Source: Dehalococcoidia bacterium (GTDB taxonomy: Bacteria > Chloroflexota > Dehalococcoidia > Lucifugimonadales > Lucifugimonadaceae). Taken from it: DNA of 64,000 bases. The position numbers and the translations under genes were made by a program. Positions 1 through 64,000 of the stretch are shown here, in pieces. Below the pieces are notes generated by a model. It was not told the DNA's origin and searched no databases. It saw only the letters and a program-made list of their open reading frames with translations. Position 1 is the first letter of the stretch. Each line of letters begins with the position of its first letter. The stretch is from contig JAAZYI010000040.1 of NCBI GenBank assembly GCA_014239735.1, positions 1-64,000 on the forward strand, in the 5' to 3' direction.

Positions 1-614
1 AAAAATTATTAAGAGATTTATTAGATAAAGATGAAAATGTGTTGCTTGAAGGGGCACAAGGAGCATTATTAGACATAGATCATGGGTCTTACCCTTTCGT
101 TACTTCCTCAAATTCAACTATTGGTGGAGCATTGACTGGAACTGGATTAGTGCCTTCTGATATTAGAGATACAATAGGGATTTTTAAAGCCTATGCCACT
201 CGTGTAGGAGAAGGGCCATTTCCTTCAGAAATTCAAAAATCAGATCCTGCAGCAAAACACTTGCTGGAAAAAGGTCATGAATTTGGAACTACTACTGGAA
301 GAGAAAGAAGGTGCGGTTGGTTTGATGTAAGATCCGCAAAACATTCCATAATGACTAATGGCTTCAACAAAATTGCAATTATGAAACTTGATGTTTTAGA
401 TGGAATTAAAGAAATAAAAATTTTAAACAGCATAGGCAATAAAATCAAATACGATACTATGCCTGGATGGGATCAATCTACTGTTGGAATAAAAGATTAT
501 TCTCGTCTACCAGAAAATGCTAAGAAATACCTGAATTATCTCGAAAAACAATTGGAAACTAAAATTGATATAATTTCGACAGGCCCTGAAAGAGACCAGA
601 CAATATCTGATTAA
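1..614 (+). CDS. purA: Adenylosuccinate synthetase, 3' part (gene runs in from the left)
   Basis: Adenylosuccinate synthetase joins IMP and aspartate with GTP, the first step from IMP to AMP. The reading frame is open from base 3 to the window edge, so the gene begins outside; a GTG at 39 is internal. The visible 203 or so residues carry the family hallmarks: EGAQGALLDIDHG, the FVTSSN stretch, a TRVGEGPFPSE segment and GRERRCGWFD, which are parts of the IMP and GTP sites. The end is complete and typical, with ISTGPERDQTI near the C-terminus. Its TAA overlaps the stop of dapA on the other strand by four bases (TTAA). Confidence 0.97.
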   Translation, partial: KLLRDLLDKDENVLLEGAQGALLDIDHGSYPFVTSSNSTIGGALTGTGLVPSDIRDTIGIFKAYATRVGEGPFPSEIQKSDPAAKHLLEKGHEFGTTTGRERRCGWFDVRSAKHSIMTNGFNKIAIMKLDVLDGIKEIKILNSIGNKIKYDTMPGWDQSTVGIKDYSRLPENAKKYLNYLEKQLETKIDIISTGPERDQTISD

Positions 615-1504
615 ATATTGGTAACATCTATATCGTAATTAGACAACATTTGAGAAAAATCTTCGCTAAGCTCGTCGCTATCTTTCATAGGCAATCTTAA
701 TCCACCAACTTCAAATCCTGATAAATTTAAAGCTCTCTTTATCAATATTGGATTTGTTATCCAAAATAATCCTTGAAAAAGTGGGAGCAATTTCTTATGC
801 TGATCAGCTGCAGATTCTATACTTCCTTCTAGAATTGAACCAATCATTCTCTTAATCTGAACTCCAATTATATTAGAAGCTACACTTACAACTCCAAAGC
901 CTCCCAAAGCCATAATTGAAAATGTCTCATCATCATTTCCACTCCATACTCTGAAATCGGTGCCGGATGACTCACTTATAATACTTGTTATTTGACCAAG
1001 ATCACTTGATGCCTCCTTAATCCCAACTATATTTTGATGAGAAGATAAGGTGAGTGTGGTTTCTGCGGTCATGTTTAAGGATGTTCTTCCTGGAACATTA
1101 TACAAAATCCCTGGTATTTTAACTGAATCAGCAATTTTATTAAAATGATCTATTAGCCCCTGCTGGGTTGGCTTATTATATGCAGGAACTGTTAAAAGTA
1201 AGGCATCAACCCCTAATTTTTGAGCTTCTACCGACAACTCAATAGATTTAGAATTATTGTTATCTGTAGTTCCTGCAATTACTCTGGCATTACCTCCTAC
1301 CGCCTCTTTAACGACTTTAAATAATTTTAACTTTTCTTCATCAGAAAGCGTCGGGGATTCTCCGGTGGTTCCTCCTATTAAAATTCCATCACTTCCAGAT
1401 TTTGATAGTGCCACTGCAAGATTTTTTGCTGCATCATAGTCCACATCTCCATTTTTTTGAAATGGAGTAATCATGGCTGTTATTAATCTATCTTCAGTTA
1501 TCAT
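611..1504 (-). CDS. dapA: 4-hydroxy-tetrahydrodipicolinate synthase
   Basis: Condenses pyruvate with aspartate semialdehyde, the committed step to diaminopimelate and lysine. The 297-residue length is normal for this TIM barrel. Counting from the ATG at 1504, the Schiff-base lysine is K163 (GIKEAS), the tyrosine of the proton relay is Y135 (LYNVPGRT), and GGTTGE sits near residue 44-49. A TTG two codons upstream (1510) is an alternative start; neither has a strong ribosome-binding site. It is the last gene of a minus-strand run rpsO-pnp-dapB-asd-dapA, so substrate supply (Asd) and next step (DapB) are adjacent. Confidence 0.96.
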   Translation of the reverse strand: MITEDRLITAMITPFQKNGDVDYDAAKNLAVALSKSGSDGILIGGTTGESPTLSDEEKLKLFKVVKEAVGGNARVIAGTTDNNNSKSIELSVEAQKLGVDALLLTVPAYNKPTQQGLIDHFNKIADSVKIPGILYNVPGRTSLNMTAETTLTLSSHQNIVGIKEASSDLGQITSIISESSGTDFRVWSGNDDETFSIMALGGFGVVSVASNIIGVQIKRMIGSILEGSIESAADQHKKLLPLFQGLFWITNPILIKRALNLSGFEVGGLRLPMKDSDELSEDFSQMLSNYDIDVTNI

Positions 1505-1563
1505 CTGCAAATTATATCTTTTCTTTTCAGAGAATATATAACATCAAGGACTTGAAAACAAAG

Positions 1564-2604
1564 TTATGAGTCAAAATTAGGAATTTTGCCTAATTTAATA
1601 GCAGATTCCATAATTTGAATAGCATTTAAAGCAGCTCCTTTTCTTAAATTATCTGAAACTAGCCAAAAATTTATTCCTTTATTGTTACTTAAATCTTTTC
1701 TGATTCTTCCAATGAAAATATCATCTTCACCTTCTACCATGCTAGGTGTAGGATAATTTTCATTTTTACCATTGCCTATTAATTTGATTCCGTCTGATTC
1801 AGAAAACAAACTTACAACTTCTTGAACATCAACATCTTCTTCAAAATCAACCGAAACTACTTCAGAATGACAATAGAAAACTGGAACCCTAACACACGTA
1901 ACAGATATACTTAAATCATAATCATGAAGAATCTTCTTTGTTTCATTAATCATTTTATGTTCTTCCTTCGTATACCAATCTTCCATAAAATCATCAACTT
2001 GAGGAATTAAAGAAAAAGCAATTTGATGTGGATATACAAATTTAGAAATCTCTTTGTTATTAAGAATATTTTCAGTTTGATCTCTTAATTCAGCAACAGC
2101 AAGAGATCCGCTGCCAGAAACTGCCTGATATGTAGAGGCATGCACTCTTCTTATCTTTGATAATTTTCTTAATTGATCAAGCGCCATAACTAAAGGAGTA
2201 GTAGTGCAATTAGGAATAGAAATAATTCCTTCATGAAAATCAATATCATCTTCATTAACCTCTGGAACGACTAAAGGCACATTCTTTTTCATCCTAAATG
2301 CAGATCCATCATCGATAACTAGGGCTCCACTATTAACTGCAGCTGGAGCAAGATATAAACTAACCTCGCTATCAGCTGATATAAATACTACATTAGACTC
2401 CTTAAATGAATTCTTATCTGCTTCGTAAACTATAAGGTCATTTTCATTGTAAGAGATTTTTTTTCCAGCAGATCTTTCAGATGCAAATAATTTAATTTTC
2501 TCTGCAGGATAATTTTTCTCTGCCAAAATATCTAAACAAACTTTGCCAACTGCGCCAGTTGCACCAACAATTGCTAATGAAGGAAATTTATTGTTATTAG
2601 TCAT
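1564..2604 (-). CDS. asd: Aspartate-semialdehyde dehydrogenase
   Basis: NADPH-dependent reduction of aspartyl phosphate to aspartate semialdehyde, the branch point of the lysine, methionine and threonine pathways. 346 residues, the usual size. The N-terminal Rossmann motif is VGATGAVG (about 13-20), and the catalytic cysteine is C133 in ISIPNCTTTP. The start overlaps the end of dapB by four bases (translational coupling likely), and dapA follows 53 bases after the stop, so the three diaminopimelate genes form one transcription unit. Confidence 0.97.
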   Translation of the reverse strand: MTNNNKFPSLAIVGATGAVGKVCLDILAEKNYPAEKIKLFASERSAGKKISYNENDLIVYEADKNSFKESNVVFISADSEVSLYLAPAAVNSGALVIDDGSAFRMKKNVPLVVPEVNEDDIDFHEGIISIPNCTTTPLVMALDQLRKLSKIRRVHASTYQAVSGSGSLAVAELRDQTENILNNKEISKFVYPHQIAFSLIPQVDDFMEDWYTKEEHKMINETKKILHDYDLSISVTCVRVPVFYCHSEVVSVDFEEDVDVQEVVSLFSESDGIKLIGNGKNENYPTPSMVEGEDDIFIGRIRKDLSNNKGINFWLVSDNLRKGAALNAIQIMESAIKLGKIPNFDS

Positions 2605-3368
2605 AATCCTAATATATTTTCAAGCCCCATTATGAAGTCATTATTTTTAATTACATATTCTGCAGCAAGCAGAACTCCGGGCATAAAACTTTCTCTGTCG
2701 GAAGAATTATGAATTATAGTTAAATTTTCACCCTTTGCACCAAATATTAATTCATGTTTTGCAATTACACCTGGAAGTCTCACACTATGAATATTTACTC
2801 CTGCTCCATGACCGCCTCTAGTATTACTAATCTTGTTAATCTTAGAGTCAACCTTTTTAAATCTATCTGGATTGCCTTTAGATATTGAATCTGCAATTGA
2901 TATAGAAGTACCACTAGGTGCATCGGCTTTGTTTTCATGATGACTCTCAATTAATTCAGCATATTCATAAAATTTTGCTGCAATAGAGCCAATATGACTC
3001 ATTAATATAGCTCCTGTTGAAAAATTTGAACATAGAGCAGCTCCTACTTTCTTTTCATCTGACAAATGCTTAATATCATCCAAATTTTCTTGGGAATAGC
3101 CAGTGGAGCCACTTACAAATGGTATTCCATTGCTTAGAGAAAATTCAGCTGCCTCCACAAAACCAGAAGCATTACTAAAATCAATCACGCAATGAGTATC
3201 TCTAATAATTTCCTCTCTAACTTCACTTAATTTAGAAAAATTAGCACCTGAGGTTTCTGAATTTATATCTACACAACAAACCAAATTAAATTTATCTGAG
3301 TCATTAATTGCTTTGACAACAGCTTGGCCCATTTTGCCTAGATAACCATTTATAAGTACATTCATCAT
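2601..3368 (-). CDS. dapB: 4-hydroxy-tetrahydrodipicolinate reductase
   Basis: Reduces the DapA product to tetrahydrodipicolinate with NAD(P)H. 255 residues, near the family norm. The dinucleotide-binding loop is INGYLGKMG near the N-terminus, and the signature ESHHENKADAPSGTS in the middle holds the catalytic histidine/lysine region. Two tandem ATGs (3368 and 3365) can start the frame; the second gives the more usual MNVLING. It lies 24 bases after the pnp stop on the same strand and overlaps asd by four bases. Confidence 0.96.
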   Translation of the reverse strand: MMNVLINGYLGKMGQAVVKAINDSDKFNLVCCVDINSETSGANFSKLSEVREEIIRDTHCVIDFSNASGFVEAAEFSLSNGIPFVSGSTGYSQENLDDIKHLSDEKKVGAALCSNFSTGAILMSHIGSIAAKFYEYAELIESHHENKADAPSGTSISIADSISKGNPDRFKKVDSKINKISNTRGGHGAGVNIHSVRLPGVIAKHELIFGAKGENLTIIHNSSDRESFMPGVLLAAEYVIKNNDFIMGLENILGL

Positions 3369-3392
3369 TTCAATATTCTATTATTAAAATGC

Positions 3393-5606
3393 TTAATTTC
3401 TCAAAGATGGGGGTTTATTCCTGCCTCGCCTGATTTCTTTTCTGTTAGAATCTCTACCTCTAAACTTATTGCCTCCGCCTCTTTTTTTATTAGAATTACT
3501 AGCCTCTTCTAAGGACAATTCTCCAGAAAGATAAGCATCTACTCTAGCTGATAAATCTATTCTTCTTTGATCATCAATTCGCTTCACAATTACTTTAATT
3601 TCCTGACCTTCTTCTAAGGCTGATTCGACAGAATCTACTCTTTCTTCGCTTATCTCGCTAATATGCACTAACCCATCTTTACCAGGTAATATATTCACAA
3701 ATGCACCAAAATCCATCAGCTTCACAACTTTTCCATCGTACACATCTCCTACCTCAACATCTTTAACTATTTGCTCTACTTTGTTTTTTGCACCTTCTAT
3801 ATTTTCTGAAGACATTCCGCCAATTCTGACCTCTCCATCATCATTTATGTCCATAGTCACATCGAATTCCGCTACTATTTCTTTAATTGTAGATCCTCCG
3901 CTTCCTATAACCATTCCAATTTTATCTGTAGGGATATTAATTTTCACAGTTTTAGGAGCATACTCACTTACTTCTTCTCTAGGTTCTGGCAGAGTTGATT
4001 CCATGTGTTCAATTATTTCTAATCTAGCTTTCTTTGCTTGCTCTAAGGCTTCACTTAATATTTGAGGGGTCACCCCTTTAACTTTAATATCCATCTGTAG
4101 AGCTGTTACTCCAGAACGAGAACCAGCAACTTTAAAATCCATATCTCCTAAGTGATCTTCTAATCCTTGTATGTCAGTTAAGATTGCATATTTGCCATCA
4201 GGGTTCAAAATTAATCCCATTGCTATTCCGGCTACAGTTTCTTTAATAGGCACTCCACCATCCATTAATGAAAGTATGCCTGCACACACTGTTGCCATAG
4301 ATGTAGATCCATTTGAACTTAAAACGTCAGATACTACTCTCATCGCATAAGGCCAATCTTCTTCGCTAGGCAAGACAGGCTTAATTGCTCTCTCTGCCAA
4401 AGCTCCATGCCCCTGCTCTCTTCTGCTTGTCATAAATCTTCCTGATTCACCTACTGAATATGGAGGGAAGTTATAGTGCAACATAAATGTCTTCTCTGTA
4501 ATAGGAGATAAAAAATCCAATCTCTGTTTCTCGCTTAGAGAAGCTAATGTCACGGTACCTAAAGCTTGGGTTTCGCCTCTCCTGAAGATTGAAGAACCAT
4601 GAACCCTAGGTAAAACTCCAACCTCAGATTCAAGGTCTCTCATCTGATCAGGCTTTCTATTATCCGGCCTGATACCTTTCTCAATAATACGATCCCTAAC
4701 AATATTCTTTTCTAAAGATGAGATTTCATCTTTAATCTGAATTAACGAATCAGAATCTTCTTCACTATCTATTTTTTCAGATAATTCAACAATTAGTTTC
4801 TTTTTTTCTTCTGAAAGATCAGATTTGCTAAGACCTTTATCATATAAATCATTAATTTTTTTTGATGATGATTCTATTAGTTCAGGACTAATAACAGATT
4901 CTGACTCACTCTCTTCAATAACAGCTTTATCTTTAGCTATTTCTTTAGCTATTTTTTTCTGTAATTCAGCCATCTTTGCGTTATTTTCCTGAGCTAACTC
5001 TAGAGCTTCTAATAATAATTCCTCAGATACAAAATTTGCTCCTGCCTCAACCATCATAATTGCCTCTGAAGTTCCAGCAACAGTTAATTGCAAGTCACTT
5101 GATTCAAGCTGTTCATATGTAGGGTTAACTACAAGTTCTCCATCTACATATCCAATTTCACACGCCCCAACTGGTTCATTGAATGGAATATTAGAAACCA
5201 TCAATGCCATTGATGCTCCTAAAATACCTAATGAAGAGTAGGGGAATTCTAAATCTGTAGATAAAACAGTTATAACCACCTGAGTATCATTATGATAATT
5301 TTTTGGGAAGAGAGGTCTAAGAGGCCTATCAACCAACCTACAATTAAGTATGGCTTGCTCAGATGGCCTGCCTTCTCTTTTGAAAAAACCACCAGGCATT
5401 TTCCCTGCTGCATAAGATTTTTCTTGCACTTCTACTGTTAAAGGAAGGAAGTCTACATCCATTGCTTCATCTCTTGCACACGCAGTTACCAATAAAACTG
5501 TGTCATCTACCTTAATTGTTACTGCACCATCTGCTAGATTAGCTATTTTCCCGAACTCAAACTCGAAAACTCTTCCACCCAACTCCAACTCATATTTATT
5601 TGTCAT
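3393..5606 (-). CDS. pnp: Polyribonucleotide nucleotidyltransferase (PNPase)
   Basis: Phosphorolytic 3'-5' exoribonuclease and RNA tailing enzyme, a trimer in the cytoplasm. 737 residues with the full domain order: first RNase PH domain (about 1-140), helical linker, second RNase PH domain (about 315-480, with the SFMLHYNFPPYSVGE-like region here reading MLHYNFPPYSVGE), KH domain with the GSGG loop (about 565-572), S1 domain (about 620-690), and a basic Gly/Arg/Asn-rich tail. The tail is longer and more Arg/Gly rich than in many homologues and may add RNA contacts. It lies 37 bases downstream of rpsO, the common bacterial arrangement. Confidence 0.98.
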   Translation of the reverse strand: MTNKYELELGGRVFEFEFGKIANLADGAVTIKVDDTVLLVTACARDEAMDVDFLPLTVEVQEKSYAAGKMPGGFFKREGRPSEQAILNCRLVDRPLRPLFPKNYHNDTQVVITVLSTDLEFPYSSLGILGASMALMVSNIPFNEPVGACEIGYVDGELVVNPTYEQLESSDLQLTVAGTSEAIMMVEAGANFVSEELLLEALELAQENNAKMAELQKKIAKEIAKDKAVIEESESESVISPELIESSSKKINDLYDKGLSKSDLSEEKKKLIVELSEKIDSEEDSDSLIQIKDEISSLEKNIVRDRIIEKGIRPDNRKPDQMRDLESEVGVLPRVHGSSIFRRGETQALGTVTLASLSEKQRLDFLSPITEKTFMLHYNFPPYSVGESGRFMTSRREQGHGALAERAIKPVLPSEEDWPYAMRVVSDVLSSNGSTSMATVCAGILSLMDGGVPIKETVAGIAMGLILNPDGKYAILTDIQGLEDHLGDMDFKVAGSRSGVTALQMDIKVKGVTPQILSEALEQAKKARLEIIEHMESTLPEPREEVSEYAPKTVKINIPTDKIGMVIGSGGSTIKEIVAEFDVTMDINDDGEVRIGGMSSENIEGAKNKVEQIVKDVEVGDVYDGKVVKLMDFGAFVNILPGKDGLVHISEISEERVDSVESALEEGQEIKVIVKRIDDQRRIDLSARVDAYLSGELSLEEASNSNKKRGGGNKFRGRDSNRKEIRRGRNKPPSLRN

Positions 5607-5643
5607 TTATTTTTCTTTCTTCTTTACTTACTTACTTATTCAA

Positions 5644-5904
5644 TTATCGTCTAAGACCAAGAGATGTAATTACTTCTTGATATTTTGCATTATCTTTTCT
5701 TCTTAGATACGACAATAATTTTCTTCTTTTTTCAACCAATGAAATCAAGCCCCTCTTGCCAGAATAATCATGCTTATGCTCATTAGAGTGCTCTATTAAG
5801 CCCTGAATTCTTGAAGTTAATAGTGCAATTTGCACTGACGCTGATCCATTATCATTGCTATTATTTTGAAAATTCTTAGCTATTTTACTTTTTAATTCTT
5901 GCAT
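5644..5904 (-). CDS. rpsO: Small ribosomal subunit protein S15
   Basis: 86-residue primary rRNA-binding protein of the 30S central domain. The frame shows the S15 landmarks: DNGSASVQIALLTSRI, the H-N-H-K-DYSGKRGL loop that touches 16S rRNA, and the C-terminal LLSYLRRKD. It is the first gene of the minus-strand rpsO-pnp-dapB-asd-dapA run. In other bacteria S15 represses its own mRNA through a leader structure; the 5' region here (above 5904) is AT-rich and I could not identify a conserved fold in it. Confidence 0.97.
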   Translation of the reverse strand: MQELKSKIAKNFQNNSNDNGSASVQIALLTSRIQGLIEHSNEHKHDYSGKRGLISLVEKRRKLLSYLRRKDNAKYQEVITSLGLRR

Positions 5905-6012
5905 AATTTAATTCTTGGGCAATACTTTTTAAAACTATAAGTTTTTAATGCTTTTCTCGATTAATATCTAAAAAATTGTAGTAATACTTATTTATAACTT
6001 GCATAGCATACC

Positions 6013-6037
6013 ACTATTGCTAGCGATTAGAAATAGT
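6013..6037. repeat. Inverted repeat ACTATT-N13-AATAGT
   Basis: Two perfect 6-base arms separated by 13 bases, upstream of the lipoprotein promoter. The core CTATT-N13-AATAG recurs with the same 13-base spacing upstream of ftsK (30816-30838). It could be an operator or a coincidence in AT-rich DNA. Confidence 0.3.
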
Positions 6038-6154
6038 ACCAATCTTTTCAAAAAATTAAAACTTTGACCTAAAAATACTTGACATCTTAGTTTGGGCAAG
6101 TCTAAGATTGCATAGAATAATAAAGCAAAAAGGCTTTCTATTACTGTTTTCTTT

Positions 6155-6183
6155 TTTAGCTTTAAGAGAGATAATGGTATAAT
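6155..6183 (+). promoter_or_regulatory. Probable promoter of the collagen-like lipoprotein gene (extended -10)
   Basis: A perfect TATAAT at 6178-6183 is preceded by TGG, giving an extended -10 (TGnTATAAT). The -35 region 17 bases upstream (TTTAGC, 6155-6160) is weak, which is usual when the -10 is extended. Transcription would start near 6190, leaving a leader of about 40 bases with the ribosome-binding site AGGGAGGA roughly 10 bases before the ATG. Confidence 0.55.
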
Positions 6184-6228
6184 TAAATATTGAAAGTTTA
6201 AACGAAAACGATAGGGAGGACAGGCCAA

Positions 6229-6756
6229 ATGAAAAAAGGTCTTCTCATTACAATATCAATAATAGCAATGATTAGCCTAGTTGCCTGTGGTAGTGGGTTA
6301 ACTGGATCTCAAGGGATTCAAGGACCACAAGGACCACAAGGTATCCAAGGACCGCAAGGACCTGAAGGTGCAGGTGGACCGCAAGGTGCAGCTGGAATAG
6401 ATGGTGCAGATGGTGCAAATGGTGCAAATGGCAAGGATGGTAAGAATGGTTCACCAGGTGCTCCAGGTATTCCTGGACCAGCAGGTGCTAGTTCTTCTTC
6501 TGCAGGTGGAGTCGTTGTAGCTGATGTTGCAGGAACTACCGCTACTATTTCTGGTGCTGGTTTTACTGCAGGAAGCAAAGTCACACTAAAAGCTGGCGGA
6601 ACTGAAATTGGATCTGCTACAGCAAATGCTGGTGGCGCATTCTCAGTTGCAGTTAGCACAATAGGTTTACCTACTGGTGCTCATGCTCTTGAAGCAGGAT
6701 CTGTTATGGGAGTGATAGTTGTTGGTGGAGCTTCTGCGTTACAAGCAGCTCCGTAA
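6229..6756 (+). CDS. Collagen-like repeat lipoprotein
   Basis: 175 residues. Residues 1-20 form a lipoprotein signal peptide (MKKG, hydrophobic core, lipobox LVAC with Cys20 as the lipidated residue), so the mature protein should be anchored in a membrane with the rest outside the cytoplasm. Residues 26-85 are twenty uninterrupted Gly-X-Y triplets (GPQ, GIQ, GAD, GAN, GKD, GAP, GIP, GPA), which in bacterial collagens form a trimeric triple helix. A Ser/Gly hinge (about 86-93) leads to a C-terminal segment (about 94-175) rich in Val, Ala, Gly and Thr that reads like a small beta-sandwich (ATISGAGFTAGSKVTL). Gene is monocistronic, with its own promoter, strong ribosome-binding site and terminator. 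Function unknown; a surface fibre or adhesin is an inference. Confidence 0.88.
   Translation: MKKGLLITISIIAMISLVACGSGLTGSQGIQGPQGPQGIQGPQGPEGAGGPQGAAGIDGADGANGANGKDGKNGSPGAPGIPGPAGASSSSAGGVVVADVAGTTATISGAGFTAGSKVTLKAGGTEIGSATANAGGAFSVAVSTIGLPTGAHALEAGSVMGVIVVGGASALQAAP
6304..6483 (+). repeat. Tandem 9-base-unit repeat encoding Gly-X-Y triplets
   Basis: The DNA of the collagen stretch has near-identical GGNCCNCAA/GGTGCANNT units in tandem (for example GGACCACAA twice in a row, then GGTATCCAA, GGACCGCAA). This is the coding repeat of residues 26-85, locally richer in G+C than the neighbours because of glycine and proline codons. Such tracts are prone to gain and loss of triplets by slippage. 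Confidence 0.85.
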
Positions 6757-6774
6757 CATAAGCTAATAGAATCT

Positions 6775-6812
6775 AAAAAGAAACAACCCTTTTTTGGGGT
6801 TGTTTCTTTTTT
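6775..6812. terminator. Strong intrinsic terminator, probably bidirectional
   Basis: AAAAAGAAACAACCC (6775-6789) pairs perfectly with GGGTTGTTTCTTTTT, with a loop of about seven bases and a T-run at the 3' side. The A-run on the left gives a T-run on the other strand, so it could also stop the minus-strand transcript ending at 7041. It is the only textbook intrinsic terminator I can see in the window. The rest of the gap to 7040 is AT-rich with no convincing gene. Confidence 0.9.
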
Positions 6813-7040
6813 GTTATATATACAAATAAAACTAAAGTCAGTACTCAATTCAAAATAAAATACATTTAACTATTAGATCAATACTACGTTACGTATAAAT
6901 ACTAATTAGAATATAAAAGAATGGATGTCTAGAGGGGATGAAAGAGCTCTATCTTTATATAGACGATCAATATATTCCTTATGCTTTTTAAAGTCTACAA
7001 GACTAATATGTTATCTAAACTAAGCACTTATATTATTTAA

Positions 7041-8237
7041 CTAATTAATAGTTCTTATTCTTAATTTACCAATCCTTCTGCCAATAGTGGACTGAACTAC
7101 TATCTCCAAGCCTTCAAAATTGACCCGATCTCCAACTGATGGCATTTTGCCTAATTCTTTATATACTAATCCACCGATCGTATCATAACCATTAATTTGA
7201 ATAGATGATCCAATCTCTTCATTTAAATCTGAAATAGACACTTTTGCATCAACGATTAGATTATTATCATTATTCTTGTAGAAAGATGGGTCAGGTTGAT
7301 CAAATTCATCAACAAGCTCACCTACTATCTCTTCTATTAGATCAGTGACAGTTACTAATCCTGATATACCTCCATGCTCATCCATAACAATTGCTATCCT
7401 TGTTCTGTTATCTTGAAATTCTGACAACAGTTGCTCTAAATTTTGTGATTCAGGGACATATATTGCAGGTCTTACTATTTCATTAATTTTTAATGATTTG
7501 TTATCTTTAAGGTTAATTTTTAGGGTATCTTTGGCATAAACTATACCTTTAACATCATCAATAGAGTCTCCTATGACAGGAATTTTTGAATAGCCACTAT
7601 TAGAAATTAACTCAGCCAATTCATTAAACTCAGAGTCTACTTCAATAGTAACTAGATCGACTCTTGGCTTCATAATTTCCCTAACTTTAACTATATCCAT
7701 CCTCAAAATTCCCTTAATCATCTTCATTTCTTCTTGATCAACAGACAATCCTGCTGCCTCAAATACTTCAATCTCATCAGAATTTTCATTATTCATTTCA
7801 GTGTTGCCGTTCCCATTCCCGTTTTGAGAAACAGAATCAATGATTTTAATCGAAACTGGTTTTATTAATCTCGCGAAAATTGCAAATCTTCTAAGGATAT
7901 TTTCTGGAGCAAATTCAGTTGTTATAAAAACTAATCCAATAAATATAAATAGGATTAATAAGCTTGAAATAAACAATAAAAAGTTGCTGTTAAATAATTT
8001 ATAATTTATGAATAAAGCACTCAGCAGAGAAGAATTGATTAAAGCAATAATCAAGATACTAAACCTAATTATAATTAATATCTTGGATATATCTTTAGCA
8101 TTCTTTGCTGATTCCTCCATATCATCAGAATCTGGGACAACCAAAGATCTTACAGGAATGTTATTAAAAAAACTATTTAAAAAGATAAAAATAAATAGAA
8201 AAATTAGGGTAATGATGAAAAAAGTTACAGTTAACAA
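7041..8237 (-). CDS. CorC/HlyC-type membrane protein with CBS pair
   Basis: 398 residues. The N-terminus (about 1-125) has at least three hydrophobic helices, though it is shorter and more diverged than the usual DUF21 domain of the CNNM/CorC family. After an Asn/Gly-rich linker come the acidic RMDIVKVREIMKPRVDLVTI segment start (family signature VREIMxPR), two CBS domains (about 185-310, with GYSKIPVIGDS and MDEHGGISGLVTVTDLIEEIVGE), and the transporter-associated CorC_HlyC domain at the C-terminus (DTIGGLVYKELGKMP). Relatives export or help transport Mg2+ or Co2+; the haemolysin name is historical. The start is a TTG right after an in-frame stop, with GGAG ten bases upstream. It overlaps a small upstream ORF by seven bases. 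Confidence 0.85.
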   Translation of the reverse strand: MLTVTFFIITLIFLFIFIFLNSFFNNIPVRSLVVPDSDDMEESAKNAKDISKILIIIRFSILIIALINSSLLSALFINYKLFNSNFLLFISSLLILFIFIGLVFITTEFAPENILRRFAIFARLIKPVSIKIIDSVSQNGNGNGNTEMNNENSDEIEVFEAAGLSVDQEEMKMIKGILRMDIVKVREIMKPRVDLVTIEVDSEFNELAELISNSGYSKIPVIGDSIDDVKGIVYAKDTLKINLKDNKSLKINEIVRPAIYVPESQNLEQLLSEFQDNRTRIAIVMDEHGGISGLVTVTDLIEEIVGELVDEFDQPDPSFYKNNDNNLIVDAKVSISDLNEEIGSSIQINGYDTIGGLVYKELGKMPSVGDRVNFEGLEIVVQSTIGRRIGKLRIRTIN

Positions 8238-8335
8238 TTAATTATCGCTCCAAAAAAGTTAATATAACTTTTACTTCTTTTAATTTTATTAAGTTTTATA
8301 GGTCTCGTCGGACCAGGTTCTTCTAATTCAGTCAT
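8231..8335 (-). CDS. Possible 34-residue small protein between the acetyltransferase and CorC-like genes
   Basis: An ATG at 8335, seven bases after the stop of the upstream acetyltransferase gene, opens a 34-codon frame that ends seven bases inside the CorC-like gene. The peptide starts acidic (MTELEEPGPTRP), turns basic (KLNKIKRSKS) and ends hydrophobic (YINFFGAIINC). It fits the gap exactly in a genome with almost no spare sequence. There is no clear ribosome-binding site. It could be a small protein, a coupling leader, or the true cytoplasmic N-terminus of the membrane protein displaced by a frameshift. Confidence 0.35.
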   Translation of the reverse strand: MTELEEPGPTRPIKLNKIKRSKSYINFFGAIINC

Positions 8336-8341
8336 AAATGT

Positions 8342-8992
8342 CTATGCATTATCCAATATTTTTGCTGGATTGCCAACTACAGTCACAAAATCATCCACAT
8401 TTTTAGTGACAACTGAGCCTGCTCCAGTCTTAGCGCCTTCTCCTATCAGTATAGGAGCTATCAACATAGTTCCTGCGCCTATAAATACATTATCTCCAAT
8501 TTTTGTTTGGTGTTTTTCCGTTCCATCATAATTACATGTTATAGTTCCTGCGCCTATATTTACATTATTACCTATAAGAGCATCTCCAATATAAGAGTAA
8601 TGCCTTATATTTGAATCATTCCCTATATGACTTGATTTAATTTCAGCAAAGTTTCCTATAGAGACATTTTTACCTATCTTAGAATTATTTCTAATCCTAG
8701 AATATGGCCCTATAGAACAATTTTCCTCAATATGGCTATCCTCAATATTGGAGAAAGTAATTTTTACATTTTTTTCAATTCTCGCATTACTCAAAAATGA
8801 ATTTGGGCCAATTTCACATTTATCTTTAATTTCAGTATTTCCTCTTAGAAACGTATTGGGGTGTATCACTATCTCTTTACCAGTTATTTTCACAGACTGA
8901 TCAATATATGTAGTCTGAGGGTCAATAACCTTAATTCCTTTTGATATTAATTGATTTACTTGAGGTATATTCATAGAGAGGTAGAATAACAT
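8342..8992 (-). CDS. Stand-alone GlmU-type glucosamine-1-phosphate N-acetyltransferase (left-handed beta-helix)
   Basis: 216 residues made almost wholly of hexapeptide repeats ([LIV]-G-x4), the left-handed beta-helix fold. It matches the C-terminal half of GlmU closely: GPYSRIR (arginine of the active site), GNFAEIK (lysine), RHYSYIGDA (catalytic histidine), NVNIGAGTITCNYDG and KTGAGSVVTKNV. GlmU's C-terminal half acetylates glucosamine 1-phosphate; the N-terminal half, absent here, adds UMP. So this protein would make N-acetylglucosamine 1-phosphate or a related acetylated sugar and needs a partner uridylyltransferase elsewhere. An alternative ATG is at 8974. It lies 29 bases from a divergent tRNA. 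Confidence 0.85.
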   Translation of the reverse strand: MLFYLSMNIPQVNQLISKGIKVIDPQTTYIDQSVKITGKEIVIHPNTFLRGNTEIKDKCEIGPNSFLSNARIEKNVKITFSNIEDSHIEENCSIGPYSRIRNNSKIGKNVSIGNFAEIKSSHIGNDSNIRHYSYIGDALIGNNVNIGAGTITCNYDGTEKHQTKIGDNVFIGAGTMLIAPILIGEGAKTGAGSVVTKNVDDFVTVVGNPAKILDNA

Positions 8993-9021
8993 CTTTCATA
9001 ATACTAATAAAATCCTAGACA

Positions 9022-9114
9022 GGAGAGATGCTAGAGTGGCTTAATAGGCGGGCCTGGAAAGCTCGTGTTCCGGTAATATCGGAACCGGGGGTTCGAATCC
9101 CCCTCTCTCCGCCA
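9022..9114 (+). tRNA. tRNA-Ser (anticodon GGA), CCA encoded
   Basis: Acceptor arms GGAGAGA (9022-9028) and TCTCTCC (9104-9110) pair perfectly, followed by G and an encoded CCA. The anticodon loop CTGGAAA gives GGA, reading TCC/TCT. The long variable arm with a GTTCCG/CGGAAC stem is typical of class II serine tRNAs, and GGTTCGAATCC forms the T-loop. A short T-run follows directly after CCA. Confidence 0.97.
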
Positions 9115-9200
9115 CTTTTTTGTAATTAGAAGTTAGCTAATTAACAGATTGATTAGATTTTAAATTCAATATAGTGTAAATTCTTTTTTTGAATGATTTG

Positions 9201-9234
9201 GTCAACCCTAACAGTAGTCAACCCCTAAAGGGGT
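9201..9234. repeat. Direct repeat GTCAACCC and inverted repeat ACCCC-TAAA-GGGGT upstream of topA
   Basis: GTCAACCC occurs at 9201-9208 and again at 9217-9224, a 16-base period, and the second copy runs into a perfect 5-base-arm inverted repeat at 9221-9234. The block sits 60-95 bases before topA, in a region that should carry its promoter. It may be a regulator site; there is no T-run, so it is not an intrinsic terminator. Confidence 0.3.
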
Positions 9235-9294
9235 ATGACAACTAGTTACATATTAGTTTAAATTTTATTGGAACAACTGAAAAAAGGAGAAAAA

Positions 9295-11445
9295 TTGTCA
9301 GACTTGGTAATAGTTGAGTCACCTACAAAAGCAAAGACTTTAACAAAAATTTTGGGTGGCACTAAAGTTCTATCCACGAAAGGCCATATAATGGAACTTT
9401 CAAAAGATTATCCTACCAAAGAACAAAGAGGAGAGGGCTGGCCAATAAACGGAGTAGATCAAGATTTTAATCCCGATTGGAAACCTGTGTATGGATCTGT
9501 AAAAATAATTAATGAGATAAAAAAGGAGGCTAAAAAAGCTGACCAAATTTATTTAGCATCAGACCCAGATCGGGAAGGGGAAGGAATTTCTTACCATGTG
9601 CTACAAATTTTATTAGAAAGCGGCATTCCAGAAGAAAAAATAAAAAGATCTACCTTCCATGAAGTTACTGAAACCGCTGTTAAAAAATCTATGGAGGATG
9701 CTGACAAAGTAAATATGCCTATGGTAGATGCATTTATTGCTAGAAGAGTGCTAGATAGATTAGTAGGATTCATAGTTAGTAAAAAATTAAATTCCTTTCT
9801 CAGATTAGCTCCGCTTTCAGCCGGAAGAGTCCAATCACCAACTTTGGGTTTAGTAACAGATAGAGAAGATGAGATTAATGCTTTTATACCAGAAGAGTTT
9901 TGGAATATAAATGCAGCATTTTCATTAAATTCTAAAAAGTATGATGCGCAATTATTTAAATTGCCCGGTATATCAGAAAAAGATTTTAAAATAAATAATG
10001 AAACTGAGGCAAAAGATATAGAAGAAAAAATAAAAACTGAAAAATTCAGTATAGAATCAATAAAGGTAACCAATAGATCCTCTAAGCCATCCGCTCCATA
10101 TACTACAAGCAGCCTTCAGCAAGATGCTTCGACTAGATTAAGTATGAGCCCTACAAACACAATGAGAAATGCTCAAGAATTATTTGAAGGAATAGATGAA
10201 CAAGAAGGATTAATTACATATATGAGAACCGATTCTCCTACTTTGTCTAATCAAGCCATGAAAGATATTGAGAAGCAAATAATAAATTCTTATGGAGATA
10301 AATACTTCGAGAAAAGAACATATACAGCCAAGGTAGCAAATGCTCAGGAGGCTCATGAAGCAATTAGGCCGACTTCTATATCAAGGACTCCAGAATCAAT
10401 GCAAAATTCTCTTAATGAATATCAATATAAACTATACCAACTAATATGGAACCGTACGGTAGCAAGCCAAATGACAAATAGTCTAACTGAAAAGACTACC
10501 TTAATAACGTCTTCTTCAAATGGAGAAGATGGTCACAAGTTTAAATCTGAGGCAGATAAATTAGTTTTTGATGGATTTAAAAAATTAATAAAATCTAATG
10601 AAAAATATGACGAACTGACAGATCTAACTGAAAATCAAGCTGTAGATCTTGAAGAAATAGAGAAAGAACAGAAATTTACAAGAGGTCCTGGGAGATATAG
10701 TCAAGCTTCATTAATAAAGAAAATGGAAGAAATTGGTATTGGAAGGCCAAGTACTTACGCATCAACCATAAGTTTAATAACTAATAGAACTTACGTATTT
10801 AATATTAACAGAGCTGTTTGGGGATCACCGTTAGGTTATGCAGTTTCAGGATCATTAAGTTATTTTTTTCATGATAATTTCATGAATTATGATTTCACAA
10901 AAAAAATGGAAGATGATTTAGATAAAATTTCCAATGGAGGCCTAGATAGGCAAAAATTTACAAAAGATTTTTACGAATCTTTACTTAATCCTGTTGAGAG
11001 TATGGTAAAAAAATCTAATGAAGATGATTGGAATCCGTATGATACAGACACATTAAGCACTTTCTTAGACTTATCCTCTTCTTCATCTTCCAGAGGAATG
11101 CATCCATATAACCTTATTCCAACTACTATTCTATGCTCCAAGAAAAATCCTGCGATTAATATTAGAACAGGTCAAGATTTTACTGAAAATGATCTTCCAA
11201 TTTCAGTTGCAACCTCAGATGAAATAAGAAGAGAAACTGATAAGAACAATGGAGATCATTTAATGCGTGCAGTTAGAAGAAAAAAAGATGGAAAATATTT
11301 TTTAGCATGCCCTAATCAAGACCCAGAAAGATGCCCTATTTCATATGATATTGATGCATGGGCTGGAAGAGGAAGAAGAAGAGAAAGAGCTCTAGCTAAG
11401 TTAAAAGAAGAAATGGCGAAACCAAATCATAATTGTTGTCCTTAA
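9295..11445 (+). CDS. topA: DNA topoisomerase I (type IA)
   Basis: Relaxes negative supercoils by transient cutting of one strand. I place the start at the TTG at 9295, five bases after AAGGAG, giving MSDLVIVESPTKAKT, the canonical N-terminus; the TTG at 9268 would add nine residues and lacks a site. The TOPRIM motif DPDREGEGI and the active-site tyrosine in ITYMRTDSP are present, as are GPGRYSQASLIKKMEEIGIGRPSTYA and YDFTKKMEDDLD. Instead of the usual run of four-cysteine zinc ribbons, the C-terminus has only a degenerate stretch (LCSKKNPA, FLACPNQDPERCP) and a basic end. Length 716 residues. Confidence 0.95.
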   Translation: MSDLVIVESPTKAKTLTKILGGTKVLSTKGHIMELSKDYPTKEQRGEGWPINGVDQDFNPDWKPVYGSVKIINEIKKEAKKADQIYLASDPDREGEGISYHVLQILLESGIPEEKIKRSTFHEVTETAVKKSMEDADKVNMPMVDAFIARRVLDRLVGFIVSKKLNSFLRLAPLSAGRVQSPTLGLVTDREDEINAFIPEEFWNINAAFSLNSKKYDAQLFKLPGISEKDFKINNETEAKDIEEKIKTEKFSIESIKVTNRSSKPSAPYTTSSLQQDASTRLSMSPTNTMRNAQELFEGIDEQEGLITYMRTDSPTLSNQAMKDIEKQIINSYGDKYFEKRTYTAKVANAQEAHEAIRPTSISRTPESMQNSLNEYQYKLYQLIWNRTVASQMTNSLTEKTTLITSSSNGEDGHKFKSEADKLVFDGFKKLIKSNEKYDELTDLTENQAVDLEEIEKEQKFTRGPGRYSQASLIKKMEEIGIGRPSTYASTISLITNRTYVFNINRAVWGSPLGYAVSGSLSYFFHDNFMNYDFTKKMEDDLDKISNGGLDRQKFTKDFYESLLNPVESMVKKSNEDDWNPYDTDTLSTFLDLSSSSSSRGMHPYNLIPTTILCSKKNPAINIRTGQDFTENDLPISVATSDEIRRETDKNNGDHLMRAVRRKKDGKYFLACPNQDPERCPISYDIDAWAGRGRRRERALAKLKEEMAKPNHNCCP

Positions 11446-11509
11446 AATTAGATAAATCCATCTAAGCATTAATAGAAATTCCTTCAAAATTTAATTAGAG
11501 TATTCATTA

Positions 11510-12466
11510 ATGATTAATACAAGAAAAGAAATACCTTTAAAACTAGAAAATATATTTAAAGATAAGAAAATTAATTCTATTATCAATGAATATGTTGACT
11601 ATCTAGATTCAAAATCATTATCTAAAAACACAATAAGAAACTACCTATATGATTTAATCGAATATTTTTCATATTGCAAAAAAAATAATTTATCACCTTC
11701 TAAATCTGTAAGGCAACAAGATTTAAGACCTTTGCTCTCTCACATTATTAGTACAGGGATAAAACAATCAAGCGTGATCAGAAAGATCTCATCCATAAAA
11801 TCTTTTTGTGCATTTTTAGAAAGATTTAATTATTCAAAAGAGAATCATTCAAGCCTACTTTCTATACCAAAGAAAGGAAAGAAATTACCAAAGATTTTCT
11901 CAAAAAATGAAATTAACACATTAATAAAAACAATCGAAAAGCATCCTAAAAGAAATTCAAGAGATGAAGCATTAATTGAAATGATTTATTCGACTGGAAT
12001 GAGAGTTGGAGAAGCTTCAAAAATAAAAATAGGTGACATTGATTTTGATAAATCAGAAGTTAGAGTCCTAGGAAAAGGCAAAAAAGAAAGAATTGTAATA
12101 TTAAGCAATGAATCTAAACAGAAAATAAGAAATTATCTGCTAAACAGCAAAAGGAATATTATGCTTAATTCAAATCCATTGTTTCAAAATAAAGATGGTG
12201 GCAACTTATCTCCTAGATCCATACAAAGAATAATAAAAAAATATTTATTAATTAGTGGCTTAGACTCTAAACTGTCGACTCATAGCCTTAGACATAGTTT
12301 TGCTACGCATTTACTAGATGGAGGGGCTGATATAAAAGTTATACAGCAGCTACTTGGGCATTCATCTCCTGAAACTACAAAGATATATACACAAGTTTCT
12401 ACTAAATCAATGAAAGAAATTTATAATAAAGCTCATCCTAGGTCATTCTCAAAATTAAAAAATTAG
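11510..12466 (+). CDS. Tyrosine recombinase of the XerC/XerD family
   Basis: 318 residues. N-terminal SAM-like DNA-binding domain (about 25-110, LSKNTIRNYLYDL) and C-terminal catalytic domain with the Arg (TGMRVGEA), Lys (GKGKKER), His-x-x-Arg (HSLRHSFATHLL), second His (LLGHSSPETT) and nucleophile Tyr (KIYTQV). In housekeeping form it resolves chromosome dimers at dif with a partner or, as in some bacteria, alone. Its place between topA and aroQ, and the nearby ftsK in the window, fit the chromosome-segregation role rather than a mobile element. No repeats or cargo suggest an integron or phage. Confidence 0.88.
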   Translation: MINTRKEIPLKLENIFKDKKINSIINEYVDYLDSKSLSKNTIRNYLYDLIEYFSYCKKNNLSPSKSVRQQDLRPLLSHIISTGIKQSSVIRKISSIKSFCAFLERFNYSKENHSSLLSIPKKGKKLPKIFSKNEINTLIKTIEKHPKRNSRDEALIEMIYSTGMRVGEASKIKIGDIDFDKSEVRVLGKGKKERIVILSNESKQKIRNYLLNSKRNIMLNSNPLFQNKDGGNLSPRSIQRIIKKYLLISGLDSKLSTHSLRHSFATHLLDGGADIKVIQQLLGHSSPETTKIYTQVSTKSMKEIYNKAHPRSFSKLKN

Positions 12467-12481
12467 ATTATTCTAATTATT

Positions 12482-12931
12482 ATGAAAAAGATTCTAGTTA
12501 TTAATGGTCCAAATTTAAATCTCCTTGGCTCAAGAGATCCTGAAATATATGGGACAAAAAATCTTGGTGATGTTGAGAAGATGCTAAATGAATACTTAAT
12601 GCAAAATAGCCTAGATAAGAAATTTGAAGTTGAGTTTTTCCAATCAAACCATGAAGGTGACTTGATTGATTATATTCAAAACAATAAAAATGTCTATGCA
12701 ATTATTGTGAATCCTGGAGGACTTACAACAATTGGTTTCCCACTTCTAGATGCACTTATTGATTCAGAAAAATTATCAATAGAGGTTCATATTTCTGATA
12801 TACATAAAAGAGAAGAATTTAGAAGAAACTCAATATTTCCAAATTATTGTATATCCCAAATTTCTGGAATGGGTATAGATGGTTATGTGAAAGCTCTTTC
12901 TGATGTTTGCAATCATTCAAATGAAGAGTAA
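12482..12931 (+). CDS. aroQ: 3-dehydroquinate dehydratase, type II
   Basis: Third step of the shikimate pathway. 149 residues, dodecameric in the family. Motifs: INGPNLNLLGSRDPEIYG at the N-terminus (with the catalytic arginine and tyrosine region), NPGGLTT in the middle, and IEVHISDIHKREEFRRNS with the catalytic histidine. Stop and the ATG of the next gene overlap (TAATG), so the peptidase gene is translationally coupled. Part of a plus-strand run from topA or xer to the PurN-like gene. Confidence 0.96.
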   Translation: MKKILVINGPNLNLLGSRDPEIYGTKNLGDVEKMLNEYLMQNSLDKKFEVEFFQSNHEGDLIDYIQNNKNVYAIIVNPGGLTTIGFPLLDALIDSEKLSIEVHISDIHKREEFRRNSIFPNYCISQISGMGIDGYVKALSDVCNHSNEE

Positions 12932-13998
12932 TGGAATATAAACTTAGAATCTCTTATTTAAGAGATCAAATGTCAAAGTCAGATATAGATACTTTATTTA
13001 TTTCTAATAAAGACAATATAAGGTATTACTCCGGATTTACGGGAACTTTTGCATTTTTGCTAATTAGTGAAAGTAAAGCAATTATAATCACAGACTCCAG
13101 ATATACTTTAAGAGCCGAAGAAGAATCTCCGGACTATGAAATATATAAACTACAGTCAGGTGATAATTGGATTGAAAATTCGACAAACATAACTAAAACC
13201 AAGGTAATTGGTTATGAAGGAGATTATGTTTCAGTAAATTTACTTAATCAATTACAGAAAAAAACTGAAAAAATAAATAAGTGGAAGGATTTTTCTGAAA
13301 AAATAACTTTTGGAAGAATAATTAAATCTGATGAAGAAGTAGAAATATTACAAAAAACTATCAATATAAGTGATAGCGCTTTCAACAAAATCAGTAAAAA
13401 AATAAAAACTGGAATGACTGAAAAAGATGTTGCATGGAAGATAGAAAAAGAAATGCGGGAATTAGGTGCAGAATCACCATCCTTTGACACTATAGTTGCT
13501 TCAGGAATTAATGGATCAAAACCGCACCATTCGCCCACCGACAAGTTAATCGAGAACAATGAAGCAATAACAATAGATATGGGTGCCAAATATAAAGGCT
13601 ATTGTAGTGACCTTACGAGAACAATATTTATTGGAGATCCTGATGAGAAATTCAAAAAAATTTATACAACTGTCCTAAAGGCACAATTAATTTCAATGGA
13701 AACTGCCCAACCTGACATGACAGGAGAAGAAATAGATAAAATTGCAAGAGATATAATTACTTCTGAAGGTTACGGCGAATACTTTGGTCATAGCTTAGGT
13801 CATGGTGTTGGAATCGAAATACATGAAAGTCCTGGTGTAGGGCCAAATAGTAAAAATAATATAAAACCTGGAATGGTATATACAATTGAGCCAGGTATTT
13901 ATATAGAAAATTGGGGAGGAATAAGAATTGAGGATATGGTAATAATGACTGAAGGCGGGAATGATCTTCTAAGCCATGCTTTAAAGGAGGCATACTAA
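12931..13998 (+). CDS. M24 family aminopeptidase (Xaa-Pro type)
   Basis: 355 residues: an N-terminal creatinase-like domain (about 1-125) and a C-terminal pita-bread metallopeptidase domain. Metal ligands expected for M24 are visible: DMGAKYKGYCSDLTRT (two Asp), GHSLGHGVGIEIHE (His), TIEPGIY (Glu) and GIRIEDM (Glu). Proteins of this layout remove N-terminal residues before proline. Overlaps efp by one base (TAATG); a peptidase of this kind directly before efp is a common arrangement and ties it to proline-rich protein turnover only by context. Confidence 0.92.
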   Translation: MEYKLRISYLRDQMSKSDIDTLFISNKDNIRYYSGFTGTFAFLLISESKAIIITDSRYTLRAEEESPDYEIYKLQSGDNWIENSTNITKTKVIGYEGDYVSVNLLNQLQKKTEKINKWKDFSEKITFGRIIKSDEEVEILQKTINISDSAFNKISKKIKTGMTEKDVAWKIEKEMRELGAESPSFDTIVASGINGSKPHHSPTDKLIENNEAITIDMGAKYKGYCSDLTRTIFIGDPDEKFKKIYTTVLKAQLISMETAQPDMTGEEIDKIARDIITSEGYGEYFGHSLGHGVGIEIHESPGVGPNSKNNIKPGMVYTIEPGIYIENWGGIRIEDMVIMTEGGNDLLSHALKEAY

Positions 13999-14564
13999 TG
14001 ACTATTAGTTCAAGTGAGATAAAGAAAAATATGACATTGATTATAGATGGAGAATTATATCAAGTAGTTGAATGGCAACACAGAAAACCTCCTAAGGCGC
14101 CTCCTACTCTCACACTAAGAGTAAAGAGTATAAAAAATGGAAATATTGTAGAAAAAAAAGTACAAGGAAATAGACCTCTAGTAGTTGCAAGGACTGTTAA
14201 ACAAGAGTTCCAATTTCTTTTTGGAGAATCTGAAAATGCCACTTTCATGGATACAGATACCTTCGAACAAATATCTGTAAGCAATGATTTTTTAGGCGAT
14301 ACTCTAGACTTCATAGAAGAAGGTCAAAATCTAGAATTATTAATATATGAAGGATCTCCAATAAGTATTGAGATCCCTGCATCAGTTATTCTAGAAGTGA
14401 AGTCATCAGAAGAGGCAATAAAAGGTGATACAGCTACAAATGTAACTAAATCAGCGACATTATCAACTGGGCTAAATGTTCAGGTCCCACTTTTTATAAA
14501 AGAGGGAGATAAAATCAAAGTTGATACCAGAACTAAAGAATATATCGAGAGAGATAATAGTTAA
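13998..14564 (+). CDS. efp: Translation elongation factor P
   Basis: 188 residues with the usual KOW-like domain and two OB domains. EF-P binds ribosomes stalled on consecutive prolines and places a loop tip beside the peptidyl-tRNA. Here the tip reads HRKPPKAPPTLTLR, with K33 at the position normally in a G-K-G or G-R-G context; glycine neighbours are replaced and four prolines surround it. The rest is conventional (QEFQFLF, SATLSTGLNVQVPLFIKEGDKIKVDTRT). No efp-modifying enzyme is recognisable next to it. Coupled by one-base overlap to the M24 peptidase gene. Confidence 0.95.
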   Translation: MTISSSEIKKNMTLIIDGELYQVVEWQHRKPPKAPPTLTLRVKSIKNGNIVEKKVQGNRPLVVARTVKQEFQFLFGESENATFMDTDTFEQISVSNDFLGDTLDFIEEGQNLELLIYEGSPISIEIPASVILEVKSSEEAIKGDTATNVTKSATLSTGLNVQVPLFIKEGDKIKVDTRTKEYIERDNS

Positions 14565-14569
14565 ATAAA

Positions 14570-15772
14570 TTGGATATAACACTTACTGTAACAGAACTAA
14601 TAAAATATATTCAGAAAAAGTTTAACCAAGATTCCTATTTAAATTCTGTGCAATTGGTTGGGGAAGTTTCAAATCACCATGCATCGCCTGCTGGTCATCA
14701 TTATTTTTCTCTGAAAGATGATGAATCTGTGATCAAATGTGTTCTTTTTTCAAGAGGAAGCGGACAGAATCATTTAATTGATGGAAGTAGTATTTTAGCT
14801 AATGGGAAAATATCTATTTATCAGGCAAGAGGAGATCTTCAATTTTATGCAGACTCGATATCACCTAGAGGAGAAGGAACACTCCAACAAAAATTTGATA
14901 AATTAAAGCTTGAACTCGAAGCTCAAGGATTATTTGACGAATCTAGAAAGAGAGATATTCCTGAAATACCTAAAGTTATAGGTATAGTTACATCCAAAAC
15001 TGGATCTGTTTTGCAAGATATTTTAAATGTAATGAAAAGAAGATATTCAAAAATAAAAATAATTATTGCTGACACAAGAGTTCAAGGAGATGCTGCTGCT
15101 GAGTCAATTAGCGAATCGATAAATAATCTAAATAAATTAAATAATTTAGACTTAATAATATTAGCTAGAGGAGGCGGGTCACTTGAAGATTTATGGCCAT
15201 TCAATGAAGAGATTGTGGCCAGATCAATTTTTGCAAGCTCAGTGCCAATAATTTCTGCTATAGGCCATGAGACAGATTTTACTATTTCTGATCTAGTATC
15301 TGATTTAAGAGCCCCTACTCCGTCAGTTGCGGCAGAGTTATCAACACCCGATTCAAAGCAGTTAAAAGAATTAATTGATAGTAAATTAAATGAAATATTA
15401 AGTAAGGTTAATTTGAAAATATATAACTTAGGCAATCAATATTCTGTCTCTCTAGATAGATTATTGAGTTATCAGTTAGATACTTCATTTTACAAATTAA
15501 AAATAGATTCTATAAAGAGTTCTTTAATAAACCAATTAGAGTCTAAGATAACCAATTTAAAATTAATTATTAAAGACATAGAAAATAGTTTTAAACATTT
15601 AAATTTTGATGAAACACTTGCTAGAGGATTTTTCCTAACCTCCAAAAAAGAAGATAATTCATTAATAAAAGACATAAACAAAATCAAAAGAGGTGACCAT
15701 TTAATCATTTCTAATAATCAAGGATCGCTTCATACTGAAACTATAGAAGTGATAAAAAATAAGGAGGTATAA
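14570..15772 (+). CDS. xseA: Exodeoxyribonuclease VII large subunit
   Basis: 400 residues; degrades single-stranded DNA together with XseB. N-terminal OB-fold (about 1-100, with SLKDDESVIKCVLFSRG and ISPRGEGTLQQ), then the catalytic domain with GIVTSKTGSVLQDILNVMKRR, ILARGGGSLEDLWPFNEE and ISAIGHETDFTISDLVSDLRAPTPSVAAE, followed by a coiled-coil C-terminus. The start is a TTG six bases after the efp stop. Shorter coiled coil than the E. coli protein (456 residues). Confidence 0.96.
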   Translation: MDITLTVTELIKYIQKKFNQDSYLNSVQLVGEVSNHHASPAGHHYFSLKDDESVIKCVLFSRGSGQNHLIDGSSILANGKISIYQARGDLQFYADSISPRGEGTLQQKFDKLKLELEAQGLFDESRKRDIPEIPKVIGIVTSKTGSVLQDILNVMKRRYSKIKIIIADTRVQGDAAAESISESINNLNKLNNLDLIILARGGGSLEDLWPFNEEIVARSIFASSVPIISAIGHETDFTISDLVSDLRAPTPSVAAELSTPDSKQLKELIDSKLNEILSKVNLKIYNLGNQYSVSLDRLLSYQLDTSFYKLKIDSIKSSLINQLESKITNLKLIIKDIENSFKHLNFDETLARGFFLTSKKEDNSLIKDINKIKRGDHLIISNNQGSLHTETIEVIKNKEV

Positions 15773-15773
15773 G

Positions 15774-15989
15774 TTGTCTAAAAATAATTCATTTGAATCA
15801 AAGATATTAGAATTAGAAGAATTAGTAAGAAAATTGGAAGAAGGAGAAGCTACTTTAGAAGAATCAAAAAAGATATATAAAGAAGGTATATCTATAGCAA
15901 AACAATGTAATAATTTATTAAATGAAACAGAATTAGAGATATCAGAACTAAAAGCTGAACTAAACAATCAGTTTGATGATTCCGAATAA
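15774..15989 (+). CDS. xseB: Exodeoxyribonuclease VII small subunit
   Basis: 71-residue helical partner of XseA (FESKILELEELVRKLEEGEATLEESKKIYKEG is the family pattern, visible as the first half of the protein). TTG start preceded by the strong site AAGGAGGT inside the end of xseA, one base after its stop. The last 17 bases overlap the start of the formyltransferase gene in another frame. Confidence 0.94.
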   Translation: MSKNNSFESKILELEELVRKLEEGEATLEESKKIYKEGISIAKQCNNLLNETELEISELKAELNNQFDDSE

Positions 15990-16659
15990 CAAAAGTGAAA
16001 TTCTAAGAATAGGTTTGATGTCTTCAGGAACAGGAGAAGGGTCTCTCAACTTAATCAAATCAATAAAAGAAATCACACACAAAATACCAGTAAATATAGA
16101 ATTTATTTTTTGCAATAGAGAATATGGTGAGTATTATGGCTCTGATAAATTTTTAGACGAAATTAATAACTATAATGTTCCAATAATTACAATTTCTTCA
16201 AAAAAATTCAGAAAAAATAATAAAGGAAGCTACGAAGACGAAATATTAAATCAATTATCAAAATATAATTTTGATCTAATTCTATTAACTGGATATATGT
16301 TAATAACTAAAAAAATCCACAATAAGTATGCTACTTATAATCTCCACCCTGCTCTTCCAGGCGGCCCTAAGGGAAAATGGGATGAAGTAATAAATGAATT
16401 GATCGAGACAAAATGTAATAAGTCAGGACTAATGATTCATAAGGTAATTGATGAAGTAGATTCAGGAGAGTGCATAACTTTTTGTTCTTTTGATATCAAT
16501 TATTCAGCTCCTAATAGAGAAAAACAATTTTTAAATATAAGGAAGCGAATTATAGGATTAGAATCCAGATTTATTTGCAAGACTATAGAGATGTTATCCA
16601 CTAATGAATTAAAATTAGAAGAAGATAAGTCTATAGACCTAACTAAGTACCTAAATTAG
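15973..16659 (+). CDS. PurN-like formyltransferase (GART family)
   Basis: 228 residues. Resembles phosphoribosylglycinamide formyltransferase, which adds a formyl group from 10-formyl-tetrahydrofolate in purine synthesis. The N-terminal phosphate loop is SSGTGEGSLN rather than SGNGSN. The catalytic Asn and His lie in YNLHPALPGG and the Asp in VIDEVDSG, so the triad is kept. Around HPALPGGPKGKWDEV the usual HPSLLP-x-[FY]xG-x-H region that contacts the ribose phosphate is altered. It may be the true PurN of a divergent lineage or act on another amine substrate. Starts inside xseB and ends two bases before clpP's stop on the other strand. Confidence 0.75.
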   Translation: MMIPNNKSEILRIGLMSSGTGEGSLNLIKSIKEITHKIPVNIEFIFCNREYGEYYGSDKFLDEINNYNVPIITISSKKFRKNNKGSYEDEILNQLSKYNFDLILLTGYMLITKKIHNKYATYNLHPALPGGPKGKWDEVINELIETKCNKSGLMIHKVIDEVDSGECITFCSFDINYSAPNREKQFLNIRKRIIGLESRFICKTIEMLSTNELKLEEDKSIDLTKYLN

Positions 16660-16661
16660 GC

Positions 16662-17285
16662 TTATTTCTTTCCTTCAGGATACTCAAGTATCTCATCAAT
16701 AAGTCCATATTTTTTTGCTTGTTCAGCATCCATCCATATATCTCTATCAGAATCCTTAGTTACTTGAGATTCTTTTTGACCAGTGTGCTTTGAAATTATT
16801 TTTGTTAGCTTATCTTTAAGTCTCAACACTTCTTTAGCAGCTATTTCAATATCAGAAGCCTGTCCTTGAGCTCCACTCAAAGGTTGATGCATATGAACTG
16901 TAGAGTTAGGTAATGCAAACCTCTTTCCATTAGCTCCTGCAGTTAATAAAACTGTCCCAAAACTTGCACATAATCCAACAGAAATAGTAGATACATCGCA
17001 AGGAATGTGCTGAATAGTGTCATATATAGCCATCCCAGCGTATACCATTCCTCCAGGCGAATTGATATAAAGACTTATATCTTTATCTTGGTCTTCTCTG
17101 GCCAGATATAATAATTGGGCAACTATAAGATTTGCAATTTGATCATTAATAGGCGTTCCTAAGAAAATGATTCTTTCTTTAAGTAATAATGAATAAATAT
17201 CCAACGCTCTTTCACCTCTAGCACCAGATTCAAAAACAGTAGGAATTATATTTTTGGTTAAATCAGTATTATTTGGCAAATCCAT
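16662..17285 (-). CDS. clpP: ATP-dependent Clp protease proteolytic subunit
   Basis: 207-residue serine protease that forms double heptameric rings with Clp ATPases. Catalytic Ser108 in GLCASFGT (most have GxAASMG, so CASF is a mild variant), His133 in HMHQP, and Asp in DIWMDAEQA. Substrate-loading loops (INSPGG) are normal. Lies downstream of tig, but a near-consensus promoter at 17362-17388 suggests separate transcription. Confidence 0.97.
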
Positions 17286-17361
17286 AATTATCCTTTTTGT
17301 ATATATTTAATTTTATAAAACAATGAACGAAATAATAATATATAATTAATTCGAGTCATAT

Positions 17362-17388
17362 ATTATAACTTGATATGATCTATGTCAA
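17362..17388 (-). promoter_or_regulatory. Promoter of clpP
   Basis: On the minus strand, a perfect TTGACA (plus-strand 17383-17388) and a perfect TATAAT (17362-17367) are separated by 15 bases; shifting the -10 by two bases (TAATAT) gives 17. It sits right after the tig stop, so clpP can be made independently of the aspS-tig transcript, leaving a leader of roughly 70 bases. Confidence 0.7.
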
Positions 17389-17398
17389 CATTAAATCA

Positions 17399-18670
17399 TT
17401 ATGATTTCAATGCAACATTCTTAATTTTTTCTAATAATTTTTCTCTTCTTAGAGAATATTTAATTTCATCAGATACCTGATCTTCAGTAAATTGTGAGTT
17501 GTTTTGCTGTTTCTTCCATTTTTCAAGCTCTTCTTTAATTTTTGATTCTTGAACTTCTATCTCGTAATGGGTCATTATTTCTTCAATAACTAAAGCTCTC
17601 TTTATTCTATTTTCTGCAGCTACCTTTAATTCTTTCTCAAAAGTCTCTTCGGTTTGCTCAATTTGTTTTAAATAATCATCGAATTCAATTTTCTGGCTCT
17701 CGATCGTTTTCTTTTGCTGATCTATCAAGGCACTAGTTTCTTGCTCAATCATCAATTCAGCAATTGTAAACTTAGAAGAATCAACAATCATTTTAATGTA
17801 TTCATCCCATAGATCTTGATCCCATTTATTATTAGCTGTAGTTTGCAGATTCGTTTTAATTAACTTTTTCAATCCTTTTAAATTTTCCACATTTGGGTCA
17901 ACAATTTTCGCAAATGAATCATCGACCTCAGGGAGTTCCTTCTCTTTGATTTCGTGTAATTTCACATTGTATTCTGCGGTTTTGTTTCTATATTTTTCAC
18001 TTAAATAATCCTCAGGAAGTTCAATATTAAATTTCTTTGTTTTATCTTTTTCCATACCTGAAATTTTTTTCATTAGGCCGGGCATTTTAAGATTTTCTTC
18101 AAATTTCATATCCAACAATAAATCTATTGAAGAATGGTTCATTATTTCCTCTCCATCTGCTTCACATTTAAAATCAATTGTGACCAAATCTCCCATAGAT
18201 GCTTTTCTGGAAACTGGAGCCCAAGTCCCATTTTGGTCTCTAATTTCATCAATTACTTTATTCACTTCTTTTACAGATACTTTTTCTTTCTCAACATCAA
18301 TTTTTATTTTTTCTACATTCAACAATTTCGTAATTGGTTTTAATGCAATTAAAGCTTCAAATTTTAATTTTGGCTGAAGGTCTAAAACAGATATTTTTGG
18401 GGTAGAAAAAAATTCAATATTCTCTTGCTGTATTGCCTTATTGACTAAATCTGGAACTGCATACTCTAAAGATTCCTCAACAATCCCTTCTATTCCTACT
18501 ATCTGCTCAACTATAGACATAGGAGCCTTGCCTTTTCTAAAACCTGGAATCTTTAATCTATTGCTTAATTTAGTAGAGGCTTTCTTCAAATGATTATCTA
18601 TTTCATCATTATCAGCTTCAACAGTTAGCTTTAATTGCTGACTTTCAACTTTACTTTTATCAATTTTCAA
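17399..18670 (-). CDS. tig: Trigger factor
   Basis: 423-residue ribosome-bound chaperone. The ribosome-docking signature FRKGKAP is near residue 44-51 and the N-terminal domain is complete. The middle domain (about 150-240) corresponds to the FKBP-like prolyl isomerase domain; the C-terminus is long and helical. The start overlaps aspS by four bases. The tig-clpP order is widespread in bacteria, linking nascent-chain folding to proteolysis. Confidence 0.93.
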   Translation of the reverse strand: MKIDKSKVESQQLKLTVEADNDEIDNHLKKASTKLSNRLKIPGFRKGKAPMSIVEQIVGIEGIVEESLEYAVPDLVNKAIQQENIEFFSTPKISVLDLQPKLKFEALIALKPITKLLNVEKIKIDVEKEKVSVKEVNKVIDEIRDQNGTWAPVSRKASMGDLVTIDFKCEADGEEIMNHSSIDLLLDMKFEENLKMPGLMKKISGMEKDKTKKFNIELPEDYLSEKYRNKTAEYNVKLHEIKEKELPEVDDSFAKIVDPNVENLKGLKKLIKTNLQTTANNKWDQDLWDEYIKMIVDSSKFTIAELMIEQETSALIDQQKKTIESQKIEFDDYLKQIEQTEETFEKELKVAAENRIKRALVIEEIMTHYEIEVQESKIKEELEKWKKQQNNSQFTEDQVSDEIKYSLRREKLLEKIKNVALKS

Positions 18671-20466
18671 CTTTTATCCTTTTCTTTATCTATACTTTTT
18701 ATATTTAATTCTTTCTTTTGATCCTCTTCGATATGAGAAGGGGCATCCCATAATAAATCAGAAGCGCTTTGAGTTTTTGGAAACGAAATTACATCTCTAA
18801 TTGAATCTTCATCAGAAAATATTGCGACAAGTCTGTCAATACCTAATCCCATTCCTCCATGAGGAGGGGCACCATATTCAAATGCTTCAAGCAGAGCTCC
18901 AAATCTTTCTTCTACCTCAGATTTAGAGTAACCGATTATCGAAAAAACTTTTTCTTGAATCTTTCTATTATGTATCCTTATACTGCCGGATCCTAACTCA
19001 ACACCATTACAAACTAAATCGAAAAGGTTTCCCATCACTTTCCCAGGGTCTGAATCCATAAATTCTTCAGTTTCTTTTGTTGGAGATGAAAATACATGAT
19101 GCATAGCTACCCATTTACCTGAATCTTTATCCATTTCAAAAAGTGGAAAATCTGTAACAAATAGAAAGTTAATTTTAGACTGATCAATTAATCCTAGATC
19201 TTTCGCTAGCCTATTCCTAAGTGAACCTAAGCATTCATTAACTTTATTATTCTCACCAGCAGAAATAAATATAATATCTTCCTCAGATGCGTCAAATGTT
19301 TTATATATTTCTTTAATATTTTCAGCATTCAAAAATTTAGCAATAGGAGATTTAACGTTTTGAATGTTTAATTCAGAAATATCTTTAATATTTTCTATAG
19401 ATATAGGGATTACTCCACCACCACCCATCTCAATTACGAAATTATTTAATTCATCTATGTAGCTTCTCTTAATTGAATCTGAATTTTTAAGAGAAATTCC
19501 TTTGATAGATCCCCCGCTTTCTAAAACATTATTAAAAACTCTAAATTCTGTACCAGACAAAACTTTATTTAAATTTCTTAATTCCAATGAGAATCTAGTA
19601 TCAGGTTTATCCGTGCCATATCTTTCAATAGATTCTTTATAAGTAATCCTAGGGAAAGGATATGAGATATCCTTGGATTGGTATTCTTTAGAGAGAAAAT
19701 GATATAGCTCCTCGCAATTTGCTATTACATCATCTTGGTGAACAAAGCTCATCTCAAAATCTAATTGTGTATGCTCAGGCTGCCTATCTGCCCTCAAATC
19801 TTCATCCCTAAAACATTTTGCAATTTGATAATATTTTTCAAATCCTGAGGTCATAAGCATCTGTTTGATCTGTTGAGGAGATTGAGGCAATGCATAAAAT
19901 TCACCTGGATGAACTCTACTCGGAACTACGTAGTCTCTTGCGCCTTCGGGCGTACTTTTTATCAGAATGGGAGTTTCAATGTGCACAAAATCTTTATCGT
20001 TTAAGAAATTACATATTGATAAAACCACGTCATTCCTCAACCTAATATTATTCTGCATTCTTGATGATCTTAAATCTAGAAATCTATATCTTAATCTTGT
20101 AGTCTCATCTATATTCTTAGAATTAACCTCAAAAGGAGGAGTTTTTGACTCATTTAATACATTAATTTCATTCGCATGAACTTCAATATAACCTGTTGAG
20201 ATATTAGGGTTTTCTGCTCCTTCTATACGCTTCTCCACTACTCCTTTTACTTGAATCACCCATTCAGTTCGGAAAGATGAAGCAATTTCGTGATTAGAAT
20301 TACTCTTGCTCTTATCAAACACAACTTGAACAATTCCAGTAGAGTCTCTTAAATCAATAAACAAAAGGGATCCATGGTCTCTCCAAGAGTCTACCCAACC
20401 TGCTATGGTTATTTCGTTATTCTCTTGGTCAATTCCTATTTCTCCACATCCCCGTTCCTTGTACAA
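18667..20466 (-). CDS. aspS: Aspartate--tRNA ligase
   Basis: 599-residue class II synthetase of the bacterial type. N-terminal OB anticodon-binding domain (about 1-110, GWVDSWRDHGSLLFIDLRD), motif 2 region FRDEDLRADRQPEHTQLDFE, an inserted GAD domain (about 290-400), and motif 3 GMGLGIDRLVAI. Lies 17 bases after bioY and overlaps tig by four bases. I cannot tell from sequence alone whether it discriminates tRNA-Asp from tRNA-Asn. Confidence 0.97.
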   Translation of the reverse strand: MYKERGCGEIGIDQENNEITIAGWVDSWRDHGSLLFIDLRDSTGIVQVVFDKSKSNSNHEIASSFRTEWVIQVKGVVEKRIEGAENPNISTGYIEVHANEINVLNESKTPPFEVNSKNIDETTRLRYRFLDLRSSRMQNNIRLRNDVVLSICNFLNDKDFVHIETPILIKSTPEGARDYVVPSRVHPGEFYALPQSPQQIKQMLMTSGFEKYYQIAKCFRDEDLRADRQPEHTQLDFEMSFVHQDDVIANCEELYHFLSKEYQSKDISYPFPRITYKESIERYGTDKPDTRFSLELRNLNKVLSGTEFRVFNNVLESGGSIKGISLKNSDSIKRSYIDELNNFVIEMGGGGVIPISIENIKDISELNIQNVKSPIAKFLNAENIKEIYKTFDASEEDIIFISAGENNKVNECLGSLRNRLAKDLGLIDQSKINFLFVTDFPLFEMDKDSGKWVAMHHVFSSPTKETEEFMDSDPGKVMGNLFDLVCNGVELGSGSIRIHNRKIQEKVFSIIGYSKSEVEERFGALLEAFEYGAPPHGGMGLGIDRLVAIFSDEDSIRDVISFPKTQSASDLLWDAPSHIEEDQKKELNIKSIDKEKDKS

Positions 20467-20483
20467 TAAAAACTCCTACTTAA

Positions 20484-21119
20484 CTACTTCGTTTTCTTTG
20501 AAATTTTCCATAAGAAACTGATTATTAAAGATGCAAAAGTAAGTTTAACAAAATCACCAATTAAAAATGGATAAACAGCCTGAGACAATAGTTTACCATT
20601 TTCTGGCCATGAAAAATCAAAAATTGATAACCATATTAAGGCTGGGATATATATAACTATATTGGCATAAATCATTGCCCATATAGTCAAGCCAGCCCTA
20701 AGTCCACGAGTACTCAAAAATGATACTAAAATCGACGCAAAGAAAAACCCAATTAGATATCCTCCAGTTACACCCATAAAATAATCTATCCCACCATTAT
20801 GGCCTTGAAAAATTGGCAACCCTAAAGCTCCCAATCCAAGATAAACAGTTATTGATATTAAAGTAAGTCTCAATCCATAAAGAGACCCAAGCATCAATAT
20901 TCCAAAAGTTTGTAGTGTAATAGGAACAGGATTATCTGGTAAAAAAAACTTAAATTGAGAAAGTAAATATTGAATTAAAACAAATCCAAAAACTAACAAT
21001 ATAGAAACAATACTTGATTTAGTATTTACAAAATTATCTATTAATGGGTTCTCTTTACTTAAACCGCCAAACCCAATAATTCTTTCAAATAATTTATTTC
21101 TCTTAATTTGAGTAACCAT
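20484..21119 (-). CDS. bioY: BioY, biotin-specific S component of an ECF transporter
   Basis: 211 residues with about six hydrophobic segments. Family motifs are visible: NPVPITLQTFGILMLGSLYG in the first half, then GLGALGLPIFQG and GVTGGYLIGFFFA. BioY binds biotin and normally needs an EcfAAT energising module, absent in the window. It lies between an Lrp/AsnC regulator two bases upstream and aspS. The N-terminal extension of about 30 residues before the first membrane segment is longer than usual. Imported biotin would serve acetyl-CoA carboxylase (accDA at 33004). Confidence 0.93.
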   Translation of the reverse strand: MVTQIKRNKLFERIIGFGGLSKENPLIDNFVNTKSSIVSILLVFGFVLIQYLLSQFKFFLPDNPVPITLQTFGILMLGSLYGLRLTLISITVYLGLGALGLPIFQGHNGGIDYFMGVTGGYLIGFFFASILVSFLSTRGLRAGLTIWAMIYANIVIYIPALIWLSIFDFSWPENGKLLSQAVYPFLIGDFVKLTFASLIISFLWKISKKTK

Positions 21120-21121
21120 AA

Positions 21122-21550
21122 TTAAATTCCTCTCTTAAGTACTTTTAAATTTACAAAGGTTTCAGTTTTTTTTACACCATCTATATTTCCCAAATCATAA
21201 CTTAAGAACTTGCCTAACTCTTCACTAGTGGGCAATGTTACCCAAGAAAAAATATCGTAGCTTCCGGTTGTTCTTGCGACCCAAGTTGTATATTCATGAT
21301 TTGAGATTTCATTAGCTGCATCATCTATCTTGTCGGGATCAACTTGGATCCCAATTAATGCCTCAGAAAAATAACCATTTTTTTCGGGGTCAGGTACAGC
21401 ATAAACATTAATAATGCCTTCCGACTTCATGCGCTTAATTCTTCTTCTTATCGTGCCTTCACTGACGTCTAAATTTCTTGCAACTTTAGCATTGGATATT
21501 CTTCCGTCTGTCTTTAATATATCTATTATTTTTTTATCTAACTGATCCAT
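21122..21550 (-). CDS. Lrp/AsnC family transcriptional regulator
   Basis: 142 residues: N-terminal helix-turn-helix (about 3-60; LDKKIIDILKTDGRISNAKVARNLDVSEGTIRRRI is the family pattern, in the first 35 residues) and C-terminal RAM ligand-binding domain (about 65-140, WVARTTGSYDIFSWV). Lrp-type regulators sense amino acids and usually control their own and neighbouring genes. It is the first gene of the run to bioY, aspS and tig, only two bases before bioY. The divergent intergenic region carries an 18-base palindrome at 21661-21678 that is a candidate target. Confidence 0.93.
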   Translation of the reverse strand: MDQLDKKIIDILKTDGRISNAKVARNLDVSEGTIRRRIKRMKSEGIINVYAVPDPEKNGYFSEALIGIQVDPDKIDDAANEISNHEYTTWVARTTGSYDIFSWVTLPTSEELGKFLSYDLGNIDGVKKTETFVNLKVLKRGI

Positions 21551-21660
21551 GTCATAATCTATTAATTAAAATATTATTATATTCTACGAATTTCGTTTGT
21601 AAATTATTTTATAAATTTAATATTTAATTTATCCTATTTATTTAGTTTATTGTGTAAAAT

Positions 21661-21678
21661 AATATTTAATTAAATATT
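21661..21678. repeat. Perfect 18-base AT palindrome between the Lrp-like gene and the A-type carrier gene
   Basis: AATATTTAATTAAATATT reads the same on both strands. The same AATATTTAATT half also occurs near 21619-21629. It lies just upstream of the carrier's ribosome-binding site (TTGGAG). Could be an Lrp-type operator; AT-rich composition raises the chance of a random palindrome. Confidence 0.3.
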
Positions 21679-21693
21679 TTGTTTGGAGAAAAC

Positions 21694-22047
21694 ATGACTA
21701 CAGAAAATATAATTTCATTCACTGAAGCAGCTGCTTCTAAAGTAAATGAAGTACTTGAAGAACAGGGTAATGATCAGTCATACCTAAGAATTACACTTAC
21801 TATGGGTGAAAATGGCGGAGCAGGTTATGAATTTGGTCTAGAAGATGAAGCTTCTAAATCGGATACAATAATTGAATCAAATGGCGTAAAGGTGCTCGTT
21901 GATTCAGGTAGTGCTCCTTTAATTTCAGGAGCAAGCATTGATTACGTTGAAGGAATGCAGAGGTCGGGTTTTGTAATTTCTAATCCTAATATGCCATCTG
22001 GTGGTGGATGTGCTTGTGGTGGTGGTGGATGTGGATGTGGTGGCTAA
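21694..22047 (+). CDS. A-type iron-sulfur carrier-like protein (HesB/IscA/ErpA family)
   Basis: 117 residues from the ATG at 21694, seven bases after TTGGAGAA; an upstream TTG would add five residues. The fold pattern is that of IscA/ErpA: ISFTEAAASKVNEVL at the start, DTIIESNGVKVLVDS, then ISGASIDYVEGMQRSGFVISNPN. Members carry iron or [2Fe-2S] on three cysteines. Here the first (in GGCSG) is alanine, NGGAGYEF, while the C-terminus is unusually rich: GGGCACGGGGCGCGG with four cysteines. Precedes a ferredoxin on the same strand. Confidence 0.85.
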   Translation: MTTENIISFTEAAASKVNEVLEEQGNDQSYLRITLTMGENGGAGYEFGLEDEASKSDTIIESNGVKVLVDSGSAPLISGASIDYVEGMQRSGFVISNPNMPSGGGCACGGGGCGCGG

Positions 22048-22077
22048 TTAGTTCATTACTTTTGAAAGGAATTGAAG

Positions 22078-22344
22078 ATGACTTTTGTTATCACATCAAC
22101 ATGCTCAGGATCCCTTGATGGAGCTTGTGTAGATGTTTGCCCAGTAGATTGCATATACTCCAAAAAAGGAGATAATCACTTATATATTAACCCCGAAGAA
22201 TGTATAGACTGTGCGGCATGCGAACCAGTATGTCCAGTTGATGCTATCTTTCCAGATGATGAAGTTCCTGAGAATGAAAAAGAATATATATCCAAAGGTG
22301 AAAAGTATAACTATGACGAATCTGAACCTGGAATGAATTTATAA
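22078..22344 (+). CDS. Ferredoxin, two-cluster (3Fe/4Fe-4Fe) type
   Basis: 88 residues. Cysteine pattern near the start (C-x7-C-x3-CP-x2-C: TCSGSLDGACVDVCPVDC) and then CIDCAACEPVCP, typical of seven- or eight-iron ferredoxins with an acidic C-terminal tail. Start chosen at 22078 because AAAGGA lies nine bases upstream; a TTG two codons earlier is not needed. It follows the A-type carrier by 30 bases, which fits cluster delivery to the ferredoxin but does not prove it. Confidence 0.93.
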   Translation: MTFVITSTCSGSLDGACVDVCPVDCIYSKKGDNHLYINPEECIDCAACEPVCPVDAIFPDDEVPENEKEYISKGEKYNYDESEPGMNL

Positions 22345-22346
22345 GG

Positions 22347-22790
22347 TTATATTATTTTTGACATTAACAGAGCGTCATCAGGAGGATTTTTATAGTAATC
22401 TTTTCTAATACCGTCTATATCGAATAAGAAGGCTTTATAAAGTTTTATGGCGACTCTATTCTTATTCGCAACCTCTAATATAATTTTTGAATTTACTTTT
22501 TTGCTAACAAGAAATTCTGACAATAGCAAGGATGCTACTCCTTCTCTTTTATGAGATGAATCTACTGCAATAGATATTATTTCGTGCAAATTGCTAGCAA
22601 TTTTCAATGTCAGTAAATAGCCAACTATATCTTTTTTTTGGGAAGCTATAATAATTCTGTAATTGCTATTGCCTACAAATTTTGAAAAATTCAATTTTTT
22701 TGTTAACTCTTCAAATGATTTTGAATTAAGATTATTTAACTCTGATATATCATATTCGTTAGCTTTTCTGATTTTTATCTTATTTTTCAT
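22347..22790 (-). CDS. GNAT family N-acetyltransferase (RimI-like)
   Basis: 147 residues with the GNAT order: N-terminal IRKANEYDISELNNLN, the central strand IIASQKKDIVGYLLTL, the acetyl-CoA loop VDSSHKREGVASLLL (Q/RxxGxA/G form) and the C-terminal ILEVANKNRVAIKLYKAF typical of RimI, which acetylates N-terminal alanines of proteins. The C-terminal RKDYYKNPPDDALLM also resembles RimI (YYxxPxEDAxxM). Substrate not provable from sequence. Its stop is two bases from the ferredoxin stop. Confidence 0.85.
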   Translation of the reverse strand: MKNKIKIRKANEYDISELNNLNSKSFEELTKKLNFSKFVGNSNYRIIIASQKKDIVGYLLTLKIASNLHEIISIAVDSSHKREGVASLLLSEFLVSKKVNSKIILEVANKNRVAIKLYKAFLFDIDGIRKDYYKNPPDDALLMSKII

Positions 22791-22862
22791 ATAAAAAATA
22801 TTGTTTTAATCATACTAGATAAAATATTATGTTTAACTGAAACAACTTTCAAAAAAATATTA

Positions 22863-24674
22863 GTGAATATAAAATTAAAACCGGCTCCTTTACATCTATC
22901 CAACCATTTAAATGAACTAACAATTTTAGTTCGAATAGTAAAAATGTGCCTCTCATATAGAAAATTAGTCCTATTAGGTTTTATCGGGGTATTTGGCTTA
23001 GTCTCGTCTCAATTATGGTTGCCTTATCTATTGGGGACATCTATAGACACTACATATGAAAAAATAAATTCAGAATCTAAAGATTTATCTTCATTATGGA
23101 TACTCGCAATTTCAATTATTTTTGTAAGTTCATTAAGAGGGATTTTTGCATTTATTTTACAATTTCATGGAGAGAAAATTGCAAATAGGATTTCATCAGA
23201 CTTGAGGAGCAAATTTCATAAAAAACTTCAATCTCAAACTTATAAATATCATGACAGGATACATACTGGAAACTTAATGTCTAGAGGAATTATGGACATA
23301 GAAGGAGTGAAAATGTTTGTAACCACAGGATTATTTAGAACATTTGAAATAATCAGTTTAATGTTAGCTGGGTCATTTTTATTATTCAGAACAGATTGGC
23401 AAATTGGAGTTATTGCATTTGGTTTTATTATACCTGTAGCAACCATAGCAACTATAAATAGATTAAGACTAAGAAAAGTATGGTTCAAGATTCAAAAAGA
23501 GCTTTCAGTCCTTAATACAAATCTTCAAGAGAACCTAATAGGAGTTAAAGTTGTAAGAGCATTTGGAGGTGAAAATTACGAAATAAAAAAATTCAATTCA
23601 TCTCACCAAGATGTAACTGATGACACAATTAGAGGTGTGAAAATTGATGCTACTGGAACTAGCTTAATGGGGTTCTTCTTTTTATTTATATGGGCATTAG
23701 TAATTTGGACTGGTGGTCATAAGGTAATTAATGGGAATATGTCTATCGGAGATCTAACTCAATGTCTTATATATCTTGGTATGCTTCAAAGGCCAGTAAG
23801 AATAGTTGGATTAATGGTAAATTCGTATGCAAGAGCAATCACATGCGGATTAAGACTTTTTGAAATTTTAGATTCAAAACCAAGAATTTCAACAAAATCT
23901 AAAAAAATAGTGATCGACACTATAAAAAAAGTTACATTCAAAAATGTGAGTTTTAAATACTACAGAAAATCAAAAACTAATGATGTTAATGATGTTAATT
24001 TTGAATTAAATCCTGGAAAAATTATTGGATTGATTGGACCTCCTGGTTCTGGTAAATCTACGATATCAAATTTAATACCAAGATTTTATGATGTTATTGA
24101 GGGAGATATCTTAATAAATAAAACTTCCTTAAAAAAAATAAGCTTAAAGCCTTTAAGAAGTAGAATTGGATTAGTTTCTCAACATACATTCTTATTTAAT
24201 AGTACATTGAAAGAAAATATTGCATATTCAAATCCAGATCTGAATATTGAGAAGGTTATAGAAGCAGCAAAAATTGCTGACATTCATGATTTTATAGATA
24301 GTTTGCCTGAAAAATATGAAACTATGGTTGGAGAGTTTGGAGTTTCACTCTCAGGTGGCCAAAAACAAAGAATAGCTATAGCCAGAAATATTATTAAGAA
24401 CCCAGACATATTTATATTTGATGATTCATTTAGTGCCCTTGATACAGCAACAGACAAATCCATTAGAGAAAGGTTAATGCCTCTACAAAAAGAAAAGGCG
24501 ACTCTAATAATTTCTCAAAGAATTAGCACTATTTCACACTGCGATGAAATATTAGTTATGGATAAAGGAAGAATTGTTGATAGAGGAAAGCATAATGATT
24601 TAATTTCTAAAGATGGTATATATAAAACTATTTTTGAATTGCAAAACCCTAAACTTCAAGAGGTTAATGAATAA
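22863..24674 (+). CDS. ABC exporter half-transporter, subunit with a degenerate ATP site
   Basis: 603 residues: six-helix membrane domain (about 40-330) and C-terminal ATPase. Walker A is GLIGPPGSGKST and the signature LSGGQ is intact. The Walker B region reads FDDSFSALD, with Asp where the catalytic Glu belongs, and the H-loop is SQRIST with Gln for His. These two changes mark the degenerate-site subunit of heterodimeric exporters of the TM287/TM288 type. GTG start with no strong ribosome-binding site; the next gene begins two bases after its stop. Confidence 0.92.
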   Translation: MNIKLKPAPLHLSNHLNELTILVRIVKMCLSYRKLVLLGFIGVFGLVSSQLWLPYLLGTSIDTTYEKINSESKDLSSLWILAISIIFVSSLRGIFAFILQFHGEKIANRISSDLRSKFHKKLQSQTYKYHDRIHTGNLMSRGIMDIEGVKMFVTTGLFRTFEIISLMLAGSFLLFRTDWQIGVIAFGFIIPVATIATINRLRLRKVWFKIQKELSVLNTNLQENLIGVKVVRAFGGENYEIKKFNSSHQDVTDDTIRGVKIDATGTSLMGFFFLFIWALVIWTGGHKVINGNMSIGDLTQCLIYLGMLQRPVRIVGLMVNSYARAITCGLRLFEILDSKPRISTKSKKIVIDTIKKVTFKNVSFKYYRKSKTNDVNDVNFELNPGKIIGLIGPPGSGKSTISNLIPRFYDVIEGDILINKTSLKKISLKPLRSRIGLVSQHTFLFNSTLKENIAYSNPDLNIEKVIEAAKIADIHDFIDSLPEKYETMVGEFGVSLSGGQKQRIAIARNIIKNPDIFIFDDSFSALDTATDKSIRERLMPLQKEKATLIISQRISTISHCDEILVMDKGRIVDRGKHNDLISKDGIYKTIFELQNPKLQEVNE

Positions 24675-24676
24675 TA

Positions 24677-26488
24677 ATGGCTACAGAAATAAGAAAACAA
24701 GATAAAAGAGCGATAAATGCAATCACAGAGGATCTGGAGCAGCTATCTTCATATAACGGAGACGTAGCATCAAGATTTATAGGATACGTAAAGCCTTATA
24801 AGAGAAAGGCTTTAATTGGCATTATCTCCGTAATATTATTTACTATAGCAGTTCTTTCTGTTCCTCTTATGGTGAAATTTACTATTGATAATGCAATCAC
24901 TGACAATAATGGAAATCTTTTAAATATATTGTTCATTGTATTAATCGGGTTTTCTATTATGCATTTTGCATCTAATTATTTTCAACAAAGAGTAATCAGA
25001 GAAATAGGAGAGAAAATATTATTTGATGTTCGGTCAGAGATGTTTACTCATCTGCAAAGATTATCAATGTCTGTCGCAGATAGAAGTAAATATGGCTCAA
25101 TAATGTCTCGTGTCCTTGGTGATGTAGGTGCCCTGCAAGAATTATTCCAAGCTGGAGTATTTGCGATAGGAGATATGCTTACTCTGTTGATTATAACAAT
25201 AATTATATTCTCTTTGAATTGGTCAATGGCCTTGGGAATACTATTGATAATGCCTGTATTTTTAGGACTAAGAATATTCTGGCTACCAAAGGCAAGGAAA
25301 GCTTTTTTAAAGGCTAGAGCATCTTCTTCAGTGGTTAGTGGAGTATTAAATGAGCATGTTAATGGAATAAGGGTTACTCAAAATATGATTAGAGAGGATA
25401 TCAATCAAGATCGTTTTGATGAAAGAGTAAGAGGAAATTTTAATGACATGAATGCTGCTGCTAGATATGGTTCAGGAATCCATCCGCCAGTAGAATTATT
25501 AGTAGGGCTCACAATGTCATTGATTGTTGTTTTAGGAGGATATCTAGTTTCTGGAGGTTCTGTAGAAATAGGAGTAATGATAGCTTTCTTGCTTTATATT
25601 CAGAGATTTTTTGATCCTATTAGGTCCCTTACAATGCACTATAGTGTCCTCCAAAGAGCCATGGCTTCAGGGCATAGAATCTTTGAGTTATTAGATATTA
25701 AAATAGACATAAATGATTCTGAAGAAGCTAAAGATATAATTGTTGAAAAAGGCTCTATCAAGTTTAAAGATGTTAATTTTGAATATAATTATAATGAGCC
25801 TATTTTAAAAGATTTAAATTTTGAAATTAAAGAAAAAGAAACAGTAGGTCTTGTCGGGCCTACTGGCTCTGGAAAAACAACCATAGCTAGCCTGATTCAC
25901 AGATTTTATGAAATCAAAAATGGCAATATTTTAATTGATAATCAAGATTTACAGAAGGTAACTCAAAGTTCTCTGAGCGAAAATATAAGCATGGTACTTC
26001 AAGACCCGATAATTTTCTCAGGCACTGTAGAAGATAATATTAAATACAAAGCGCGAGCTACCAGAGAAGAAGTTATAGAAGCTTCAAAATTAGTTGGATC
26101 ACATGATTTTATAATGACATTACCTAAAGGATACGACACTGTCCTAGAAGAATCAGGAGCTAATCTCTCTATAGGCCAAAGACAACTGCTAAGTTTTGCA
26201 AGAGCTCTATTATTAGACTCAAAAATATTTATCTTGGATGAAGCAACATCTTACATTGATAGTTATACAGAAAAGCAAATTCAAAAAGCATTGGACGCAG
26301 TTTTAAAAAATAGAACAGGCATAATAATTGCTCATCGACTCTCAACTATTAAAAATGCCGATAAGATCATTGTGCTCGATAAAGGTGAAGTACAGGAAAT
26401 AGGCTCACATAATGAACTATTAAACAATAAAGGATTGTACTGGAAATTATGGAGCAATAACGAATCATCATTTGATGATTTAAATTAG
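24677..26488 (+). CDS. ABC exporter half-transporter, catalytic partner subunit
   Basis: 603 residues, same length and layout as the preceding gene. The ATPase is catalytically complete: Walker A GPTGSGKTTIA, Walker B IFILDEATSYID with Glu, and H-loop AHRLST with His. Its own signature is LSIGQ instead of LSGGQ; in the heterodimer this signature faces the degenerate site of the partner, a pattern expected for asymmetric exporters. Likely exports a lipid, peptide or drug-like compound; substrate unknown. Its stop shares TTAG with ruvB's stop on the other strand. Confidence 0.93.
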   Translation: MATEIRKQDKRAINAITEDLEQLSSYNGDVASRFIGYVKPYKRKALIGIISVILFTIAVLSVPLMVKFTIDNAITDNNGNLLNILFIVLIGFSIMHFASNYFQQRVIREIGEKILFDVRSEMFTHLQRLSMSVADRSKYGSIMSRVLGDVGALQELFQAGVFAIGDMLTLLIITIIIFSLNWSMALGILLIMPVFLGLRIFWLPKARKAFLKARASSSVVSGVLNEHVNGIRVTQNMIREDINQDRFDERVRGNFNDMNAAARYGSGIHPPVELLVGLTMSLIVVLGGYLVSGGSVEIGVMIAFLLYIQRFFDPIRSLTMHYSVLQRAMASGHRIFELLDIKIDINDSEEAKDIIVEKGSIKFKDVNFEYNYNEPILKDLNFEIKEKETVGLVGPTGSGKTTIASLIHRFYEIKNGNILIDNQDLQKVTQSSLSENISMVLQDPIIFSGTVEDNIKYKARATREEVIEASKLVGSHDFIMTLPKGYDTVLEESGANLSIGQRQLLSFARALLLDSKIFILDEATSYIDSYTEKQIQKALDAVLKNRTGIIIAHRLSTIKNADKIIVLDKGEVQEIGSHNELLNNKGLYWKLWSNNESSFDDLN

Positions 26489-27555
26489 AACATACTGCCC
26501 TGAGAACCTTCTCCAAAAAGCTTATTGGAATTTTCTCCTAAATATCTTAATCCATCTAAAGTTACTTTTCTTCCTGAAGGAGTTCTTATGATAAATCCTA
26601 TTTTGAGCAAATAAGGCTCAACTACATCAACTAAAGTTTGGGACTCTTCATTCAAAGTTGCAGCCAAAGCTTCTATTCCGGCAGGCCCCCCGTTGTAGTT
26701 ATTTGATAAAATAATAAGATATTGCCTATCAAGTCTATCTAAGCCTTTCACATCTACGCCCTCTAATTCCATCGCATCAGAAGCTATAATTTTATCTAAT
26801 TTTTTTTCATTATGATTAACCTGATGGTAATCTCTAACTCTTCTTAGAAGCCTGTTGGCGATTCTAGGAGTACCTCTAGATCGTATCGCTATTTCTTTTG
26901 AAGAGTCTTGCTCAATAGAAACTCCTAAAATTCCTGAAGATCTATTTACTATCTTAGTTAACTCATCCTCTGAATAAAAATCTAGATGATAAGTTAAGCC
27001 GAATCTGTCTCTTAAAGGCGAAGAAAGCATTCCAACTCTAGTAGTTGCCCCAACTAATGTGAATCTCTTCAATGGAAATGTTAAAGTTTTAGCAAAAGTT
27101 CCAGATCCAGTAATAAAATCAACTTTAAAATCCTCCATTGCAGAATAAAAATATTCCTCTACTCCTTTAGAAATTCTATGTATTTCATCTATAAAAAGAA
27201 CATCTCCTTCAGCTAGGTTTGATAGTAACCCTACTATATCTGCTGGCTTTTCTAAGCTTGGGCCTGAAGTAACTACTAAATTTGAATTCTTCTCTTTTGC
27301 AATAACATGTGCGAGGGTTGTTTTTCCTAGGCCAGGAGGTCCATGAAATAAAACGTGATCAATGGCTTCATTTCTAGCTTCTGAAGCTTGAATGGCTGTT
27401 TTTAGGCTCGTGACTATATTAATTTGACCAACATATTCATTTAATATTTTAGGCCTTAAATCAGAAGAGATATCTTCAACATCATCTTTTATTACTTCTT
27501 TCTTCTCTTTATTATTATCTTCTGAATTATTATCAATTATCTTTTCTATTGCCAT
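26485..27555 (-). CDS. ruvB: Holliday junction branch migration ATPase RuvB
   Basis: 356 residues; hexameric motor that drives branch migration with RuvA. Walker A GPPGLGKTTLA, Walker B LFIDEIHR, sensor 1 VGATTRVGMLSSPLRDRFG and the C-terminal winged helix ending FIIRTPSGRKVT are all present. A charged, low-complexity N-terminal extension of about 30 residues precedes the conserved LRPKILNEYVGQ. Last gene of ruvC-ruvA-ruvB, five bases after ruvA. Confidence 0.97.
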   Translation of the reverse strand: MAIEKIIDNNSEDNNKEKKEVIKDDVEDISSDLRPKILNEYVGQINIVTSLKTAIQASEARNEAIDHVLFHGPPGLGKTTLAHVIAKEKNSNLVVTSGPSLEKPADIVGLLSNLAEGDVLFIDEIHRISKGVEEYFYSAMEDFKVDFITGSGTFAKTLTFPLKRFTLVGATTRVGMLSSPLRDRFGLTYHLDFYSEDELTKIVNRSSGILGVSIEQDSSKEIAIRSRGTPRIANRLLRRVRDYHQVNHNEKKLDKIIASDAMELEGVDVKGLDRLDRQYLIILSNNYNGGPAGIEALAATLNEESQTLVDVVEPYLLKIGFIIRTPSGRKVTLDGLRYLGENSNKLFGEGSQGSMF

Positions 27556-27560
27556 AATCT

Positions 27561-28190
27561 TTAGTTTTCTTGGGTAGATTTAAATATTTCTCTAATTATA
27601 TCTTCAACATTTTCACTTATCTCTGGCTTTTCTTTAAAAACCTGATTTATTTTATTCAAAGCATCAGATTCTTTAAATCCTAGTTCCGCTAATATTTCTA
27701 AGACACTATCTCTAATATTATATTTTTGACCTGAAAAAGGTCCTGTGGTACCAACTTCAGCAATAATTTCCATTAATTTACCCTTAAGCGTAGCTATCAT
27801 TTTCTGTGCTGCTCTTGATCCTATCCCTGGCATCTGATTAAGAATGGTAGAGTCTTCATTTTCAATAGCTTGAGCAATAACCGAGACAGGGAAAATTAAT
27901 GCTGAGACAGCTTTTAGAGGGCCTATTCCTTCAACCTGAATTATTTTCAAAAAAAATCTTTTCTCTAATTGATTAAAAAATCCAACTAGTAATGGTTTTG
28001 GTGATCTTTCGGTAGAGTGAAAATATATCTCTAGTGTTAATTTTTGACCAATATCTAATGAAGAATTCAATAATGAATCTAGTACAAACACAGGCAATAC
28101 AACTTCATACCCCACTCCAGAAACATCTAACTCTATGGAAGAGCTCTCTTTATAGATGTTTCGTAATTCACCTGTTAAAAAACTTATCAT
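27561..28190 (-). CDS. ruvA: Holliday junction binding protein RuvA
   Basis: 209 residues: N-terminal OB-fold starting MISFLTGELRNI, the helix-hairpin-helix DNA-binding region (VEGIGPLKAVSAL and MPGIGSRAAQKMIATLKGKL), and a C-terminal domain that contacts RuvB (LAELGFKESDAL). Fifteen bases downstream of ruvC. Confidence 0.96.
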   Translation of the reverse strand: MISFLTGELRNIYKESSSIELDVSGVGYEVVLPVFVLDSLLNSSLDIGQKLTLEIYFHSTERSPKPLLVGFFNQLEKRFFLKIIQVEGIGPLKAVSALIFPVSVIAQAIENEDSTILNQMPGIGSRAAQKMIATLKGKLMEIIAEVGTTGPFSGQKYNIRDSVLEILAELGFKESDALNKINQVFKEKPEISENVEDIIREIFKSTQEN

Positions 28191-28205
28191 TATCTAATAT
28201 TATAT

Positions 28206-28688
28206 TTATTGAGGAGATTCTGACATCATCTTATGGCATATTGCTGCTGCAAAAGCATCTGCCACATGCTCATTTTTTATTACCCCTTGATTTAACCTTA
28301 ACCCCATACTCTTCATCATCTGCATTTTATCTGCTCTTCCAGATCCAGTTATCATTTTTTTTATTTGGGTCGCTTGATAATGAAATACAGGGGAATTATT
28401 TAAAGATGATACGGCACAGGCAACACCTCTAGCATGGCCCATTATTATTGCTGTCTTTAAATTTCTATATCTAGAATACAAATCTTCAATTGAAGTAATT
28501 TGAGGATTAAACTTCTTATAAATTTGATCCAAGTCCTTAAATATTGAGCCTAACCTAATATGCAAATCATCTGCAGAATCTGTTTTAATGACTCCACCTT
28601 CAACAATTACTTCTTTCTGTTCTACGAAATCTATAATTCCGTAACCTGTAAATCTAAGGCCTATATCTATCCCAATAATTCTTTGCAC
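28206..28688 (-). CDS. ruvC: Crossover junction endodeoxyribonuclease RuvC
   Basis: 160 residues; cuts Holliday junctions as a dimer. The acidic catalytic residues are in IGIDIGLRFTGYGI (Asp at the N-terminus), SIEDLYSRYRN (Glu) and EHVADAFAAAICH (Asp). First gene of the ruvCAB run, divergent from rpmF across 138 bases. Confidence 0.96.
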   Translation of the reverse strand: MQRIIGIDIGLRFTGYGIIDFVEQKEVIVEGGVIKTDSADDLHIRLGSIFKDLDQIYKKFNPQITSIEDLYSRYRNLKTAIIMGHARGVACAVSSLNNSPVFHYQATQIKKMITGSGRADKMQMMKSMGLRLNQGVIKNEHVADAFAAAICHKMMSESPQ

Positions 28689-28767
28689 AATAAAACTTGA
28701 AATTAAACTAATATCCTATTTTTACCCCTGCTAACTATCAATTTAGATAAAAAGTATGCCAAATTTG

Positions 28768-28795
28768 TTGAAAATATCTCTATAATCTGTACAAT
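28768..28795 (+). promoter_or_regulatory. Probable promoter of rpmF-fabD-nusB-acpP
   Basis: TTGAAA at 28768-28773 and TACAAT at 28790-28795 with a 16-base spacer, about 30 bases before the rpmF start. The placement, in the divergent gap with ruvC, suits a promoter for the ribosomal protein and fatty-acid genes. Confidence 0.5.
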
Positions 28796-28826
28796 TCATT
28801 TATCAAAAATTATATAAGAAAAGAAA

Positions 28827-29042
28827 ATGGCTCCATTACCAAAGAAAAAACATTCAAAAGCTAGGACACGAAGAGGCAGGGCTCATATGGGTCTAAAATC
28901 ACCTCAGTTAGTAAAATGTCCTTCATGCCCAACATTAATTAGGCCTCATCATGCTTGTCCAAAATGTGGCATTTATAAGAGCGAATATTATGTAAATGCT
29001 CCCACATTAGAAAAAAAACAAGTTAATTTTGCAACAAAATAA
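28827..29042 (+). CDS. rpmF: Large ribosomal subunit protein L32
   Basis: 71 residues with the L32 pattern: MAPLPKKKHSKARTRRGRAH at the start, then a four-cysteine zinc ribbon (CPSCPTLIRPHHACPKCG) and GIYKSEYYVN. All four zinc cysteines are kept, so this is the zinc-dependent form. Placed before fatty-acid genes as in many bacteria, though the usual yceD (DUF177) gene is not present between ruvC and rpmF. fabD starts two bases after its stop. Confidence 0.97.
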   Translation: MAPLPKKKHSKARTRRGRAHMGLKSPQLVKCPSCPTLIRPHHACPKCGIYKSEYYVNAPTLEKKQVNFATK

Positions 29043-29044
29043 TT

Positions 29045-29965
29045 ATGATTGAATTTAATAAAAATACAGCTGTTGTTTTTCCTGGCCAAGGATCTCAGAT
29101 AGTAGGAATGGGATCTGATTTATATGAAAGTTCAGAAGAAGCTAAGAATATATTTGAAGAAGTTAATCAAACTCTAGATAGAAATTTGTCTGACATAATC
29201 TTTTCAGGATCTCAAGAAGAACTTAATAAGACTGAAAATGCACAACCTGCTATTACGGCTACTTCTTTAGCTTGTTTGGCTGTTTTTAAAGAGAAATATC
29301 CTGAATTTGAGCCTAATGCTACAGCCGGACATAGCTTAGGTGAATATACTTCTCTTTGTGCTTCTAAATCTCTATCAATATCAGAAACAATTAAGCTTGT
29401 TTCCGAAAGAGGCAGGTTAATGCAAATAGCTTGCGAAAAAAATCCAGGAGGAATGGTTGCTTTAATTGGAATGGATATTCAAACAGTTGAGGAGGTATGC
29501 AGGGAAGCTGGAACATATCCTTCAAATATAAATAGCGAGCAACAAATTATTATTAGCGGAGATAATGATTCGCTTGCAATTGCTGTAGACCTTGCAAAAG
29601 CAAGGGGAGCAAGGAAGGCAATAAAATTAAGTGTGGGTGGAGCCTTCCATTCAATATTAATGGAGCCTGCGAGAGACAGTTTGGTTGATTTTATTGAAAC
29701 TCTAAATTTTGAAGACCCTGACATTCCATTAATAGGAAATGTTAATGCTGAACCACTTACGTCATCTGAGGATATTAAAAATGAACTTATCGATCAACTG
29801 ATGTCGTGCGTACAATGGAATGACACGATTAAATATATGTCTGCTAATGGATATGATCAATTTATTGAATTTGGCCCAGGCAAAGTTCTTTCAGGTCTAA
29901 TAAAGAGGATAGATTCTAGTTGCTCTATAAACAGTGTAGATTCATTAAAAGCATTAGAAGATTAA
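29045..29965 (+). CDS. fabD: Malonyl-CoA:ACP transacylase
   Basis: 306 residues. Moves malonyl from CoA to acyl carrier protein for fatty-acid elongation. FPGQGSQIVGMGSDL at the N-terminus, the nucleophile serine in AGHSLGEYTSL, the conserved arginine near LVSERGRLMQ, and the catalytic histidine in VGGAFHSILM are present. Its partner acpP is two genes downstream. Confidence 0.97.
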   Translation: MIEFNKNTAVVFPGQGSQIVGMGSDLYESSEEAKNIFEEVNQTLDRNLSDIIFSGSQEELNKTENAQPAITATSLACLAVFKEKYPEFEPNATAGHSLGEYTSLCASKSLSISETIKLVSERGRLMQIACEKNPGGMVALIGMDIQTVEEVCREAGTYPSNINSEQQIIISGDNDSLAIAVDLAKARGARKAIKLSVGGAFHSILMEPARDSLVDFIETLNFEDPDIPLIGNVNAEPLTSSEDIKNELIDQLMSCVQWNDTIKYMSANGYDQFIEFGPGKVLSGLIKRIDSSCSINSVDSLKALED

Positions 29966-29985
29966 AATTAATCAAGGAACTCAAA

Positions 29986-30525
29986 ATAGTAGTAGAAGAA
30001 CAAAAAGAATTAATAGGGTCTAAAGACATTGAGTCAGTTGAAGAATACCCAATAGACATCCCTCTAAATAAAACTCAAATTAAAAGAAAGTTAATACTAC
30101 AAGTTTTGTATTATCTTGATGTGACTAATGATAAGGATCATACCCTAATTGGGACAGCTATAGAAAAGAATAGTAATGACTTAACCGACAAAGAAATAGA
30201 TAAGTCAACAAAAAAGGGTATAGAAATATTTGAGGATAAAGAAATCCTAGATCATGTAATCCAATCATTTGCAGAAGAATATCCCATAAATCAATTATCA
30301 GTCATAGACAAAAGTTTGCTAAGATTAGCTTTTTGGGAAGTAAAAAACAATAATTTTGAAGGTAGTGAAAAGCAGTTAGTTGAAGATTTTGAAAAATTAG
30401 GTTATCTTTTCGGTTCAGATAACTCTAATAAATTTATAAAAGGAGTTATCAAGTCTTTAATGAAAAAGATAAAAAAAATTGAATTAGAAAACAAGCGAAA
30501 GAAGGGTAAAAATGGCGACAATTGA
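29986..30525 (+). CDS. nusB: NusB-like transcription antitermination factor, probable ATA start
   Basis: The core matches NusB: QIKRKLILQVLYYLDV (RNA-binding N-terminal helix), then SVIDKSLLRLAFWEV and NKFIKGVIKSLMKK. NusB works with NusE (S10) on rRNA antitermination. The frame has no ATG near the expected start. The only standard start is a TTG at 29920, 46 bases inside fabD; an ATA at 29986 lies seven bases after AAGGA (29974-29978) and outside fabD, so I prefer it (179 residues). Even so, about 30 residues precede the NusB core, longer than typical. The last 14 bases overlap acpP. Confidence 0.68.
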   Translation: MVVEEQKELIGSKDIESVEEYPIDIPLNKTQIKRKLILQVLYYLDVTNDKDHTLIGTAIEKNSNDLTDKEIDKSTKKGIEIFEDKEILDHVIQSFAEEYPINQLSVIDKSLLRLAFWEVKNNNFEGSEKQLVEDFEKLGYLFGSDNSNKFIKGVIKSLMKKIKKIELENKRKKGKNGDN

Positions 30526-30769
30526 AGAAAGATTATATGAAATTATCGCAGAATCTCTCTCTGTAAATACTGATGATATTAAATCTGATTCATCTTTTAT
30601 TGATGACTTAGATGCTGACTCGCTAGATGTAGTTGAAATGATAATGGCAATGGAAAGTGAATTTTCTTCAGATGACAATGATCTAGAAATATCTGATGAA
30701 GAAGCAGAGAATATAGTAACAGTGGCTGATGCTTTGGCATTCTTAGATAAAAAAGGCATAACTGATTAG
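30512..30769 (+). CDS. acpP: Acyl carrier protein
   Basis: 85 acidic residues with four helices. The phosphopantetheine attachment serine is S37 in DADSLDVVE. The loop after helix II (FSSDDNDLEISDEEAENI) is slightly longer than in E. coli. The start lies within the end of nusB in another frame, with AAGGGT just upstream. Forms the fatty-acid group with fabD and, nearby, accDA. Confidence 0.96.
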   Translation: MATIEERLYEIIAESLSVNTDDIKSDSSFIDDLDADSLDVVEMIMAMESEFSSDDNDLEISDEEAENIVTVADALAFLDKKGITD

Positions 30770-30812
30770 ATTAAAATTACACTAATTCAACTGCACTCTA
30801 ATTGATTTCTGA

Positions 30813-30841
30813 GTTCTATTTACTTACAGTAACAATAGAAC
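30813..30841. repeat. Inverted repeat GTTCTATT-N13-AATAGAAC upstream of ftsK
   Basis: Perfect 8-base arms around a 13-base centre that itself contains TTACAGTAA, a second small inverted repeat. It ends 16 bases before the ftsK start. No T-run follows, so an operator or mRNA hairpin is more likely than a terminator. Shares CTATT-N13-AATAG with 6014-6036. Confidence 0.4.
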
Positions 30842-30857
30842 AATTAATATAGGCCAT

Positions 30858-33002
30858 ATGAATAGAATTAGAGAATTTTGTATAAAAAATAGAATATATG
30901 TTTCCTCAGCAGTTTTAACTTTATCAGCACTGATTACGATTCTTCAAATAGAGATATTTTCTAACGGATATTTAAAAGTAATTTATCAGCCTTTCTTAGT
31001 TGATTTGCTTGGCGCATCATTTGCCCTGATGTTGTTATGGATCATTTCCTCCACCTTCATTGCCTTGTACTCAAATATATTATCTAAGAAAAAGGCAAAA
31101 TTTTATATAATCATCATTCCATTAATAATTATTTTAGAAATATCTTCAATACTCAGCTTTTTTACATTTAACCCAGACGGAGCTTTTCCGTCATCTTACG
31201 GAGGCTTATTAGGCGAATCTATAATTAAATGGCCGACTAACTGGGATAGATATACTCCTACATTTTTAAACTATTCAACAGGAATATTAAGATTAATTTT
31301 ATTGAATGTACTAATTTTAACTATACTCTTCCCTAAAAATTCTTTAAATCAATTTAAGAAGTTTATAGGTTTGCTATTAATCTCGTTAAAATCAATACCA
31401 TTTAAATCTAAAATCCAGAAAACTCCAGAAAACTCTAGTGATAACAATATGCTAAGTTCTAATGAGCAAGAAATTGATGAAATTATTCCACAAAACAATA
31501 TAGAATCTCTTAATGATGATTTAGCCCCTCAAGACCTCTTTCCAGTTAATGATAATATGCTAAGTCACACATTTAATCCAAACATAAATGAGAATTTAAA
31601 GTGGGAGTTGCCAGACAAAGAGATTCTCGCATTGATTGAATCAGGAACACAAAGTGAAAATGAAATAGCTACGAAAAAAGATTTGATTGAAAAAACATTA
31701 AGCGAGCATGGAATAGAGGTATCAGTTGATCAGGTTAAATCTGGACCAACTGTAACCATGTATGGGCTTGCCCCTGGTTACGGGAATTCAAAAAGAGTAA
31801 GAGTAGATCATATTCTATCTAGAGAAAAAGATCTTGCACTAGCACTTGCATCTCAAAATATTAGATTCCAATCTCCTGTGCCAGGAGAATCATTAGTAGG
31901 TATAGAGATACCTAACTCCAAAACATCTGTTGTTGGGCTGAAAAATTTAATTTTCAGCAAAAAAAATGAGCCTTTGGATAAATATACTCTTCCCATAGCT
32001 TTAGGAACAGGGAGCGATAACCAATCACTATATTGTGATCTCGCAAAATTACCTCATCTATTAGTAGCTGGAGCAACAGGTTCTGGGAAAAGTGTGTGTA
32101 TAAATTCAATCATTGCTGGCTTTTTAATGAAAAAGAATCCTGATGAGCTTAGATTAATAATGATTGATCCAAAAAGAGTCGAACTGACTCCATATACAGG
32201 CATACCTCACTTATTAACTCCACCAATAGTTGAGTCATCTGAAGCAATAGTAGCTTTAAAATTAATGGTAGAAGAAATGCAATTTAGATTTAAGCAACTT
32301 GAAGAAGATAATTCAAAAAATATAGCAACTTATAATGAAAAATCTGCAAAAAAGGATAGGGTAAAAATGCCTTATATAGTTATTATAGTTGATGAGCTAG
32401 CTGACTTAATGCTAACTGCATCTAATGAAGTTGAAAAATTATTAGTTAGGTTAGCTCAGCTAGGTAGAGCCACAGGAATACATTTAGTTGTAGCAACCCA
32501 AAGACCTTCTGTAGATGTAGTTACCGGGCTAATAAAAGCAAATTTTCCCAGTCGAATTTCATTTTCTGTTACCTCACAAATTGATTCTAGAACAATAATT
32601 GACTCTCCTGGAGCTGAAAAATTATTAGGTAAAGGCGATATGTTATTTGTGCCAATTGATAATCCATCACCAAAAAGAGCTCAAGGTATTTTTATATCAG
32701 ATGAAGAAATTGAATCAATAGTACAGCATTGGAAAAATCACAAAATTTATAATCCACTAAAATATCTTGATTTAGAAAAAATGGTAGATGTTTTCTCGGA
32801 AGAAGAAGTTGAGATAAATTCTGAAGATTCCTTGATTTTACAGGCACAAAATTTAGCTAGAGGCCAGAGAACTCTTTCAACTTCATTCTTACAGAGAAGG
32901 CTAAGGGTAGGATATCCAAGAGCTGCAAGACTAATGGATGAGCTAGAAGACCAAGGTGTGGTAGGTCCAGGCGATGCTGGAAAGGCAAGAGAGGTTTTAT
33001 AA
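30858..33002 (+). CDS. ftsK: FtsK/SpoIIIE DNA translocase
   Basis: 714 residues. Four N-terminal membrane helices (about 15-175), an acidic/Asn-rich linker, the alpha domain (PGYGNSKRVRVDHILSREKDLALAL), the RecA-like motor with Walker A GATGSGKSV at about 405-412 and Walker B VIIVDELADLM, and the C-terminal winged-helix gamma domain (LRVGYPRAARLMDELEDQG) that reads polarity sequences. It moves the chromosome terminus through the septum and activates Xer recombination. The linker is short. accDA begins one base after its stop. Confidence 0.96.
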   Translation: MNRIREFCIKNRIYVSSAVLTLSALITILQIEIFSNGYLKVIYQPFLVDLLGASFALMLLWIISSTFIALYSNILSKKKAKFYIIIIPLIIILEISSILSFFTFNPDGAFPSSYGGLLGESIIKWPTNWDRYTPTFLNYSTGILRLILLNVLILTILFPKNSLNQFKKFIGLLLISLKSIPFKSKIQKTPENSSDNNMLSSNEQEIDEIIPQNNIESLNDDLAPQDLFPVNDNMLSHTFNPNINENLKWELPDKEILALIESGTQSENEIATKKDLIEKTLSEHGIEVSVDQVKSGPTVTMYGLAPGYGNSKRVRVDHILSREKDLALALASQNIRFQSPVPGESLVGIEIPNSKTSVVGLKNLIFSKKNEPLDKYTLPIALGTGSDNQSLYCDLAKLPHLLVAGATGSGKSVCINSIIAGFLMKKNPDELRLIMIDPKRVELTPYTGIPHLLTPPIVESSEAIVALKLMVEEMQFRFKQLEEDNSKNIATYNEKSAKKDRVKMPYIVIIVDELADLMLTASNEVEKLLVRLAQLGRATGIHLVVATQRPSVDVVTGLIKANFPSRISFSVTSQIDSRTIIDSPGAEKLLGKGDMLFVPIDNPSPKRAQGIFISDEEIESIVQHWKNHKIYNPLKYLDLEKMVDVFSEEEVEINSEDSLILQAQNLARGQRTLSTSFLQRRLRVGYPRAARLMDELEDQGVVGPGDAGKAREVL

Positions 33003-33003
33003 T

Positions 33004-34779
33004 ATGATCTTTGAAGAAGAGACGATCTTTGATGACAGTGTTAATGAAATATCTTGTTTTAAATGTAATAAGGATCTAGAAAAATCTTTAGACTATAAAA
33101 ATTATAAAATTTGTCCGTATTGCAATTTTCATTTTCATATGTCTGCAAGAGAAAGGATAGCGTCCATAGCAGATAAAGGGACATTTACTGAAATATTTAA
33201 CAAAATTACAACTTCATATGACGAAATCGCAAAAGAGGAAATTAAATCATATGACGAAAAAATTAAAACTGATCAAGACAGAACAGGTCTTAACGAAGCA
33301 GTATTATGTGGAACTTCTAAAATAGGTAATCAAGAAGCAATAATAATAGCGCTTGATTTTGGTTTTTTGGGAGGAAGTATGGGGTTAATTGTTGGAGAAA
33401 AAATTGCACTTTCTTTAGAAATGGCTACTAAGAAAAAATTACCAGTAATAACTCTAATTAATAGTGGAGGAAGCAGGATACAAGAAGGTGTAATGTCTTT
33501 AATGCAAATGTCTAAAACTGTAGCTGCAGCAAATAGTCTAAAAAATGCTAAGCAGCCTTTAATATCAATTTTAAGCAATCCTTCAACAGGGCAAGTTATG
33601 GCAAGCTTTGCAGCTCTTTCTGATATTATTATAGCTGAACCAGGCGCGCATATTGGTTACTCCCCATATAGAAAACTTAAAGAAATAACTGGAACCATTG
33701 AATCAGATAAGTATCTCTCTGAAGACTTTCTAAATTCTGGATTTATTGACAATATAGTCCCAAGAAATGATCTTAAATTTGAATTAACTACATTATTAAG
33801 CGTTTTGAAGCCAACTTTTACCCTTAAGAAAAAAAGTACAAATAGAATTAGTTCAGAAATAGATTATAAAGAAATTAGTGCATCGAATTCAGTTCAGTTA
33901 TCCAGAAAGATAAAAAGGCCAAAATCAATTGATTATATCTCAAGAATATTCAGTGAATTCATCGAATTAAATGGAGACAGGTCTGGAGGCAATGACACTT
34001 CTGTAAAAATAGGTTTAGGCAATATATCGGGAGAGCCAGTGATTTTAATTGCTCAACATAGAGAAGTATTGACAAAGATGACTTCTAATAATGTCTCTAG
34101 GAACTACAATAATGAAATAATTCCTTCAGGATTTAGAAAAGCTTCAAGAGCATTAGATATAGCTCAAAAATTTAATATTCCCTGCCTATGCATAGTTGAC
34201 TCTGTATCTCCTGAATTATCATTAAAATCAGAATATGACGGGCTTGCTTTTTCGATTAGCGAATTAATTTCAAAAAAATTAAATTCAGAAAATCCTATAG
34301 TTTCAGTAATAATTGGAGAAGGGGGGAGCGAAACTGCATTAGCATTTTCTATCGCTGATTCAGTAATGATGTTAAAGAATTCTATTTTTACTCCACTAAG
34401 CCCTGAAGAAGCGGCCAAAATAAAAACTGGAGATAAGAGAAAAACAAATGAGATTTTAAAAACTATGAGATTAACTTCTGTGGACTGCTTAGATTTAGGT
34501 ATTATAGACAAAATTATTGATGAGCCAGAAGGTGGGGCTCATAGAAATCATGACGAATCTGCAAGACTATTAAAAGAATCTGTTTTAGAAGAGATAATTT
34601 CTATAAGAGATATATTCCCTAAAACATTATCAAGAAGAAGAATAAAAAAATTCAGGAAAATGGGTGAATATTCTCAGGAATACAAACCGGCTTTAACAGA
34701 AGAAATGAGAATATGGAGGACTGCTTTGACAGCAGGTGTTTCCAGTTTAAGAAGTAGGTCTAAATCGAAGGGTAAATAA
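33004..34779 (+). CDS. accDA: Fused acetyl-CoA carboxylase carboxyltransferase, beta (AccD) and alpha (AccA) in one chain
   Basis: 591 residues from the ATG at 33004. The first half is AccD-like: a four-cysteine zinc ribbon (C18, C21, C37, C40), then LINSGGSRIQEGVMSLMQM and the crotonase-fold motif LSNPSTGQVMASFA. The second half (from about residue 290) is AccA-like: SRKIKRPKSIDYI, LNGDRSGGNDTSVKIGLG, IGEGGSETALAF and a C-terminal EEAAKI with GAHRNHDESA. Together they transfer carboxyl from biotin to acetyl-CoA, giving malonyl-CoA. Separate subunits are the E. coli norm; single-chain forms are known in some phyla. AccB and AccC are not in the window. Confidence 0.95.
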   Translation: MIFEEETIFDDSVNEISCFKCNKDLEKSLDYKNYKICPYCNFHFHMSARERIASIADKGTFTEIFNKITTSYDEIAKEEIKSYDEKIKTDQDRTGLNEAVLCGTSKIGNQEAIIIALDFGFLGGSMGLIVGEKIALSLEMATKKKLPVITLINSGGSRIQEGVMSLMQMSKTVAAANSLKNAKQPLISILSNPSTGQVMASFAALSDIIIAEPGAHIGYSPYRKLKEITGTIESDKYLSEDFLNSGFIDNIVPRNDLKFELTTLLSVLKPTFTLKKKSTNRISSEIDYKEISASNSVQLSRKIKRPKSIDYISRIFSEFIELNGDRSGGNDTSVKIGLGNISGEPVILIAQHREVLTKMTSNNVSRNYNNEIIPSGFRKASRALDIAQKFNIPCLCIVDSVSPELSLKSEYDGLAFSISELISKKLNSENPIVSVIIGEGGSETALAFSIADSVMMLKNSIFTPLSPEEAAKIKTGDKRKTNEILKTMRLTSVDCLDLGIIDKIIDEPEGGAHRNHDESARLLKESVLEEIISIRDIFPKTLSRRRIKKFRKMGEYSQEYKPALTEEMRIWRTALTAGVSSLRSRSKSKGK

Positions 34780-35518
34780 ATCTCTTCAAGGCATATGAAA
34801 CGCCATCTTCGTTAATTGACTTTGTTACAAAATTAGCATGTTTTTTAATTTCATCACTCGCATTACCCATTGCTATTGAGTTTTTACAACTTTTAATCAT
34901 AGATATATCATTCATGCCGTCGCCAATAACAAATGTTTTTTCATCATATAAATTATAGAAATCTATAAAATGCTTTAATGATTTATCCTTACCAGAAAGT
35001 TCATTATGGTAATTCAAAAAATTATTCCCATTTTCATCTATAGATTTCTGACTTATTGTACCTTGTAATATTCCTAACTTAGAATTAAATAGATCCAAAT
35101 CTTCTTCTCTTTTAGATGAAACTACTATCGAAGAAATATTAGTTAAATTTCCAGGTGAATTCAGCAATGTAACTCCACCAGACACAACAAGGTAACTAAA
35201 ATTAGATATGCTAATTTCATTCAAGATTAACTCAGCTGATTTATAATTTATAAGATTTTGAAAAATTAATTTTCCGCTTCTTCCATCTATAGCGCTACTA
35301 CCATTCTCACCATATTGGGGGCCATAAAGATCTAGTATATTGGAGAATTTAAATACATCTTGTGGTCCTCTGCCAGTTACAATAGAAATTGGGATAATGT
35401 CCTTTAATTTTTTTAAATCAACAATTACTTTTTGTGAAATAAAATCATTCTTATTTAGAATAGTTCCATCCAAATCAATTAATAACCCTGATTGAAAAGT
35501 ATCTTTTTTAAAATTCAT
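34760..35518 (-). CDS. HAD superfamily hydrolase, Cof-type sugar phosphatase-like
   Basis: 252 residues. Motif I is LIDLDGTIL (nucleophile Asp15, acid Asp17), motif II lies in ISIVTGRG, motif III is near a lysine before the GDGMNDISMI motif IV. An inserted cap of the C2 type lies between motifs II and III, as in Cof, mannosyl-3-phosphoglycerate phosphatase and phosphoglycolate phosphatase relatives. Substrate not determinable. The last 20 bases overlap the end of accDA on the opposite strand, the longest tail overlap in the window. Divergent from thiG. Confidence 0.85.
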   Translation of the reverse strand: MNFKKDTFQSGLLIDLDGTILNKNDFISQKVIVDLKKLKDIIPISIVTGRGPQDVFKFSNILDLYGPQYGENGSSAIDGRSGKLIFQNLINYKSAELILNEISISNFSYLVVSGGVTLLNSPGNLTNISSIVVSSKREEDLDLFNSKLGILQGTISQKSIDENGNNFLNYHNELSGKDKSLKHFIDFYNLYDEKTFVIGDGMNDISMIKSCKNSIAMGNASDEIKKHANFVTKSINEDGVSYALKRFIYPSI

Positions 35519-35589
35519 AAAAAAAAATTCCTAATAAATTACAATAATGAAATATAATAATATTAAATATAAAAAAGTGACCGATAACA

Positions 35590-36369
35590 ATGACTGATAA
35601 ATTAATTATAGAAGATAAAGAATTAAAATCCAGATTATTTATAGGGACCGGAAAACATAGAACTTTAAGTGAATTAGAAAAATATATTTTATCTTCTGAA
35701 TCTGAGATGATAACTGTTGCTATCAGAAGATTAGACCTAGAGAATAAATCTAATGATAAAGATTTATTACAACTTCTAAAGAAATTAAAAATAAACATAC
35801 TGCCTAACACTGCAGGCTGTAAAAATTTATCCGAAATAATCCTGACTTGTGAACTTGCGAGAGAGCTCACAGAAACAAACTGGGTCAAGCTTGAGGCTAT
35901 ATTAGACAAAAAATATTTACTTCCTGACCCAATCATGACACTAGAGGCTGCTACCTCATTAATTAGCAAAGGCTTCAAGGTGTTGCCATATATCAATGCA
36001 GATCCTGCCTTAGCAAAAAGATTGGAAGATATAGGTTGTGCCACTGTAATGCCTTTAGCATCACCAATTGGATCTGGAAATGGCATAAAGAATCTAGAAA
36101 GTATAAAAATAATTATTGATCAGGCTAAAATTCCTGTTGTAGTGGATGCTGGAATAGCTGTTCCATCTGATGCCTCCAAAATGCTAGAAATAGGTGCCGA
36201 TGCTGTTCTTGTAAACACAGCCATAGCCCGGGCTTCAAAACCTTACATGATGGCTAAAGCATTTAAATTAGGTGTAGAAGCAGGCAGGAATTCTTATCTA
36301 GCAGGAAGAATTGAGTCAAAGCCTGTCGCATCTCCAAGTTCTCCAGAAATAAATTTAATAGACACATAA
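35590..36369 (+). CDS. thiG: Thiazole synthase
   Basis: 259 residues, TIM barrel. Builds the thiazole phosphate of thiamine from deoxyxylulose phosphate, dehydroglycine and ThiS-thiocarboxylate. Motifs: FIGTGKHRTL, ITVAIRRLDL, LPNTAGCKNLSEIILTCELARE, NWVKLEAILD and PLASPIGSGNGI, VVVDAGIAVPSDASKMLEIGADAVLVNTAIA (first twenty: VVVDAGIAVPSDASKMLEIG). The gap to the divergent HAD gene is only 71 bases, too short for a TPP riboswitch, and none is visible. Confidence 0.96.
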   Translation: MTDKLIIEDKELKSRLFIGTGKHRTLSELEKYILSSESEMITVAIRRLDLENKSNDKDLLQLLKKLKINILPNTAGCKNLSEIILTCELARELTETNWVKLEAILDKKYLLPDPIMTLEAATSLISKGFKVLPYINADPALAKRLEDIGCATVMPLASPIGSGNGIKNLESIKIIIDQAKIPVVVDAGIAVPSDASKMLEIGADAVLVNTAIARASKPYMMAKAFKLGVEAGRNSYLAGRIESKPVASPSSPEINLIDT

Positions 36370-36379
36370 GATATCTAGA

Positions 36380-37003
36380 GTGTTAAAGAAAAGATCAATA
36401 ACTTTAATTACTAACACTGCAATTCTAAGTCAATCTAGAACAATTAGCTTAGTAAAAGAAATTCTGCCATGCGGACTCCAAAGAATTCAAATTAGAGAAA
36501 AATCAATCCCTGAAAATATATTAGAAAAATTTGTGTCTAAATTAAGAGAATTAACATTAGGAAAATGTGAACTAATCTTAAATGGATCAATGGCATTGGC
36601 TAATAAATATCAATGTGATGGGATTCATATTTCAGATCAATCTGAATTGCCTAATATTATCAAAAAAGATGGATATTCTGGTTTAATTATCGGTAAGTCA
36701 ATCCATGAAAACTATAAAAAAGAAAGTGGGTTAGAAAATCTTGTTAATTATGTTCATTTAGGGTCAGCATTTAGAACAAAAACCCACCCAACATCTTCAC
36801 CAATAAGCCGAAATAAAATAAAAGAAATATGTGAAATCAATGGGTTGTCAGTTATATTAGTTGGAGGTATAAATACTTTTAATTTAGATAATTTAAAAAA
36901 TTACAAAATTAGTGGGATTGCTGTCATGCGCAGTCTGCTGTTAAGTAAGAATCCAGAATCTGCATATATAAATCTAGAGAAAAAATTAAATGAATCAAGA
37001 TAA
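36380..37003 (+). CDS. ThiE/TenI-family protein of thiamine biosynthesis
   Basis: 207 residues, GTG start. Overall ThiE/TenI barrel: QIREKS, CDGIHISDQSEL, IIGKSIHE, YVHLGSAFRTKTHPTSSPIS and ILVGGI. ThiE joins the pyrimidine and thiazole halves and needs Asp residues in NDR and GQxD motifs to bind Mg2+; here NDR reads NGS and the second site reads SDQS. That loss fits TenI, the thiazole tautomerase that acts right after ThiG, better than ThiE, but the TK-like FRTKTHPTS loop is ThiE-like. Lies between thiG and thiS, overlapping thiS by 14 bases. Confidence 0.8.
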   Translation: MLKKRSITLITNTAILSQSRTISLVKEILPCGLQRIQIREKSIPENILEKFVSKLRELTLGKCELILNGSMALANKYQCDGIHISDQSELPNIIKKDGYSGLIIGKSIHENYKKESGLENLVNYVHLGSAFRTKTHPTSSPISRNKIKEICEINGLSVILVGGINTFNLDNLKNYKISGIAVMRSLLLSKNPESAYINLEKKLNESR

Positions 37004-37211
37004 AAATAACACCACAGTATTCGTAAACGGCAAAGAAAATTCAATACCATTAAATTGTACAATTAATGATATGTTAAAAAAATTAAATATTAGCAACATT
37101 TCTATTGCCATTGCTGTAAATAGAAACGTTGTTCCAAAGAAGGAGCATGATACATTTATTATAGAGAACAATTCGTCTATAGAAATTATTAACGCTGTTG
37201 GTGGAGGATAG
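36990..37211 (+). CDS. thiS: Sulfur carrier protein ThiS
   Basis: 73-residue ubiquitin-fold protein that ends in VGGG; the C-terminal glycine is thiocarboxylated and supplies sulfur to ThiG. FVNGKENSIPLNCTINDML and IAIAVNRNVVPKKEHDTF are typical of the family. The start lies inside the thiE-like gene. The adenylating enzyme ThiF and the glycine oxidase/tyrosine lyase (ThiO/ThiH) are not next to it and must be elsewhere if the pathway is complete. Confidence 0.93.
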   Translation: MNQDKNNTTVFVNGKENSIPLNCTINDMLKKLNISNISIAIAVNRNVVPKKEHDTFIIENNSSIEIINAVGGG

Positions 37212-37268
37212 ACAATATGTTTAATGTAATTAATTCTGATAACCTTTAATTCTTAAGAGGCAAAGATA

Positions 37269-38000
37269 GTGAATAATAATAAAATTTTAGAGAAAATAAG
37301 AAAAAAAGAGATAGCTAATGTTGTTAGCATCAAGTCTGAAAATTTAGATATAATAGAGTACGCATCAAAACTAAATTATGACGCTATACATTTAGATGCA
37401 GAACATGGATCATTTTCTGTCGATTCTATAGAAAGAATATGCCAGCTAGCCATCTCGTGCGGCTTAACTGTTACTGCTCGTATCCATAAAGTATCAGAAG
37501 CAGAAATTAATTTATTCATCGATAGGGGCGTGCAAGGAATTATGGGTCCTCATGTTGATACATTTGAGGAAGCAAAGCTGCTGGCAGATAGTTGCTTATT
37601 CCCTCCTCTCGGTAAAAGATCTTGGGGTGGAGGAAGAGGTACGGAATTTGGAGAGCTCTCTTTTATGAATAAGCACAATAATGTATCAAATAAATTAAGT
37701 TATGCTAGTTGGGCTAATGATAATATGGAGCTCACAATTCAAATTGAATCTGTAAAAGCTGTAGAAAATTTAGACTCAATTTTGAAAGAAAAAAGAATTA
37801 ATAGAATTGCATTTGGGCCACATGATTTAGCCGCAGATTTAGGATTTCCAGGCGAACCCGATCATCCTAAAGTAATAGAGACTCATAATAAAATAGAAAA
37901 AGTAGCACGAAAAGCTGGTAAGTTAATGGTAGGTGACTATACGAACTCAATTAGATTTGAGGAGTCTGCAGTAGAAATGTTGAGTAAATTTAAGAACTAA
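37269..38000 (+). CDS. HpcH/HpaI family aldolase
   Basis: 243 residues, GTG start, with AAGAGG ten bases upstream. The class II pyruvate aldolase pattern is visible: HLDAEHGSFSVDSIERI (metal/base histidine and substrate loop), GVQGIMGPHVDTFEEAKLLA, a glycine-rich RSWGGGRGTEFG loop, IQIESVKAVENLDSIL (metal Glu) and FGPHDLAADLG (metal Asp). Relatives cleave 2-keto-3-deoxy sugar acids or hydroxy-ketodioates. Product unknown here; it would fit after a sugar-acid dehydratase such as the one at 62528. Follows thiS on the same strand and shares one base with the next gene. Confidence 0.87.
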   Translation: MNNNKILEKIRKKEIANVVSIKSENLDIIEYASKLNYDAIHLDAEHGSFSVDSIERICQLAISCGLTVTARIHKVSEAEINLFIDRGVQGIMGPHVDTFEEAKLLADSCLFPPLGKRSWGGGRGTEFGELSFMNKHNNVSNKLSYASWANDNMELTIQIESVKAVENLDSILKEKRINRIAFGPHDLAADLGFPGEPDHPKVIETHNKIEKVARKAGKLMVGDYTNSIRFEESAVEMLSKFKN

Positions 38001-38422
38001 TGGCAACTTCTAAAAAAAAGGGAATAGAATTAAGAGATGACCTAACGCTTTATAAATCTACAAAAGGAATTAGGTTTGAGAAAAATATTGAAAATAATAA
38101 TTTAATTTCTGAAATTAAATTAAATGAAATTAATGGTTATGAATTATCCTTTAGTAAGAAAGATAATTCTCAAGTAATCTGGGTAATTGCAGGATTTTTA
38201 TTAGCTGTATTAGTCTGGCAATTATCATCAGTTCCAATTATATCCATTATAGGCTCTATAATTCTTGTATTAGTGTCTTTATTCCTATCTTTAGACTATA
38301 TCTTCGCTAAAGCTAAGATTTCATTAATCTTATACATAAATGGTAAAGATTTTATAGAAGAAATAGAACATGAAAACATAGATGAAATTCAGAGCTTTCT
38401 AAGTACATTAAAGATATCTTAA
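38000..38422 (+). CDS. Unknown membrane protein, two transmembrane helices
   Basis: 140 residues, not recognised. A basic, charged N-terminal part (about 1-52, KKKGIELRDDLTLYKSTKGI) precedes two closely spaced hydrophobic helices (about 54-72 and 76-97) and a charged C-terminal part with a DFIEEIEHENIDEIQSFL stretch. The pattern of a short beta-rich domain followed by a helical hairpin resembles PH-like membrane proteins, but I cannot assign it. ATG overlaps the aldolase stop (TAATG), so it is coupled to it. Its stop shares TTAA with tsaD. Confidence 0.75.
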   Translation: MATSKKKGIELRDDLTLYKSTKGIRFEKNIENNNLISEIKLNEINGYELSFSKKDNSQVIWVIAGFLLAVLVWQLSSVPIISIIGSIILVLVSLFLSLDYIFAKAKISLILYINGKDFIEEIEHENIDEIQSFLSTLKIS

Positions 38423-39432
38423 TAACTTAAAACTGAATATACATTTAAATTATCTTCCCTGTTCAATAAATTAACCCTAGAGTTTTCAACCACAAATGAT
38501 GCAACCATTGCTCCATTATCAGTACATAATTTCTTTTCAGGAATAAATACTGGCAAATTTGATTTTCTGGCCATTTCTTCTCTAAGCCAAGTGTTGGCTG
38601 CAACGCCTCCAGTCAACACTATGCCTTTGCAATTAAATTTTATTGATGCTTCAATAGTTTTCTTTGTTAACACATCTACAACTGCTTCTTGGAAAGTATT
38701 GGATAATTTTGAAATTTTCTCATCTACCAGAGGTGATTCTGAATTAGATAAATTTAAAAATGCAGTTTTCATTCCACTGAAACTAAAATCATGTGTATTA
38801 TTCATATATGCTCTAGGAAATTTATAACTATCTTGAGACAGCATGGCCTTCTTATCAACTTCTGGACCTCCTGGAAAACCTAATCCCATTAGTCTAGCAG
38901 CTTTATCAAATGCCTCACCCGCAGCATCATCTCTAGTGCGACCTATTAATTCAAATTGAAACTTACTATCTAATTTAACTAAATCAGTATGCCCACCAGA
39001 TACGATAAGACACATCAAAGGAAATTCATTGGGAACTTCGTAAGTTTTGCCTGTTTCTTTATCTTCTTTTATCCATGCTGCAAATACATGAGCTTTAAGA
39101 TGATTTACGCCAATTACAGGCTTAGAAAGAGAAATTCCTAACCCTTTTGCATAATTTACTCCCACTATCAAAGATCCTATTAATCCAGGACCATTAGTGA
39201 CTCCAATAAGATCAATATCGTCCAATTCTGCCCCAGATTTCTCAATAACTTCGTCTACAACTTTATCTATATTTAGAATATGTTGCCTCGAAGCAAGTTC
39301 AGGAATTATTCCTCCATGCGGTCCATGAATTTTATTTTGAGAAACTATAATATTTGATAAAAGATGATTTTTCTCATCAATTAAACTAGCTGAAGTTTCA
39401 TCACAAGATGTTTCAATACCTAAAACTAACAT
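38419..39432 (-). CDS. tsaD: tRNA threonylcarbamoyladenosine transferase TsaD
   Basis: 337 residues. Adds threonylcarbamoyl to A37 of tRNAs that read ANN codons, with TsaB and TsaE. The N-terminal LGIETSCDETSASL, the metal-binding HxxxH in NHLKAHVFA, SGGHTDLV, DDAAGEAFDKAARLMGLGFPGG and the C-terminal GGVAANTWLREEM with DNGAMVA are all standard. No TsaB or TsaE gene is adjacent. Confidence 0.97.
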   Translation of the reverse strand: MLVLGIETSCDETSASLIDEKNHLLSNIIVSQNKIHGPHGGIIPELASRQHILNIDKVVDEVIEKSGAELDDIDLIGVTNGPGLIGSLIVGVNYAKGLGISLSKPVIGVNHLKAHVFAAWIKEDKETGKTYEVPNEFPLMCLIVSGGHTDLVKLDSKFQFELIGRTRDDAAGEAFDKAARLMGLGFPGGPEVDKKAMLSQDSYKFPRAYMNNTHDFSFSGMKTAFLNLSNSESPLVDEKISKLSNTFQEAVVDVLTKKTIEASIKFNCKGIVLTGGVAANTWLREEMARKSNLPVFIPEKKLCTDNGAMVASFVVENSRVNLLNREDNLNVYSVLSY

Positions 39433-39451
39433 AATTAAAGTTAAATATTCA

Positions 39452-39480
39452 TTACTATTAAGAGATTGTTATTGTATAAT
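39452..39480 (+). promoter_or_regulatory. Candidate promoter of the zinc-ribbon/ctaAB run
   Basis: Perfect TATAAT at 39475-39480, with a weak TTACTA 17 bases upstream (39452-39457). It lies in the divergent gap between tsaD and the zinc-ribbon gene, whose ribosome-binding site AAGGAGGT is at about 39500. Confidence 0.45.
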
Positions 39481-39514
39481 TAAAATACATTAAAAATAAA
39501 GGAAGGTGGAAATA

Positions 39515-39730
39515 ATGTCAGAACAATTTCCAAATTGTAATAAATGTGATAATCCTGATGCTGTGTTGGTACCATTATCTGACTTTGGTGGAGGTGGCGC
39601 ACCAATACACTATAAAGCTTGGGTTTGCACAAATGAAGAATGCGGGTTTAACTTAAAAATCAGAAATGGTGATGTACTCGTAAACGAAGTTATTTCAGAT
39701 GGCTCTCAAAGAGAGAGAAGAGATAGATAA
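39515..39730 (+). CDS. Small zinc-ribbon protein, function unknown
   Basis: 71 residues from the ATG at 39515, preceded by a strong AAGGAGGT; a TTG nine bases earlier would add three residues. Two cysteine pairs (CNKC and, after a Gly-rich loop GGGGAPIHYK, CTNEEC) should bind one zinc; the end is charged (GSQRERRDR). Reads like a transcription-factor-type or ribosome-associated zinc ribbon, but there is no clear family. Twelve bases before ctaA. Confidence 0.8.
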   Translation: MSEQFPNCNKCDNPDAVLVPLSDFGGGGAPIHYKAWVCTNEECGFNLKIRNGDVLVNEVISDGSQRERRDR

Positions 39731-39741
39731 AATAATAAGAA

Positions 39742-40683
39742 ATGGTTTCTATCTCATTTCAGAAAGCAAGCTTTCTATTTAATAAAAGATTCCTGAAGCT
39801 ATTAATTATATTTTCGATAGTTGATTGTATTTTTCAAATAAGTTTAGGCGGGTTTGTAAGAGTAACAAGCTCAGGGTTAGGTTGTCCTGACTGGCCATTA
39901 TGTTATGGGAAAATAATCCCTCCTATGAATTATCACACTCTCATAGAATGGGGGCACAGAACAAGTGGAGCAATACTAGGATTATCTATATTAATGATTA
40001 ATTTATTTGTGTTTTTATATCAGAGAAAAAACAAATTATTAATAATTATGTCTGTCACAAGTCTATTTCTAGTTATATTGGTTGGGGGGATAGGAGGTGC
40101 AGTTGTGCTGACTGAATTAGAGCCTTCTCTAAGAACTCTGCACTTATTCTTGGCTCAAATAATAATTTTTACTTTAGGAATATCATTAATTTCTTTATAC
40201 ATTCCTAACGATGCATCATATAAAGATATGTGGATTTTAGATAGATATTCAATAATAGTTGGGGTAGTAGCAATAACAATAATTATGGCTTTGTTAACAG
40301 GCTCATACGCAGTATGGAAAGGTGCAGGAACAGTATGTTCTTCTTGGCCTCTATGCACTTCTGTATCTATTCTTCCTAAATCTGAATTAGGATGGATACA
40401 CATGATACACAGAATAACATCATCTTTTGCTGGGATACTTGGATTATATGCATTTTATATTATTTTAAGAAACAATTTTGGAAGATCAATAATGATAATA
40501 TCTGCTTTTTCATTATTAATGATAATCATACAAATAATTCTAGGAGCCCTAAACCCTTGGACTAAATTTGAAATATGGACAAGAGTATCTCACTTAGGCA
40601 TATCAAGCGTATTATGGGGCTCAGTATCTACTTTATTTTGTCTTTTAACCCTAGATATATTTAGATCAAGGATAAAAAATTGA
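39742..40683 (+). CDS. ctaA: Haem A synthase (COX15/CtaA)
   Basis: 313 residues with about eight membrane helices. Oxidises the C8 methyl of haem O to make haem A for aa3-type cytochrome oxidases. The conserved haem-ligand regions are visible: IEWGHRTSG (His), LRTLHLFLAQ (His), IHMIHRITSSFAG (His) and RVSHLG, plus the cysteine pairs in SSGLGCPDWPLCYGK and CSSWPLC. The second gene, ctaB, overlaps by four bases. Together they indicate aerobic respiration with haem A or O. Confidence 0.95.
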   Translation: MVSISFQKASFLFNKRFLKLLIIFSIVDCIFQISLGGFVRVTSSGLGCPDWPLCYGKIIPPMNYHTLIEWGHRTSGAILGLSILMINLFVFLYQRKNKLLIIMSVTSLFLVILVGGIGGAVVLTELEPSLRTLHLFLAQIIIFTLGISLISLYIPNDASYKDMWILDRYSIIVGVVAITIIMALLTGSYAVWKGAGTVCSSWPLCTSVSILPKSELGWIHMIHRITSSFAGILGLYAFYIILRNNFGRSIMIISAFSLLMIIIQIILGALNPWTKFEIWTRVSHLGISSVLWGSVSTLFCLLTLDIFRSRIKN

Positions 40684-41549
40684 GTATTGAACAATACATA
40701 AGAGACTACACAACTTTAACTAAACCCAAAGTTAATCTTCTTCTAGTAATAACAGCCCTGTCAGCAATCTTTCTTGCGAGTAATAATTTACCAAGCTTGC
40801 AAGTTTTAGTAGCTGTTATAGTTGGTGGGACTTTAGCTTCTGGGGGAGCTGGCGCAATAAATCATTCAATTGATAAAGAGATTGATAATACAATGAAAAG
40901 AACATCTAAAAGACCAGTTGCAGGAGATAGAATAAGCAGAACTAATGCATTAATATTTGGAATAACTTTAAACATTCTTAGCTTTTTAATTCTATTCTTT
41001 CTAACCAATCTATTAGCAGCCCTAATGGCTATATCAGGAACTTTATTTTATATATTAATTTACTCACTTTGGCTTAAGAAAAAAACTATTCATAATATAG
41101 TTATTGGAGGAGCTGCTGGTTGCTTTCCACCTTTAGTTGGTTGGGCAGCTGTTACAGGAAATCTATCATTATCTGCATGGTACCTATTTGCTATCATTTT
41201 CTTTTGGACTCCCCCTCATTTTTGGGCCTTAGCAATGCTAATGAAAGATGATTATTCTAAGGCAGAAATACCAATGTTGCCTTCAGTTGTAGGTATTGAT
41301 GCTACTTTCAAACCTATGATGCTACATACAATTACTCTAGTATTACTCACACTAACTATGGCATTTATTAACGATAAGCTAGGTTTGATATACTTAATAT
41401 CCTGCTCAATCATAGGAATTTATTATATTTACATCACATTCAAAATCTCAAAAGAATATACTAAAGAACAAAACCTAAAGGTATATAAATTTTCTTTGCT
41501 ATATATGATGGTGTACAGCTTTATAGTAATAGCAGATTCTTTAATTTAG
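40680..41549 (+). CDS. ctaB: Protohaem IX farnesyltransferase (haem O synthase)
   Basis: 289 residues, UbiA-type membrane prenyltransferase with about eight helices. Transfers farnesyl to haem b, giving haem O, the CtaA substrate. The first Asp-rich motif is NHSIDKEIDNTMKRTSKRP and the second region includes TPPHFWALAMLMKDDYSKAEIPMLP (first part TPPHFWALAMLMKDDY). Start is a TTG overlapping ctaA. Its end overlaps rplT on the opposite strand by nine bases. Confidence 0.96.
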   Translation: MSIEQYIRDYTTLTKPKVNLLLVITALSAIFLASNNLPSLQVLVAVIVGGTLASGGAGAINHSIDKEIDNTMKRTSKRPVAGDRISRTNALIFGITLNILSFLILFFLTNLLAALMAISGTLFYILIYSLWLKKKTIHNIVIGGAAGCFPPLVGWAAVTGNLSLSAWYLFAIIFFWTPPHFWALAMLMKDDYSKAEIPMLPSVVGIDATFKPMMLHTITLVLLTLTMAFINDKLGLIYLISCSIIGIYYIYITFKISKEYTKEQNLKVYKFSLLYMMVYSFIVIADSLI

Positions 41550-41897
41550 ATCAGATTTAACTTCTTGGACTATTTTTTCAAAAGCACTGAAATCATTAAA
41601 AGCAAGTAAAGATAGGGATTTCCTATTTAATTCTATATTAGACTCTTTCATTCCATGAATTAATTTTGAATAGCTTATCCCACATTTTCTAGCAGCTGCA
41701 TTTACTCTGGTTATCATTAAAGACCTCTGATCTCTTTTTTTGGATCTTCTATGCGCAGTGCTATAAGCCAAGGCATGAATGAGAGATTCTTTAGCTACTT
41801 TAAATCTTCTATGTCTAGATCCAGCATGCCCTTTTACACTATCTAAAATTTTCTTATGTCTTCTATGGGTAGTGAACCCACCTTTTACTCTAGCCAT
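41541..41897 (-). CDS. rplT: Large ribosomal subunit protein L20
   Basis: 118 residues, basic. MARVKGGFTTHRRHKKIL, then GSRHRRFKVAKESLIHALAY and RLMITRVNAAARKCGISYSKLI-type sequence (here SLMITRVNAAARKCGISYS) are characteristic. Directly after rpmI in infC-rpmI-rplT. L20 represses this operon in several bacteria; I did not find a convincing repressor-binding pseudoknot by eye. Confidence 0.98.
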   Translation of the reverse strand: MARVKGGFTTHRRHKKILDSVKGHAGSRHRRFKVAKESLIHALAYSTAHRRSKKRDQRSLMITRVNAAARKCGISYSKLIHGMKESNIELNRKSLSLLAFNDFSAFEKIVQEVKSDLN

Positions 41898-41898
41898 C

Positions 41899-42093
41899 TT
41901 ACCGCCTAATTAATTTTCTTATTCTTTGCCCAACTGCCTCATCCAATAATACTTTAGCACCAAAAAGTCTTTTCGTTCTTTTTGATTTTTTCCTTCTAAG
42001 GTGACTTTTCATACCTTTAGATCTCATTAATTTTCCATTAGCACTTAATTTAAATCTTTTGGCAGCACCTTTATGTGTCTTCATTTTTGGCAT
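41899..42093 (-). CDS. rpmI: Large ribosomal subunit protein L35
   Basis: 64 residues: [20 protein letters not shown] at the start and [16 protein letters not shown] later. I place the start at the ATG at 42093, preceded by GGAGTTATA and 19 bases after the infC stop; the longer frame upstream would add eleven residues absent from L35 proteins. One base separates it from rplT. Confidence 0.97.
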
Positions 42094-42112
42094 TATAACT
42101 CCGTTTAATAAT

Positions 42113-42658
42113 CTATTTTGGCGCAAGAATTATGCTTAAAGTTCGCCCCTCCATACCTGGAGCCTTGTCTATCTCAGATAGATCTTTTAAATCTAAGTAT
42201 AATTTTTTTAGTATATCTACACCTAAATCAGGATAAGCATTTTCTCTACCTCTAAGCATCAATGATATCTTTACCTTATTTCCTTCTTTTAAAAATGTTT
42301 CTATTTGTTTTCTCTTAGAATCAACATCGTGCTGACTAATTCTCATTCTCAATCTTATTTCTTTCAATCCAATTTTGACTTGAGATTTTTTAGCTTGTTT
42401 AAGCTTTTTTGCTTGAGAAAATTTGAATTTTCCGTAGTCCAATATTCTGCACACCGGAGGATTCTGATTAGGTCCAACCTCAACTAAATCTAAGCCTTGT
42501 TCTTGTGCTAGCCTAATAGCATCATTCAAGACTAAAACTGTTGAGTCTGAACTCTGATCTACAGAGCTTCCTAAAACTATCCTCACTTTTTCAGCTCTTA
42601 TTCTCTGATTAATCCGATAGTCTTTTACAGTATTCTTATTCTTTTGTATTGCAGGTAT
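42113..42658 (-). CDS. infC: Translation initiation factor IF-3, with ATA start codon
   Basis: 181 residues when started at the ATA at 42658-42656. Standard starts give only a GTG at 42586, which would cut off the first 24 residues including [14 protein letters not shown], a conserved part of the IF-3 N-terminal domain (usual form YRINExIRAxEVRLI). The frame is open to the ATA, which sits five bases after AGGAG. Non-standard starts (ATT, ATC, ATA) are a known feature of infC and allow IF-3 to repress its own synthesis, because IF-3 rejects such codons. The rest is conventional: [25 protein letters not shown] in part and [16 protein letters not shown]. Confidence 0.93.
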
Positions 42659-42706
42659 TGATTCTCCTATACTTGTTACTTGTTCAAATCACTTATTAAC
42701 TGCGAA

Positions 42707-42736
42707 ATCTTAGCATCTTTTGCGCAAAAAGGTCAA
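42707..42736 (-). promoter_or_regulatory. Promoter of infC-rpmI-rplT with a palindrome in the spacer
   Basis: On the minus strand, TTGACC (plus 42731-42736), an 18-base spacer and TAAGAT (plus 42707-42712) preceded by TGC, an extended -10. The spacer holds a perfect 12-base palindrome TTTTGCGCAAAA (42718-42729). The start point would be about 40 bases before the ATA start codon. Confidence 0.55.
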
Positions 42737-42753
42737 TCATAAGTGCTGTTAAT

Positions 42754-42781
42754 TTGTCTTTGCAATCAATCGGTGTACAAT
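42754..42781 (+). promoter_or_regulatory. Candidate promoter of ftsH
   Basis: TTGTCT (42754-42759), 16-base spacer, TACAAT (42776-42781). It lies about 50 bases before the ftsH ATG in the divergent gap with infC. A second TATAAT-like box closer to the gene has no good -35, so assignment is tentative. Confidence 0.35.
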
Positions 42782-42831
42782 CTTGCTTATTCAAATTAAA
42801 AATATAATGCTTTATGTTAAAATTATAAATA

Positions 42832-44754
42832 ATGGGCAATCAAAGAAAAAATATGTTAATTTACCTTGCTGTAATCAGTGTGGTTATAGCAGGATTTTTC
42901 CTTCTTTTTGATAATGGGCTTAACAGTTCTGAAGAAATACCTATGTCCTCATTAATTGCTCTGACAGAAAATCCTCCTATAGGTCAAAGGGTAAATATAA
43001 TCGTAAAGGGAGATGAATTAGAAGTAAAAATAGGAAACGACAATTATACTTCTAGAAAAGAGCCTGGAAGTAGCATATACCAAATTCTTCAAGAGGCTGA
43101 AATTAATTCTGCAAATTATGAAGTAGAAGTAGAAGGCTCAAGTGGATTGGGAGGCATCTTTTCAATATTACTTGGTTTTCTGCCTCTAATATTATTTGGA
43201 GGAATCTTAATTTTTATGATGAGGCAAGCTCAAGGTGGAGCTAATAATGCAATGGGTTTTGGGAAAAGCAAAGCAAAAAGATTTGTTGGCGCCAAAGCAA
43301 CTATTACTTTTGCTGATGTTGCGGGTGTAACTGAGGCTAAGCAAGAACTAGAAGAGATAGTTGAATTTTTAAAAAATCCAGAAAGATTTTTGGCATTAGG
43401 TGCAAGAATTCCAAGGGGTGTATTATTGGTTGGCCCTCCAGGGACAGGTAAAACGCTAATAGCAAGAGCTGTTGCTGGTGAGGCTGGAGTTCCTTTTTTT
43501 TCTATTAGTGGCTCTGAATTTGTTGAAATGTTTGTAGGGGTAGGTGCTTCTAGAGTTAGAGATTTATTTGAACAAGCAAAGAAACACTCCCCTTGCATTG
43601 TTTTTGTTGACGAGATTGATGCTGTAGGTAGACATAGAGGTGCAGGTCTTGGTGGAGGTCACGATGAAAGAGAGCAAACTTTGAATCAAATTTTGGTTGA
43701 AATGGATGGCTTTGATAATTCTTCAAATGTTATTGTTTTGGCATCAACTAATAGACCAGATATTCTTGACCCTGCCTTACTTAGGCCTGGAAGATTTGAC
43801 AGAAGAGTAGTGCTTGATAATCCAGATATATCTGGAAGAAAAGCAATTCTTGAAGTTCACTCTAAAGGCAAACCTTTTGAGGAAGAGGTTGAATTAGAAA
43901 AAATTGCCAAGCAAACTCCAGGTTTTAGCGGAGCTGATTTAGCGAATCTTGTAAATGAAGCCGCAATCTTGGCTGCTAGAAGAGGAGCAAAAAAAATAGG
44001 TTTAGCTTCTCTGGTTGAATCTATTGATAGAGTTATTGCAGGCCCAGCTAGAAAAAGTAAAGTTATAAGTGAAGAGGAAAGAGAAATAACCGCATTTCAT
44101 GAAGCTGGTCATGCAGTAGTTGCACATAATATACCGGCAGCTGATCCTGTACATAAAGTTTCTATAATATCAAGAGGTCAGATGGGAGGATATACAAGAT
44201 ATCTTCCTGAAAAAGACAGATATCTGCAGACTAAATCTCAATTTAAAGCATATATAGCCGCAGCAATGGGGGGAAGAGTTGCAGAGAAATTAAAATTTGG
44301 TGAAATAACGACTGGCGCTAGCAATGATATACAAGTGGCTACCAACATGGCTAAAGAAATGGTTACTACATATGGGATGAGTGAAAAACTTGGATTGAGA
44401 TCATATGGAAGAAAACAGGAAACTATTTTCTTAGGCAGAGATGGCACTGAACAAAGAGATTATAGTGGAAAAACTGAAGAGATTATAGATAAAGAAATAA
44501 ATTTATTGCTAGATGAAGGTGAAAAAGAAGCTGAAAAAATTCTTAAGAAATATTCTGATCAAATGGAGAATCTCGCAAAATACTTATTAGACTATGAAAC
44601 AATTGATGAAGCAGAATTAGTGAAATTACTGTCGGGAGAAGATGTAACTCCTCCTCTAGTGGGCGAGACCCTTGCTCATTCGGGTGATCAGCCTAATTCA
44701 AAAGCAAATAATAGTGAAATTCCTCCATCTGATACAGAGCCTCAAGCAAACTAA
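42832..44754 (+). CDS. ftsH: ATP-dependent zinc metalloprotease FtsH
   Basis: 640 residues; membrane-anchored hexamer that degrades damaged or short-lived membrane proteins. Two transmembrane helices (about 7-27 and 107-127) flank a small extracytoplasmic domain; AAA module with Walker A GPPGTGKT at about 201-208, Walker [13 protein letters not shown] and arginine fingers in RPGRFDRR; zinc motif HEAGH at about 423-427. The C-terminal tail is Pro/Ser/Asn rich and probably disordered. No ribosome-binding site is obvious. Its stop overlaps the trpA ATG (TAATG). Confidence 0.98.
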
Positions 44755-45551
44755 TGAGTAAAATTTCAATCTCCTCTTCTATCTTAGAAAGCAAAGAAAG
44801 AAAAGGAATAGGAATAATTCCTTTTCTAACATCAGGATATCCATCAATTAATGAAAGCGAAGAAATAGTTAAAGCATTAATCGAGGAGGATTTAGCATCT
44901 GCTGTAGAAATAGGAATTCCCTTCAGTGATCCAATTGCAGAAGGTAAAACAATCCAGAAGTCTAGCTCTGTTGCTTTAGAAAATGGAGTAGATATAAAAA
45001 CCACATTAGATTCGATTGAAAGAATAAATTCATTCAAAGAGCATAATGTTCCTATTATAACTATGGGTTATTACAATCCAATACTTAAAATGGGACTAAA
45101 AAATTTCTTTTCTGCCTCTAGTTCCGTTGGTGTAAGAGGAGTAATAGTTGCGGATGTGCCTAATGACGAGTTGCACAAAATTCAAAAAATAGCTAATGAT
45201 TACAACATAGATACAATACCGCTTGTACCTCTTAATTCTAGTGAAGAGAGAATGACTCATGCATGCGAAATGGGCCAAGGCTTTATTTATTGTGTGAGTG
45301 TGTTAGGGGTTACAGGGACTAGAGAATCTCTATCAAAAAATGTAGAAGAAAAGGTTGTGGCCGTAAAAGAAAAAACTAACCTGCCAGTAGCCGTAGGCTT
45401 TGGTATATCCAAACCTAATCACATAAGTGAATTAAAAAAGTTTGCTGATGGTGCAGTTATTGGAAGTGCAATAATTGATGTAATAAAAGAGTCAAAAAAA
45501 GATGATAGCGTAACCAAAGTAATTGATTTTATTTCAAAATTATCAAAATGA
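44754..45551 (+). CDS. trpA: Tryptophan synthase alpha chain
   Basis: 265 residues; cleaves indole-glycerol phosphate to indole. The catalytic Glu lies in AVEIGIPFSDPIAEGKTIQ, the Asp in VRGVIVADVPNDE, and the phosphate-binding region is GFGISKPNHI with GAVIGSAIID. Position in the barrel and length are normal. Unusually, trpB is not adjacent; the gene is coupled to ftsH (one-base overlap) and followed by chorismate mutase and DAHP synthase. Confidence 0.96.
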   Translation: MSKISISSSILESKERKGIGIIPFLTSGYPSINESEEIVKALIEEDLASAVEIGIPFSDPIAEGKTIQKSSSVALENGVDIKTTLDSIERINSFKEHNVPIITMGYYNPILKMGLKNFFSASSSVGVRGVIVADVPNDELHKIQKIANDYNIDTIPLVPLNSSEERMTHACEMGQGFIYCVSVLGVTGTRESLSKNVEEKVVAVKEKTNLPVAVGFGISKPNHISELKKFADGAVIGSAIIDVIKESKKDDSVTKVIDFISKLSK

Positions 45552-45565
45552 TCTAATATAGTTAT

Positions 45566-45961
45566 ATGAGCGAAATATATAAGAAAAATAATGTCAGAGG
45601 AATAAGAGGCGCAACAACCATTGAGTCAAATGAAAGCGAATTGATAAAAGATGCAACAAAAGAGCTGTTAGAAAAAATGGTTCAAGATAATAATATTTCT
45701 ACGGAAGATATAGCTGCAGTATTCTTCACAACTACTCCTGATATATCGGATGAATTTCCAGCTGTAGCTGCAAGAGAAATGGGATGGGACACAGTTCCGT
45801 TAATCTGTGGACATGAAATGTCGGTACCTCATGGCCTTGGAAAGTGCATAAGAATACTTATACTTTGGAACACAGAAGTAAAGCAAAAAGAAATAAGGCA
45901 TCCTTATCTTAGAAATGCACAATCACTTAGAAAAAGTAACAATGATTTTGAAGCTACATAA
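45566..45961 (+). CDS. aroH: Chorismate mutase, AroH type
   Basis: 131 residues. Converts chorismate to prephenate toward phenylalanine and tyrosine. It matches the trimeric AroH fold known from Bacillus subtilis: VRGIRGATTIESNE (active-site Arg), PLICGHEMSVPHGLGKCIRI (the C-x-x-E and Arg pair) and HPYLRNAQSLR (active-site Tyr). AroH-type mutases are much less common than AroQ-type ones. Fourteen bases after trpA and 38 before DAHP synthase. Confidence 0.93.
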   Translation: MSEIYKKNNVRGIRGATTIESNESELIKDATKELLEKMVQDNNISTEDIAAVFFTTTPDISDEFPAVAAREMGWDTVPLICGHEMSVPHGLGKCIRILILWNTEVKQKEIRHPYLRNAQSLRKSNNDFEAT

Positions 45962-45999
45962 AACTTTGAATATATCTTAAATCAATATATAGTATTCGA

Positions 46000-47049
46000 A
46001 TGAAAAAAATACATGACTTGAATATAGAGAGCTACTCCCCTATTACTCCGCCGCAAATTTACAGGGAAGATGTCAAAATATCTGACTTTTCTAGAAAAGT
46101 TGTAGCTGAGTCAAGAGAAACAATCTCTAAAATTATTGATGGACAAGATAAAAGAATTCTTTTGATTGCTGGCCCATGCTCTATTCATGATGTAAATGCT
46201 GGATTAGAGTATGCAAGCAGACTCACAGAATTAAGCAAAGAAATAAAAAACTTTTATATTGTAATGAGAGTTTATTTTGAAAAACCTAGAACAACCGTTG
46301 GGTGGAAAGGTTTAATAAATGATCCAGATCTTGATAATACTTTTAAATTAGATAAAGGGTACAGGAAAGCCAGGGCCTTTCTTGAAGGAGTGGCTTCTAT
46401 GGGAATGCCAACTGCTACTGAATTTTTAGACCCTTTTACCCCTCAATATCTTGCTGATTTCGTTTCATGGGGAGCAATTGGTGCTAGGACTACAGAAAGT
46501 CAAACTCATAGACAGATGGCCAGCGGATTAAGTATGCCCATAGGATTTAAAAATGGAACGGGAGGAAGTATTCAAATTGCTGTAGATGCTATGACTGCAG
46601 CTAGGGATAAACATGCATTTCTAGGAATAAACGAACAAGGGCAGAGTTGCATAATCCATACATCTGGAAATAAATATAGTCACCTTATTTTAAGAGGAAG
46701 CACTCAAGGTACAAACTTTGATGAGAAAAGTGTTTCTGATGCTTTAAGTTTAGTAGAAAGCCAAGGCATGAAACCGACTGTGGTAGTAGATTGCTCTCAT
46801 GCTAATTGCGGAAAAGATCATAAGAAAATGAATATAGCTTTCAAGGAATTAATAAGGCAAAGATCTAGAAATATTAACCCAGGAATTGTAGGAATCATGC
46901 TAGAAAGCCATATTAATGAAGGCAATCAAAAACTTTCAGACCTAGATGATCTTGCTTATGGAGTATCAATAACTGATCCATGTATTAACTGGGAGGAAAC
47001 TATGGATTTAGTTAAAGAAGCTGATAAAGAGCTAGAATCGTCTCAATAA
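46000..47049 (+). CDS. 3-deoxy-7-phosphoheptulonate synthase, class I alpha
   Basis: 349 residues; joins phosphoenolpyruvate and erythrose 4-phosphate, the first step of the shikimate pathway. It is the AroF/G/H type: IAGPCSIHD, MRVYFEKPRTTVGWKGLIND, a GARTTESQTHRQMASGLSMP loop, then CSHANCGKDHKK with the metal cysteine nearby and ESHINEGNQ. AroFGH enzymes are often inhibited by an aromatic amino acid, but the sequence does not tell which. Forms a short aromatic group with trpA and aroH. Confidence 0.96.
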   Translation: MKKIHDLNIESYSPITPPQIYREDVKISDFSRKVVAESRETISKIIDGQDKRILLIAGPCSIHDVNAGLEYASRLTELSKEIKNFYIVMRVYFEKPRTTVGWKGLINDPDLDNTFKLDKGYRKARAFLEGVASMGMPTATEFLDPFTPQYLADFVSWGAIGARTTESQTHRQMASGLSMPIGFKNGTGGSIQIAVDAMTAARDKHAFLGINEQGQSCIIHTSGNKYSHLILRGSTQGTNFDEKSVSDALSLVESQGMKPTVVVDCSHANCGKDHKKMNIAFKELIRQRSRNINPGIVGIMLESHINEGNQKLSDLDDLAYGVSITDPCINWEETMDLVKEADKELESSQ

Positions 47050-47057
47050 TAAATTCT

Positions 47058-47966
47058 GTGAATCCTTCAGAAATCTTCTATAAACACAAGGAAGTAAAGC
47101 CTTCTATTGTAACTATAGGCACATTCGATGGAATGCATAAAGGTCATATTTCCTTACTTGCAGAGATGACTAATCTTACCAATGATCTAATTCCAATAGT
47201 TATATCATTTAATAGGCCCCCTAAAGATATAATAAATAAAAAAAAATCTAAGATGATTCTTCAATTAGCAGATAAGAAAAGAATAATAAAAGATATAGGC
47301 ATAGAAAAATTAATTAGTATAAATTTTAATTCCGAAATTCAAGAATTAGATTGCAAAGACTTTATAAAAATTCTGAAGGATTCGTTGAATATGGAAGTAT
47401 TAACATTAGGAGAAGATACATTATTAGGAAAAGATAGAAAAGGATACAAAAATGGATTAGTAGAAATATTAAATGATTTTGGAGCTAGGTTAATTTCAAT
47501 TCCAAATAAAAAAGATAAAGAAGACAAGATTTCTAGTAGCCAAATAAAAAAATCCATTTCCGAAGGAAATATTACAAAAGCTAATTCATTATTAGGAAGA
47601 AATTTTTTTATTAATGGAAAAGTTATTGAAGGTAAAAAAATTGGGGCAACACTTGGTTATCCTACTGCAAATATTCAATATAATAATGACTTAATTATTC
47701 CAAAAGATGGGATATATAAAACTGAAACTTATGTTAATGAAAATACTTATTTATCTGCTACCAGCATAGGCGATAATCCAACATTTAATGGATCTGAAAA
47801 AACTATAGAAACTTTTATAATTGATTTTAAAGAAGACATTTATAATAAATATATAAAAGTAAGTTTTTTGAAATTCATTCGAAGTCAAAAAAGGTTTAAT
47901 GATGTCGAATCTTTAAAAAAACATATGTCTGATGATATAAATTATATAATCAATGGAAAAGGTTAG
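47058..47966 (+). CDS. ribF: Bifunctional riboflavin kinase / FAD synthetase
   Basis: 302 residues, GTG start. N-terminal FAD synthetase domain (about 1-165) with IGTFDGMHKGHISLL (the H-x-G-H nucleotide motif) and ISSSQIKKSISEGN; C-terminal riboflavin kinase domain (about 175-300) with GATLGYPTANIQ and FNGSEKTIETFIIDF. Makes FMN then FAD. Eight bases after DAHP synthase and two before tyrS. Confidence 0.95.
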   Translation: MNPSEIFYKHKEVKPSIVTIGTFDGMHKGHISLLAEMTNLTNDLIPIVISFNRPPKDIINKKKSKMILQLADKKRIIKDIGIEKLISINFNSEIQELDCKDFIKILKDSLNMEVLTLGEDTLLGKDRKGYKNGLVEILNDFGARLISIPNKKDKEDKISSSQIKKSISEGNITKANSLLGRNFFINGKVIEGKKIGATLGYPTANIQYNNDLIIPKDGIYKTETYVNENTYLSATSIGDNPTFNGSEKTIETFIIDFKEDIYNKYIKVSFLKFIRSQKRFNDVESLKKHMSDDINYIINGKG

Positions 47967-47968
47967 AC

Positions 47969-49252
47969 ATGGATTTTATTAAAGAGCTTGATTGGAGAGG
48001 ATTAATTTCAGATGAAACTCCAGGAATTAGAAAGATTCTTTCATCTGAAAAAATAAGTGGATATATTGGATTTGATCCAACATCCAAAAGTCTTCACATT
48101 GGGAATCTTCTACCAATAATGAATCTTATGAGGATGCAGAAATATGGGCATAAACCTATTGCAGTTGTTGGGGGAGGCACAGGACTCATAGGAGATCCAA
48201 GCGGAAAATCATCTGAGAGAAATATATTAAGCAAAAATGCAATTGAAGAGAATTTATACTCTATAAAATCTCAATTAGAGAAATTCTTAGATTTTAGTAA
48301 AGGCACAAAAAATTCAGCGCTTATTTTAAATAATGCAGAATGGCTTGAAAAAATAAATTATCTAGATTTTCTTAGAGATACTGGAAAGCATTTCACAATA
48401 AACTATATGATGAAGAAGGAGTCAGTTAAATCAAGACTCTCAAGAGATACTGGAATATCTTATACAGAATTTTCTTATATGACATTACAAGCCTATGACT
48501 ATCTTTACTTATATGAAAATCATGATTGCATATTGCAAATGGGGGGCACTGATCAATTAGGAAATATTATCGCTGGAGTTTACTTAATAAATAAAAAAAA
48601 TCCAGGTAATTCAACTCCTTTAGCCCATGGAATAGTATTTCCATTGATAACTTCAAGTTCTGGTGAAAAGTTTGGTAAAAGTGCTGGTAGCGCGCCTACA
48701 TTAGATCCAGAAAAAACTTCTCCTTATAAACTTTATCAATTTTTCATAAATACTCCTGATGAGGACGCAATTAATTACATAAAGTATTTCACTAACCTTG
48801 ATGAGGCAGGCGTGAATGATATTGCAAATGAGTCAAAAAATAATCCAAAATCAAGAATTGCTCAAAAAAAACTAGCAGAAATAATAGTAGAAACTATCAA
48901 TGGCAAAGATGGTCTATCAGATGCTTTAAGAATTACGGATTATTTCTTCAAAGAAAAATATAATGAGCTATCTCTCTCAGACTTAGATGATCTTATGCAA
49001 AACTTTCCTTCTTCAGAAGTATCAATGGGATTAATAAATTCAGAAATGCAAATTGGAAAGCTTTTAGTTGAAAATAATATCTTTAAGTCTATGGGTGAGA
49101 TGAGAAGGATGAGTAATCAGGGCGCTTTATATATAAATGGCGAGAGGATAACTGAAATTTCTAGTAACATAAGCGATTCTTATTTAATTAAGAAAAAAAT
49201 AATGATAATTAAAAAAGGATCTAAAGAATTTTTTATCTTAAAGTTTTCTTAA
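47969..49252 (+). CDS. tyrS: Tyrosine--tRNA ligase
   Basis: 427 residues, class I. Signature motifs: HIGH-type SLHIGN (about residue 45-50), the tyrosine-binding region YDYLYLYENHDCILQMGGTDQ in part, and KFGKSAG in place of KMSKS. The C-terminal S4 RNA-binding domain (about 360-425) is present (MRRMSNQGALYINGERI). Its stop shares TTAA with the aminotransferase gene on the opposite strand. Confidence 0.97.
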   Translation: MDFIKELDWRGLISDETPGIRKILSSEKISGYIGFDPTSKSLHIGNLLPIMNLMRMQKYGHKPIAVVGGGTGLIGDPSGKSSERNILSKNAIEENLYSIKSQLEKFLDFSKGTKNSALILNNAEWLEKINYLDFLRDTGKHFTINYMMKKESVKSRLSRDTGISYTEFSYMTLQAYDYLYLYENHDCILQMGGTDQLGNIIAGVYLINKKNPGNSTPLAHGIVFPLITSSSGEKFGKSAGSAPTLDPEKTSPYKLYQFFINTPDEDAINYIKYFTNLDEAGVNDIANESKNNPKSRIAQKKLAEIIVETINGKDGLSDALRITDYFFKEKYNELSLSDLDDLMQNFPSSEVSMGLINSEMQIGKLLVENNIFKSMGEMRRMSNQGALYINGERITEISSNISDSYLIKKKIMIIKKGSKEFFILKFS

Positions 49253-50442
49253 ATTACTTCATTAATTGCTTTAGCAATATATTTAGAATTATGAGTAGTT
49301 ATGCCAGCAATATTTATTCTTCCAGAATTAACGATATATATTGAGTAATTTTTCTTCAAAGCATCAACTTGTTCTTTACTTAGTCCAGTATAACTAAACA
49401 TGCCTTTCTGTCTTTCTATGAATGAAAAATCTTTGCTAGATCTTTCATTTTTTAGCTCTCTCGCTAATAAAGATCTCATGTTCTTTATCCTGTCTCTTAT
49501 ATTACTTAAGTCTTTTTCCCACTTATCTCTTAAAGAATCATGACTTAAAATGAATTTGACTATCTCTGAGCCGTGGGCGGGAGGATTTGAATAATTTGAC
49601 CTAGCCGTTTTCTTCATATGACTTAAAACAGGAGCATAATTAGATCCGAATTTTGAATTATAAATTAAGCAACCGACTCTCTCGCTATACAAACCAAAAT
49701 TTTTTGAATAGGACGTACAAATAATTAAATTATCTAGGTTCTGTAACATTTTTCTTACGCCAGCAGCATCATCATCTAAGCTATCTGCTAATCCTTGATA
49801 TGCAAAATCACAGATTACTAATAAATTATTACTTTTTGCTATATCAGAAACTTCATCCCACTGATCACCTTTTAAATCTTCCCCAGTTGGATTATGACAA
49901 CAGCCATGCATTACTAATACATCACCTTTAGGTATTTTCTTTATAGTAGAAATCAAATTATCAAAATCAATTGAATTTGATTCATTATTAAAATAAGGAT
50001 AAGTATCAACTTTAAATCCGGATGCCTCGAATATAGGTTTATGATTAGGCCAACTTGGATTGCTAATCCAAACTTTTGATTTAGAAGAAAATTGAAATAA
50101 AAAATCAGAAGTAAGTCTTAATGCTCCAGTACCTCCAGGTGTATTGAGCCCAAAGCTAGTTTTTTTTATTTCAGAAAATATAGTCTCGCCTGCAACTAAT
50201 TGAATTGATTTTTCAGTAAATTCCTTGTCTCCATCTATAGGCTTGTAGGTTTTGCTAATATTTTGATCTAAAATTTCTTTTTCAGCTTCTATCACAGAAG
50301 GCAAAGTTGGAGTATTCCCATCATTATCCTGATAAACACCCACTGAGAGATTAATCTTTTTTGGATTTAAGTCGCTCTTAAATTCTTCGGTCAATCCAAG
50401 TATGGGATCTTTTTCAGCTTCACTTATATTATTAAATATCAT
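49249..50442 (-). CDS. Aspartate/aromatic aminotransferase (AspC/TyrB type)
   Basis: 397 residues, PLP fold type I, subgroup I-alpha of the E. coli AspC/TyrB and eukaryotic kind: LSVGVYQDNDGNTP at the N-terminus, HGCCHNPTGED, the PLP lysine in SYSKNFGLYSERVG, and a closing RINIAGIT. Makes aspartate or aromatic amino acids from oxo-acids. Its proximity to aroH and DAHP synthase on the other strand may be coincidental. The first 11 bases overlap the DUF1015 gene, so the pair is co-transcribed. Confidence 0.93.
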   Translation of the reverse strand: MIFNNISEAEKDPILGLTEEFKSDLNPKKINLSVGVYQDNDGNTPTLPSVIEAEKEILDQNISKTYKPIDGDKEFTEKSIQLVAGETIFSEIKKTSFGLNTPGGTGALRLTSDFLFQFSSKSKVWISNPSWPNHKPIFEASGFKVDTYPYFNNESNSIDFDNLISTIKKIPKGDVLVMHGCCHNPTGEDLKGDQWDEVSDIAKSNNLLVICDFAYQGLADSLDDDAAGVRKMLQNLDNLIICTSYSKNFGLYSERVGCLIYNSKFGSNYAPVLSHMKKTARSNYSNPPAHGSEIVKFILSHDSLRDKWEKDLSNIRDRIKNMRSLLARELKNERSSKDFSFIERQKGMFSYTGLSKEQVDALKKNYSIYIVNSGRINIAGITTHNSKYIAKAINEVI

Positions 50443-51643
50443 TTAAGTATTGTATAACCAATCCTGTAGGAAGTTTAGGGTAAAATAAAGTTGACTTTGG
50501 AGGAAGCAATTTACCTCTAGAAACCATATCAATAAAGTAATTCTTTGATAATGCATTCATAAAAAAACACACTTGCAGCTCATTTGAATCCAACTTCCTT
50601 TTCATTTCTTCTGAGTTATGTTCGTATCTAATATAATGAGTAATTTCATCTGGGGATAATACAGATTCTATGGCAGAATGGAGAGCCTCATAAGTTGAAT
50701 TGAGGTTTTCTTTAAGAGAGAGAGATACCGAATTATTATTATTTACCATTATTATTTTGTCTTCATCAGAATAATTAGACTGATAAAAAGATTCTTTCCA
50801 TTTTACTTCTGAAAATATAAAAAAATCTTGTAGTTTTCTATTTAATGAATCCAGTTTTTCTTCATCTAATCCAGCAAATGCCCTATGGTAACCCAAAAGC
50901 AATAAGCCCTCATCATTCATAGAAATTAAATTCATCATTCGTTTTGAATCTTTTTTTCCAATTATTTTCTTATATTCTAATGCTGTTTCATATCTATGAT
51001 GACCATCAGCTATATATATATTTTCATGATCAAATAAATCAGTTAAAAAAGATATTTTCTCTTTGTCATCTATAATCCATATCTTAAATTCATGCATATT
51101 AGGAATTAAACCTTCAAATTCAGGATCAGAAGATGTCTCCTTTATAAGAAAATTAATCAAACTCCTATCTTTATCTTCTATGGCACTCATGATTGGACTA
51201 AAATTTGCATTTGTTGTTTTCATTAATTGGAATCTATCGTGTTTCTGCTTTTTTCGTGTCTTCTCATGAGGTAGCACAATTTTTTCTTCATAATCATAAA
51301 GATCAACATTAGAAATTATTGATCTCCTTTTTCTATAGTTACCCAGAACTTCAAATGATTCTTCTAGGATAAAAAAGCAGGGCTGATCTCTCTGAATTAG
51401 AGTTCCATTCTTTAACCACCTATTAAATAAATCTGATGCACGAGTATATTTATTTTCTTTTTCATTATCTGAGCTATTAATTCTGCCATTTTCAAGCCTA
51501 ATAACGTTATATTCTGATAAACCATATAGTTCATCTTTTAAATCTTCGTTAATAACATCAAATGGAGGGCACAAAAAGTCCCCTAATTGATTTTTCATGT
51601 TCTTATTAAACATAATTCCTCTGAAAGGAAAAACTCTAGCCAT
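50432..51643 (-). CDS. DUF1015 family protein (function unknown)
   Basis: 403 residues. Matches the conserved DUF1015/COG4198 pattern: FPFRGIMFNKN followed by CPPFDVI, then LPHEKTRKKQKHDR, the histidine-rich IYIADGHHRYETALEY in the middle and LFYPKLPTGLVI at the end. This family is broadly found but has no established activity to my knowledge. The ADGHHRYETA and KTRxxxKxDR blocks look like an active site. It is the first gene of a two-gene unit with the aminotransferase, divergent from ligA. Confidence 0.85.
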   Translation of the reverse strand: MARVFPFRGIMFNKNMKNQLGDFLCPPFDVINEDLKDELYGLSEYNVIRLENGRINSSDNEKENKYTRASDLFNRWLKNGTLIQRDQPCFFILEESFEVLGNYRKRRSIISNVDLYDYEEKIVLPHEKTRKKQKHDRFQLMKTTNANFSPIMSAIEDKDRSLINFLIKETSSDPEFEGLIPNMHEFKIWIIDDKEKISFLTDLFDHENIYIADGHHRYETALEYKKIIGKKDSKRMMNLISMNDEGLLLLGYHRAFAGLDEEKLDSLNRKLQDFFIFSEVKWKESFYQSNYSDEDKIIMVNNNNSVSLSLKENLNSTYEALHSAIESVLSPDEITHYIRYEHNSEEMKRKLDSNELQVCFFMNALSKNYFIDMVSRGKLLPPKSTLFYPKLPTGLVIQYLNDI

Positions 51644-51691
51644 CTATTGCCTCTTTCACATTAAGTTATAGGATTATAATATTGTTTTATC

Positions 51692-53725
51692 ATGGAAAAT
51701 TTTATAGATCCAAAAAATATTAGACAAAAGATATATGATTTAAGAGAGAAACTGAACATTTCTAGTCATAAATATTATGTTCTTGATCAACCTGATGTCA
51801 CAGATCAAGAATATGATTATATGATGAGAGAACTTATAATCCTCGAAAAAAATAACCCTGAATTAATAACCATAGATTCCCCCACTCAAAGAATTGGTGC
51901 TAATCCGTCTAGCACTTTTGAGCAAGTAATTCATCAAAATGAAATGTTGAGTTTATCAAATGTTTTTAATTTTGAGGAGCTGATTGAATGGAAAGAAAGG
52001 TGCGAAAAACAATCTAATAAAATAATTAGTGAATTTGTATTGGAGGAAAAGATTGATGGGCTTGCTATTTCATTAACTTATATTTCTGGAATCTTAACTA
52101 TTGGAGCAACTAGAGGAAACGGTAAAGAAGGAGAAAATATAACTGAGAACCTAAAAACTATAAGATCTATTCCTATAAAACTTTTAGGTGAAGATTATCC
52201 AGAAAATATAGAAATCAGAGGGGAAGTTTTCTTTCCAAAAAATGAATTTAATGAATTTAATGATGAGAGAGAAGGCAATGGGGAGGCCATATATAGCAAT
52301 ACAAGAAATGCGGCATCTGGAGCACTTAGACAATTAGATCCTAAAGAAACTGCAAAAAGACCCTTAGATGCTTTTTTCTATTCTATTGGGGACCCTCGAG
52401 CTGCATCAATAGAAACGCAAAAAGAAATATTGGATAAATTGGCTTCGTGGGGATTTAAAACAAATCCAAGCACTCTATTTGTAGATGAATTAGAGCAAGT
52501 TAAGCCTGTAATTGAAGAGAAGATTCAATATAGAAGCAATCTTGATTATTCAATAGATGGACTCGTAATTAAAGTAAATAGTATTCACGACCAAATTATA
52601 TTAGGCACTACCTCTAAAGATCCTAGATGGGCCACAGCAATTAAGTTCCCTTCTACTCAAGTGGTAACTAAATTAAATGATATAAAAGTTAGTCTAGGAA
52701 GAACGGGGGTTGCGACTCCTTATGCTGTATTAGAGCCAGTAAATCTTGAAGGCGTAACAATAAAATCAGCCTCTTTACACAACTTGGACTATATTAGATC
52801 TAAAGATATTAGGGTTGGGGATTTGGTTGTAATAGAGAGGGCCGGAGATGTAATTCCTAAAGTAGTGAAAACTGCAGAAAACAATCGGAGAGATGCTAAC
52901 TCATACAGATTTAATATGCCTAATAATTGCCCAACTTGCAGGTCTCAATTAGTGAAAAATGAAGGCGACCCTTTCACCAGATGCATAAATTCTGAATGCC
53001 CAGACCAAATAAAGAGATTACTTGAGCACTATTGCTCTAAGTCTTGTGTTGATATAGAAGGCTTAGGTGAAGGAATAATCAAACAATTATTTGATAATCA
53101 AATAATTAAGTCTATTGCAGATATATATAGAATTAAGCATGAAGATTTAGAAGGATTGGAAGGGTTTGGAGAAAAAAGTATCAATAACCTAATAAGCTCA
53201 ATAGAAAAATCAAAATCTCAACCATTGAGCAGAATAATTCATGGATTAGGAATTCCTCATGTGGGAATAGAAATTTCTGAATTATTAGTGGCAAATTTTG
53301 GTTCACTAGATTCGATTTTCTCTTCTACGGACGAATCTCTTCAGGAAATTGACGGAATTGGCCCCAAAATTTCTAATAGTGTAAACGATTGGATTAGTAT
53401 CCCAAAAAATAGAGATATAATAAATGAATTAAAGAATATTGGTTTAAGTTTAGAAAGTTCCACCGAAAGAAATCTAAACAATGCGCTATCAGGTGAGAAT
53501 ATATGTGTTACAGGACAACTAAGAAATTATAGCCGCCAAGGCATAAAAGATTTAATAAAGTCATTGGGAGGAAAATTTCAATCAACAGTTACTTCAAATA
53601 CAAGCTATTTAATTGCCGGAGAAAATGGTGGGTCTAAAATCAAAAAAGCTCAGGACTTAAATGTAAGAATCATATATGAAGAAAAATTTATACAAATTAT
53701 GGATGAAAAAAGGACGAGCCTATGA
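51692..53725 (+). CDS. ligA: NAD-dependent DNA ligase
   Basis: 677 residues with all domains: Ia NAD-binding domain (about 1-70, YYVLDQPDVTDQEYD), adenylation domain with the AMP lysine K120 in LEEKIDGLAI, OB-fold (GRTGVATPYAVLEPV), four-cysteine zinc finger (CPTC, then CINSEC about fifteen residues later), helix-hairpin-helix repeats (GLGIPHVG, EIDGIGPKI) and a C-terminal BRCT domain (about 600-675, ICVTGQLRNYSRQ). Overlaps pth by four bases. Confidence 0.98.
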   Translation: MENFIDPKNIRQKIYDLREKLNISSHKYYVLDQPDVTDQEYDYMMRELIILEKNNPELITIDSPTQRIGANPSSTFEQVIHQNEMLSLSNVFNFEELIEWKERCEKQSNKIISEFVLEEKIDGLAISLTYISGILTIGATRGNGKEGENITENLKTIRSIPIKLLGEDYPENIEIRGEVFFPKNEFNEFNDEREGNGEAIYSNTRNAASGALRQLDPKETAKRPLDAFFYSIGDPRAASIETQKEILDKLASWGFKTNPSTLFVDELEQVKPVIEEKIQYRSNLDYSIDGLVIKVNSIHDQIILGTTSKDPRWATAIKFPSTQVVTKLNDIKVSLGRTGVATPYAVLEPVNLEGVTIKSASLHNLDYIRSKDIRVGDLVVIERAGDVIPKVVKTAENNRRDANSYRFNMPNNCPTCRSQLVKNEGDPFTRCINSECPDQIKRLLEHYCSKSCVDIEGLGEGIIKQLFDNQIIKSIADIYRIKHEDLEGLEGFGEKSINNLISSIEKSKSQPLSRIIHGLGIPHVGIEISELLVANFGSLDSIFSSTDESLQEIDGIGPKISNSVNDWISIPKNRDIINELKNIGLSLESSTERNLNNALSGENICVTGQLRNYSRQGIKDLIKSLGGKFQSTVTSNTSYLIAGENGGSKIKKAQDLNVRIIYEEKFIQIMDEKRTSL

Positions 53726-54291
53726 AAGATGAAAGATGGCTTATTGTTGGATTAGGAAATCCAGAAATAAAATATGAGCATAATAGGCATAATGTAGGCT
53801 ATAAACTAGTCGATTATTTATTAGAAAAGAATAAAACAGAAAAAATAAAAAATAAATATAGCCAGCTAAATAAATTAATTATAAAAGACAAATTAATTTA
53901 CTTTGCCAAGCCCTTTTTTTATATAAATGAGTCAGGAATTCCAGTAAAGAAATTATTAGATGAATTAAGTATAGATATAAACAACATATTAATAATTATA
54001 GATGACATGAATCTAGATATAGGAAATATCAGAATTAGAGAGAAAGGCAAAGACGGGGGCCATAACGGATTGAAATCAATTGAATATTATCTTGGTACTA
54101 ATGAATATCCAAGATTGAGAATTGGGATAGGAAGTCCAAACAGCAAGAAAGATCACATAAATTATGTTCTAGGAGATTTCAATCTTTCTGAACAAAAAAT
54201 AATTGAAAAAGTTTTTGATTCCACTGAGAAAGCTATATATGAAATTATTCAGAATGGATTTAGTTCAGCAATGGGAAAATTTAACCAATAG
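53722..54291 (+). CDS. pth: Peptidyl-tRNA hydrolase
   Basis: 189 residues; releases tRNA from stalled peptidyl-tRNAs. The catalytic His is in YEHNRHNVGY and the Asp region in IIDDMNLDIGNIRIREKGKDGGHNGL; RLRIGIGSP and DYVLGDF-type (here NYVLGDF) follow. Overlaps ligA by four bases at its start and serS by eleven bases, tail to tail, at its end. Confidence 0.96.
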   Translation: MKDERWLIVGLGNPEIKYEHNRHNVGYKLVDYLLEKNKTEKIKNKYSQLNKLIIKDKLIYFAKPFFYINESGIPVKKLLDELSIDINNILIIIDDMNLDIGNIRIREKGKDGGHNGLKSIEYYLGTNEYPRLRIGIGSPNSKKDHINYVLGDFNLSEQKIIEKVFDSTEKAIYEIIQNGFSSAMGKFNQ

Positions 54292-55537
54292 TATCAAATT
54301 TTGTATATTCCCTTAAAACCTCTGGGATCTCTATTTTACCATCAGAATTCAAGTAGTTTTCTAGAATAGCTATAATTATCCTTGGTATTGCCATTCCAGA
54401 TCCATTTAAGGTGTGAGGAAATTTAATTTTAGAATCTAGAGGGTCCCTGAACCTAGTATTTGTTCTTCTGGCCTGAAAATCCGTGCAAGTAGAAATTGAT
54501 GAAACTTCTAGCCATTCTTCGCAGCCAGGTGACCATACTTCAATATCATAGGTTTTTGCAGATTGGAATCCTAAATCTCCTGAACATAATTCAACTATTC
54601 GGTAAGTGAATCCTAGTTCTTCACAAAGGTTACAAACTTCATTCACCATTTCATGAAATGCATTAAGAGAATTCTGTGGATTCTCAAATCTATATAATTC
54701 AACTTTCTCAAATTGATGTACCCTTTTTATGCCTCTTGTATCTCTTCCTGCAGAACTCTTTTCGTCTCTAAAACATGGGGTATGAGTAACATATTTCAGT
54801 GGCAAATCTTGCTCAATAATTTCACCGTAAAAAAGACTATTAATAGATACCTCTCCTGTAGGAATTAGCCATAAATCATTCTTGCTATCTGAAAATAATG
54901 TATCTTCAAACTTAGGGAGGTTTCCTGAACCAATCATAGTTTTTTTGTTTACTAAGAATGGCGGAGCTACTTCAGTATACCCATTAACAAATACATGATT
55001 ATTGAGCATCCATTGAACTAGCGCACGCTGCAACATTGCTCCTTTTCCAGAAAGGACATACCATCTCGTCCCAGTTAATTTTGCTCCTCTCTCCATGTCT
55101 ATAATTTTAAATTTTTCTCCAAGATCCCAATGAGGTATAGTTTTATCTCTTTTTTTGTCCTGATTAAATACTTCTAAAACTTTATTGTCCTCTTCCGATT
55201 TTCCAACAAGTGTCTCATCTAGAGGTAAATTTGGAATTTCCAATAAAATATCACTAATCTTATTCTCAATAGATTTTAATTTTTCACTTTTCTTTGAAAG
55301 TTCAAGGCCAAAACTTTTCATCTTTTGAATTAAATCTTTTGAAGGCTTCCCTTTAGATTGGCCAATTTCTTTACTTGCTTTATTTCTAATCGAGCTTATT
55401 TCTTCTGTTTTTAGTATTAATTTTTTTCTTTCTTGGAAAAGTTCTTCCACTAAATCAAAATTTAAACTTTCTCCCATAGAAGCTAATTTTTTCTCTACAG
55501 ATTGCTTATTTTCAATAATGAACTTTATATCTAACAT
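54281..55537 (-). CDS. serS: Serine--tRNA ligase
   Basis: 418 residues, class II. N-terminal helical arm (about 30-100) that grips the long variable arm of tRNA-Ser, then motif 2 in FRDEKSSAGRDTRGIKRVHQF and motif 3 in TLNGSGMAIPRIIIAILEN. Two serine tRNAs (9022 and 61672) are in this window. Lies five bases downstream of lysS. Confidence 0.97.
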   Translation of the reverse strand: MLDIKFIIENKQSVEKKLASMGESLNFDLVEELFQERKKLILKTEEISSIRNKASKEIGQSKGKPSKDLIQKMKSFGLELSKKSEKLKSIENKISDILLEIPNLPLDETLVGKSEEDNKVLEVFNQDKKRDKTIPHWDLGEKFKIIDMERGAKLTGTRWYVLSGKGAMLQRALVQWMLNNHVFVNGYTEVAPPFLVNKKTMIGSGNLPKFEDTLFSDSKNDLWLIPTGEVSINSLFYGEIIEQDLPLKYVTHTPCFRDEKSSAGRDTRGIKRVHQFEKVELYRFENPQNSLNAFHEMVNEVCNLCEELGFTYRIVELCSGDLGFQSAKTYDIEVWSPGCEEWLEVSSISTCTDFQARRTNTRFRDPLDSKIKFPHTLNGSGMAIPRIIIAILENYLNSDGKIEIPEVLREYTKFDTIG

Positions 55538-55542
55538 TGCTC

Positions 55543-57054
55543 TTATTCTAATGATTTAAGTTGAGGAAATAATATAACATCTCTGATTGTAATTTTTTTT
55601 GTTATCAACATAACTAACCTATCTATTCCTAACCCAAGACCTCCAGTAGGAGGCATCCCATGTTCAACTGCAATAAGAAAATCTTCTTCTAGTCTGTCCA
55701 ATTCATCATCATCAAATTTTTTCCTTAAAGATTCCTGCTCTTCAAATCGATTTCTTTGATCAATAGGATCATTTAATTCAGTAAACGCATTTGCCAACTC
55801 AGAACCCATTACAAAAGCTTCAAACCTTTCCACTACATCACTATTTCTGTCCTTTCTTTTAGCTAATGGGGACATTTCTACAGGATAGTCAACGAGAAAA
55901 GTTGGTTGCTTCAGGTTAGGCTCAACTTTATCAGATATTATTTTATCTATCATTGTTGCCCATGAAGAGTTAGCCTCTACATGTATACCTAAATTCTTCA
56001 TTTGCTTAGAAAGCTCTGACTCATCCTTAATAGATATAAAATCAATGCCTGAAAAATCCTTTATGGCTTGTTGCAAGTCAAGTCTTTTCCATGGAGGCTT
56101 TAGATCTATAATCTCAATTCCTTCTCCATAATCAATTTCAAAAGATCCGTTAACCTTAAAAGCGGCTCCTGAAACTAATTGTTCTACAAGCTCCATTATC
56201 GTATTGTAATCAACAAATGCTTCATAACTTTCAATAGTGGTAAATTCAGGGTTATGACTATGATCAATACCTTCGTTCCTAAATACCCTTCCAAGTTCAT
56301 AAACCTTCTCTAAGCCACCGACAATTAATTTCTTTAAATTCAATTCAGTAGCTATCCTAAGGTATAAATCTTTATTTAAACTATTGTGCTTAGTAGAAAA
56401 AGGCCTAGCATTAGCCCCCGCAGGAATATCTACTAAAACAGGAGTTTCAACTTCTATATATCCTTTCTCATTCATGAAATTTCTTATAAAAGATACAATT
56501 TCAGCTCTTTTTATAGCTGTATTAAAAGAATCTTCGCTAGAAATAAGATCTAAATATCTTTGCCTATATCTTTTTTCAACGTCTTTAAGTCCAGACCATT
56601 TATCAGGAAGAGGCCTCATAGCCTTAGATAGCATAGTTAAGTCAGATAGCTCTATAGAAGGCTCTCCCCTTCTTGTTCTAAATATCTTTCCTGAAAAACC
56701 AACTATGTCTCCTATATCTACAAGCTTTACAAGTTCAAATTTATCTGACAAAAGATCCAACTTAGCTGCTACCTGTATTACTCCCTCCCTATCCTTAACA
56801 TCCATAAATATCATCTTTCCTTGGCCTCTTATTCCAACTACCCTTCCAGCAATCTTTGCATCTTCTAAGCTAGATTCTTTAAGTGATCCATTTTCAAATT
56901 CCTCAAGAGTCTTTACTGATTCAATAGAAGTATGAGTTCTTGGAAATGATTTTGGATATGGATCTAGGCCAGAATCGATTATTTTTTCTAGATTATTTTT
57001 TCTAGCTAAAAATAACCTGTCATCTTCATTTTTGATTTTTTGATTATCTTCCAT
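55543..57054 (-). CDS. lysS: Lysine--tRNA ligase, class II
   Basis: 503 residues. N-terminal OB anticodon-binding domain (about 55-160, GRVVGIRGQGKMIFMDVKD), motif 2 near RVFRNEGIDHSHNPEFTTIE, and motif 3 GGLGLGIDRLVMLI. First gene of lysS-serS. The 161 bases upstream to rsmD are AT-rich with no T-box or other recognisable leader. Confidence 0.97.
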   Translation of the reverse strand: MEDNQKIKNEDDRLFLARKNNLEKIIDSGLDPYPKSFPRTHTSIESVKTLEEFENGSLKESSLEDAKIAGRVVGIRGQGKMIFMDVKDREGVIQVAAKLDLLSDKFELVKLVDIGDIVGFSGKIFRTRRGEPSIELSDLTMLSKAMRPLPDKWSGLKDVEKRYRQRYLDLISSEDSFNTAIKRAEIVSFIRNFMNEKGYIEVETPVLVDIPAGANARPFSTKHNSLNKDLYLRIATELNLKKLIVGGLEKVYELGRVFRNEGIDHSHNPEFTTIESYEAFVDYNTIMELVEQLVSGAAFKVNGSFEIDYGEGIEIIDLKPPWKRLDLQQAIKDFSGIDFISIKDESELSKQMKNLGIHVEANSSWATMIDKIISDKVEPNLKQPTFLVDYPVEMSPLAKRKDRNSDVVERFEAFVMGSELANAFTELNDPIDQRNRFEEQESLRKKFDDDELDRLEEDFLIAVEHGMPPTGGLGLGIDRLVMLITKKITIRDVILFPQLKSLE

Positions 57055-57215
57055 ACATTTACAATTCTAAATGTCAGAGTGTACCTAATTCAATGGATAT
57101 ACGGAATAATTATGAAATTTATGGGCTACAAAATGTAAAAAATAAGTATCAATTACTCTTGAAATTATATAGCCAAGAAAATGATAATTAACTTAAATAA
57201 ATAAATAATGGCGTC

Positions 57216-57716
57216 ATGAGACCTACTACATCCAAAGTTAAATTGGCTATTGTTTCAATGCTAGGAAGCAAGTTGGTGCAGGGTTCTAGAGTTTTGGATC
57301 TATTTGCTGGTACTGGATCAGTAGGCATTGAACTATCAAAATTGGGAGCAAAGAAAGTAGTTATGATAGAGCAAAATAATAGGCAATGCTCTGAAATAGA
57401 AGAAAGAATAAAATCTTTTAATATCAACTCTTTTGAAATAAAAAGGGGTAATGTATTTAGTGTATTACCTAAATTAAATTCAAAATTTGATATTATTTTT
57501 GCAGACCCTCCATATGAATCTAATTATTTTCACAAATTAACTAGGCTAATAGATAAGCCAAATATTACAACACAAAAGACTCTATTTATTTATGAACATT
57601 TCAAAAAAGATGAAACTCCTGAGTATTTCGGAAATTTCAAAAAACTTAGAGATAAAACATATGGGGATTCTAGGATTTCGATCTTTAAAAAAGGAGAGGT
57701 AAATTCAAATGACTAA
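57216..57716 (+). CDS. rsmD: 16S rRNA (guanine966-N2)-methyltransferase RsmD
   Basis: 166 residues. Rossmann methyltransferase: MRPTTSKVKLAIVSMLG (family form RPTxDxVRExxFNIL), VLDLFAGTGSVGIE and the catalytic FADPPYE. The protein is short at the N-terminus: the 15-20 residues with the RIIAG..KG motif that usually precede RPT are missing, and an in-frame stop at 57198-57200 rules out a longer start. The methyl-transfer core is complete. Overlaps coaD by eight bases, the usual partner. Confidence 0.92.
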   Translation: MRPTTSKVKLAIVSMLGSKLVQGSRVLDLFAGTGSVGIELSKLGAKKVVMIEQNNRQCSEIEERIKSFNINSFEIKRGNVFSVLPKLNSKFDIIFADPPYESNYFHKLTRLIDKPNITTQKTLFIYEHFKKDETPEYFGNFKKLRDKTYGDSRISIFKKGEVNSND

Positions 57717-58194
57717 AGCGATATTTCCAGGAACTTTTGATCCAATAACAAAAGGTCATTTAGACATTGTAGAAAGGGGCTCAGAGATTTTCGAGCATGT
57801 TTATGTGGCTGTTTATGAATCTACTGAAAAGGAGACATTATTCGATATGAATGAAAGAGTAGAAATGTTTAATTTATCTACCCAGCATTTGAAAAATATA
57901 TCGGTATCTTCTTATAAGGGACTCACTGTTGATTTTGCAAAAAAGGTAGAAGCAAAAGTAATGATTAGGGGTTTAAGAATAGGTCAGGATTTCGAATACG
58001 AAAGAGGAATGGCATTAGTTAATAGAGAAATAAACAATAATATTGAGACGGTTTGCTTAATATCTGCAATGCCAAATCAATTTATTAGCTCATCAAGAGT
58101 TAAAGAGATAGCTGGGCTTGGTGGAGAAGTAAATTCATTCATACCTGAAAAAATTTATCAACAAGCAAAAAATAAACTAAAAGGAGAAAAATAA
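57709..58194 (+). CDS. coaD: Phosphopantetheine adenylyltransferase
   Basis: 161 residues; fourth step of coenzyme A synthesis. FPGTFDPITKGHLDIVERG holds the nucleotide-binding TxGH motif, MIRGLRIGQDFEYE and QFISSSRVKEIA follow. Upstream site AAAGGAGAGG. Stop overlaps the ATG of the next gene (TAATG). CoA feeds both fatty-acid synthesis and phosphopantetheinylation of the carrier protein at 30512. Confidence 0.97.
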   Translation: MTKAIFPGTFDPITKGHLDIVERGSEIFEHVYVAVYESTEKETLFDMNERVEMFNLSTQHLKNISVSSYKGLTVDFAKKVEAKVMIRGLRIGQDFEYERGMALVNREINNNIETVCLISAMPNQFISSSRVKEIAGLGGEVNSFIPEKIYQQAKNKLKGEK

Positions 58195-58778
58195 TGAGTA
58201 TTGTAGAAAAATTAAATAATATCAATGAATATCTTGAATCCTCTAAAAAGGTGATGGGTAAATCAGTTATTAATGTAGAAAAAATCAAAGAAATGCTAAA
58301 TGAAGTTCAAGAAAATCTTCCTAGAGAACTTGAGCAATCTGAAGTAATAATTTCTCAGAAAGAATCTATTTTAATTGATGCAAGCGACGAAGCAGAGAAA
58401 TTGACCGCAGAAACTTCACAGCATTGCGAAAATTTGATTAACGAAGCACAATCTAGAGCTGAAGAAATGGTATCTCAGAATGAAATAGTTGCTACTGCTG
58501 AGAAAAAAGCTGAAGAAATACTCTCTCAGACAGAGAAAACAAAAGAAGATACCATGGAAGCAGTTGAACATAATAAAAATGAAATTATGTCTCGAGCTTC
58601 AGCTATGCAAGAAGAAAGTGAAAATTACTCATCCCAAAGAAGGAAGGATGCTGATCAATATGCAAAAGAAGTTCTCTTCTCTTTAGAGGAGAGATTATCC
58701 TTATCTCTAGCACAGATTAGAAAAGGTTTAGAGACCATGGAATCAGTAAATCAGACCTCTGAAGAAAAAGTATCTTAA
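58194..58778 (+). CDS. Coiled-coil protein, DivIVA/SepIVA-like, function unknown
   Basis: 194 residues, almost wholly helical, acidic and low in aromatic residues. Long heptad-like stretches rich in Glu, Gln, Ala and Ser run from about 40 to 165 (for example AEKKAEEILSQTEKTKEDT), with no membrane segment. It resembles the DivIVA/SepIVA and ATP-synthase-b-like coiled coils found next to coaD in some Gram-positive and Actinobacterial genomes, where they help organise cell growth or division. Assignment is by pattern and context only. Coupled to coaD by one-base overlap; ends 33 bases before polA. Confidence 0.72.
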   Translation: MSIVEKLNNINEYLESSKKVMGKSVINVEKIKEMLNEVQENLPRELEQSEVIISQKESILIDASDEAEKLTAETSQHCENLINEAQSRAEEMVSQNEIVATAEKKAEEILSQTEKTKEDTMEAVEHNKNEIMSRASAMQEESENYSSQRRKDADQYAKEVLFSLEERLSLSLAQIRKGLETMESVNQTSEEKVS

Positions 58779-58811
58779 AATAGCTTTAAAAAGAGAGTAT
58801 AATTTCACTCA

Positions 58812-61601
58812 ATGAGTGAAACTAATCAAAGTAAAAAAACTCTTCTTGTTTTAGACGGGTTTGCAATGATATTCAGGGTATTCTATTCAAGGCAACCGAT
58901 GGTATCATCAACTGGAATTACCACAACTGTAGTTCAAGGTTTTCTTTCAATCCTTTTCAAATTAATAAAAGAAGTAAATCCTTCTCATATTATTTTAGCA
59001 CTTGACTCCAAAGGCCCTACTTTTAGACATGAACAATATCCAGAATATAAAGCTGGAAGAGAGCCAGCTCCTCCAGAACTAATTGAACAAATACCTACAC
59101 TTGAAAAAGTTATAAACGCATTTAATATACCTATACATAATGTTGAAAAATATGAGGCAGATGACATTATTGGGACAATTTCTTTAAATGCATATTCTGA
59201 AGGATTTAATACTGTAGTTGTTTCAGGCGATAAAGATCTTTTTCAATTAATTAACGATAAAACTTCTATATGGTATTCAAGCCCTAATAGATTTTCTTCC
59301 GATAGACTAGTTAGTCAAAATAGTTATATAGATGAAAAAGGGTTTGAAGGAGTTAAGCCTCAAAATGTTCCTGATCTTAAAGGATTAGCAGGGGATTCTT
59401 CAGATAATATAAAAGGAATTCCAGGAATAGGTCAGAAAGCGGCTCTTGCTCTATTAAATAAATATGAAAATCTAGAAAATATATATGAAAATATTGAAGA
59501 AATTCTCGAATTAGATATCAGAGGAGCTGCCAGGGTTCAGAGACTACTAGAAGAGCATAAAAATAATGCTTTCCTATCAAGAGAACTTGCAACTATAAAG
59601 AAAGATGCTCCAATAGATTTAGACTTCCATAAATCTGAATTCTGGAATTTTGATAATAAACAAGTTATAGAAGCATTAAAAAATTTAGAATTAATGTCAC
59701 TAATTAATAGAATTCCGCCTAAAGATGATTCAGAGATTAATTCTAATGTTATACCTAGAATTAAAGGTGAATACAGATGTGCTAATTCAGAATCAATGAT
59801 TAATCTAATGATTCAATTAATAAAAAAAGAAGGGGTATTCAGTTTTGACACAGAAACCTCTTCCCTAAGCCCATTCGAATCAGAATTAGTGGGAATATCA
59901 ATATGTACCCAGCCAGAGACTGGGTGGTATATTCCTGTGGCTCATGAAGAGGGAGAGAATATATCTGAAAGTGGACTTCAATTTGTTAAAGATATCTTTA
60001 AGGATCCTCTGATTGAAAAGATAGCTCATAATGCAAATTTTGATATTTCAGTTTTAGTAAATAATAACTTTGAAATAAATAATCTAAATTTTGACACCAT
60101 GATTGCAGCTAATTTGTTAAGCAAGAGATCACTAGGGCTCAAGAAACTTTGTCTTGACATAATTCAAGAAGAAATGACACCAATAGAAGATTTAATAGGC
60201 AAAGGAAAAGATCAAATCTCATTTAAAAATGTAAGTATAGAAAAGGCAGTAGATTATTCATGCGCAGATGCTGATGTAACTTTAAGACTAAAAAATATAT
60301 TTAAAAAAGATTTAGATAAATCTGGGCTAATGAAAGTTATGAATGAAATTGAGATCCCTTTAACTACTGTATTAGTGGATATGCAAAAAACTGGTGTTTT
60401 TGTTAATAAAGAACCACTTCATAACTTTTCAAAAGAGTTAAGTGAAGAAATAAAGGATTTAGAAAAAAAGGCCAAGGAAATTATAGGTACTGATGAAATA
60501 AATTTAGGATCAACTCAGCAATTAGCTGTAGCATTAACTGAAGAAATGAAAGTCCCTGAAAAAGGTTGGTTAAGAAAAACAAAAAAAACCGGAAAGTATA
60601 GTACTGATGAAAGTAATCTTAGGGAGATACTAACAAAATTAAAAGAGCCAGAAAATAAGGACTTAGTTCATCCAGGAACTGAGGATTTAGTTAATATAAT
60701 CTTGAAGCTCAGAGAGCAGAGTAAATTAAAGAATACTTATACAGATCCAATCCCCAACTTAGTAAATAATAATACCGGAAGGCTTCACACTAACTTTAAT
60801 CAGGCAGGAACATCAACTGGAAGGCTTTCGAGTAGCGAACCCAATTTACAAAATATTCCTGTTAAAACAGAAAATAGGAATCAAATAAGAAAAGCATTTG
60901 AAGCACGAGAAGGATATGTTCTTATGTCAGCAGACTATTCTCAAATTGAATTAAGGATTCTTGCACATATTTCTGAAGAGCCTAGCTTATTAAAAGCTTT
61001 TAGAAATAACGAAGATATACATGATGCTACAGCAAAAACGATATATCAAACAGAAAATGTAAGTAAGGAGCAAAGAAGAGTAGCAAAAATACTTAATTTT
61101 GGAATTATATACGGATTAAGTCCTGATGGAGTTTCAAGACAAACTGATTTAACTAGAATTCAAGGAAAAGAATTCATTGATTTATATTTTAGTAAATACC
61201 CTGAAATAAAAAGATATATAGACGAAGTTATCCAATCTACCAGAAAAAATAAATTTGTTGAAACACTAACAACAAGGAGGAGGCTAATACCAGAAATAAA
61301 CTCTAGTGTTTGGAGAGATAGGGCTTCTGCAGAAAGAATGGCAATAAATATGCCTATTCAAGGTAGCGCCGCAGATGTAATTAAAATTGCAATGATCAAT
61401 ATAAGTAAAAAAATGGAAGAAAAAAATATGACTTCAAAAATGATCATACAAGTACATGACGAATTAATATTTGAGGTTCCTGAAGAAGAAATATTAATTA
61501 TGGAAAATCTTTTAAATGAAATTATGCCACAGGCACTAGACCTAAAAGTTCCCTTATCAATAGCTATTTCTTATGGCAAAACTTGGGGAGATTTAAAGTA
61601 G
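58812..61601 (+). CDS. polA: DNA polymerase I
   Basis: 929 residues with three intact activities. 5'-3' exonuclease (about 1-300: LDGFAMIFRVFYS, EADDIIGTISL, VVSGDKDLFQLI, GIPGIGQKAA). 3'-5' proofreading domain (about 330-500) with FDTETSS, HNANFDI and the final DADVTLRL, so the DEDD residues are kept. Polymerase domain: FNQAGTSTGRLSS, SADYSQIELRIL with the catalytic Asp, RRVAKILNFGIIYG (O-helix), and QVHDELIFEVP with the second Asp. Used for Okazaki fragment processing and repair. Confidence 0.98.
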   Translation: MSETNQSKKTLLVLDGFAMIFRVFYSRQPMVSSTGITTTVVQGFLSILFKLIKEVNPSHIILALDSKGPTFRHEQYPEYKAGREPAPPELIEQIPTLEKVINAFNIPIHNVEKYEADDIIGTISLNAYSEGFNTVVVSGDKDLFQLINDKTSIWYSSPNRFSSDRLVSQNSYIDEKGFEGVKPQNVPDLKGLAGDSSDNIKGIPGIGQKAALALLNKYENLENIYENIEEILELDIRGAARVQRLLEEHKNNAFLSRELATIKKDAPIDLDFHKSEFWNFDNKQVIEALKNLELMSLINRIPPKDDSEINSNVIPRIKGEYRCANSESMINLMIQLIKKEGVFSFDTETSSLSPFESELVGISICTQPETGWYIPVAHEEGENISESGLQFVKDIFKDPLIEKIAHNANFDISVLVNNNFEINNLNFDTMIAANLLSKRSLGLKKLCLDIIQEEMTPIEDLIGKGKDQISFKNVSIEKAVDYSCADADVTLRLKNIFKKDLDKSGLMKVMNEIEIPLTTVLVDMQKTGVFVNKEPLHNFSKELSEEIKDLEKKAKEIIGTDEINLGSTQQLAVALTEEMKVPEKGWLRKTKKTGKYSTDESNLREILTKLKEPENKDLVHPGTEDLVNIILKLREQSKLKNTYTDPIPNLVNNNTGRLHTNFNQAGTSTGRLSSSEPNLQNIPVKTENRNQIRKAFEAREGYVLMSADYSQIELRILAHISEEPSLLKAFRNNEDIHDATAKTIYQTENVSKEQRRVAKILNFGIIYGLSPDGVSRQTDLTRIQGKEFIDLYFSKYPEIKRYIDEVIQSTRKNKFVETLTTRRRLIPEINSSVWRDRASAERMAINMPIQGSAADVIKIAMINISKKMEEKNMTSKMIIQVHDELIFEVPEEEILIMENLLNEIMPQALDLKVPLSIAISYGKTWGDLK

Positions 61602-61671
61602 TCATATTATTTTATTCAATGGCTTGAGTTAAATAATTTGTGTATACTCTTCTTTCAGACTTAACAAAGAC

Positions 61672-61759
61672 GGAGCGATGGCTGAGCGGTTTAAGGCGGC
61701 AGTCTTGAAAACTGTTGTGCGTTAGCGTACCGGGGGTTCGAATCCCTCTCGCTCCGCCA
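61672..61759 (+). tRNA. tRNA-Ser (anticodon TGA), CCA encoded
   Basis: Acceptor arms GGAGCGA (61672-61678) and TCGCTCC (61749-61755) pair perfectly, followed by G and encoded CCA. The anticodon loop CTTGAAA gives TGA, reading TCA. Long variable arm as expected for serine. A TATACT box at 61643-61648 may be its -10. Only ten bases separate the CCA from the epimerase ATG. Confidence 0.97.
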
Positions 61760-61769
61760 CCTTAATTAT

Positions 61770-62531
61770 ATGAAAATTCTACTAACAGGCGGATCAGGTA
61801 TGATGGGAAGTTTCTTAACTCCCTACCTAAAGAATATTTACGATTTAAGAATTTTTGATTTAGCTGAGCCAAAATATAATGACTTAGAATTTATACAAGG
61901 CTCAATGACTAACCCTACTGATATTACTAAAGCATTAGATGGTATTGACCTATTTATTAATCTTACTATGAAAAATCCTCAAGGTGGATCAGAGAAAACA
62001 CAAAATTTAGAAGACATCCAAAATAATTATGATCTTAATACTAAAGGGCTTCATACTTTTCTTTATATAGCTCAAAAAGAGGGAGTTATGCGTGGAGTTC
62101 ATACAAGCACAATGAGTGTTCATTATAGAAAACGGCTTCACTACCCAAGTGAAGAATTAGTACCAAAAGATACTCCTTCTGTTTATGGATTAACAAAGGG
62201 GTTTGGCGAAGATATATGTAATTATTTTTGTAGGTGGTTTGGAATGAATATTGTTGCTCTTAGGCTAACTGGCCCAAGAAGTGATGAAGATTGGAAAAAA
62301 GAAATAAAGGAGAGGAAGGATAAAAATCCAGACGGATCTAGATTATGGATAACCCATGAAAAAGATTTGGCGAATGCCTATATATCAGCCCTTGATTTTA
62401 TTCAAAAAGGTCATTCAAGATTTGACCCTATATTTATTGCCGGAGACCCTGAAAATACAGAGCATAATTTATCAAAAGCCTTTCATTTATTACAATGGAC
62501 TCCAGAAATGAATCCGGAGGATTATAGATGA
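61770..62531 (+). CDS. NAD(P)-dependent epimerase/dehydratase family protein, uronate-dehydrogenase-like
   Basis: 253 residues, short-chain dehydrogenase fold: MKILLTGGSGMMGSFL (NAD loop), the catalytic Ser in VHTSTMSVH, and YGLTK (Tyr and Lys). The size and the late part (LRLTGPR, ITHEKDLANAYISALDF, PIFIAGD) resemble small NAD-dependent uronate dehydrogenases and related sugar epimerases. It starts ten bases after a serine tRNA, with no ribosome-binding site, so it would be made from a tRNA-linked transcript. It overlaps by four bases the enolase-superfamily gene that follows, suggesting a shared sugar-acid pathway. Confidence 0.83.
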   Translation: MKILLTGGSGMMGSFLTPYLKNIYDLRIFDLAEPKYNDLEFIQGSMTNPTDITKALDGIDLFINLTMKNPQGGSEKTQNLEDIQNNYDLNTKGLHTFLYIAQKEGVMRGVHTSTMSVHYRKRLHYPSEELVPKDTPSVYGLTKGFGEDICNYFCRWFGMNIVALRLTGPRSDEDWKKEIKERKDKNPDGSRLWITHEKDLANAYISALDFIQKGHSRFDPIFIAGDPENTEHNLSKAFHLLQWTPEMNPEDYR

Positions 62532-63676
62532 AGATAGAAAAAATAAACTCTTATTTAGTAAGAGACATGTATGTTGTAGAAATTATTACAGATAATGGAA
62601 TAAGTGGGATAGGCCAAACAGCATGCTGGGCTTATCCTGAAGCTGTTAAATCTGTTGTAGATAAATTTGAAAATATACTTATTGGACTTAATCCTTTGGA
62701 TACAGAGCATATTGGGCAGTTATTATTAAGATCAGGACCTTTTAGAGGATCTATTCTATCCGGAGCTATCTCAGCTATAGATATTGCTCTATGGGACATA
62801 AAAGGCAAATATCATAACGAACCAATTTGGAATTTATTAGGAGGCAAAGTAAGGAATAAGGTTAGGCTTCATCTTCTTCTAGGCATAGAGCATGGAAATA
62901 GTAAATCAAATAACCAAGGGATTATAGATGCAGCAAAAAAAGCAGTAAAAATGGGTTTTACGGCTTTAAAAATTGATCCACTTCCTTCTAATTACTTTGA
63001 TCTTTCCTTAGATAAACTTATAAAAGAGACAGAAGATATAGTTGCTGCTTTAAGAGAAGGTGCAGGCTCTGAAGTAGATATAATATTAGAAATTCATAGA
63101 AAGCTAACTCCTATGACATCCATCCATCTTGCTGATGCTGTAAAAAAATTTAACCCTATGTTTTATGAAGATCCAATTCAAATAGACAGCATTATGTCGC
63201 AAGGAGAAATAGCAAAAAGAGTCTCAATTCCGGTAGCGAATGGTGAGAGAATGCATTCAATATGGGAATTTAGAGAATTATTATCTCATGGAGGCCCTCA
63301 ATATGTTAGGCCAGATATCGGGTTAGCAGGCGGATTTACTCAAACAAAAAAAATAGCTTCTATTGCTGAGTCATATCATTCTGCGTTGGTTATGCATAAT
63401 TTTTTAGGACCAATTTTGACAGCAGCTTCTGTTCATCTTGATTTAAATATTCCAAATTTTTTAACTCAAGAATTTACATTAGGTGATGAATCTGAGAAAT
63501 ACAATTTTATTGAATCAAGCTTAAAAAGAGATGGTGGATATATGCTTCTACCAGAAGAACCAGGGCTAGGAATTACAATCAAAAAAGACATAATAGACCA
63601 ACTACCTTATGAACCACTAGATTTAAATAATCAAGTTCCTTTTAGGGATGATGGATCTGTTGCTTATTCGGTATAA
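62528..63676 (+). CDS. Mandelate racemase/muconate lactonizing enzyme family dehydratase
   Basis: 382 residues, enolase superfamily: N-terminal capping domain and C-terminal barrel. Candidate metal ligands are in LEIHRKLTP (Glu where Asp is usual), FYEDPI (Glu) and ANGERMHS (Glu); the acid/base His-Asp pair is in the RPDIGLAGG and VMHNFLGP region and TQEF closes the site. The layout is nearest the galactonate/mannonate-type dehydratases that turn sugar acids into 2-keto-3-deoxy acids. Substrate unknown. Coupled to the epimerase by four-base overlap. Marine SAR202 Chloroflexota are known for expanded sets of this family. Confidence 0.88.
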   Translation: MKIEKINSYLVRDMYVVEIITDNGISGIGQTACWAYPEAVKSVVDKFENILIGLNPLDTEHIGQLLLRSGPFRGSILSGAISAIDIALWDIKGKYHNEPIWNLLGGKVRNKVRLHLLLGIEHGNSKSNNQGIIDAAKKAVKMGFTALKIDPLPSNYFDLSLDKLIKETEDIVAALREGAGSEVDIILEIHRKLTPMTSIHLADAVKKFNPMFYEDPIQIDSIMSQGEIAKRVSIPVANGERMHSIWEFRELLSHGGPQYVRPDIGLAGGFTQTKKIASIAESYHSALVMHNFLGPILTAASVHLDLNIPNFLTQEFTLGDESEKYNFIESSLKRDGGYMLLPEEPGLGITIKKDIIDQLPYEPLDLNNQVPFRDDGSVAYSV

Positions 63677-63679
63677 AAA

Positions 63680-63856
63680 ATGAATCAAAATAAAGATTAC
63701 GATAGGAATGATAGGGTCACGAATGAAGAGTTAAAAGCTCTGAAATTAAAAGTATCACCAAGAAGAGGACTAATTATAATTGGAATTGTGTTTATTATAA
63801 TTTTAATTATAGGAATGATAGCATTGCTTACTGAATATTTTATTCTGAACTACTAA
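63680..63856 (+). CDS. 58-residue single-pass membrane protein, unknown
   Basis: ATG three bases after the dehydratase stop. Charged N-terminal half (MNQNKDYDRNDRVTNEELKA, then KLKVSPRRG) followed by one strong hydrophobic helix (about 31-50, LIIIGIVFIIILIIGMIALL) and a short tail TEYFILNY. Basic residues before the helix predict the N-terminus in the cytoplasm. No recognised family. Its placement makes it the third gene of the tRNA-linked unit. Confidence 0.7.
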   Translation: MNQNKDYDRNDRVTNEELKALKLKVSPRRGLIIIGIVFIIILIIGMIALLTEYFILNY

Positions 63857-63859
63857 TTA

Positions 63860-64000
63860 TTATTCAACTTCCTCATAATTTGAGATGTCATCTTCACTAG
63901 AAACATTTCTATCTTTCCAAACTACTTTATTAAATAAGAAGGTGAGCACTGAAAATATTCCTATTATGGCAGTTATAGTTGTAATTATTGGGAAAAATAT
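63860..64000 (-). CDS. C-terminal end of a membrane protein (gene continues beyond the window)
   Basis: An open minus-strand frame of 46 codons reaches the window edge and ends in TAA at 63860-63862. The visible part has one hydrophobic helix (ITAIIGIFSVLTFLFN) followed by an acidic cytoplasmic-like tail (SSEDDISNYEEVE). Ends three bases from the 58-residue gene on the other strand. Too little to name. Confidence 0.6.
   Translation of the reverse strand: MFFPIITTITAIIGIFSVLTFLFNKVVWKDRNVSSEDDISNYEEVE

Follow-up and report, generated by a model that had tools for sequence, protein, structure and literature searches.

The synthesis of translation initiation factor IF-3 (IF3) is controlled in E. 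coli by IF3 itself, through the ATT start codon of its gene, infC (PMC5472188). That this feedback acts through a non-standard start is established, and autocontrol is lost when the E. coli AUU is changed to AUG (Butler 1987; Sacerdot 1996; both cited in PMC5472188). Other non-standard infC starts are ATC in Streptomyces (PMC5472188), ATT in Listeria, where it was confirmed experimentally (PMC13068326), and AUA in S. aureus, now known from Ribo-Ret (PMC13009471). These examples agree with the statement, in a sequence-only reading of the locus described here, that infC uses ATT, ATC, or ATA in several bacteria. Misannotation of the gene is also documented, in most Streptomyces species (PMC5472188) and in most enterobacterial genomes (PMC3091656). 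We found nothing specific on infC starts in Chloroflexi in the literature; subscription journals were thinly covered, and the absence proves little.

The DNA analyzed here, referred to as the window, is a 64,000-nucleotide stretch of a SAR202-type genome of the class Dehalococcoidia. Its infC lies on the reverse strand at positions 42,658–42,113, and consists of 181 codons counted from an ATA, followed by a stop codon at 42,115–42,113. Downstream in the infC-rpmI-rplT cluster, the ORF list places rpmI (L35; 41,899–42,093, with the start set at an internal ATG) and rplT (L20; 41,541–41,897), both on the reverse strand. While the E. coli arrangement is thrS-infC, the window's infC has a predicted promoter immediately ahead of it and ftsH in divergent orientation. 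The product read from the ATA scored 184 bits against the NCBIfam equivalog TIGR00168 (infC; cut-off 60), and matched PF05198 (IF3_N) over profile positions 1–70 of 70, starting at residue 16, and PF00707 (IF3_C) over positions 3–86 of 86. Both IF3 domains are thus present, which identifies the product as IF-3.

The proposed initiation codon, ATA at 42,658–42,656, is preceded by a Shine-Dalgarno sequence, AGGAG, at 42,668–42,664, from which it is separated by the 5-nt spacer AATCA. The 3′ end of 16S rRNA in the host genome carries the canonical anti-Shine-Dalgarno sequence GGATCACCTCCTTT, to which AGGAG is complementary, so the corresponding pairing is available in the host. The infC frame is open upstream as far as a TGA at 42,691–42,689, and the first ATG, GTG, or TTG within it is the GTG at 42,586–42,584, exactly 24 codons after the ATA; no Shine-Dalgarno sequence was found ahead of this GTG. 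The coordinates given in the sequence-only reading (ATA five bases after AGGAG, with the GTG 24 codons farther on) were confirmed, with the qualification that its interval, 42,586–42,670, corresponds to the start-site region and not to the gene. We screened the 59 non-overlapping ORFs of at least 100 amino acids in the window for upstream ATH and CTG starts. The sole ORF with an ATA, ATT, ATC, or CTG accompanied by a Shine-Dalgarno match of at least 5 nt, and located more than two codons before the first NTG, was infC, which argues that the combination seen here is more than chance.

The window's infC resembles that of E. coli in being an IF3 gene with a non-NTG, AUH start, though the codon is AUU in E. 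coli and AUA here. In S. aureus, the same gene uses the same AUA codon in a Shine-Dalgarno-directed manner, but its Shine-Dalgarno sequence is an extended motif rather than the 5-nt AGGAG of the window, and its start was seen by Ribo-Ret, while the one described here is proposed from sequence comparison. Streptomyces infC shares an AUH start and the same misannotation problem, and Listeria monocytogenes infC shares a fixed non-standard start; these genes differ in using ATC and ATT, respectively, and belong to other phyla. The infC genes of other Dehalococcoidia and Chloroflexota (L098–L318) have ATA, ATC, or ATT with a Shine-Dalgarno sequence just upstream of IF3_N.

The best explanation of the locus, to which we assign a probability of about 85%, is that infC starts at AUA 42,658, set by AGGAG, and is subject to an IF3-dependent homeostatic loop. 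AGGAG would position the ribosome on this AUA, which is probably the codon used in vivo. The loop would follow from the action of IF3 on initiation complexes, which it destabilises unless the codon is AUG, GUG, or UUG: translation of infC from AUA would fall when IF3 is plentiful and rise when it is scarce. Such feedback would be expected in this organism by homology with E. coli, where it is established.

The distribution of infC starts was determined with a start caller that weighs NTG and ATH codons against each other according to their pairing energy with the anti-Shine-Dalgarno sequence. Within the family (71 genes), the called starts were ATA in 63 cases, ATC in five, and TTG in two, with none called in one. 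In a sample of the class Dehalococcoidia (86 genes), ATA was called 66 times, ATC 10, ATT four, TTG three, and ATG once, with no call in two genes; two members of this sample, L207 and L208, showed no clear fit to the ATH-start pattern, whereas L232 and L233, small complete genomes resembling Dehalococcoides, have ATA. Outside the class, a Chloroflexota sample of 70 genes, 30 of them best-scoring matches, gave ATT in 25, ATC in 25, ATA in 17, TTG in one, and no call in two. An AUH start with a Shine-Dalgarno sequence was therefore present in 68 of 71 family genes and 80 of 86 genes of the class sample. The caller does not produce ATH starts wholesale, since control genes mostly received canonical or TTG starts: rpmI was assigned ATG, GTG, or TTG in 64 of 65 called genes at the class loci and 20 of 23 at the phylum loci, and TTG was called in 41 of 70 other infC loci, mostly from spirochaetes.

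These data bear on a different reading, according to which AUA is a fixed weak start that keeps infC expression low, without important IF3 feedback in this group. In S. aureus reporters for genes other than infC, expression from AUA and AUU was about 10% of that from AUG (PMC13009471), and selection could be acting on weakness alone, the feedback proposed here being drawn from homology. Against this, both IF3 domains are conserved in the host genome, and across the phylum the codon alternates among ATA, ATC, and ATT but remains AUH, as expected under discrimination by IF3, although selection for weakness alone would also preserve AUH. On balance, we consider a weak start without feedback improbable, at roughly one chance in ten, and prefer AUA initiation with an IF3-dependent loop.

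Selection on the codon itself was evaluated in genomes with a GC content of at least 50%, with the expectation for ATA taken from each gene's own isoleucine codon usage. The third base of an ATA that was merely an internal isoleucine codon should match this usage. ATA was the start in 33 of 34 such family genes, where 5.9 would be expected, and in 47 of 60 such genes of the class sample, against an expectation of 12.9; the corresponding z-values, about 12, overstate independence, as the genomes are related, although the direction of the effect is clear. ATA is far more common at the start than among the other isoleucine codons, and the results thus show that the codon itself is selected.

Two more distant members of the window's genus, L136 and L137 (about 58–60% identity), have no in-frame ATH candidate in infC. 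The best start in these genes is a TTG located 19 codons before the conserved Asn and preceded by a weak, distant AAGG, and they appear to use it; a non-standard infC start is therefore not indispensable. An ATA that follows a strong GGGAGG farther upstream in both was rejected as a start, being out of the infC frame and opening a short frame that is unconserved between the two. A tentative proposal, which we hold to be possible but rather doubtful, is that selection maintains AUA specifically, and not any weak AUH, at infC throughout the class Dehalococcoidia as the IF3 set-point, including in GC-rich genomes that seldom encode isoleucine with AUA, and that the L136/L137 lineage escaped to UUG. 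If so, IF3 synthesis in that lineage would now fall outside the discrimination that IF3 itself exerts.

To compare the start region among close relatives, we used seven genus members including the window, the other six being 72–96% identical to it at the protein level; most of the sequences compared are metagenome assemblies. ATA-CCT after AGGAG is invariant in all seven, with the ATA 5–6 nt after the AGGAG. The codon aligned with the window's GTG at 42,586, on the other hand, is GTG, GTT, GTA, or GTC. In L008, which reads AGGAGAAATAA-ATA, a TAA stop stands directly before the ATA, and in L006 and L007 a stop is found three codons upstream of it; L004 has an in-frame GTG farther upstream that is absent from the other close members. 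In the 23 codons that follow the ATA, pairwise differences among relatives numbered 34, 14, and 101 at codon positions 1, 2, and 3, respectively. As the differences fall mainly at third positions, the 24 codons missed by standard start rules (42,658–42,587) evolve as coding sequence. A conserved GTG or ATG at 42,586 with no conservation upstream, which the sequence-only reading had named as an outcome that would speak against an ATA start, did not occur in the relatives, and its assignment of ATA as the probable infC start is upheld by the comparison.

The same data make it very improbable that GTG 42,586 is the true start and that the conservation upstream reflects a leader or regulatory region. 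No standard start codon precedes this GTG in the frame, but it lacks a Shine-Dalgarno sequence, is replaced by GTT, GTA, or GTC in relatives, and lies downstream of sequence that evolves as protein. It would also cut into IF3_N, as had been claimed from the sequence: the domain match covers profile positions 21–70 when the product is read from the GTG instead of 1–70 from the ATA, at a loss of 11.5 bits, and the residues aligned to the first IF3_N positions would be removed. The GTG is most likely an internal valine codon, number 25 of the gene.

A start at another upstream codon, namely, ATA 42,649 (codon 4), ATA 42,670, or ATT 42,613, is just as hard to sustain. Wherever the sequence is readable, codon 4 of the relatives is likewise ATA; however, it lies 14 nt from AGGAG, and ATA 42,670 is upstream of AGGAG, and neither scores a Shine-Dalgarno sequence. 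ATT 42,613 is preceded by AAAG only, and some relatives have ATA or GTT in its place. That the missing standard start reflects an assembly error or a lost ATG may be dismissed as scarcely credible, for although the window sequence comes from a metagenome assembly, ATA with its Shine-Dalgarno sequence recurs in six more genomes of the genus that were assembled separately, and most of the class shows the pattern.

The proposed AUA start at 42,658 has consequences for annotation. The sequence-only reading predicted that automated calls shorten infC throughout the lineage. With starts limited to ATG, GTG, and TTG, this would hold for the ATH-start genes that lack an upstream NTG, 49 of 68 in the family and 58 of 80 in the class sample; the median distance to the next NTG was 17 codons in the family and 25 in the class. 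It would not hold for the remaining 19 family and 22 class genes, in which an NTG lies upstream and NTG-only calling might over-extend the gene instead. When IF3 proteins of these genomes are predicted by such rules, their N-termini will often be wrong, a concern for phylogenies, structure models, and proteomics. The data extend the non-standard infC start to an uncultured marine group, and indicate AUA as the prevailing infC start over the whole class Dehalococcoidia. The turnover of the start codon (ATA, ATC, ATT, and rare TTG) provides a natural series for the strictness that the feedback requires.

A pattern match upstream of infC predicts a σ70-type promoter, TTGACC-N18-TAAGAT, with an extended −10 element (TG), at 42,736–42,707 on the reverse strand; both hexamers are invariant in all seven genus members. 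From its position, the 5′ leader of infC would be, very roughly, 40–45 nt long. In bacteria such as B. subtilis, an L20 leader serves as an RNA cis-regulator before infC-rpmI-rplT. A structured leader of this type was rejected here: no match to Rfam families was found near infC, the predicted leader is too short, and the start region folded no better than shuffled sequences (z 0.91). At 42,699–42,721 and 42,731–42,736 (reverse strand), the predicted promoter and the bases that follow it, AAAAGATGCTAAGATTTCGCAGT, do not vary among the seven genus members, forming a long conserved island in otherwise variable intergenic DNA.

The start codon is seven codons before the conserved Asn in most family and class genes, but 16 before it in the window's genus, a nine-codon extension. 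The ATA start thus persisted while IF3 of this genus gained nine N-terminal codons. The alignment of the ATA form to solved IF3 structures, 5lmn and 1tif among them, begins at its residue 12. Residue 2 of the IF3 in 5lmn, from Thermus, pairs with residue 12, and the window's IF3 therefore has about 10 extra N-terminal residues relative to it. In L178, L180, and L200, from one family of the class, and in L238, infC has an N-terminal extension that begins with ATA GTT AAA, about 17–18 codons before the conserved Asn; these genes seem to be another, separate instance of N-terminal lengthening in which the start is ATA. In L118 (G037:C371), CTA with GGAGGAGCCAAGGCA upstream occupies the position of the relatives' ATA; it is either one more non-standard start or a mistake in the assembly, as the contig ends nearby. 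Finally, at 42,658–42,629 on the reverse strand, most of the first nine codons are invariant in the genus even at third positions: CCT, ATA, CAA, AAG, AAT, and AAT are unchanged, and the codons after them vary. This third-position invariance near the ATA may reflect constraint acting on the mRNA around the start and not on the protein.
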